A DNA stretch of 38,067 nucleotides, from the NCBI GenBank assembly GCA_016208905.1, contig JACQXG010000014.1, positions 1-38,067 of the forward strand, given 5' to 3'. A program made the position numbers and the translations under genes. The DNA is from Nitrospirota bacterium. Lineage in GTDB: Bacteria; Nitrospirota; Thermodesulfovibrionia; UBA6902. The notes below the pieces were generated by a model. The model saw only the letters and a program-made list of their open reading frames with translations. It ran no database searches and was not told the origin of the DNA. Shown here one piece after another: positions 1-38,067 of the stretch. The stretch's first letter is position 1. Each line of letters starts with the position of its first letter.

Positions 1-2
1 AC

Positions 3-620
3 GAATATCGCTATGCACCCGGTCGGGCAGAGGCAAATTCATTAAACACTCTTCTTGATGCATATGAACTTGCTGAAGACAGAAGGTATCTGACAAGGGC
101 TGAAAGTATAATCAAGAAGTTCATAAGCCCATCAGATGACATAGATAAATTAGATCAGCAGGAGATGGAACTACGGTGGTTTTACCTTATCTTTCTTCAA
201 GCCCTCTGTAAATATCTCGACATGAGAGACAATCTTGGTGAAAGAGATAAAATGTTCGAATATGCCAGAGAAAGTATGATCCATCATGTCAAGTGGATGC
301 TGGAGAATGAAAGACCGTATAAGGAGATCTTTCATAGAGTTGAAATACCCAGCTCCACGTGGTGTGCGCATGATATTCGCAAAAGTGTTATCTTCGATTA
401 CGCATATAAATATACTGAGGGGGCACTGAAGCAGTCGTGCAAGACAAAAGCGGAATTCTTCTATAATAAATCCATTGAGGATATTCTGTCTTTTAAAGAT
501 GAATCCAGGACGTTTGTCCGTCCGCTGGCGCTTCTGATGAATTTTGGTGTAATGCATAATTATTTTAATGGCTTGCCTGATGACGCTAAGCAGACTGAGT
601 ATGGCCATGTAACTAAATAA
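3..620 (+). CDS. C-terminal part of an alpha-helical protein from the polysaccharide locus (5' end outside window); function unknown
   Basis: Frame is open from base 3 (EYRYAPGRAEANSLNTLLDAYELAEDRRYL...) and continues into the tracked ORF at 165, ending TAA at 618-620. Helical-repeat character resembles the (alpha/alpha) toroid of glycan-processing proteins, but this is weak. Confidence 0.6.
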   Translation, partial: EYRYAPGRAEANSLNTLLDAYELAEDRRYLTRAESIIKKFISPSDDIDKLDQQEMELRWFYLIFLQALCKYLDMRDNLGERDKMFEYARESMIHHVKWMLENERPYKEIFHRVEIPSSTWCAHDIRKSVIFDYAYKYTEGALKQSCKTKAEFFYNKSIEDILSFKDESRTFVRPLALLMNFGVMHNYFNGLPDDAKQTEYGHVTK

Positions 621-686
621 AGAGCAGAGGTTCCGATGTTATATAATCGGAAATGTCTATTGATGACTGCCTGATCAACAAGCTAA

Positions 687-1439
687 ATGACAGAAACAAA
701 GAAAAGGATAGAGAGTGAGTCGGAATTTCAAAACGCAAGAATAGAAAAGGGGGGAAGTCCAAGAAAATTCCAACACCTTATCCGTGACGAGTACCCATTT
801 CTGCTGAAGGTATTGGGAGATGTGAAGGATAAGAAAATCCTTACTATGGGATGTTCTACCGGGGGAGTGACACCCTTTGCAAGGCAAGGGGCTTGGAATC
901 TTGGAGTTGATATATCATCACTTGCAATAAAAGAGCTTTTAAATGCAATCAAAGAAGAAAATTTGAAGGATTATGCTCAGGTAGGAATAATGGATTGCGA
1001 AAATCTTGCGTTAACTGACAACTATTTTGATGTTGTACTGTTTTTGGGCGTATTGCATCATCTCGATATAGAGAAGGCTATGATGGAGTCTTATCGGGTT
1101 TTGAAATTTGGCGGTAAAATATACATGACCGAACCACTTGGTCTGCACCCACTTGTAAATCTATATAGGTTGTTAACGCCCGGGGCAAGAACCAGTTTCG
1201 AACATCCTCTAAGACCGAAGGACTTTAAAATTATTAAAAAATATTTCAGGGTTGATTTAATTAAAGGTTTTTGCCTTACATCTATATTTTCTCTTATACC
1301 TTTGTATATCTTTAAAAGCGAAAGGCTGTACGAAGTGTTCAGAAAATTATTCATAAAACTGGATGATTACCTTTATGATAAATTTCCATTTCTTTGCTAT
1401 TGCTCATGGTCTGCTGTGATTGTACTGAATAAAGAGTAG
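687..1439 (+). CDS. class I SAM-dependent methyltransferase
   Basis: Motif I-like KILTMGCSTGGVTPFARQGAWNLGVDIS and the DNYFDVVLFLGVLHHLDIEKAMMESYRVLKFGGKIYMTEP segment typical of the Methyltransf_11 family. Confidence 0.85.
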   Translation: MTETKKRIESESEFQNARIEKGGSPRKFQHLIRDEYPFLLKVLGDVKDKKILTMGCSTGGVTPFARQGAWNLGVDISSLAIKELLNAIKEENLKDYAQVGIMDCENLALTDNYFDVVLFLGVLHHLDIEKAMMESYRVLKFGGKIYMTEPLGLHPLVNLYRLLTPGARTSFEHPLRPKDFKIIKKYFRVDLIKGFCLTSIFSLIPLYIFKSERLYEVFRKLFIKLDDYLYDKFPFLCYCSWSAVIVLNKE

Positions 1440-1459
1440 ATTTCTGAAGGATTAGAAAA

Positions 1460-2407
1460 ATGACAGATGATTCTGTATTAATTTCCTTTATTATGCCGGC
1501 ACTGAATGAAGAAGAATGCATAGGTACATCTATAAGGGCTATAAAGTCTTATTCACAAGGATACAAATGTGAAATCATCGTAGTCGATAACGGATCAACT
1601 GACAGGACTGCTGAGATTGTGCGTTCGGAACATGTCACCCTGCTTCAAGCGAGAAACACCACAATTGCATATGCTAGGAATAAAGGTGTTGAGGAATCGA
1701 ATGGCCGGATACTCATCTTCTTGGATGCTGATGTTATTGTAACCGCAAGCTGGGGAGATTAATTAGAGAGTACCTTGAAGTTGTTATTAACCGATCCCTT
1801 AATTATAACCGGTTCTCGTTGTGCTGTTCCGAATGAAGACAATTGGCTTTTGAGGTATTGGTTTGCCAGAATGCAACACGAAATGCCTAATTATATAAAT
1901 TCTGGACATTTGATAACAACCAGGGAATTATTTGATAGAATCAATGGATTTAATCCAATGTTTAATACTGCCGAGGATTACGATTTTTGCATCAGGGCTA
2001 AAGACATTGGCGCCAGGATAATAAACAATTTACGGCTGAAAGTTATTCATACAGGATATCCATTATCAATAAAGGATTTTATTGTCCGTGAAAAATGGCA
2101 TGGAACACAGGATTTTCATAGCTTATGGAACATCATTCATTCTAAAGTAGCAATGCTTTCTTTGGTAAATATCTCTTTGGCTGTTGCTCTATTAATTATG
2201 ACAATCATTACGGGAAATATTTTCTATATGCTATGTTATTTTTGTCTGATGTATGCGGTCTCATGTATGTCAACTCTTATAAAGTTTGGCTTTGGAAACC
2301 CAGTTTTGCTTTTAAATACCACTTTAATTTTCTTTTTTTATTATTCAGGTAGATCTCTTGCTTTCATAGATAGGGTTAAACTTGGGTTGACTCATATTCA
2401 ACACTGA
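1460..2407 (+). pseudogene. family 2 glycosyltransferase interrupted by one in-frame TAA (1760-1762)
   Basis: ORFs 1460..1762 and 1775..2407 are in the same frame. The first carries SFIMPALNEEECIGTSIRAIKSY...IIVVDNGSTDRTAEIV...LDADV (GT-A fold); the second carries INSGHLITTRELFDRINGFNPMFNTAEDYDFCIRAKDIGARI. Confidence 0.85.
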
Positions 2408-2535
2408 TGTCAAAACTATAACAGTTATCGCTCATCTGTTGTTTTACATGAACATTATATATAGGCGTGTTTTTTACAATGAAAATTAGGAATATTTTCT
2501 TTGGTTCTAAAATGGATAGTCCAATTTGATATTGC

Positions 2536-2551
2536 TGGCATTACACTTGCA
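2536..2551 (+). promoter_or_regulatory. candidate sigma-54 (-24/-12) promoter
   Basis: TGGCATTACACTTGCA compared with consensus TGGCACGNNNNTTGCW; GG and GC spacing is correct; 56 bp upstream of the CDS at 2607. Confidence 0.6.
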
Positions 2552-2553
2552 AT

Positions 2554-2573
2554 GCAGTGATTTGAATCACTGC
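2554..2573. promoter_or_regulatory. perfect inverted repeat containing GTGA-N6-TCAC (CRP/FNR-like operator geometry)
   Basis: GCAGTGATT-TG-AATCACTGC; 9-bp perfect arms, just downstream of the -24/-12 element. Confidence 0.5.
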
Positions 2574-2606
2574 TAATGAAAACAATCTGTATTATCTTAA
2601 TATTAG

Positions 2607-3716
2607 ATGTTTATGAATGACTTAAAAATTGTTAGGAGGAAGAAGGATATGAAGTTTATATATATTTTATTTGCAATTACTCTGTTAGTGTTTCTGATAC
2701 CATTTGATTGTATGAGTGGTGTCATCTTTGAGGATGATTTTAATGGGTTTACTTCGGGGTGGACTCCAATCGAAAAATGTTGTGCACACCGTGTTTACGG
2801 TAGCCCCAGTGGAAGAGGAGAGCCTACTGGCTGGACCGGGTACATTTGGGAAGAATCATCTACCGAAAGTGATTTAAGAATTGTAACCGGCGAAGGACGC
2901 GGTGGTACGCCAGCCTTTAGGGTACAGCCTAATGTTTTAACAGGGGTTAGCGGACAAATGGGTTTAACCAAATGGCTTGGGCCAACTGGATATAATGAGA
3001 TTTATATCAGATATTTTCTTAAATATAGTGATTCAAGATTATGGGGAAATGGACAGGGTGGCTCATATTCTTATCAGAAATTAAATCGGGTATGGCAAAA
3101 CATAACCTCGACAAATTTACAAAACATTCCGACAGGTGTCATGAGCAATGAGCACGGTAAGGGATGGATGTTATTTGGAATTGCTGATGATGATTATAGT
3201 ACATTCGATCCTTTCGCCAGAATAACACTTGCTACAAATAGCACAGATGATTCTTTAGGCCAAGGTATCAGCCGATTTACTTATCAGTGGAATAGTGCCA
3301 ATACTGTCTCATTTGTTGAAAACCATTTTGGAGCTATTAACACAAATGGTTCATGGGCTACCACACAGGGTTGGCACTGTATAGAAATTCATCTTAAACT
3401 TGCTTCAGCATGGGGACAGGATGATGGTATTTATGAACTTTGGATAGACGGGATTAAACAAAATGCCCCTACTTACACTTTGCCTCAGTATGGGTATGCC
3501 GGCGGTTTAACTAAAATGCCGACAGCAAAGATAGGAACGGGGATTAATTATGTAACGTTTTCAGATAACTTGGACCAGAAGTCAGGTCTTCCAAAATGGT
3601 CATATTGGATAGATGATGTTGTAATTAGTACTTCCTATATCGGCCCTAACTATGTCATTGGCGGTGGCTCTGCTCCTGACACAATGCCGCCTGCAGCGCC
3701 AACATCTTTAAGATAG
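2607..3716 (+). CDS. secreted concanavalin-A/LamG-like (polysaccharide lyase-like) protein
   Basis: N-terminal hydrophobic signal (FIYILFAITLLVFLIPFDCMSG), FEDDFNGFTSGW opening, GWHCIEIHLKLASAWGQDDGIYELWIDG jelly-roll motif; ends at a Pro/Thr linker DTMPPAAPTSLR. The start may be the ATG at 2649 (MKFIYILF) with GGAGG nearby upstream. Confidence 0.6.
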   Translation: MFMNDLKIVRRKKDMKFIYILFAITLLVFLIPFDCMSGVIFEDDFNGFTSGWTPIEKCCAHRVYGSPSGRGEPTGWTGYIWEESSTESDLRIVTGEGRGGTPAFRVQPNVLTGVSGQMGLTKWLGPTGYNEIYIRYFLKYSDSRLWGNGQGGSYSYQKLNRVWQNITSTNLQNIPTGVMSNEHGKGWMLFGIADDDYSTFDPFARITLATNSTDDSLGQGISRFTYQWNSANTVSFVENHFGAINTNGSWATTQGWHCIEIHLKLASAWGQDDGIYELWIDGIKQNAPTYTLPQYGYAGGLTKMPTAKIGTGINYVTFSDNLDQKSGLPKWSYWIDDVVISTSYIGPNYVIGGGSAPDTMPPAAPTSLR

Positions 3717-3926
3717 TAATTTTTTATATTCAGTGAATAGTTAACTCCTTATGAAAAAGCAAGTATGTTCTTGAACTCTCAAGATATAATCAAATTACTC
3801 TTGACGTATTAGTGCCTTCATATTTTCTTTAATCGACAGAAATCCTCGAAGCTCTGCTGCTGGGTAGTTTATTTTAACTCTGATTTTCAAATTAATTTGG
3901 TTTAAACATTATGATAATTAAATGAA

Positions 3927-4844
3927 ATGATAAAAAATTCACTATTTATTTTAGGATGCGAAAGGTCTGGAACAACAATGCTTGCCGGTTTACTAAAAAA
4001 CACGCCTTATGGTGAGCCTATAGAGACCCACTTTATTACCAAATACTATAGAAAGTTGAATGACTATGGAAACCTTGAAAATAAAGATAATTTTACACGC
4101 CTCTTAAAAGATTTTTTAAGTGAAAGGCCTGTTATGCAATGGAAGCTAAATATTGGCATTGATGATTTCTATAGAGAATTTGATGACTTTAGCTATCAAA
4201 ATATAATCAATAAGATATGCATAAAACAGGCGGAGAAAAAAGGATATAAATTATGGGGAGACAAGACCCCTCATTATATTCTGGACATAGATGTACTCTA
4301 TAAATTATTCCCCACGGCCAAATACATTTATATTGTCCGTGACGGAAGGGATGTAGCGCTTTCCCTTTTAAACGTGGAATGGGAGCCATATAACATCCTG
4401 ACATGTGCTGAACGCTGGAAGAGATATAACAGACAGAATGATGTCCTGGACAAGTTGAAGAGCAGTAACCAGCTTTACTCTTTACGATATGAAGATCTGC
4501 TTGATAACGCTGAACGAATTGTTCCAGATGTATATAAGTTTTTAGATGAAGAATACAATGAAAACAAAATGAATGAATTAATAGGCAGAATAAGAAAAGG
4601 CAATTATGGCAAATGGAAAAGTAAAATGAATACACGCCAGATAAAGTTATTTGAAAGCATCGCTGCAAACACACTGAAGAGATTCGGTTATGAAACTACT
4701 TATGAAGAATCAGAAATTAGCGGGCTTACTAAAGCAGTATATAATTCCCATGAATTATTAATGAGGACAAAGTTTTTATTCAAAATCAATATCGTAGATG
4801 GAATTAAAATAAAATTCTTCGGCAAAGAGCCCTTTGCGGATTAA
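3927..4844 (+). CDS. PAPS-dependent sulfotransferase family protein
   Basis: 5'-PSB-like loop LFILGCERSGTTMLAGLL and 3'-PB-like YIYIVRDGRDVALSLL; YSLRYEDLL. Confidence 0.85.
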   Translation: MIKNSLFILGCERSGTTMLAGLLKNTPYGEPIETHFITKYYRKLNDYGNLENKDNFTRLLKDFLSERPVMQWKLNIGIDDFYREFDDFSYQNIINKICIKQAEKKGYKLWGDKTPHYILDIDVLYKLFPTAKYIYIVRDGRDVALSLLNVEWEPYNILTCAERWKRYNRQNDVLDKLKSSNQLYSLRYEDLLDNAERIVPDVYKFLDEEYNENKMNELIGRIRKGNYGKWKSKMNTRQIKLFESIAANTLKRFGYETTYEESEISGLTKAVYNSHELLMRTKFLFKINIVDGIKIKFFGKEPFAD

Positions 4845-4862
4845 TTCAAAACCTTCTTCCTT

Positions 4863-7655
4863 ATGCGAGATACTTCCAATCGAGATTATTTAATATTCAT
4901 CAAGAAAATTATTACAATCGTTATTCTTTTTTTACTATCTGCTTTCCCTGATCATGCCAATGCTGCTACTGCAAAGTTTTATGCAACTAAAGATGTATGG
5001 ATATCGGCATATCCCGGAGAAGAAAATTACAATATGGGCGCATCTAGTAAATTGAAGCTCAAAGGTATACAGGAAATGGCAATCATGGATTTTGATTTAT
5101 CTTCTTTGAAGGGTAAAAAAGTTGATAACGCCAGGTTGTATCTTTGTAATGCTGGCGATAATAAATTAAGGAAAATCGGACTTTCAACAGTTTCGTCTCC
5201 ATGGATTGAAGGGAAATCCAGGGGGTATTTCGTAGATATATTTGGAAAGGGGGCCACATTTAATTACTCAAGTTATAAGAGCCAAAGATGGGCAGGAGAA
5301 GGCTCTGATTTAACTGATGTGACCATGGGGAATGGGAATACATGGCAGCACCATAGTGAGATACAAAATGAGAGTGACTTATGGTGGTCTGTGGATATTG
5401 CTCCTGAATTAATTCAGGCCTTGATAACAAAAAAGTCTTATGGACTTCTGATTATGGATGAGTCAGGGCAGACATTTGCCAATAATTATGTGTTTTCCAG
5501 AGAATCAGAATATTCACCTTATATTCTGATTAATTTTACAGAGGCTGAAAAGCCGAAGCCGAATAAACTCGATATTGAATTATTTCCCTCAGTAAAGAAT
5601 GCACATATGGAATATGGCGCGGTCGTTTTGAGGATTCCAATTAAAGAAGATATTTTTGCTTTTGATATGTTTATTAATAATGAGGAGGTCCCTATCTGGA
5701 GGGTCCCTAAACCACAATCAAAAGATACGGTGCAGGAGATAATAATAGACTGGCTGCTACCTCAGGAAAAGATAGATATACAGATAGTGGCTGTAGATAA
5801 GCTAGGGCAAAGATCTGAACCTGCGATTGTCAGAGGATATGCATCAAAGTCATTACACCGAATAGCTTTGCCGGACTACCTCCCTGTATCTTCTCCTGCT
5901 AATGAGAGAATGAAAAAGGTGGCATCAAATAATTTCAGAGTATGGGTGCTACCTGATATAACAAAGGTCGATCCTGTTTCTGGCCGGGTGCTTTCGGAAA
6001 TAAATACTGAAGGATTTGACAAAAAAAATCCGATATGGTCAGAAGAAAAAAGGGGAATCACGCTGTTAGGAATAAAAGGTGAAATTATTGGGTTTCAAAT
6101 ATGTATAGAAGCAGCAGATCGGATTGATGATGAATTGGAATTTAATTTAATTCCGTTGAAAAGCAGTACAGGTAGCAAGATATCTGCTGACAGATTTTCA
6201 TTATTTCAAATTCATTATTTGAAAGTGAAAGATAAATGGTATCCGGAGCTGGCAATCCCTATGCGTGACGGGAAAATAGTTTTTGCAACTGAAAGAAGAC
6301 AGATAGGAAATCAAAAGAACCAGATAATATACGTTGATCTTTCCATTCCTTCCGAAATAGAAGCAGGATCCTATCATGGAGATATTGTAATTTCAAGAAG
6401 TGGTATTAAAGAAGAATCTCTTCATATTAATCTTAATGTAGCTAATGTAGTAATGCCCCGGACACTGACATTCGTTCCTGAGCTGAACATTTATGGAGGT
6501 CCTGGAAAAGCAGGGTCGGAGAAATTTATGAATGCCCATCGCATAGCCCATGAACATAGGACGGTTATTAATAGAGTTCCCTATTCGCAGGATGGAAGGG
6601 TTCATACAGACATGATTCCGGAAATATCCTTCTCGGAGAACGGTCAAATCAAGATTGACTGGACGGATTATGACAAGAGGCTTGGGCCTCTGTTTGACGG
6701 CTCAGCTTTTATTAAAGGAAATAGGAAAGGGATTCCTGTAGAAAAGTTTTATCTCCCATTTTTTGAGAATTGGCCGTCTGAATTAGCCTCTCATTATAAA
6801 TATAAGTTTGAAAGTAAAAAGACACAGGAGATAATCTCAAGGCACGCATTGGAATCGCCGATATTGAGTGAAGCGATAACATTTGACTATAAAGAGAAAT
6901 TTGTTCGTATAATCAAGGAATTTGGAAAACATTTTGAGGAGAAGGGATGGAGTCAAACCGAATTTCAGTTCTATCTTAATAATAAATGGGAATGGGAGAT
7001 GGCCTCGTCATGGTGGAACCTGGATGAACCTATGTCTTATGATGACTGGATGGCCTTGAAGTTTTACGGCGTATTATTTCAGCAGGCAATTGGTACAAAG
7101 CCGGCTCAATTTATTTTCAGGGCGGACATCTCGAGACAGCGATGGCAGCATGACTGGTTAAATGGAATATTGAACAGGATGTATGTGCAAAGTGAAGATT
7201 TTTTCAGATATCCGGCTCGTGCACGGCAATTGAAAGAGAAAGGACAAATTAGTTACTCTGTTTATGGCTCACTCAACGACATAGATACCTCTAATCAACA
7301 GACTGTATTGTGGTGCATGAGAGCTTATTTAGAAGGCGCTGACGGAGTATTACCGTGGCAGAGTTTGGGAGGACCTAAGGCTTTTTCAATACCTGACAGG
7401 AATGCTCTTATTGTTGATGCCGGAAAAGGATTGAACATTGATTGGGTTGTCAGTTTGCGTGTCAAGGCATTGCGCAGGGGACAGCAAAATGTTGAGTTGT
7501 TGGCCTTGCTGGAGAAAAAATATGGTTATAATAGAGAGCAGATGCGTGACTTGTTTTATAGATATTTTAATTTTGTTGATGTTAACGATGTTGATAAACA
7601 AATAAATACTGATAAAATGGAAAATTTCAGAAAAATACTGATTGAGATGCTGTAA
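4863..7655 (+). CDS. secreted DUF4091-like (glycoside hydrolase-like) protein with an N-terminal DNRLRE/CBM-like domain
   Basis: Signal peptide; KFYATKDVWISAYPGEENYNMGASSKLKLKG...AIMDFDLSSLKGKKVDNARLYL resembles DNRLRE; the C-terminal half WWNLDEPMSYDDW...YGVLFQQAIG...LWCMRAYLEGADGVLPWQSLGGPKAF resembles DUF4091. Confidence 0.7.
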   Translation: MRDTSNRDYLIFIKKIITIVILFLLSAFPDHANAATAKFYATKDVWISAYPGEENYNMGASSKLKLKGIQEMAIMDFDLSSLKGKKVDNARLYLCNAGDNKLRKIGLSTVSSPWIEGKSRGYFVDIFGKGATFNYSSYKSQRWAGEGSDLTDVTMGNGNTWQHHSEIQNESDLWWSVDIAPELIQALITKKSYGLLIMDESGQTFANNYVFSRESEYSPYILINFTEAEKPKPNKLDIELFPSVKNAHMEYGAVVLRIPIKEDIFAFDMFINNEEVPIWRVPKPQSKDTVQEIIIDWLLPQEKIDIQIVAVDKLGQRSEPAIVRGYASKSLHRIALPDYLPVSSPANERMKKVASNNFRVWVLPDITKVDPVSGRVLSEINTEGFDKKNPIWSEEKRGITLLGIKGEIIGFQICIEAADRIDDELEFNLIPLKSSTGSKISADRFSLFQIHYLKVKDKWYPELAIPMRDGKIVFATERRQIGNQKNQIIYVDLSIPSEIEAGSYHGDIVISRSGIKEESLHINLNVANVVMPRTLTFVPELNIYGGPGKAGSEKFMNAHRIAHEHRTVINRVPYSQDGRVHTDMIPEISFSENGQIKIDWTDYDKRLGPLFDGSAFIKGNRKGIPVEKFYLPFFENWPSELASHYKYKFESKKTQEIISRHALESPILSEAITFDYKEKFVRIIKEFGKHFEEKGWSQTEFQFYLNNKWEWEMASSWWNLDEPMSYDDWMALKFYGVLFQQAIGTKPAQFIFRADISRQRWQHDWLNGILNRMYVQSEDFFRYPARARQLKEKGQISYSVYGSLNDIDTSNQQTVLWCMRAYLEGADGVLPWQSLGGPKAFSIPDRNALIVDAGKGLNIDWVVSLRVKALRRGQQNVELLALLEKKYGYNREQMRDLFYRYFNFVDVNDVDKQINTDKMENFRKILIEML

Positions 7656-7697
7656 ATGTAATAATGACATGCAGTACCTATTTTTTACTGGATTAAT

Positions 7698-8534
7698 GTG
7701 AAAAGACAAAATAATGTAACTATCTTTCTGGTCGTTTTATTTATAGGTGCCTTCGGGTTTTTGTACTGGAAGTCTATCTATGACATGGTTTGGGATTGGT
7801 ATAATGATCCTAATTACTCTCACGGATTTCTTATCCCTTTTATATCAGGCTATTTTTTATGGCAAAGAAAAGATGATTTGAAGTCGTCTGATTTTGTACC
7901 GTCGAATATGGGGCTGATAATATTAATTTGTGGACTGATTTTTTATCTTATCGGGAATATTGCCGGAGAATTATTTACAATGAAGATTTCGATGCTTGTT
8001 GTCCTCGGAGGCGCAATAATATTTATATGTGGGATTGGATTTTTCAAAATGATAATGTTTCCATTCTTATATTTGATTTTTATGATTCCTTTACCTTACA
8101 TCCTATATGATTCTGTAGCGTTTCCATTAAAAATATTTGTTTCTAAATTTTCAGTCGATTTTTTATCACAGATTGGTGTTCTCGTCTTAAGAGAGGGCAA
8201 TATTATCCATCTTGCTGATATCTCACTTGAAGTAGCCGATGCTTGCAGCGGAATAAGGTCTATTATATCGCTTCTTGCGCTGTCGACTGCCCTTGCCTAT
8301 CTGACTCAGGAGGGATGGCTAAAAAGGGGGGCACTTATTGTACTGGCGGTGCCAATTGCCGTGATCGTCAATTCAATCAGGGTTATAGGGACCGGCATTC
8401 TGGCAGACAAATACGGATCTGAGGTCGCACAGGGCTTTTTTCATGAGTTTGCAGGGCTCGCGATTTTCGGGATTGCTATAGTTATGTTGATTATCTCGGC
8501 AATTTTGTTAAGAAAGATAGGTAAAAAGAGTTAA
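7698..8534 (+). CDS. exosortase (XrtA/EpsH family), GTG start
   Basis: Polytopic protein with conserved active-site context: VADACSGIRSIISLLAL (Cys), AVIVNSIRVIGTGILA (Arg), FFHEFAGLAIF (His). Confidence 0.93.
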   Translation: MKRQNNVTIFLVVLFIGAFGFLYWKSIYDMVWDWYNDPNYSHGFLIPFISGYFLWQRKDDLKSSDFVPSNMGLIILICGLIFYLIGNIAGELFTMKISMLVVLGGAIIFICGIGFFKMIMFPFLYLIFMIPLPYILYDSVAFPLKIFVSKFSVDFLSQIGVLVLREGNIIHLADISLEVADACSGIRSIISLLALSTALAYLTQEGWLKRGALIVLAVPIAVIVNSIRVIGTGILADKYGSEVAQGFFHEFAGLAIFGIAIVMLIISAILLRKIGKKS

Positions 8535-8628
8535 GGAGTCAGGGAGTTTGAAGCGTAAGAAAAGTTGAGAGTAATTTAATTGACTCCATAGCTCCACAAC
8601 TCCGTTACTCCTAAACTAGAAAGAAATT

Positions 8629-9255
8629 ATGAACAAAAGATTACTCTTAATTTCAATAATAATATTATCACTTGCGCTCTATCTTCACGTAGTTCCGTTT
8701 CACGAGAGTATACCGCTTAAGAAAGCATTTACTGATTTTCCACATAATTGGAAGGGGTGGAAGAGCGATGCTTATTATTTTGATGCTGCTGTTCTTGATA
8801 AACTGCGTGTAAATGAATATATCATGAGGGAATATAAGAGAGGAGATGACAGATTTACTCTTTATATCGGTTATTACGGGACGCAAAAGGAAGGCGCTCA
8901 AATCCATTCGCCAAAACATTGTTTACCCGGAGCGGGCTGGTTTAAGTTGCTTGAGAGAAAAAGTAGTATGAACATTGACGAACTGGGTAAAATAAATTTC
9001 ATCGAAGCCTTATATAAAAAAGGTAATGAAAGGGAAATCTTTATCTATTGGTATAAGATGAAAAATGCTTATATTACGAATGAATATGTTTTGAAATTAT
9101 ATATGATATTAAATTCATTAAAATACAGGAGGAACGATGCAGCATTTATAAGGTTTTCAGCGCCGGTTACTACAAGCGAAGATGTTACTATTCGGATGAC
9201 TGAGAATGCTATGAAAGATTTCCTTCCGTTACTAAAAGATTTTTTACCTGAATGA
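8629..9255 (+). CDS. epsI: EpsI-family exosortase-associated protein
   Basis: Immediately follows the exosortase; FPHNWKGWKSDAYYFDAAVLDKLRVNEYIMREYKRGDDRFTLYIGYYGTQKEGAQIHSPKHCLPGAGW is the classic EpsI pattern. Confidence 0.9.
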   Translation: MNKRLLLISIIILSLALYLHVVPFHESIPLKKAFTDFPHNWKGWKSDAYYFDAAVLDKLRVNEYIMREYKRGDDRFTLYIGYYGTQKEGAQIHSPKHCLPGAGWFKLLERKSSMNIDELGKINFIEALYKKGNEREIFIYWYKMKNAYITNEYVLKLYMILNSLKYRRNDAAFIRFSAPVTTSEDVTIRMTENAMKDFLPLLKDFLPE

Positions 9256-9271
9256 AATAGGAGTTAAAAAA

Positions 9272-9877
9272 ATGGATAAAAAAAATGTGATCTGGCATGA
9301 CGGATATGTTGAGAGGCAGGAAAGAAACCGATATTTTAATCATAAGAGCGGCCTCTTATTGCTGACAGGACTGTCCGCCTCCGGAAAGTCTACTATTGCG
9401 CATTATATCGAAAGAGAATTATTTAATCAAAACGCTCATGTTTATGTCCTGGACGGTGATAACATCAGGCACGGGCTGAACAGCAATTTAAGTTTCAGCA
9501 GGGAGGATAGGAGAGAGAACCTTCGACGAATTGTTGAGGTTTCTAAACTCTTTGTAGATGCGGGTATGCTTGTATTAGCAGCGTTTATATTTCCTTACAG
9601 GGAAGACAGGGAGTATATGAGGAAACGTTTTGAGGGGGACAATTTTCTGGAAATATATGTTAAATGTCCTATTGAAATTTGTGAAATGCGTGACCCTAAA
9701 GGACAGTATAAAAAGGCACGGGCTGGAATTATAAAGGGTTATACAGGGATTGATTCTCCATATGATGAACCCAAAAAGCCGGATTTAATCATTGATACGG
9801 AGAAGACAGATATTAAGAATGCAGGGCAGATGGTTATTCAATTGCTTAATGACAGGAAATACCTGTCTTTGGATTAA
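9272..9877 (+). CDS. cysC: adenylylsulfate (APS) kinase
   Basis: P-loop LTGLSASGKSTIA, LDGDNIRHGLN, FSREDRRENLRRIVEV, GYTGIDSPYDEPKKPDLIIDT. Confidence 0.93.
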   Translation: MDKKNVIWHDGYVERQERNRYFNHKSGLLLLTGLSASGKSTIAHYIERELFNQNAHVYVLDGDNIRHGLNSNLSFSREDRRENLRRIVEVSKLFVDAGMLVLAAFIFPYREDREYMRKRFEGDNFLEIYVKCPIEICEMRDPKGQYKKARAGIIKGYTGIDSPYDEPKKPDLIIDTEKTDIKNAGQMVIQLLNDRKYLSLD

Positions 9878-10001
9878 GATATTGAGGAAATTTATCACGG
9901 TATTAATGGATTAGTCTAGATTTGATTAATAATCACTTATTGTCATAAATCGGACAACAATGTTGTTATTGGGTTAGTAAAAAAACTTTCTGGCAGGGGA
10001 T

Positions 10002-10418
10002 CTACCCGATTGTTGTACAAAATTCGCTTGAATAACCGCTTTCATTGCCCGAATTATCATAAGCGGTTACAGAAAAACACCATGGCCCATGTGATAAATT
10101 GTTGATTACGGCACCTGTAAAATTACCGACATCAACTGTCTGAGTGTAGTTATTTGAGGACACACCATAATGTACTTTATATCCAGCAAGATCAGTTAGT
10201 GGAGATCCGTCGCTATTTGTTGTTGATGCATCCCACGATAAGGTTACAGAGTCAACTATAGTAACACTTGACCCACCGGTGTTGTCCGCAGTAGATTTAC
10301 TTCCTTCATTTCCGTTGTTTCCGCTTCCTCCGCTACCACACCCCAAAAGTGTTAGTAAGAAAAAAAGTGCTGTGCAAGCTTGTAATTTAAATATGTTTAT
10401 TAATTTTATTCTCCCCAC
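10002..10418 (-). CDS. lipoprotein with a fibronectin type III-like domain
   Basis: Lipobox LLTLLGCGSGG; VTLSWDASTTNSDGSPLTDLAGYKVHYG...FSVTAYDNSGNESGYS. Confidence 0.75.
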   Translation of the reverse strand: MGRIKLINIFKLQACTALFFLLTLLGCGSGGSGNNGNEGSKSTADNTGGSSVTIVDSVTLSWDASTTNSDGSPLTDLAGYKVHYGVSSNNYTQTVDVGNFTGAVINNLSHGPWCFSVTAYDNSGNESGYSSEFCTTIG

Positions 10419-10451
10419 GATTTAATATTAATAGAAATTTCTAATGATAAA

Positions 10452-10467
10452 TGTGATGTGAATCACG
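10452..10467. promoter_or_regulatory. CRP/FNR-like site TGTGATGTGAATCACG upstream of the minus-strand lipoprotein gene
   Basis: TGTGA-N6-TCAC(G/A) geometry, about 34 bp upstream of the start at 10418; shares GTGATKTGAATCAC with 2557-2570. Confidence 0.45.
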
Positions 10468-10730
10468 AAATTTAATTTATTATAACTTCCTTGATCTAAA
10501 AGTTTTATCAAGTAGTATGGCATGGGAGAGGAGAACAATATTTTTGCGTTATTTATAATCACTGTAATCGAAGCATACAGTTTAATAAAGAGAGTTTTGA
10601 GAGCATTCGCATGGTAAGGAATAATAATATAATGAAATAATTAATATTATTTTTAAACCCCGCTGGAATAACCATATTCATTTGGGAAGTTAAAGTTACA
10701 ATCATAGATTTATTTTGCCTGATATCCCTC

Positions 10731-11123
10731 CTATTTAAGAGCTGGAAAACCGCTTTTTAGAAACCATCTCTTATGATCTCTATCAAATTCCCAGAACTGT
10801 TTGTCAATGAGGGTTTTTTCAATCATATCATTCGTGTTGTAGTATTTGATCTCCACGGTCTGGTATGCCTGCAGCTCGTTTTCTGTAATTCTACTTTTCA
10901 ATAATTCATAAGAGGTTACTTTGATTTCCTGAAGATTATCGAAATCCAGTGTTTTCTGATCTGTCCCGTCAACTTTTATAAAATCATTTGCAAGCTCGTA
11001 ATATCCCCACCGTATGGCATTTTCGTACTTATAAGTTGTCGTTTCAAACAGCTCCAGCCTTTTTTCTAAAGAAGCGCATCCTGCAAACAATAATAAACAG
11101 AAATGTAAAATATATTTAGCCAT
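10731..11123 (-). CDS. small hypothetical lipoprotein
   Basis: MAKYILHFCLLLFAGCASLEKR lipobox; 130 aa. Confidence 0.65.
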   Translation of the reverse strand: MAKYILHFCLLLFAGCASLEKRLELFETTTYKYENAIRWGYYELANDFIKVDGTDQKTLDFDNLQEIKVTSYELLKSRITENELQAYQTVEIKYYNTNDMIEKTLIDKQFWEFDRDHKRWFLKSGFPALK

Positions 11124-11310
11124 TTTTTCCCAAAAAAATAATTTACCCTGTTATCTCTAATTTGCGTATTTTGAAATCTGGCATCTGTTAGATAAGAATT
11201 ATATATAAAAACAATTTTTTTTACAGCAATTATGAAACAATTATATTTTTTATATTTTGTTTTACTATGTGTAACTTGTTATTTTCATTGAAAAGGGGTT
11301 AAATTAAACC

Positions 11311-11823
11311 ATGGCAATACGTGAAATTAAAAAGTATCCTGAAAAAATATTGAGGACAAAAACTGAGCCTGTAAATGAGTTTAATTCCGAACTACAAAAA
11401 CTCGTTGATGACATGATAGAGACAATGTATGCAGCGCCCGGTGTTGGGCTTGCTGCTAATCAAGTCGGGATATTAAAACAAGTAGCTGTTATCGATGTCG
11501 GGTCCAGTGAGGGAAAGAGCTCACTAATTGTGCTTATAAATCCTGAAATTATTAATGAAGAAGGCGAGAATAACTCAGAGGAAGGTTGTCTGAGCATACC
11601 TGACTATACGACAATCGTTAAAAGGGCTGAGAGGGTAAAGGTGAAAGGTCTTGACAGGGATGGCAAACCAATTGAGATAGATGCAGACGGACTTCTGGCA
11701 AAGGCCCTACAACATGAATTGGATCATCTCAACGGCTTATTGCTGATTGACAGGATTGGTCGCATTAAGAAGGAGTTTTTTAAAAAAAGGTATGCAAGGG
11801 AACATGCGGCAAGCAAAGAATAA
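11311..11823 (+). CDS. def: peptide deformylase
   Basis: GVGLAANQVG, EEGCLSIP, QHELDHLNG motifs. Confidence 0.97.
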   Translation: MAIREIKKYPEKILRTKTEPVNEFNSELQKLVDDMIETMYAAPGVGLAANQVGILKQVAVIDVGSSEGKSSLIVLINPEIINEEGENNSEEGCLSIPDYTTIVKRAERVKVKGLDRDGKPIEIDADGLLAKALQHELDHLNGLLLIDRIGRIKKEFFKKRYAREHAASKE

Positions 11824-11886
11824 CAAAATCTGACCACTTCAATAATACTAGTCCTAATTTAACAATCAGATCAGTATATTTTTGGT

Positions 11887-11945
11887 AAAAGGTTCGAGTG
11901 AATGTGAATTATATTTCCATCACTTGCCCACTTGAACCCTTTTTA
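11887..11945 (+). terminator. rho-independent terminator-like hairpin after def
   Basis: GGTTCGAGTG (11891-11900) pairs with CACTTGAACC (11929-11938, one G-U), followed by CTTTTTATTTTA. Confidence 0.55.
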
Positions 11946-11997
11946 TTTTACATTTAGAATATACTCGGTTTAACTTATTATAGTGAGAACGGATATT

Positions 11998-12921
11998 ATG
12001 AGAATTATTTTTTTCGGTACACCTGAGTTTGCAGTTTTGCCTCTCAGGACATTGCTTGGATCGGGTCATGAAGTCCTTGCTGTAGTGACACAACCCGATA
12101 GACAAAGCGGACGCGGAAGGCGTCTGAAGAGCTGTCCTGTGAAGGAAGAAGCTCAGAAGGCAGGGCTTAAAATTTTACAGCCAAAAAGAGTAAGAGATTC
12201 GGAGTTTATTAAGGACCTGAAGAGATTAGATCCATTTATCATTGTAGTTGCTGCATATGGCCAGATACTTCCTTCGGAGATAATCAATTTGCCGAATATG
12301 GGGTGCGTTAACATTCATGCGTCACTTTTGCCCTCTTACCGTGGAGCCGCTCCGATAAACTGGGTCATTATTAATGGAGAAAAAAAAACGGGCATTACTA
12401 CCATGTTGATGGATGAAGGCATGGATACAGGTCCTATTTTACTGCAGAAGGAGACAGAGATATCGGCAGAGGATAGTGCCGGAAGTCTTTCCCTGAAGCT
12501 ATCAAAAATCGGAGCTGCTCTTTTAATAACTACTTTACAGGGTCTGGAAAACGGGGAGCTAAAAGCCACCCCTCAAACCAGTGAGGCATCATATGCGCCT
12601 TTATTGAAAAAGGACGACGGGCTCATTGACTGGTCAAAATCGGCGGAAGAATTATGTAGTTTTATAAGAGGAATGAATCCCTGGCCGGGCGCCTATAGTT
12701 TTCTTGAAAAGGAGAGGATTAAAATCTTTAAGGCCGTGCCTGTGGAAGGAAATGGAGAAGCAGGTATCATATGCAGGTCTGGTAAAGATCAAATCCTTAT
12801 TGGTACAGGCAGTGGCATGCTTTCCATTCTTGAGATTCAACCGGCCGGCAAACCGGTTATGCCGGTCAAGGCTTATTTGCAGGGAAGAAGGATTGAAGAA
12901 GGGATGAAGTTCGGTATTTAG
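11998..12921 (+). CDS. fmt: methionyl-tRNA formyltransferase
   Basis: MRIIFFGTPEFAVLPL, NIHASLLPSYRGAAPINWVIINGEKKTGITTMLMDEGMDTGPIL. The ORF track starts at a GTG at 11983, but the ATG at 11998 fits the family N-terminus. Confidence 0.96.
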   Translation: MRIIFFGTPEFAVLPLRTLLGSGHEVLAVVTQPDRQSGRGRRLKSCPVKEEAQKAGLKILQPKRVRDSEFIKDLKRLDPFIIVVAAYGQILPSEIINLPNMGCVNIHASLLPSYRGAAPINWVIINGEKKTGITTMLMDEGMDTGPILLQKETEISAEDSAGSLSLKLSKIGAALLITTLQGLENGELKATPQTSEASYAPLLKKDDGLIDWSKSAEELCSFIRGMNPWPGAYSFLEKERIKIFKAVPVEGNGEAGIICRSGKDQILIGTGSGMLSILEIQPAGKPVMPVKAYLQGRRIEEGMKFGI

Positions 12922-12940
12922 AAAATGAGAATCGGAGGGG

Positions 12941-13010
12941 TGTTAGTTGTTAGTTTTTAGACTAATAACTAAAAACTGACAACTAAAAACTGACAACTAA
13001 AAACTAATAA
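12941..13010. repeat. intergenic palindromic/tandem repeat (TTAGTTGTTAGTTTTTAG / CTAAAAACTGACAACTAA)
   Basis: 18-nt arms 12943-12960 and 12969-12986 with one mismatch; further direct copies of AACTAAAAACT follow. Confidence 0.8.
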
Positions 13011-13017
13011 ACTATCA

Positions 13018-13722
13018 ATGATTAAAAATTTCTTTAAAATATCCGGGTACGTAATATCTTTCATTGCTCTTGGGGCAGTGGCTGCATTTCTTGTTTTTAA
13101 AATCATTGATTTTGATAAAACCAGCGAAGTCCCTTTGCTTACAGGGATAAACTTGACAGAGGCTGCAGAGCGCCTAAATGAAAGAAAATTAATTTTGAGG
13201 ATTAAAGGAAAAGAGTTTCATGACGAAATTCCTGAAGGTCACATAATAAGCCAGAAAATAAAAGATGGAGAGAAGATCAGAGTCGGCGCCGATGTAGAAG
13301 TTATAGTAAGCATGGGTCCGGAGATATATTCAATGCCCTCTTTTGAGGGACAGGTCCTTGAGGATGCGAAACTGACTTTAATAAATCTTGATATCAAAAT
13401 AAAAAAGGTTACATGGGTGCATTCAGATTCTGTGGCAAAAGGGGAAATTATTGCTCAGAGACCTCTGTCGGGTAATATACCGGGCAATGAAATCAATTTT
13501 CTTGTAAGTCTTGGGCCATACACTGTATCTTATAAATGTCCTGCTTTTGTTAATATGACGATAGATGATGCAAAAATACTGGCAAATGAGCTTGGTATTC
13601 AATTGCTGGAACAGGATAGCGGCAGCCGGGTCGTATTTCAGAAGCCGGAAGCAGGAGCTATTATTAACCAAGGAGATACTGTAGAGATTAAACTTGGCCG
13701 CGGGCGGGGAATGTGGTTTTAA
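13018..13722 (+). CDS. membrane-anchored PASTA-domain protein
   Basis: One N-terminal TM helix followed by three PASTA-like modules (SEVPLLTGINLTEAAERLNERKL..., YSMPSFEGQVLEDAKLTLINLDI..., YKCPAFVNMTIDDAKILANELGI...). Confidence 0.85.
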   Translation: MIKNFFKISGYVISFIALGAVAAFLVFKIIDFDKTSEVPLLTGINLTEAAERLNERKLILRIKGKEFHDEIPEGHIISQKIKDGEKIRVGADVEVIVSMGPEIYSMPSFEGQVLEDAKLTLINLDIKIKKVTWVHSDSVAKGEIIAQRPLSGNIPGNEINFLVSLGPYTVSYKCPAFVNMTIDDAKILANELGIQLLEQDSGSRVVFQKPEAGAIINQGDTVEIKLGRGRGMWF

Positions 13723-13759
13723 TAATGGCTGATAGCTGTCAGCTGAAAGAGGAGGTTTT

Positions 13760-14416
13760 ATGGTGAAGATAGCGCCGTCGATATTGTCAGCAGATTTTTC
13801 CAGGCTTGGTGAGGAGATTATAGCAGCCGAAAGGGCAGGGGCTGATCTCGTTCATATAGATGTGATGGATGGTCATTTTGTCCCGAATATAACAATTGGA
13901 CCACTTGTTGTAATGGCAGTAAAGAAGGTGGCATCCATTCCGCTTGATGTGCATCTTATGATCGAAGACCCCGATAAATACATTAAGGATTTTGCAGACA
14001 GCGGAGCTGATATCATTACAGTACATGAAGAAGCCTGTAAACATTTGCACAGGACAATACAGAATATAAAAGAATGCGGGGTCAAGGCTGCTGTATCAAT
14101 CAATCCCGCAACCCCGGTCAGTAATATTGAAGTTATACTCCCATATGTCGATATGGTATTAATTATGTCTGTAAATCCCGGATTCGGCGGTCAGAAATTT
14201 ATACCTGAAGCCCTTACTAAAATTAAACGGCTGAAAGACTTAATCAATGAAAATAATTATAAGGCAGAGATTGAAGTTGACGGCGGGGTCAATATCGATA
14301 ATGTTGCTGAGGTTGTGAAAGCCGGCGCTGATATTATAGTAATGGGCAGCGCCTTTTACAATTCTAAGAACTATGCCGATACTGCTAAAATTGTCAGGGA
14401 AAGATGCAAAATATGA
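13760..14416 (+). CDS. rpe: ribulose-phosphate 3-epimerase
   Basis: KIAPSILSADFSRLGEEI, HIDVMDGHFVPNITIGP, VLIMSVNPGFGGQKF, EVDGGVN. Confidence 0.97.
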   Translation: MVKIAPSILSADFSRLGEEIIAAERAGADLVHIDVMDGHFVPNITIGPLVVMAVKKVASIPLDVHLMIEDPDKYIKDFADSGADIITVHEEACKHLHRTIQNIKECGVKAAVSINPATPVSNIEVILPYVDMVLIMSVNPGFGGQKFIPEALTKIKRLKDLINENNYKAEIEVDGGVNIDNVAEVVKAGADIIVMGSAFYNSKNYADTAKIVRERCKI

Positions 14417-14479
14417 GTTAAGAGTCATGAGGTAAGAGGTAAACTTGCAAACCGTTACGCGTAATTAAAGAGGAACATA

Positions 14480-15511
14480 ATGTCAGAAAAAAAACATTTC
14501 CAGAAAGCTGAAGAACACAGAAGAAGAGCGGAATACAATAAGGCGATTGAGTTATACGATAAGGCGCTGATGGCCTGCAAAATAGAAGCGGACATTCCCT
14601 GCACCCTCGACTGCTACTTATCAATGGGAGACACATTCAGGGCAAAAGGCGATTTCACAAAGGCAAAGGACAGCTACATGAAAGGGCTTGATCTGGCAGA
14701 GGCAATAAATGAGAGGTTTTCCCTGGCTGATGCTATGGTAGGGCTTGGTCTGAGTTTGCGGGCCCTTGGTGATTGGCGTGAAGCATTTAAAATGATTAAT
14801 AAGGCCGGCAGGATATATAAGACGCTGAATGACAGGAAAGGAGAAGCGTTTTCTTTATGGGCCAGGGCAGGAACATACAGGATAAAGGGTGATATAAAGC
14901 AGGCTGTCAATACTTATCATTTATCACTTGAAGCGTTCAGGGCGTTAAAGGACAGATCGGGCATGGCTTATTCATACTGCGGTCTTGGAGGAAGTTCAAG
15001 GGTGGACAACAAGTTTGAAGACTCAGAGAGATATTACAAAATGGCAAACAGGATGTTTGGCCGGCTTGGTGACCGGTTTGGACTTGCCTATTCATTTTGC
15101 GGTCTGGGTAATGCGCGAAGGATGAATGATGATTACAAAAACGCGCTGATATATTTTAAGAAAGCTGAAACCTTATATAAGAAAATAGGCGACAGAGTAA
15201 GTTATGCTTATACACTCTGGAGCGTTGGCACTACCTACAAGATGCTTGGGAAAATGAATAATGCGCTTGGGAGTTTTAAGGCGTCCGCTGAATTATTCAA
15301 ACAAACGAAAGACCCGAGAGGGAAGATATACTGCGTTCTCGGAATCGGCGAAGTGAATTATTTATGTGGAAAAAGGAATAAGGCAAAAAAGTCTTATTCA
15401 GAGGCCATAAAACAAGCTGAAAGTTATGGGTTTATGATTGAGAAAAAATATGCCGAGAGGCTGCTTAAAGCATGTCCACAGGGGGAAGTAACACCCTATA
15501 ATCTTCCATAG
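14480..15511 (+). CDS. tetratricopeptide repeat protein
   Basis: Repeated approx. 40-aa units of the type (A)YSYCGLGGSSRVDNKFEDSERYYKMANRMFGRLGDR. Confidence 0.85.
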   Translation: MSEKKHFQKAEEHRRRAEYNKAIELYDKALMACKIEADIPCTLDCYLSMGDTFRAKGDFTKAKDSYMKGLDLAEAINERFSLADAMVGLGLSLRALGDWREAFKMINKAGRIYKTLNDRKGEAFSLWARAGTYRIKGDIKQAVNTYHLSLEAFRALKDRSGMAYSYCGLGGSSRVDNKFEDSERYYKMANRMFGRLGDRFGLAYSFCGLGNARRMNDDYKNALIYFKKAETLYKKIGDRVSYAYTLWSVGTTYKMLGKMNNALGSFKASAELFKQTKDPRGKIYCVLGIGEVNYLCGKRNKAKKSYSEAIKQAESYGFMIEKKYAERLLKACPQGEVTPYNLP

Positions 15512-15631
15512 GTAAAAGCTTATAAATAACAGGTCAAAAGCAAGTCGCTGGATTGAAGCAGCCGTTGATAAATTCAGGGTATCTCATTATACTGTTTATT
15601 GAAATAACAAAGACTATTTGTTAGTATTTGG

Positions 15632-17150
<1,519 letters not shown>

Positions 17151-17163
17151 TAAATAACAGGGG

Positions 17164-17931
17164 ATGTTAAAAAAAAAAATATTCTTCTTCGCTGTCTTTG
17201 TTGTTCTTGTTTTTGGTCTGCTTACATACCAGAGTACCCGGGGTGAAAGAGGTATCATCGATTTCCCTATCTATCCGTTAAAAATTCTTGAACAGGGCGG
17301 CTCCTCCCTTATAAAATTTTTCAGGAACTACATCCCATTTCTGGGAAAAGATGAACGGGTCCTCCGGTTGGCCGAATGTGAAGAGGAGAGAAACAGATAT
17401 AAAGAGGCCGCTTATGAAAATGAGAGGCTCCGCAGTATTCTCCAGTTGAAATCCGAAAGGGCTGATTACATTGCAACGGCTGAGGTATTTGCGAGAGATC
17501 CGACCAACTGGTTCCAGATTATGTGGATAAACAAAGGACTGAGCAGCGGCATCGCCAAGAATATGGTTGCTGTAACACCGCTCGGGCCTGTCGGGAAGAT
17601 CCACAGGGTGTTCAATGAGAGGGCCAACATTATCCTTATCACCGACGTTAATTCTTCCGTAGCCGTCAGACTTCAATCTACAAGGGTAGAAGGCATCCTT
17701 GAAGGAAGAGGAGACAACAGGTGCTATTTGAAATATATAGTAAAGGACATCGATGTAGCTGTTGGAGAAAATGTTATAACTTCAGGACTGGACGGGATAT
17801 ACCCCGAGGGGCTTTTAATCGGGTATGTCACTGATGTCGATAAAGAGGGCGGCGAGATTTTCCAATTAATTGAAGTTGCCCCTTCACAATATCTCAACAG
17901 GGTTGAAGATGTGGTGATACTCAAAAAGTGA
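17164..17931 (+). CDS. mreC: rod shape-determining protein MreC
   Basis: Downstream of mreB; RDPTNWFQIMWINKGLSSGI...VTPLGPVGKI...NVITSGLDGIYPEGLLIGYV. Confidence 0.95.
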   Translation: MLKKKIFFFAVFVVLVFGLLTYQSTRGERGIIDFPIYPLKILEQGGSSLIKFFRNYIPFLGKDERVLRLAECEEERNRYKEAAYENERLRSILQLKSERADYIATAEVFARDPTNWFQIMWINKGLSSGIAKNMVAVTPLGPVGKIHRVFNERANIILITDVNSSVAVRLQSTRVEGILEGRGDNRCYLKYIVKDIDVAVGENVITSGLDGIYPEGLLIGYVTDVDKEGGEIFQLIEVAPSQYLNRVEDVVILKK

Positions 17932-18398
17932 ACAAATTTTTGATATATATATTTTTTGCATACCTTACCCTGTCTTTACAAACGGTTTTTTTTAGAGGGA
18001 TTAAACCTGATTTTATGCTTGTGCTCGTATGCTTTTATTCGTTCAAGTACGGACAGGCAAGGGGGATGACATACGGGGCGTTGGCAGGCTTGTTAATTGA
18101 TACCGCGAGCGGTTTTATCATCGGGCCGAATATCATCAGCAAATCCCTTGCAGGATTTCTCACGGCAATGCTCAAAGAGAATATATTCCAATGGAACATC
18201 ACCGTCAATACTATAGTAATAACAATTCTTTCAATAATGGATATTTTTATCGTATACATATGTTTTGAAACTTTCTCAAAAATGTCTTTCCATAACAGGC
18301 CATGGGGAATTTCAGTCATGGAGATTATCTATACGGTTGTTGCCGCATTGATATTGTACCCTGTATTCAGCAAAGATAAAGATGCAGGATTACAGTAA
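17928..18398 (+). CDS. mreD: rod shape-determining protein MreD
   Basis: Small polytopic protein overlapping mreC; FFRGIKPDFMLVLVCFYSFKYGQARGMTYGALAGLLID. Confidence 0.9.
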   Translation: MNKFLIYIFFAYLTLSLQTVFFRGIKPDFMLVLVCFYSFKYGQARGMTYGALAGLLIDTASGFIIGPNIISKSLAGFLTAMLKENIFQWNITVNTIVITILSIMDIFIVYICFETFSKMSFHNRPWGISVMEIIYTVVAALILYPVFSKDKDAGLQ

Positions 18399-18447
18399 AG
18401 GAATGCAAGTGACAGGTTCGTAAGGCAAGAAATTATAAGCGGCTGCT

Positions 18448-20319
18448 ATGGACAAAAAAATTACCGTTGCTTTTTATATTGTCATCTCCGTATTCGGTAT
18501 CTTTCTGTTGAGACTCTGGTATCTCCAGATAATAAAGGGGGATGAATACAGAAGGATCGATGAGAGAAACAGGATAAGGGTCATAGATATCCCTGCGCCG
18601 AGGGGCATAGTTTATGACAGGAACAATAATGCCCTCGTTAAGAACGTAATATCCTATGATATATCAATGGTCAGGGAAGATATGCCTGATGACAATGAGG
18701 CGCTGGCTGAGCTGGGCGGGCTTATCGGACTTCCGCTGGAGCATGTGCTGAAACTGGCAAAGGCCTCGGCAAGTCCATATGAGACGGTCAAACTCAGACG
18801 CAATGTATCATTTGAGGAGGTTGCCAGGATAGAGGCCAGGAAGAACGATTTCCCGGGGTTGCTTGTGGAGGTGACAAGCGCCAGAGGGTATCTTTACGGA
18901 CGAACGGCGAGTCACCTGCTTGGTTATCTGAGCAATCCTACTCCGAAACAATTAAGCCGGCCCGAATTCAGCAATGTGCCGAGACAGGCATTTATAGGGC
19001 AGACCGGTATTGAAAAAAGCTATGACAGTATATTGAGGGGAGTCGCAGGTAAAAAAATAGTGGAAGTCGACGCCCTCGGTAACACAATAAAGTTTGTCAG
19101 GATACAGAAGCCCCTGAGGGGAAAAGATATAAGGCTGTCCATAGACATCAACGCCCAGATGGAGGCGGAAAAAAGTCTTGAAGGGCAGGCCGGCGCTGTT
19201 GTGGCGCTTAAAGCCGATACCGGAGAAGTCCTTGCGATGGCCAGCGCCCCGTCTTTTGATCCCAATCTTTTTGTAGCGGGCATAGAGCGCAGCGAGTGGA
19301 GGGCGCTTGTTAATGATCCGGACAAACCACTGATGAACAGGGCCATACAGAACCAGTATCCGCCCGGTTCGACTTTTAAAACGATGACCTTGCTTTCCGC
19401 GCTTGAAACCGGGCTGGTGTCGGAGGGCACATCGGTTTTTTGCGGCGGCTCTACATATTTCGGAAGGATGTTCAGGTGCTGGAAGGAAGGGGGCCACGGG
19501 GGCGTTGGTACCCACAGGGCCATTGTCGAATCGTGCGACGTCTACTTTTATGAAATCGGGAAAAGGATAAACATAGATACGATTGCAAAGTATGCGTCGG
19601 CCTTCGGCCTTGGCAGGCCGACCGGGATAGATCTTGACGGAGAGGCATCGGGCAACCTGCCATCCTCCCAGTGGAAGCTTAAGACAAAAAAAGAGAAGTG
19701 GTACCAGGGCGAGACCCTCAGCGTTGCGATTGGCCAGGGGTATCTGACTGTTACCCCTATACAGATGGCGAAGCTGACCGCGGGGCTGGTCAACGGCGGC
19801 AAAATATATAAACCCCATTTGCTGGCCGGTGAGACCCCGGAACTTGAAAGGACAGTCGACGTTGATCAGGGCCATCTGGATTTCATAAAAAGGGCCATGC
19901 TCGGGGTCGTATATGAAGGCGGAGGAACAGGCGGCAGGGCGCGCTCGAACATTGTGAGCATAGGTGGAAAGACAGGCACGGCCCAGGTCATCGCAGGGGC
20001 GATCAGGGGGAAAAAGCTTTCTGCCCAAACTCAGGACCATGCATGGTTTATTTCATATGCCCCGCAACACGACTCACAGATAGCCGCAGCCGTCTTTGTT
20101 GAACACGGCGGCCACGGAGGCAGTGCAGCCGCGCCGATAGCGAAGCGGGTCATTGAGGCATATTTCAATCCCCCGAAACCGGAAAGCGAAGAAGAAAAAC
20201 AGGAAGCGGCAGGCGGTGAGGAGCAGAAGTTGGAAGAACAGAAGCCTGAAGAGCAGAATCAGGCTAATCAAAATCAGCCAACAGAAGCACAGGATAATCA
20301 GCAAGTGGAAGGAGATTAG
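18448..20319 (+). CDS. mrdA: penicillin-binding protein 2
   Basis: APRGIVYDRNNNALVKN, transpeptidase SxxK YPPGSTFKTMT, SCD-type motif ESCDVYFYEIG, KTGTAQV; Glu/Gln-rich C-terminal tail. Confidence 0.97.
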   Translation: MDKKITVAFYIVISVFGIFLLRLWYLQIIKGDEYRRIDERNRIRVIDIPAPRGIVYDRNNNALVKNVISYDISMVREDMPDDNEALAELGGLIGLPLEHVLKLAKASASPYETVKLRRNVSFEEVARIEARKNDFPGLLVEVTSARGYLYGRTASHLLGYLSNPTPKQLSRPEFSNVPRQAFIGQTGIEKSYDSILRGVAGKKIVEVDALGNTIKFVRIQKPLRGKDIRLSIDINAQMEAEKSLEGQAGAVVALKADTGEVLAMASAPSFDPNLFVAGIERSEWRALVNDPDKPLMNRAIQNQYPPGSTFKTMTLLSALETGLVSEGTSVFCGGSTYFGRMFRCWKEGGHGGVGTHRAIVESCDVYFYEIGKRINIDTIAKYASAFGLGRPTGIDLDGEASGNLPSSQWKLKTKKEKWYQGETLSVAIGQGYLTVTPIQMAKLTAGLVNGGKIYKPHLLAGETPELERTVDVDQGHLDFIKRAMLGVVYEGGGTGGRARSNIVSIGGKTGTAQVIAGAIRGKKLSAQTQDHAWFISYAPQHDSQIAAAVFVEHGGHGGSAAAPIAKRVIEAYFNPPKPESEEEKQEAAGGEEQKLEEQKPEEQNQANQNQPTEAQDNQQVEGD

Positions 20320-20324
20320 AAAAA

Positions 20325-20385
20325 GTTGTCAGTTTTCAGTTGTTAGTTTTCAGACTGACAGCTGACAGCTGATAGCTGATAGCTA
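20325..20385. repeat. intergenic repeat of the GTCAGTTTTCAGTTGTTAG / CAGCTGACAGCTGATAGCTGATAGCT type
   Basis: Simple iterated CAGCTGA/TAGCTGA units and inverted TCAGTTTTCAG units between mrdA and rodA. Confidence 0.75.
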
Positions 20386-20387
20386 TT

Positions 20388-21509
20388 ATGATAGACCGAA
20401 GGATATTAAAAGGTTTTGACTGGAGTTTTCTGGCGGCAGTCGTTGTCCTGTCCCTGATAGGGGTAATGACTATCTACAGCGCCACCAGGCCCCTCCTCGA
20501 AACCCAGCAGTCGTCTTTTTATGTGAAGCAGTTAAACTGGATAATGCTGAGTCTCGTTGTTTTTTTTCTGGCCGTAAGTTTTGACTACATGTGGTTTATA
20601 AGATCTGCATACCTGCTATATATAATCGGGGTGATTCTCCTGATAATTGTTCTCGTGGCAGGCAGGAAGGGGATGGGGGCGCAGAGGTGGATTGACCTCG
20701 GTTTTTTATCATTTCAGCCCTCCGAATTTTTCAAGATTTTTGTTGTACTGGCCCTTGCGCGTTATTTTTCACGCGTAGAGCATGGAGAAAAACTCGGGAT
20801 AAAAAAGTTATCAAAAATTGTCGGCATTTTTTTTATTTTCCCTGCAATCCTTATCCTGAAACAGCCTGATCTGGGGACAATGCTGATGGTCCTGTTCATA
20901 TTTACATCAATGGTCCTGACATACGGGGTCAGGAAAAAAATCCTTATAACGGTCCTCGTTATCGGGCTCATCGCTGCGCCGTTTGCCGGCAAATATCTTT
21001 GGGGAGGTTTAAAGGATTATCAGAAAAACAGGATCATAGCATTTATAGACCCGCAGGCAGACCCTCAGGGCGTCGGTTATCATATAGCTCAATCAAAGGT
21101 CTCCATAGGGGCAGGCGGTTTTCTTGGCAAAGGATACACGAAAGGCACCCAGGGACCTTACAGGTTTCTGCCGGAGCACCATACTGATTTTATTTTTTCC
21201 ATATTCTCTGAGGAATGGGGGTTCGTCGGCAGTGTCCTCCTGTTTGTACTGTACCTGTTCATTATATGGAAAGGCTTTGATACGGCAAGAAACGCACGGG
21301 ACATTGAGGGGACTTATCTGGCCCTTGGCGTAACGTATATGTTTACTTTTTATTTTGTCATTAATATCGGGATGACTGTCGGACTGATGCCTGTTGTCGG
21401 CATCCCTCTTCCTCTGATGAGTTACGGAGGGACGGCGCTGCTTTCCAATTTTCTGGCGCTGAGTATTATAGAAAACGTAAGGATACGGAAGTTTGCTTCG
21501 TATTATTAA
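20388..21509 (+). CDS. rodA: rod shape-determining protein RodA (SEDS family)
   Basis: LIGVMTIYSATRP, FQPSEFFKIFVVLALARYFS, KQPDLGTMLM, IGMTVGLMPVVGIPLPLMSYGGTALLSN. Confidence 0.97.
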   Translation: MIDRRILKGFDWSFLAAVVVLSLIGVMTIYSATRPLLETQQSSFYVKQLNWIMLSLVVFFLAVSFDYMWFIRSAYLLYIIGVILLIIVLVAGRKGMGAQRWIDLGFLSFQPSEFFKIFVVLALARYFSRVEHGEKLGIKKLSKIVGIFFIFPAILILKQPDLGTMLMVLFIFTSMVLTYGVRKKILITVLVIGLIAAPFAGKYLWGGLKDYQKNRIIAFIDPQADPQGVGYHIAQSKVSIGAGGFLGKGYTKGTQGPYRFLPEHHTDFIFSIFSEEWGFVGSVLLFVLYLFIIWKGFDTARNARDIEGTYLALGVTYMFTFYFVINIGMTVGLMPVVGIPLPLMSYGGTALLSNFLALSIIENVRIRKFASYY

Positions 21510-21510
21510 C

Positions 21511-21542
21511 GTTTCAATCCACGCGCCCGCGCGGGGCGCGAC
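21511..21542 (-). CRISPR. solitary type I-C-like CRISPR repeat (array remnant, single copy)
   Basis: + strand GTTTCAATCCACGCGCCCGCGCGGGGCGCGAC; minus strand GTCGCGCCCCGCGCGGGCGCGTGGATTGAAAC is 32 nt with the I-C stem and GTGGATTGAAAC tail. No second copy was seen in the window. Confidence 0.85.
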
Positions 21543-21600
21543 AGCTTAATCTGTAACAAAAAAATTTTAAAAAACAAATTCGCTGCTTTTGCGAACATAT

Positions 21601-21753
21601 TTATTTTGTTACTCCAAAGCATACAGTTGTCAGCGTGTGGACTGGAATACGCAAGGATACTTCTCCGTCTATCTTGACGACAACGGTCTCGCCTTCCTTT
21701 GAAAGATATGCGCCCTGAGTTGTGATAAATAATGTGTTGAGATGTTTTTTCAT
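21601..21753 (-). pseudogene. cas1: 5' remnant of type I-C cas1 (50 codons, then TAA)
   Basis: Minus-strand translation MKKHLNTLFITTQGAYLSKEGETVVVKIDGEVSLRIPVHTLTTVCFGVTK* matches the I-C Cas1 N-terminal pattern (MKKLLNTLYVTT.GAYL.KEGETVVV...HTL...VCFG). Too short for the supplied ORF track. Confidence 0.85.
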
Positions 21754-21754
21754 A

Positions 21755-22803
21755 TTATTTGTGTCTCTGTTTCTTCTTTCTTTTGATAGCCGATTCTATC
21801 TTTTTCAACTCTTCATCGTCAGCAAGAGCTTCCTCCTCCGCCTCTATTGCAAGCCGGTTATGGTTAAAGACCTCATAGTGATCAAGAGCCAGTTTACCCG
21901 CTACTTCTTTGGCGACCTTGCCGGCGTTAGTCAGAATGTCCCGTTCGTTAAAGTGCAGGAAGGCATCCAGTTTTTTCCGCCAGTCGCGCATGAATATTTG
22001 CCTGTGCCGCTTTGTCTGATCTTCTGTATAGTCCAGATACATGTTGACAATCCGGTTAAGCACTGCAATCTCGTTCTCATTCAGATAATTCTTGCTATAG
22101 TAACATCCCCCTTGCGGACTTTTGATCCCTTCCATGAGGTCAATCCCATATTGGGCTTCGATGCATCCGCCCGTTCGAAGATTATTTCAGCCGCAGTCTT
22201 GCCTGAAACGGAAAAATGAAGCTTATTCTGGACTATGCTGAAAAATTCGAGCGTTTCCTCCGCAGTCGGATCATAATCAGCAGCAAGTTTATAGATGTCC
22301 CGGATTTTCTGATAAAAGCGCTTTTCACTCGACCGGATGTCCCGGATGCGTTCAAGCATCTCATCAAAGTAATCCGAGCCGATGTTATTGACTTCTTTCA
22401 GGCGCTCATCATCCATGGTAAAGCCTTTGACCAGATACTCGTTTAGCCGTTCAGTCGCCCATTTGCGAAACTGTGTGCCGTGGGGGGATTTCACCCGGTA
22501 GCCAACTGCTATAATCGCTTCAAGGTTGTAGAATTTTATGCGGTAATTCTTGCCGTCAGCAGCAGTTGTCAAGTATTCCTTGACAACTCGTTTTTCCTGC
22601 AGTTCCTCTTCCTCAAAGACATTCCTGAGATGCAGGCTGATATTCTGCTTACTTGTTTGAAATAAATTTGCCATCAGTTGCTGTGAAAGCCAAACGGTTT
22701 CATCCTCAAGGCGTACTTCTATTTTCGTCTGTCCGTCTTCTGTCTGATAGAGAATTAAATCACTTTTGACTGGAATGTTTTCTTTCTTTTTCTTCATGGG
22801 CAT
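21755..22803 (-). pseudogene. rhuM: RhuM-family (virulence protein RhuM) gene split by a 1-nt frameshift
   Basis: N-part 22081..22803: ILYQTEDGQTKIEVRLEDETVWLSQQLMANLFQTSKQNISLHLRNVFEEEEL...NYRIKFYNLEAIIAVGYRVKSPHGTQFRKWAT. C-part 21755..22135: KNYLNENEIAVLNRIVNMYLDYTEDQTKRH. Adding one A at about 22091-22095 (GCAAG to GCAAAG) gives DVTIAKNYLNENE. Confidence 0.88.
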
Positions 22804-22902
22804 CCTTTCTCTATTTCACTTGAGACGCATCAATCATTATCAAATAAAATGGGAGTAGTATTAATTGTGGTGTTTGGACCCACGGTATCAGCTTATAGGA
22901 CT

Positions 22903-25017
22903 TTATCCCTTTCCATATCGCCAACGTAGCTGGCCACATTGGCACTGAACCCATTCAGCTCCCTCTGCGTCAGCAAACCATACGCTCTTGCCGCATAATA
23001 AACATTTAAAAGACTCGAGAGCTTTCTCACAGGCATCGATTAGCTTTACGGCTTCGGGACGAACAATATCAAAGGTATGTGTTCCACGGTTGGCCCATGA
23101 CACAAGCAGGCTATCTGTCTTTTCAAAGGCTATTATTGCGTCGCGGTAGGATTCATAGACAGTATCGGTTTTTTTCTGAAAACACGTCTTCCCATCTGCT
23201 ATGATGCGTTCGAGAAAATCATGAGCCAGCCTTTTGTCTTTTTTGTCGGCTCGAAGGTAGGGCATTCTTATCTGTAAATGCTCAGCAATGAATGCGAGTT
23301 CAATGTCCATTATCTTTCGTGCATCGGTCCCCGCTGAGTCTGGTCGAATAATGAGCAGAGCTCGTGCATCATCGAAAGTCGTCGTCTTGTGTGACCAACG
23401 AATACCTAAGTTCGGATTCTCATAAGGTAAAAGTGCCTTGAATATCCACTGATTGTTGTCAAGCTGTTGGCGTAACTCTGTGTACCACTCACGGTCATGG
23501 GTAAGTAGTATCACCTGCCGCTGGCCAAATTCTTTATCAAGCAGTTCTTGGATCATTCCTCGATGGTGACGATCCAAGCTGACGACGACGTCATCAAGGA
23601 ACAGCGGCCGATCATTATCCGCTTCTCGTTTGGCCATAGATAGAAAGATGCATAGGCCGAGGCTGTTTCTGTTTCCCTCAGAAAGTGTGAGCCTCGGAGA
23701 GTCTTGTTCTACGCCGTGAAACTTCAGACCAATATCAATTGCTTTGTCGGAGTCTTCGGGTAGATAAAGCTTGACATCATCAATTGACTCACCCGGATGC
23801 AAGATGGACCACATGGATTGAACGTCTGTAGAAATCTCATCTATCACCTTTTCAGATTGTGACCTGATTTCTTCACGGATGCCCTGCTCAAGAGTATCGA
23901 GGAATGAAACTAATACAGAAGTACGAGTCACTGCGGCGGCAATTTCACTAATCTCTATCACTGTATTAGCTGCATCGACTGTCAGCTTATCATTCGAAAG
24001 TTGTCGAACATCGAGTGGAGCGTCTTTCGAGCCTGTCACCGCAGCTTCGACTATGGGCACCAGCTTGTCCTCGATGTCTTTGAGATCAACCTCAGTACAT
24101 GAGGTTCTGAGTGTCTCGGAGTCAATACCATTAAGGTATGTGAAACAATCAACAAGAATCCCCTCAGAGATTTCGTCACGCCATGACTTCACGTCCTCTT
24201 TGTTCAAGCTGGACTTGAGTGATTTCAGGTCATCGCATAGAGTCCCAATGGAAGCCTTACGCTTATTAAAAGTATTGAGGATATCCTGAAGTCGTTCCTT
24301 CTCGTCAATGATGTGTGCTTGGAACAATTCGACCGATATTAAACGTCCACAAGCGGGACAATTAATCTCCTTCTCTTTTCCCAGCTTATCTGCGAATCGA
24401 CTTGCAGCTTTGAGGATTTCCAATCTTTCGATTATAAATGGTTCCACTACTTCTGATAGCTTGGCACTATGTGATCGTACTGTAGCAATTTGCCCTTTGA
24501 AATCCAAGCTCGCTACATCTCGTAGAGTAAGATATCTTTTCTGATCTGTGGAAAAATTGGTTACTTTAGTATCGAGAGCCGTTTTGATCTCTTTGCAGCA
24601 TGCTATGGTGTCTGTTGTTTTATTTTTATCTGAGCAGTATCTCAAATAGAGAACATCGAGTGTGTCAAAAATATCCTTGTCGGAGGCATTGCCAAAGACC
24701 TTTTTCCGTTTGGTGTCTGCATCGTTCAATACCGTATTATTCTGAATAAGATTCGATTCTTTTTTGACAGACTTCACAAGTTGTCGGAGATTTTCGGCTG
24801 CCACTTCCATCTGATTAAGGCCGAGGAGTGGCAGAAGAGCTGAGTATTTACTACCCTTAGTGTCTCGGATAAAATTCGCAACCTCGTCTTGCCTAAGTAT
24901 CGTGCGTTGATAATCCCAATTATTAATTATATCTACTGCAGCCGCCTTAAGGGTGAATGTGCCGTTCTTCTCGATCTCGGCCATTAGTTCCGACCCATCC
25001 TTAAACTTGATCTTCAA
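22903..25017 (-). CDS. SMC/RecN-like AAA (ABC-type) ATPase with zinc hook; N-terminal Walker A not found, possibly 5' truncated
   Basis: Zinc hook CPACGR, ABC signature LTLSEGNRNSLGLCIFLSMA, Walker B PLFLDDVVVSLD, H-switch LLTHD, C-terminal CLLCGK...CQCG; TTG start; no GxxxxGK[ST] anywhere in the ORF. Confidence 0.75.
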   Translation of the reverse strand: MKIKFKDGSELMAEIEKNGTFTLKAAAVDIINNWDYQRTILRQDEVANFIRDTKGSKYSALLPLLGLNQMEVAAENLRQLVKSVKKESNLIQNNTVLNDADTKRKKVFGNASDKDIFDTLDVLYLRYCSDKNKTTDTIACCKEIKTALDTKVTNFSTDQKRYLTLRDVASLDFKGQIATVRSHSAKLSEVVEPFIIERLEILKAASRFADKLGKEKEINCPACGRLISVELFQAHIIDEKERLQDILNTFNKRKASIGTLCDDLKSLKSSLNKEDVKSWRDEISEGILVDCFTYLNGIDSETLRTSCTEVDLKDIEDKLVPIVEAAVTGSKDAPLDVRQLSNDKLTVDAANTVIEISEIAAAVTRTSVLVSFLDTLEQGIREEIRSQSEKVIDEISTDVQSMWSILHPGESIDDVKLYLPEDSDKAIDIGLKFHGVEQDSPRLTLSEGNRNSLGLCIFLSMAKREADNDRPLFLDDVVVSLDRHHRGMIQELLDKEFGQRQVILLTHDREWYTELRQQLDNNQWIFKALLPYENPNLGIRWSHKTTTFDDARALLIIRPDSAGTDARKIMDIELAFIAEHLQIRMPYLRADKKDKRLAHDFLERIIADGKTCFQKKTDTVYESYRDAIIAFEKTDSLLVSWANRGTHTFDIVRPEAVKLIDACEKALESFKCLLCGKSVWFADAEGAEWVQCQCGQLRWRYGKG

Positions 25018-25049
25018 CTCGGTTCTTCTGTCGTTTGGTGTATGAGTGT

Positions 25050-25301
25050 TTATGATCCCGAAGGAGTGGGGAGCATATCTGAGAGGAGATCCTTTGTAAT
25101 GGCCGTCAGTTCTGCAGGGCGTAAAGGGCGCTCGCTAAGCTGGTTGTCCAGCAACTTATCTATCCTGGCTAAAAGAGGATCCGTCACCGAGGGATGACTA
25201 TTATGAGCTTCCGCGATTAGGGTGGTGATCCAGTGTTCGTTATTCCTCATGCTCATTCTCCTCAGAAAATCTCTCGTAATGCTGGATCGGGAAGGGATCA
25301 A
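25050..25301 (-). CDS. small hypothetical protein upstream of the ATPase (more likely start ATG at about 25256, MSMRNNEHW...)
   Basis: NNEHWITTLIAEAHNSHPSVTDPLLARIDKLLDNQLSERPLRPAELTAITKDLLSDML has protein-like composition; its start overlaps the end of another short minus-strand frame (...ICGMIKTRLDPFPIQHYERFSEENEHEE*). Confidence 0.4.
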   Translation of the reverse strand: MIPSRSSITRDFLRRMSMRNNEHWITTLIAEAHNSHPSVTDPLLARIDKLLDNQLSERPLRPAELTAITKDLLSDMLPTPSGS

Positions 25302-25520
25302 GTCTTGTTTTTATCATTCCGCATATATCAGTCAAATCACTTCTCCTCTTATAGCCATCCTGATACAATTACTGCCCTAAATATTTTGGGACTAATCCCC
25401 CTTTTTCTCCCGCTGCTTTATCTTGTCGAAAACATTATAAACATTTCCACTCATTCTTTTCTCTCCAAATCATGCCGCAAGCCTGCTAAAGATTAGTTGT
25501 CAGCCTTCAGCAATCAGCCC

Positions 25521-26033
25521 TCAATTCTCAGACTCCCTCCCAAACCCGATCTTCTTTTTTGGATTCTGTGAAGGCTCAATTAACTGTTTTATAACTTCAA
25601 AAACAACCTTGAACTGATGGTCGTATTTCTTTTCCATATCTTCTATCTTCTGCCTCAGTTCTTTATGCGTTGTCAACATCTCACGCAATTTTACAAACGC
25701 CCTCATTATCGCAATGTTTACCCTGACCGCCAGTTCACTGTTGAGAACACTTGACAGCATGGCTACTCCCTGCTCGGTGAACGCGTAAGGAGCAACTGTG
25801 GAATGTTTAAGTGTCTTGAACCGGTCACAATTTGTGACCAGTTCATTTCTCTCAATTATTGATAACTGAAACATGAAGTCTTCAGGAAAACGAGAGAGGT
25901 TCCTTTTAACTGCCTGATTCAGGGCCTTTGTTTCTACGCCATAAAGCGCAGCAAGGTCTCTGTCCAGCATTACCTTCTTGCCTCTGATAATAAGTATTTT
26001 GCCTTCGATAACCTGCTGCGGTATGATCTCCAT
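25521..26033 (-). CDS. ORF6N domain-containing protein
   Basis: [49 protein letters not shown]...[38 protein letters not shown]. Confidence 0.9.
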
Positions 26034-26106
26034 ATGTCCCCCCCTGGTTAAAAGTTTGTTGAAACATTTTATCCCTCAATATAATTAGTATAAACACGCC
26101 CGCTTC

Positions 26107-26508
26107 TCATAAAATCTCCCTTATCCCTTTGCCAAAGAGGGGCATATTCCAGCCTTCAGACTCCCCCTTAAACCCTATCTTCTTCCTCTTCGTCTCCGGC
26201 GGAGCCATCAACTGCCTTATGGCATCAAAGATCAATTTAATCTCTCCATCATGTTTCTCTATCTTCCGCTCAAGCTGCGCCAGATTGTGGGCAAGCTCCT
26301 TATGTGTTATTAGTATTTCTCGAAGTCTTGTGAATGTTCTCATTATCTGGATGTTTACCGTTATCGCCCGTTCACTATTAAGAACACTTGATAACATTGC
26401 AACGCCATTTTCAGTAAAAGCAAACGGCATTTTTCTTAATCCCATCTTTTCTTTAGATTTCTGATGTCCCCATGTTGCCCCCTCCTGATTAAAAGTTTGT
26501 TGCATCAT
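26107..26508 (-). pseudogene. ORF6N-family paralogue lacking the N-terminal ORF6N core
   Basis: [50 protein letters not shown] aligns with the neighbouring gene, but the preceding approx. 80 residues are missing and the ORF start reads through sequence resembling the neighbour's 5' untranslated region. Confidence 0.75.
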
Positions 26509-26681
26509 TTTATCTCTTAATTTTTATATTATCAAGACAATTCAGGAGGGCTTCTGAGCATCAGAAACAGAGGCAGATTTTCAATCAATAATGCAATACA
26601 CTTCAGTCTGAAAAAATAAACGTCAGAAAAAATAAATTTCAAGAAATATTCAAAATATCGTATAATCTATTTCCATATAAA

Positions 26682-27455
26682 ATGCTTATTAAATTTATCG
26701 AATATATCGGCGCGCTCATAGAGCGACCTGTCTTGGGTCTCGGCAGGCTGATGCTTCTGTTGTATTCCACTATAAAAGCAATGTTAAGGCCTCCTTTTGA
26801 AATAAGGAACATTGTGAGGCAGATGCTTGAAATAGGGGTCAACTCGCTTCCTGTAGTTTTTATAACAGCCGTATTCACCGGGATGGTCCTTGCACTGCAG
26901 AGCTACACAGGATTCAAGAGGTTCGGCGCCGAAGGGTTGGTAGGGACTGTAGTTGCGCTTTCAATGACGAGGGAACTTGGTCCTGTGCTTGCCGCGCTTA
27001 TTGTTACAGGGCGCGCCGGAGCTGCTATAGCTGCCGAACTGGGAACAATGAGGGTCACGGAACAGATTGACGCCCTGGAGGTCATGGCCGCAAATCCTAT
27101 AAAATACCTTGTTGTTCCGAGGTTCCTGTCAGGCATGATTATGCTTCCGGCCCTTACGGTCCTGACTGATATTGTGGGTATAATCGGCGGTTACATGGTC
27201 AGTGTTCTTATGCTTGGCGTTAATTCCAAATCTTATATGAGGGCGACATGGGATTTTCTGGATGCAGAGGATATCTTCAATGGTCTTATCAAGGCTTTTT
27301 TTTTCGGGGCCGCATTTACCCTTATCAGCTGCTATAAAGGATTTTATACAAAAGGCGGGGCCGAAGGTGTCGGAAGGGCATGTACGGGCGCTGTTGTTTA
27401 TTCATCCATGACTATTCTTGTATCGGACTACTTTCTCTCGGTATGGTTATTCTAA
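26682..27455 (+). CDS. mlaE: MlaE-family ABC transporter permease
   Basis: LPVVFITAVFTGMVLALQSYTGFKRFGAEGLVGTVVALSMTRELGPVLAALIVTGRAGAAIAAELGTMRVTEQIDALEVM. Confidence 0.95.
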   Translation: MLIKFIEYIGALIERPVLGLGRLMLLLYSTIKAMLRPPFEIRNIVRQMLEIGVNSLPVVFITAVFTGMVLALQSYTGFKRFGAEGLVGTVVALSMTRELGPVLAALIVTGRAGAAIAAELGTMRVTEQIDALEVMAANPIKYLVVPRFLSGMIMLPALTVLTDIVGIIGGYMVSVLMLGVNSKSYMRATWDFLDAEDIFNGLIKAFFFGAAFTLISCYKGFYTKGGAEGVGRACTGAVVYSSMTILVSDYFLSVWLF

Positions 27456-28214
27456 ATGATAGAGATAAGAGACCTTCATAAATCATTTAAAGACAATTAT
27501 ATCCTTCGCGGAGTTAATCTCAGGGTGAAAAAGGGGGACAGTGTTGTTGTAATCGGAGGCAGCGGTTCAGGAAAGAGCGTGCTTTTAAAACATATCATCG
27601 GACTGCTGCAACCCGACAGAGGCACAGTGCTTGTGAATTCTACAGACCTGTCCGGGCTTGATGAGGATGGATTGAATGAAATCAGAAAAAAGTTCGGCAT
27701 GCTTTTTCAGTCGGCAGCTTTGTTTGATTCAATGACAGTATGGCAGAATGTAGGATTCAGTTTGCTGCGCCATACCGGTATGACCGATTCAGAGGTCAAA
27801 GAAGTTTCCATACGGAAGCTCAATATGGTCGGGCTTACAGGTGTTGAAGATAAAATGCCGTCGGAAATGTCAGGCGGTATGCGTAAAAGGATCGGGCTTG
27901 CCAGGGCCATTGCCATGGAGCCCGAGATAATCCTTTATGACGAGCCTACAACAGGCCTTGATCCTATAATGGCTGATGCCATAAATGACCTGATTATAAA
28001 AATGAGAGAAAAGCTGAATGTAACGTCTGTGACGATCACGCATGATATGAAAAGCGCTTATAAGATTGCAGATACAATTGCCATGCTTTATAATGGTGTG
28101 ATTATTGCCGAAGGTTCACCCGCCGAAATACAAAATAGTCCGGACCCTGTTGTCAGGCAGTTTGTCGAAGGCCGCGCAGAGGGCCCGATAATTTTAGAAG
28201 GAGTAGATAAGTGA
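27456..28214 (+). CDS. mlaF: MlaF-family ABC transporter ATPase
   Basis: Walker A GGSGSGKSVLLKHIIGLLQPD, signature EMSGGMRKRIGLARA, Walker B IILYDEPTTGLDP. Confidence 0.95.
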   Translation: MIEIRDLHKSFKDNYILRGVNLRVKKGDSVVVIGGSGSGKSVLLKHIIGLLQPDRGTVLVNSTDLSGLDEDGLNEIRKKFGMLFQSAALFDSMTVWQNVGFSLLRHTGMTDSEVKEVSIRKLNMVGLTGVEDKMPSEMSGGMRKRIGLARAIAMEPEIILYDEPTTGLDPIMADAINDLIIKMREKLNVTSVTITHDMKSAYKIADTIAMLYNGVIIAEGSPAEIQNSPDPVVRQFVEGRAEGPIILEGVDK

Positions 28215-29686
28215 AAAAATCATCTACGGAATTGAAAGTCGGGCTCTTTGCAATAATAGTCATTATTTTTCTTACTTATATGACTTTTAAAGTCGGCGGC
28301 CTGCCTCCTATATGGGAGAAAGGGTATAGACTGTATGTCGTATTTGACGATATAAGCGGCCTTGATGAACAATCACGGGTCAAGATAGCCGGCGTTGAGG
28401 CGGGTATAGTCGAAAAGATTGAACTGATAAACGGAAGGGCGAAACTGACACTTATAATGGAGCCGGACATCAAGATATACAAAGATGCAAAGGCATATAT
28501 GAGAATGGCAGGACTTTTAGGAGACAGGTATCTTTCTCTGGAGGCAGGGACCCCTGATGAACCGGTTCTTGGAAACGGCGATACGATAGCGGACAGCGTG
28601 CCTGCTATAGATGTCGGAATGCTTGCAAATCAACTTACATCAGCAGCCGTTTATTTAAAAGAATTGACCGGAAACCTTAACAGCATACTGGGTGAAACAC
28701 AGAAGGAAGAGATCAAAGATTCTATTCATAATCTGAAAGTCATTACCGCGAATATAAAAGAGATCTCGATAGATAATAAAGAGCCCCTGACCAGAACGAT
28801 TGCGCAGCTTGAGGATTTTACAAAGTCGCTCAGTGAGCAGGGGCCGGGCTTTATGAGTGATATGAGAAAGCTGGCAAAGAACCTGGGAGACAAAGGCCCT
28901 GAACTCGTTGATAACCTGGACAAGGCGGCAAGGGAATTTAAAGATGTTATAGCTGAAAACAGAAAGACGTTCAAAGACAGTATGGATAACATCAAAGACG
29001 TATCCAAATCGGCAACCAACATTGCCAGGAAAATGGAAGAAGGCGAGGGGACTCTGGGGAAACTTATGAAGGATGACACCCTCTATAACTCCCTGACCAG
29101 TGTTTCGAAGCAGGCGGAAAAGTCATTCGATTTTGTCGGAAGGCTCAGGACGTATCTGGATTTTCATACAGAGTATAACACCGGGGAAAGTGAATGGAAG
29201 GGATACTTTGATCTGACGCTGCGGCCGCAGGAAGACAAGTATTACATACTGGGAATCGTTACTGACCCCAGAGGATCGGTAAAGACAACAGAGACAACAA
29301 TAAATGGTTTAGAAGTGACCGAGGAAGAGGTGGAAAGCAAAGTAGAATTTACTGCGCAATTTGCAAAAAAATTTAAGGACCTGGCCCTGAGGATCGGGTT
29401 GATGGAAAACACTTTCGGTGTTGGAGCGGATTATTTTTTTGACAGCGAAAAAGGCAAAATCAAGTTTGATATGTGGGACCTCAGCGCCAGGGAAGCGGAG
29501 TCAAAGAGGGCGCATGCAAGGATAGGGGTCGATTACAGGTTCTTTAAATTCTTTTTTGTAAGCAGCGGTGTCGACAATCTGATTAATTCCAACCGCAGGG
29601 GAATATACGTGGGAGGCGGGATAAAATTCGAGGACGAAGACCTTAAGTACCTCCTTGGAAGCACGCCTAATATATCAATGAAATGA
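28211..29686 (+). CDS. mlaD: MlaD/MCE-domain protein with a long C-terminal beta-rich (barrel-like) extension
   Basis: TM anchor plus YRLYVVFDDISGLDEQSRVKIAGVEAGIVEKIEL...DRYLSLEAGT; C-terminal alternating strands ending FFVSSGVDNLINSNRRGIYVGGGIKFEDEDLKYLLG. Confidence 0.9.
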   Translation: MKKSSTELKVGLFAIIVIIFLTYMTFKVGGLPPIWEKGYRLYVVFDDISGLDEQSRVKIAGVEAGIVEKIELINGRAKLTLIMEPDIKIYKDAKAYMRMAGLLGDRYLSLEAGTPDEPVLGNGDTIADSVPAIDVGMLANQLTSAAVYLKELTGNLNSILGETQKEEIKDSIHNLKVITANIKEISIDNKEPLTRTIAQLEDFTKSLSEQGPGFMSDMRKLAKNLGDKGPELVDNLDKAAREFKDVIAENRKTFKDSMDNIKDVSKSATNIARKMEEGEGTLGKLMKDDTLYNSLTSVSKQAEKSFDFVGRLRTYLDFHTEYNTGESEWKGYFDLTLRPQEDKYYILGIVTDPRGSVKTTETTINGLEVTEEEVESKVEFTAQFAKKFKDLALRIGLMENTFGVGADYFFDSEKGKIKFDMWDLSAREAESKRAHARIGVDYRFFKFFFVSSGVDNLINSNRRGIYVGGGIKFEDEDLKYLLGSTPNISMK

Positions 29687-29716
29687 CAAGGCATTATTTA
29701 TGGAGATATATACTGA

Positions 29717-31552
29717 ATGAGAGATAAGGTGAAAATATATTTATTATTGGCGGCTGTAATTGCAATTTTTGTGAACGGTTGTTCACTTAACAAAGTCTCT
29801 CAGGATGCTGATCACGCAGATTTGGGACCAATAGTCAGCACGACCCTCCCGGACGCTGTTACCGGTAAGGAATTAGAGGCAAGAGATATGGTCCTTGATT
29901 ATTTCAATCCTCTAAACGGCGTCATAGAAAAAATCGAGAACAGTGTCGTCAAGGTCAGGCTTGAACAAGCCCATGTTAAAAAGGGCATACGGCTTTCTGT
30001 CTTCAGGGAAAGCAGACCCTTTTATCACCCTGTGACCAATGAACTGATCGGCAATGCAGATGATTTTGCAGGCAGGATCGAGGTCATAGAGGAAAATGCG
30101 GTTGATGGATTGTACCTCTGTGGCATAGTAAGCGGCGACATTAAAGAAGGCGACAAAGTCAGGATCAGTTCTTCAAGGATAAAGCTTGCTTTTTTTCAGG
30201 ACAGGAATGCTGACTGGTCTGTATCGGAGACTTTTAACGGGGCTTTAAAAGATTCCGGCCGCTTTGATATTGTTGAACTGTATACTCCGGACTATAAACC
30301 TGAGACTCTGTCGAAACTTGCGCGGGGTCATGGCGCAGAGGCTGTCCTGATGTTTTCGACGCCTGAAGAAGACGGGAAGATAATGTTGAAGGTAAATTTA
30401 TATTGGACCGAAGATGCAAAACTATTTGGAGAGCTGGAAAAAACAAGTCAGAATGCCGCGGCAAGCGCGCCTGATGAGGAATTTATTTCCAGGACTTTTA
30501 AGGATGCGGAGTTGTGGCAGAGGTACCAGCTTCCGGGAGGACAATTGATCGCAATGGGAGATGTTGACGGCAACGGCACAGATGAGTTTGTGGCCAGTGA
30601 CGGGAGAAGCATCAGGATTTATGCCGTAAAAGAGGAATTGCAGGAAATATGGAAGATCAAGGCGGACGGGGGCACCCACCTTTCTATGGACATACTCGAT
30701 TTAAACAATAATGGAAGGGCGGAAATATTTGTGACCTCCGCAGTGGACCCCGGCACGATAAATACGGGTGACGGCGAAATTTTTTCAAATGAAATTAGAG
30801 CAAGTTCATTTGTGATTGAATACGATCCCTCCGGAGGATATAAGAGGATTGATGACAATATACCATTTTTTCTAAGGGTCATGGGGAAAGCCTTACTGAT
30901 GCAGCGCGTAAGCAGAGATGCCATATTCAGCGGTCCTGTTTATAACGGGGTGTGGAAAGACATGCATTACAAACCTGATGGGCCGCTTGGGCTTCCTGAC
31001 AAAGCGAACATTTACGGATTCACTTATGTTGACTGGAAGAATGAGGGCCGGTTTGATCTTATGACATATGATGACCTTGGTTATTTATATCTTTATGATG
31101 CGGAAGGGCATTTAAAATGGAGAAGCGATGATTCATACGGGCCCTTTGCATTGACATTTGAAAGCAGGACGCGTTCAATAGCGACCCCTAAAGTGAAGTG
31201 GTCGGTAAGAAGCAGGCTTGCAATTATAAAAACAGGGCGCGGACAGGAAGTCGTCGCAATCAGCAGAAAACCGAGACTGACAGGATTGCCGGGGTTAGGG
31301 GCTAATGAAGTCGATGTTTATTCATTATCGTGGGATGAAGGCGTAATGAAAGAAAACCTGGTCCTCGGCAAAGTACCGGGATCAGTGACCGATTTCTGGA
31401 TACAGGGAAGTGAATTATTTCTTGTTGCCAGTGGAGACTTCAATTCGCTGATAAGTAATGTGACTGAGGGCGAATTTTCAATCAGCAGCATTCTTTACTA
31501 TTACAATTTTGCCCCAAAAGATAAGCAGGAAGTTAAGGAAAGAGGGAAATGA
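29717..31552 (+). CDS. lipoprotein with FG-GAP/VCBS-like repeats
   Basis: Lipobox IFVNGCSLNK; repeated ..GDVDGNGTDEFVASDGRSIRIY.., ..DILDLNNNGRAEIFVTS.., ..VDWKNEGRFDLMTYDDLGYLYLYD... Confidence 0.7.
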   Translation: MRDKVKIYLLLAAVIAIFVNGCSLNKVSQDADHADLGPIVSTTLPDAVTGKELEARDMVLDYFNPLNGVIEKIENSVVKVRLEQAHVKKGIRLSVFRESRPFYHPVTNELIGNADDFAGRIEVIEENAVDGLYLCGIVSGDIKEGDKVRISSSRIKLAFFQDRNADWSVSETFNGALKDSGRFDIVELYTPDYKPETLSKLARGHGAEAVLMFSTPEEDGKIMLKVNLYWTEDAKLFGELEKTSQNAAASAPDEEFISRTFKDAELWQRYQLPGGQLIAMGDVDGNGTDEFVASDGRSIRIYAVKEELQEIWKIKADGGTHLSMDILDLNNNGRAEIFVTSAVDPGTINTGDGEIFSNEIRASSFVIEYDPSGGYKRIDDNIPFFLRVMGKALLMQRVSRDAIFSGPVYNGVWKDMHYKPDGPLGLPDKANIYGFTYVDWKNEGRFDLMTYDDLGYLYLYDAEGHLKWRSDDSYGPFALTFESRTRSIATPKVKWSVRSRLAIIKTGRGQEVVAISRKPRLTGLPGLGANEVDVYSLSWDEGVMKENLVLGKVPGSVTDFWIQGSELFLVASGDFNSLISNVTEGEFSISSILYYYNFAPKDKQEVKERGK

Positions 31553-32244
31553 AGCTTAAACACGTTGCGTTAATTATGGATGGAAACGGCCGATGGGCCA
31601 AGCTCAGGGGACTTCCACGGATTGAGGGACACAGAAACGGTGTCAAAAGGGTAAACGAGATTATAGACACAGCTATTGAACAGCGCCTTAAGGCCGTTAC
31701 CTTTTATACTTTTTCAATGGAGAACTGGCAGAGGCCCAAGGCTGAGATAAACGCCCTTATGCGTCTGCTGAGGAACTTCATTAAAAGCGAAATGCACCGG
31801 CTGCATAAAAACAATATAATCTTCAGGGCGGTCGGCGACATTAAAAGACTCCCTTCCGGAGTCCAGAGTGTGCTGAGGGAATTTGAAGATCTTACAAGAC
31901 ACAATACAGGCCTGATTGTTTCAAGCGCCCTGAGTTATGGGTCTAGGGCGGAAATAGTAAATGCCCTGAAAAAGATTGTGGAAATGGGTGTCAGGGCTGA
32001 AGATATAAATGAAGAGCTGCTGGAATCCTGTCTTTATACGGCCGGTATACCCGATCCCGACCTGATAATACGCACAAGCGGTGAGATGCGGCTCAGTAAT
32101 TTTCTTCTCTGGCAGTCTGCATATTCCGAGTTCTATTTTACGGACATTCACTGGCCGGATTTCGGCAGGGATGAATTTATTGCGGCTATAAAGGAATATA
32201 ACGGGCGGGAAAGGAGATTCGGCGCTTTGCCTGCAAAGGACTGA
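31549..32244 (+). CDS. uppS: undecaprenyl diphosphate synthase
   Basis: KHVALIMDGNGRWAKLRGLPRIEGHRNG; TFYTFSMENWQRP; IRTSGEMRLSNFLLWQSAYSEFYF. Confidence 0.97.
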   Translation: MKLKHVALIMDGNGRWAKLRGLPRIEGHRNGVKRVNEIIDTAIEQRLKAVTFYTFSMENWQRPKAEINALMRLLRNFIKSEMHRLHKNNIIFRAVGDIKRLPSGVQSVLREFEDLTRHNTGLIVSSALSYGSRAEIVNALKKIVEMGVRAEDINEELLESCLYTAGIPDPDLIIRTSGEMRLSNFLLWQSAYSEFYFTDIHWPDFGRDEFIAAIKEYNGRERRFGALPAKD

Positions 32245-32334
32245 AAAATCAGCCGCTGATTAACACAAATACTCCGGAATTACAGATCATTTTCAATCAG
32301 CTAAAGTCGTTGGCAATTATTCTTTATTAACAAA

Positions 32335-33147
32335 ATGCAAAATAAAAAAAATAAAAGCTCAGTAGTGAAAAGACATATTGTAGCAGCGCTTTTTCTGCCG
32401 TTTCTTATTGCATATTTATATTATTTGCCTGCGTCACCATATTTCATGGCCCTGCTTATTATTGCCGGTATGATCGCGATGTGGGAATTTTATTCAATGT
32501 ACAAGGTCCCTGCAAAGCTCTATGTTCCCGGGGTCCTGATAGGGGGGGTGTTTATTTATCTGTTATGCCTTTATCCTTCATTCGTTATGGAAGTTATTTT
32601 TATCAGTCTTTTTATTTTGTTATTGTTAAGGCTCTTTTCGGAAGCGACACCATCGGGCTGCATGTCGGCAATAGGCCCTCTCAGCGCGGGATTATTTTAT
32701 GTGGCCGGATTTTTAAGTTTTCAGTGGCTGTTGCGGACTGAGGCCCTGGGCATGGAATATATATTTCTCCTTTATACCTCGGTATGGCTTGCAGACGGAG
32801 GGGCCTTTTATATCGGGACATATATGGGCAAACATAAACTGTATCCTTCGATCAGCCCTAATAAAACCTGGGAAGGCGCATACGGGAGCCTGCTTGGAGG
32901 CGCTCTTGGGGCTGTAATTATTAAGACTATTTTCAATATGCCTGTTTCATTTACCGGCGCAGCGGCAATCGGAGCTGTGATAGGAGTATCAGCGCTGATA
33001 GGTGATTTAATTGAGTCTATGTTCAAAAGGGACGCGGGCGTTAAAGACTCGAGTGTATTTATTCCCGGACACGGCGGGGTGCTTGACAAGCTTGACGGTA
33101 TGCTTATCGCCGGGCCTGTTCTTTATATTATTGTGAGGTACTTTTGA
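32335..33147 (+). CDS. cdsA: phosphatidate cytidylyltransferase
   Basis: WLADGGAFYIGTYMGKHKLYPSISPNKTWEGAYGSLLGG; SALIGDLIESMFKRDAGVKDSSVFIPGHGGVLDKLDGML. Confidence 0.96.
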   Translation: MQNKKNKSSVVKRHIVAALFLPFLIAYLYYLPASPYFMALLIIAGMIAMWEFYSMYKVPAKLYVPGVLIGGVFIYLLCLYPSFVMEVIFISLFILLLLRLFSEATPSGCMSAIGPLSAGLFYVAGFLSFQWLLRTEALGMEYIFLLYTSVWLADGGAFYIGTYMGKHKLYPSISPNKTWEGAYGSLLGGALGAVIIKTIFNMPVSFTGAAAIGAVIGVSALIGDLIESMFKRDAGVKDSSVFIPGHGGVLDKLDGMLIAGPVLYIIVRYF

Positions 33148-34292
33148 AAAATATCGCGATATTAGGTTCTACAGGCTCTATAGGTAAAAATACCCTCGAG
33201 GTAATATCCAGACATCGTGACAAGTTCAGGGTAACTGCCCTGGCTGTCAAGAACAATGTGTCGATACTGGAGGAGCAGATTGCTGAATTTAAACCTGATG
33301 TAGTAGCTGTGTTCGATGAAGCGGCGGCCGGGAGACTTAGAAAAAAGAACCCTTCCGTTAAAATACTTTCAGGAGAGCAGGGGATGATTGATGTTGCAAC
33401 CCTTGACGGGGTAGAAACGGTGGTATCTGCCATTGTGGGTTCTCCCGGTCTGGTCCCGACGCTTGAGGCCATAAAGGCGGGGAAAGACATAGCGCTTGCG
33501 ACAAAGGAAGCGCTGGTGATGGCAGGGCATTTAGTCATGTCCGAAGCCTTAAAAAGAGGAGTCAGCATAATCCCTGTGGACAGCGAACACAGCGCTGTTT
33601 TCCAGTGTCTGGAAGGAAGGGACATGGAAGAAGTTGAAAAAATCGTATTAACTGCGTCAGGGGGGCCTTTTCTGAAGAAGAGTGTACAGGAACTCATGAA
33701 TGTCACACCTGCTGAGGCATTAAATCATCCAAACTGGAATATGGGGAAAAAAATTTCGATAGACTCGGCCACGCTGATGAACAAGGGACTTGAAGTTATA
33801 GAGGCCCGATGGCTTTTTAACATTCCGGTTGAAAAGATCGGGGTAATACTTCATCCCCAGAGCATAATTCATTCAATGGTCAGGTTTATAGACGGCAGTG
33901 TAATTGCGCAAATGTCGGTGCCGGACATGAAGGGGCCTATAAGTTATGCCCTGTCATATCCGGAGCGGTTTAGTAATGTCCTGCCTCCGCTCAACCTGGC
34001 GGAAATAAAAGAGCTGACATTTGAGGACCCTGACATTAATAAATATCCCGCTCTTGCTTTGACTTATAATGCGCTTAATGCAGGCGGGACTATGCCCTGT
34101 GTTATGAATGCAGCTAATGAAATCGCCGTGGAGGCGTTTCTCAGCGAAAAGATTTCGTTTACTAAAATATCCCGTGTGGTATCAGATACCATGGCAGAGC
34201 ATAAGGTCATGAAGGGAAATACCATTGAGGAAATAATCAGCGCCTCGGAGTGGGCAAAGCAAAGGGCCGGGGAGTTTGTAGATAAAAATTAA
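33144..34292 (+). CDS. dxr: 1-deoxy-D-xylulose 5-phosphate reductoisomerase
   Basis: KNIAILGSTGSIGKNTLEVI; LATKEALVMAG; PVDSEHSAVFQCL; LTASGGPF; NWNMGKKISIDSATLMNKGLEVIEARWLF. Confidence 0.97.
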   Translation: MKNIAILGSTGSIGKNTLEVISRHRDKFRVTALAVKNNVSILEEQIAEFKPDVVAVFDEAAAGRLRKKNPSVKILSGEQGMIDVATLDGVETVVSAIVGSPGLVPTLEAIKAGKDIALATKEALVMAGHLVMSEALKRGVSIIPVDSEHSAVFQCLEGRDMEEVEKIVLTASGGPFLKKSVQELMNVTPAEALNHPNWNMGKKISIDSATLMNKGLEVIEARWLFNIPVEKIGVILHPQSIIHSMVRFIDGSVIAQMSVPDMKGPISYALSYPERFSNVLPPLNLAEIKELTFEDPDINKYPALALTYNALNAGGTMPCVMNAANEIAVEAFLSEKISFTKISRVVSDTMAEHKVMKGNTIEEIISASEWAKQRAGEFVDKN

Positions 34293-34311
34293 TTTAAGAT
34301 GTATTGATGAA

Positions 34312-34474
34312 AAGCCAGCGGAGGGCGAATTTTAAATTCATAATTCGATAAGACATTAAATATATATTGCTTGCCATTATCCTTTATATACCGCGGATCA
34401 AATATTGATTATGCAGGTTCAAGGTTGCGCTTAATGTATCGAGATGACTTTTAAAATTAGCCCTCCACTGGCTT
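34312..34474. repeat. 163-bp element bounded by 25-bp inverted repeats (MITE-like)
   Basis: Left AAGCCAGCGGAGGGCGAATTTTAAA (34312-34336); reverse complement of right arm AAGCCAGTGGAGGGCTAATTTTAAA (34450-34474); 23/25 identical, with weaker complementarity continuing inward. Confidence 0.75.
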
Positions 34475-34541
34475 GCATGCATATGTTGGACAGTAATGAT
34501 ATGATATTACAAATGGAAATTAATAGCGGAGAAAATAAAAT

Positions 34542-35648
34542 ATGACAATTATATGGGCTGTAATTCTTTTTGGTTTGCTGATTTTCTTTCATGAGCTGGG
34601 CCATTTCATTGTGGCCAAGCTTGTGGGAGTGAAGGTCTTGAAATTCTCCCTTGGTTTCGGGCCGAAGATAATAGGTAAGAAGATCGGAGAGACGGAATAT
34701 CTGATTTCAGCGATACCTCTCGGAGGGTATGTGAAGCCTCTTGGCGAGGAACCAGGCGAGGAAATTAAAGAGGAAGAGAAGCAGAGGGCGTTTAATAACC
34801 AGCCGGTCTGGAAGAGGGCGGCGATTGTAATCGCGGGGCCTGCATTTAATTTAGTGCTTGCCTTCCTTATATTTACAGTCTTTTTAGGTTTGAAACTTCC
34901 TGTTGCTATACCTAATCTGGACAGCATTACAACTACTATTGAAAATGTGAAAGAAGGTTCACCGGCCATGAAAGCCGGATTGAGAAGTAATGATACTATA
35001 GTTTCTATTAATGGATCAGCTGTCCATGAATGGAATGAAATGGCCGAACTATTTTCAAAGAATCCCGGAAACGAATTGAAAATTAAAGTAAGAAGAGATA
35101 ATACCTTAATAGATGTCATAATTACTCCTGAACCCGCGAAGGTCAAGGATGAGAAAGGCAAAGAGATCATCATCGGCATGATAGGGATCTCAAAGAAAAT
35201 GGATGCAAAGGTGATACAGAGCGCCAGTATATTAGATGCGCCGTTTAAAGGCATAGAGGCAGTCTACGACTGGTGTGTCCTTACGCTGGAAGTTGTGGTC
35301 AGGCTGTTCTCCGGGGCATTATCTGCAAAGCAGATCGGAGGGCCTATATTAATCGTTGATGCTGCTGCAAAGGCGGCATCGGTTGGGGCGTTTACATATT
35401 TTAATTTTATTGCTATTATCAGCATTAATCTGGCTATTCTAAATTTACTGCCGGTGCCGGTGCTTGACGGAGGGCATATAATGTTTCTTTCAATTGAGGC
35501 ATTGAAGGGCAAACCGTTGAGTGATAAAATTGTGGGTGCGGCAAACAAGGTAGGCATGGCCCTGTTATTACTCTTAATAACTTTTGTTTTTTACAACGAC
35601 ATTATGAGGATTGTGGTCCCATGGGCGCAGAAGACCCTGCACCCGTAA
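34542..35648 (+). CDS. rseP: RIP metalloprotease RseP (site-2 protease)
   Basis: HExxH motif FFHELGHFIVAKLVGVKVLKFSLGFGP; PDZ domain; NLLPVPVLDGGHIMFL. Confidence 0.96.
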   Translation: MTIIWAVILFGLLIFFHELGHFIVAKLVGVKVLKFSLGFGPKIIGKKIGETEYLISAIPLGGYVKPLGEEPGEEIKEEEKQRAFNNQPVWKRAAIVIAGPAFNLVLAFLIFTVFLGLKLPVAIPNLDSITTTIENVKEGSPAMKAGLRSNDTIVSINGSAVHEWNEMAELFSKNPGNELKIKVRRDNTLIDVIITPEPAKVKDEKGKEIIIGMIGISKKMDAKVIQSASILDAPFKGIEAVYDWCVLTLEVVVRLFSGALSAKQIGGPILIVDAAAKAASVGAFTYFNFIAIISINLAILNLLPVPVLDGGHIMFLSIEALKGKPLSDKIVGAANKVGMALLLLLITFVFYNDIMRIVVPWAQKTLHP

Positions 35649-35823
35649 ATTTTGATGACTACTCAGGTGAATAGTCTGTAGGTAGATAGGGTGAATAACC
35701 ATGCAGGATCACACAAAGCTCAGAGCAGCAGTCCTGACAGACTACGGTCTAAACAACCTGATTAGTTATAAATTTTGTAGTGTCTCTGTCTACGCCCGGT
35801 AGGGTGGCGTACGGTATAAAATT

Positions 35824-36291
35824 TTGGTAAGGCCTCCTGCAATAAAACAGCGGATATCTTCAGGCGGTGTAATATTTCGTTCAGGAGCGGGTCGCAGTGA
35901 AAATCCGGCAGACAACATCGAAGTTGCAATTATAGTCGTGAAGGGTGGAAAAATGTGGTGCCTGCCAAAGGGCATTATTAATAAAGGAGAAGACCCCCCG
36001 GCTGCTGCGTTAAGAGAGGTGAGGGAGGAGACAGGACTCAGGGGCAGGATTGTTGATAAAATAGGCCGGATTTCGTACTGGTTTTTTTTAAAAGAAGATA
36101 TGGTGAGGATACATAAGACCGTCCACTTTTATCTTTTGCAATATGTTGAAGGAAGCACGGATGATCACGACCATGAAGTTGAAGAGGCAAAGTGGGTTTC
36201 AATAGACGACGCAGAAAAGAAATTATCTTATAAGAGTGAAAGAGAAATAATGCGTAAGGCGAAAGAGATGATGGAGAAGATACACAAATAG
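35824..36291 (+). CDS. NUDIX hydrolase
   Basis: Nudix box GIINKGEDPPAAALREVREETGLRGRIV; TTG start. Confidence 0.9.
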   Translation: MVRPPAIKQRISSGGVIFRSGAGRSENPADNIEVAIIVVKGGKMWCLPKGIINKGEDPPAAALREVREETGLRGRIVDKIGRISYWFFLKEDMVRIHKTVHFYLLQYVEGSTDDHDHEVEEAKWVSIDDAEKKLSYKSEREIMRKAKEMMEKIHK

Positions 36292-36310
36292 GAACAATCC
36301 GGTATATCAA

Positions 36311-36337
36311 AAGGCCCCCTGCCGGACAGGGGGCCTT
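36311..36337. terminator. bidirectional intrinsic terminator-like hairpin between the converging NUDIX and csp genes
   Basis: AAGGCCCCCTG-CCGGA-CAGGGGGCCTT; 11-bp perfect stem. Confidence 0.8.
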
Positions 36338-36347
36338 GTTAGTTTGC

Positions 36348-36548
36348 TTAAATCTTAACTACGTTTATTGCCTTAAGACCTTTTGGACCTTCTTCAATGT
36401 CAAAGTTTACAGAATCAAATTCGGCAAGAGACTTGTACCCGTCGCCCGTAATGGATGAGTAATGGACGAATATATCACTGCCGTCCTCGCTTGATATAAA
36501 CCCGTATCCTTTGGATTCGTTGAACCATTTTACTGTTCCGCTCGGCAT
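36348..36548 (-). CDS. cspA: cold-shock domain protein
   Basis: [31 protein letters not shown]. Confidence 0.95.
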
Positions 36549-36601
36549 GTGTTGCCCTCCTAGCTTATAAAATAGAGTGTTAGAATAAATTTATTAGAAA
36601 T

Positions 36602-36634
36602 AAAAAAAGCCGCAAAGCTAAAAGTCTTTGTGGC
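36602..36634 (-). terminator. intrinsic terminator-like hairpin on the minus strand, upstream of csp
   Basis: Minus strand GCCACAAAG-ACTTTTAG-CTTTGCGGC followed by TTTTTTT; one A-C mismatch. Confidence 0.6.
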
Positions 36635-36849
36635 CTTTACAGTTGCAAAAACTTCTGAACCTGGCATAGAGAATAACATTTCTGAAATTATTAAGCAATA
36701 AAGAACCGGGGACTCTGGTAACCGCTCAGTTACGGACTCTGCAACTAAGGGATTACATCAGGCAAAATACTTTTGTTGAAAAAAACAGTTGCTTGCATTA
36801 AACTTTCTTCTATTAAAATATTTTTACTTTACTTCGGAGGAGATTCCAA

Positions 36850-38067
36850 ATGAACGCAGCACAGAAACTAATATCATCGCATCTTGTATCAGGGGAAATG
36901 AAGGCAGGAGGGGAGATTGCGATATCGATTGATCAGACTTTGACTCAGGATGCTACCGGTACTATGGCATACCTTGAGTTTGAAGCAATGGGTGTACCTA
37001 AGGTCAGGACAAAAATCTCGGTCAGCTATGTTGACCACAATACTCTTCAGACAGGATTTGAGAATGCAGACGACCACAGGTTTCTACAAACAATCGCCGC
37101 CAGATACGGCATATATTTTTCAAAGCCTGGAAACGGCATATGTCATCAGGTGCATCTTGAAAGGTTCTCAAAACCCGGGCAGACACTTCTCGGATCTGAC
37201 AGCCACACCCCGAATGCAGGGGCAGTCGGGATGCTTGCAGTCGGCGCAGGCGGACTTAACGTTGCCCTCGCAATGGCGGGAGAACCGTTCTATCTGGTTA
37301 TGCCGGAGGTCGTCCGTGTCACACTGAAAGGGAAATTGCAGACAGGTGTTACGGCAAAGGACATAATCCTTGAAGTCCTCAGGAGGCTGACTGTAAAAGG
37401 CGGCGTAGGCAGGATAATAGAATACGGCGGTGACGGCATAAAGTATCTCACTGTGCCGGAGAGGGCGACGATAACAAATATGGGAGCGGAGCTTGGCGCG
37501 ACCTCTTCAGTATTTCCGTCCGATGAACAGACAAGGGCGTTTTTCAGGGCGCAGAAAAGGGAGAAAGACTGGACAGAGCTTAAACCGGACAAAGGCGCGG
37601 CATATGATAAGGAAGTGGTTATTGATTTAAACAAGCTCGTGCCGCTTATTGCGGCCCCTTCAAGTCCCGACAATGTAAAACGTGTTAAGGAAGTAAAAGG
37701 CGCTCCGGTCAGGCAGGTATGCATCGGAAGCTGCGTGAATTCATCCTATGCCGATCTTATGCTTGCAGCGCGGATACTCAAAAACCAGAAGGTGCATCCT
37801 GATGTGAATCTCGCAATCAGTTCTGGTTCACGCCAGGCCTTTCAGATGATTTCACAAAACGGGACGCTGGAAATCCTCGTCTCAGCAGGCGCGAGGATAC
37901 TCGAATGCGCATGCGGCCCGTGCATTGGAATGGGGCAGGCCCCTGCCACAGGCGTTGTTTCACTGAGAACGTTCAACAGGAATTTCCCCGGCAGAAGCGG
38001 CACTGCAAACGACAAGGTTTATCTTTGCAGTCCCTTGACTGCCGCGGTGTCCGCGATTACCGGAAAG
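36850..38067 (+). CDS. acn: aconitate hydratase, 3' end outside window
   Basis: ATG at 36850 opens 406 codons with no stop to the window end: GSDSHTPNAGAVGMLAVGAGGLNVALAMAG, CIGSCVNSSYADL, LECACGPCIGMGQAPATG, SLRTFNRNFPGRSG. Missing from the ORF track, presumably because it has no stop in the window. Confidence 0.95.
   Translation, partial: MNAAQKLISSHLVSGEMKAGGEIAISIDQTLTQDATGTMAYLEFEAMGVPKVRTKISVSYVDHNTLQTGFENADDHRFLQTIAARYGIYFSKPGNGICHQVHLERFSKPGQTLLGSDSHTPNAGAVGMLAVGAGGLNVALAMAGEPFYLVMPEVVRVTLKGKLQTGVTAKDIILEVLRRLTVKGGVGRIIEYGGDGIKYLTVPERATITNMGAELGATSSVFPSDEQTRAFFRAQKREKDWTELKPDKGAAYDKEVVIDLNKLVPLIAAPSSPDNVKRVKEVKGAPVRQVCIGSCVNSSYADLMLAARILKNQKVHPDVNLAISSGSRQAFQMISQNGTLEILVSAGARILECACGPCIGMGQAPATGVVSLRTFNRNFPGRSGTANDKVYLCSPLTAAVSAITGK

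Follow-up and report, generated by a model that had tools for sequence, protein, structure and literature searches.

A single type I-C CRISPR repeat behind rodA in a Nitrospirota bacterium, very probably the degraded end of a RhuM-bearing type I-C locus

How does a complete CRISPR repeat come to stand alone, one nucleotide behind the stop codon of rodA? We address this question for a contig of a Nitrospirota bacterium analysed over its whole length (38,067 nt; hereafter the window), which belongs to a draft genome of 2.19 Mb in 107 contigs, ~86% complete. The rodA stop codon TAA occupies 21507-21509, a C follows at 21510 and the exact 32-mer GTTTCAATCCACGCGCCCGCGCGGGGCGCGAC begins at 21511, confirming letter by letter the original prediction, made from the sequence of the window, of a complete 32-nt repeat at this place. 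The prediction had also called the repeat solitary, and this holds for window and genome alike: allowing up to three mismatches, the window contains a single copy of the 32-mer and no other contig adds a second, no further degenerate repeats being found in either, and shuffled sequence contains no copy. A single copy does not constitute a CRISPR array, which requires at least two repeats separated by unique spacers. We propose that the repeat is very probably the degraded end of a RhuM-bearing type I-C locus, which arrived within an insertion of ~5.1 kb and decayed by the steps described below.

Judged by its sequence, the 32-mer is a true type I-C repeat. The identical 32-mer is held by 53 stretches of genome contigs, in many cases as regular arrays with a spacing of ~66 nt, and such arrays occur in Nitrospirota, Thermodesulfobacteriota, Spirochaetota, Omnitrophota and other phyla, many of them adjoining I-C cas2-cas1-cas4-cas7 genes, i.e. 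the window repeat is identical to repeats served by I-C cas genes. A genome of the same family (G048) carries a 16-repeat array with exactly this 32-mer as its unit, and the arrays of relatives consist of close variants with up to 33 repeats per array. The repeat shows the short hairpin and the GTGGATTGAAAC-like 3' end of I-C repeats; the hairpin has a 7-bp stem and a folding energy of -14.3 kcal/mol, with a z-score of only -0.98 against shuffles of the same base composition. The Rfam family CRISPR-DR9 matches exactly 21511-21542 on the minus strand, albeit weakly (22.8 bits, below the gathering threshold of 45). Lone exact I-C repeats were also observed on a 50-kb viral contig, IMGVR_UViG_3300031673_000079, which holds three of them (L056:6125-6156, L057:358-389 and 955-986), two with the common flank CGCAGATAYTGAAGATATCACC; these are candidate RNA anti-CRISPRs (solitary repeat units).

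Table 1. Features of the rodA-mlaE interval of the window and RhuM genes between cas4 and cas1 in relatives
Feature	Coordinates	Strand	Evidence or remark
rodA, intact host gene, left edge of the insertion	20388..21509	+	PF01098, E 2e-96
Single type I-C CRISPR repeat	21511..21542	-	forward GTTTCAATCCACGCGCCCGCGCGGGGCGCGAC; crRNA sense GTCGCGCCCCGCGCGGGCGCGTGGATTGAAAC
CRISPR leader, repeat-proximal ~90 nt	21543..21632	-	80% DNA identity to G012 leader; common blocks
Deletion junction between cas1 codon 41 and leader	21631..21634	-	alignment of relatives' cas1 5' ends and leaders
cas1 remnant, 40 codons and part of codon 41	21633..21753	-	TIGR03640 (cas1_DVULG), E 1.1e-12
RhuM gene, frameshifted	21755..22803	-	PF13310, E 6e-81 and 4e-26
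ATPase-like gene	22903-25017		AAA_13/SMC; weak mad3, PDC-S06 and PrrC profile matches
Two tandem ORF6N-domain genes, second truncated	25521-26033, 26107-26508		same insertion
mlaE, host gene, right edge of the insertion	26682..27455	+	PF02405
RhuM between cas4 and cas1	L138:5845-6897, L140:7309-8322, L144:8441-9481, L145:4093-5133, L146:4117-5142		PF13310; I-C operons

The sequence attached to the repeat identifies it as the end of a former array (Table 1). Two blocks are common to ten leaders taken from relatives, a TTGACAACTG-like one at a distance of ~90 nt from the repeat and GTTCGCAAAA at ~48 nt; the window carries CTGACAACTG, which is TTGACAACTG-like, and GTTCGCAAAA at matching distances, so that the blocks conserved beside the first repeat in relatives are present here as well; first repeat and leader together are 80% identical at the DNA level to those of G012, a relative of the same family. 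Beyond the leader lies a true cas1 remnant, supporting the original prediction that the repeat, read on the minus strand, has the usual I-C orientation downstream of cas1. The remnant begins with an ATG at 21753 and matches the cas1 DNA of relatives as far as codon 41, and its region shows 89% DNA identity to the start of cas1 and adjoining sequence of a further relative (G003). The frame fused from cas1 and leader extends nine codons past the junction to a TAA at 21601-21603 and encodes 50 amino acids in total. It aligns with residues 1-48 of intact I-C Cas1 at 77% amino-acid identity, the last seven being leader read in frame; we rejected the VCFG following the junction as part of cas1, as the leader alignment identifies it as leader that is in frame by chance. 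At the junction itself 1-3 nt (CT/T) are common to both sides, and the CT runs straight into the leader.

Comparison with the intact locus of G012 (L138) reveals what is missing. Its gene order is cas3-cas5-cas8c-cas7-cas4-RhuM-cas1-cas2-leader-array, with cas3, cas5 and cas8c named by reading of the open reading frames, and the window keeps RhuM, the start of cas1, leader and repeat in the same order and orientation, with 76% DNA identity over 1.2 kb from the cas4-RhuM spacer through the cas1 start. As order and polarity match, ~1.3 kb was deleted relative to G012, comprising the remaining part of cas1, cas2 and the distal (outer) leader. The RhuM gene ends 1 nt before the cas1 remnant and is broken into two pieces (22081-22803 and 21755-22135) by the loss of 1 nt near 22093; it is 76% identical in DNA to the G012 RhuM located between cas4 and cas1. 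In a RhuM tree the window copy falls inside the group of cas-linked RhuM genes with support of 100/98, and the tree implies that the link to cas was gained or lost at least twice. Colinearity and RhuM grouping together argue for the window containing the stump of such an operon, as opposed to a repeat and a cas1 fragment that lie close together by chance.

The I-C piece is, as deduced from the sequences of relatives, not ancestral to the genus at this site but arrived with a lineage-specific insertion of ~5.1 kb. An orthologue of rodA is present in 40 of 40 genomes, and in 16 relatives mlaE directly follows rodA with 2 to ~160 nt between them; three of the 16 belong to the same genus (G001, G002 and G004) and yielded no cas1_DVULG match. 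This adjacency in relatives points to a lineage-specific insertion. In the window the gap measures 5.17 kb and contains repeat, leader, the remnants of cas1 and RhuM, an ATPase gene and two ORF6N genes, the native sequence being back by ~26625, since the stretch of 56 nt ahead of mlaE (26625-26680) shows an 89% match to the spacer between rodA and mlaE in G002. Apart from AACGT, a 5-nt motif present close to either end and perhaps due to chance, no target-site duplication was found. The ATPase gene lacks a recognisable Walker A motif and is therefore probably truncated N-terminally; an order-wide search for its source returned one distant match only (27%). None of the 16 relatives carries an I-C locus at rodA-mlaE, their I-C loci being located elsewhere in their genomes; G003, which has a 33-repeat I-C array, was left out of this site comparison as its contig ends inside rodA. 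The original prediction had spoken of an ancestral I-C locus, of which the match in order and polarity to an intact I-C locus stands, whereas ancestry at rodA-mlaE does not. It had also considered that relatives might never carry CRISPR here, which is true in our sample; the identification as a relic is untouched by the empty sites, as it rests on the attached leader and cas1 remnant.

The locus is almost certainly inactive, as far as gene content can tell. Of the genes of a working I-C locus (cas1, cas2, cas4, cas5, cas7, cas8c and cas3) only the cas1 remnant of ~41 codons is present, and the ~86% complete genome contains neither a match to Cas7 (PF05107) nor a second cas1_DVULG match, from which the inactivity follows. 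The effector search of the genome covered Cas7 and Cas3. It yielded one strong Cas3 match with HD and helicase domains at L171:664-2115 (G000:C100), which is cut by the contig end; no I-C gene was seen beside it, and it probably belongs to another type I CRISPR system. I-C effector genes may lie elsewhere in the genome, the draft being incomplete. As the assembly lacks cas1, cas2 and I-C effector genes, the repeat would be unable to acquire spacers or to give rise to a working guide; moreover, a lone repeat with no spacer cannot serve as the source of a guide. The window thus holds a dead but otherwise ordinary immune locus, whose single repeat CRISPR finders would miss.

These observations support a model according to which the source was an I-C locus of the family variant with RhuM between cas4 and cas1, a piece of which would have entered the rodA-mlaE spacer within the insertion. 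A single deletion fused codon 41 of cas1 to the leader at a point ~90 nt short of the array, removing the remaining cas1, cas2 and the outer leader; RhuM suffered a frameshift, effector genes and cas4 are absent from the locus, and the array is reduced to one repeat directly against rodA, the order of these events being our suggestion. Regarding the last step, a route published for Legionella (PMC7056967) is recombination of the first repeat with the last, after which one repeat remains, and such a catastrophic collapse fits the window, although it is unproven; truncation at the repeat edge would give the same sequence and fits too. Since the break lies at most 1 nt from both the repeat end and the rodA stop, collapse works only if the array already abutted rodA. 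The leader-distal repeat of G012 (L138:9014-9050) has such a position, being separated by 1 nt from the TAA that ends a convergent phosphoesterase gene (TAA-G-repeat). That arrays end at stop codons as a general rule was rejected, as in the other relatives array end and stop codon are 25-144 nt apart. The collapse itself is unobserved, as the analysis found no strain that combines this insertion with an intact array. We also considered a self-targeting spacer from the rodA end followed by recombination with rodA and rejected it, as there is no second copy of the rodA end at the right edge; the native sequence behind rodA varies from relative to relative, which makes the PAM of the supposed spacer unreadable.

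An alternative to collapse in place, which differs from it only in the origin of the single repeat, is that a break at the repeat edge linked the end of rodA to an I-C fragment terminating at its first repeat, through random end joining or through Cas1-Cas2 cutting at the repeat-spacer border. We lean away from this explanation but consider it a real possibility: 1 nt separates the join from the repeat end, some joining event must have occurred at rodA given that relatives have no CRISPR here, and the remaining insertion is likewise a patchwork of broken genes. However, the naturally close spacing of last repeat and stop codon in G012 makes a special joining unnecessary, and beyond AACGT there is no target-site duplication. 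The more specific claim that the junction of repeat and rodA stop is the scar of off-array Cas1-Cas2 joining a chromosomal end at the repeat-spacer border is highly improbable; if true, the CRISPR integrase itself would have rearranged the chromosome. An assembly artefact, in which a real array was skipped by the assembler, would be conceivable in a draft this fragmented, CRISPR arrays being difficult to assemble, yet it is very unlikely, as the cas1-leader deletion and the RhuM frameshift are independent signs of decay of the same locus and no other repeat copy exists on any contig, where a skipped array usually leaves repeat-bearing ends.

Solitary repeats of phages serve as RNA anti-CRISPRs, one tested case being of type I-C (PMC10651486), and the window repeat folds as a hairpin, as does any I-C repeat, so that it might be a working solitary repeat unit encoding a putative Racr-like repeat-mimic RNA that blocks I-C systems. 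We regard this as scarcely credible here. Leader and cas1-RhuM remnant are attached in array order, marking a former array; the repeat lies between rodA and mlaE and not in a virus, prophage or plasmid away from cas genes; the interval contains, by Pfam and PADLOC, no phage structural or replication genes but only RhuM, ORF6N and ATPase genes; no promoter-like site was found reading into the repeat; and the TTGACA block of the leader has lost its first T. The probability that the 32-mer is a GC-rich palindrome arisen by chance, or a common intergenic repeat without connection to CRISPR, is negligible: shuffles lead to an expectation of zero, the genome has a single copy and the 32-mer is identical to true array repeats, and the attached leader and cas1 already refute this reading.

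The position of RhuM between cas4 and cas1 is not peculiar to the window. It is found in I-C operons of G012, G017, G043, G044 and G047, while G045 and the window have broken copies; G003 probably carries a scar of it, and in G002 a cas4-RhuM pair is located at a contig end. In a phylum sample of 295 genomes RhuM lies directly upstream of cas1_DVULG in six of 51 matches, the six genomes (G012, G017, G062, G156, G194 and G298) representing families f1, f8, f9 and f22. In the same place a Smithellaceae genome (L016) has RhuM together with a BRO-N-like gene and a Desulfosudis genome (L042) a gene with a Fic signature, both the BRO-N and the Fic names being tentative readings of the sequences. Cas-linked RhuM, Fic-like and RhuM plus BRO-N-like genes between cas4 and cas1 thus span several families. 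We found no published account of RhuM at this position of I-C operons; closest in the literature are RhuM genes adjoining a II-C locus in Bacteroides fragilis (PMC5704556) and restriction-modification loci that contain RhuM or Fic as proposed toxins (PMC3710099). The arrangement makes RhuM a possible accessory of the I-C adaptation module and suggests that the two are partners, RhuM having a toxin-like or regulatory role. This by-product may outweigh the relic itself in importance, and the partner idea is testable.

The window documents the death of an I-C locus through a cas1-leader deletion, loss of spacers down to one repeat and the frameshift of an accessory gene, and it illustrates that single-repeat relics are recognisable via their leader where array finders see nothing. 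Among known systems, the G012 locus has the order and orientation RhuM-cas1-leader-repeat in common with the window but contains full-length cas3, cas5, cas8c, cas7, cas4, cas1 and cas2 and about ten repeats, whereas the window has kept ~41 codons of cas1, ~90 nt of leader and one repeat. The I-C locus of G026 (L139) likewise consists of a leader and a single I-C repeat (L139:9879-9910; G026:C158:37878-37909), but it lies away from rodA and beside full-length cas2, cas1 and cas4, and represents a collapsed array that can perhaps be refilled. Viral solitary repeat units (Racr; PMC10651486) resemble the window in being lone repeats and differ from it in their setting: they are carried by viruses or prophages, in many cases directly behind a promoter, and are not accompanied by cas genes. 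In the type I-F model of Legionella pneumophila (PMC7056967) one repeat and no spacers are left, as in the window; there, the cas genes are intact and the array can be refilled, whereas the window lacks cas1-cas2 and effectors.
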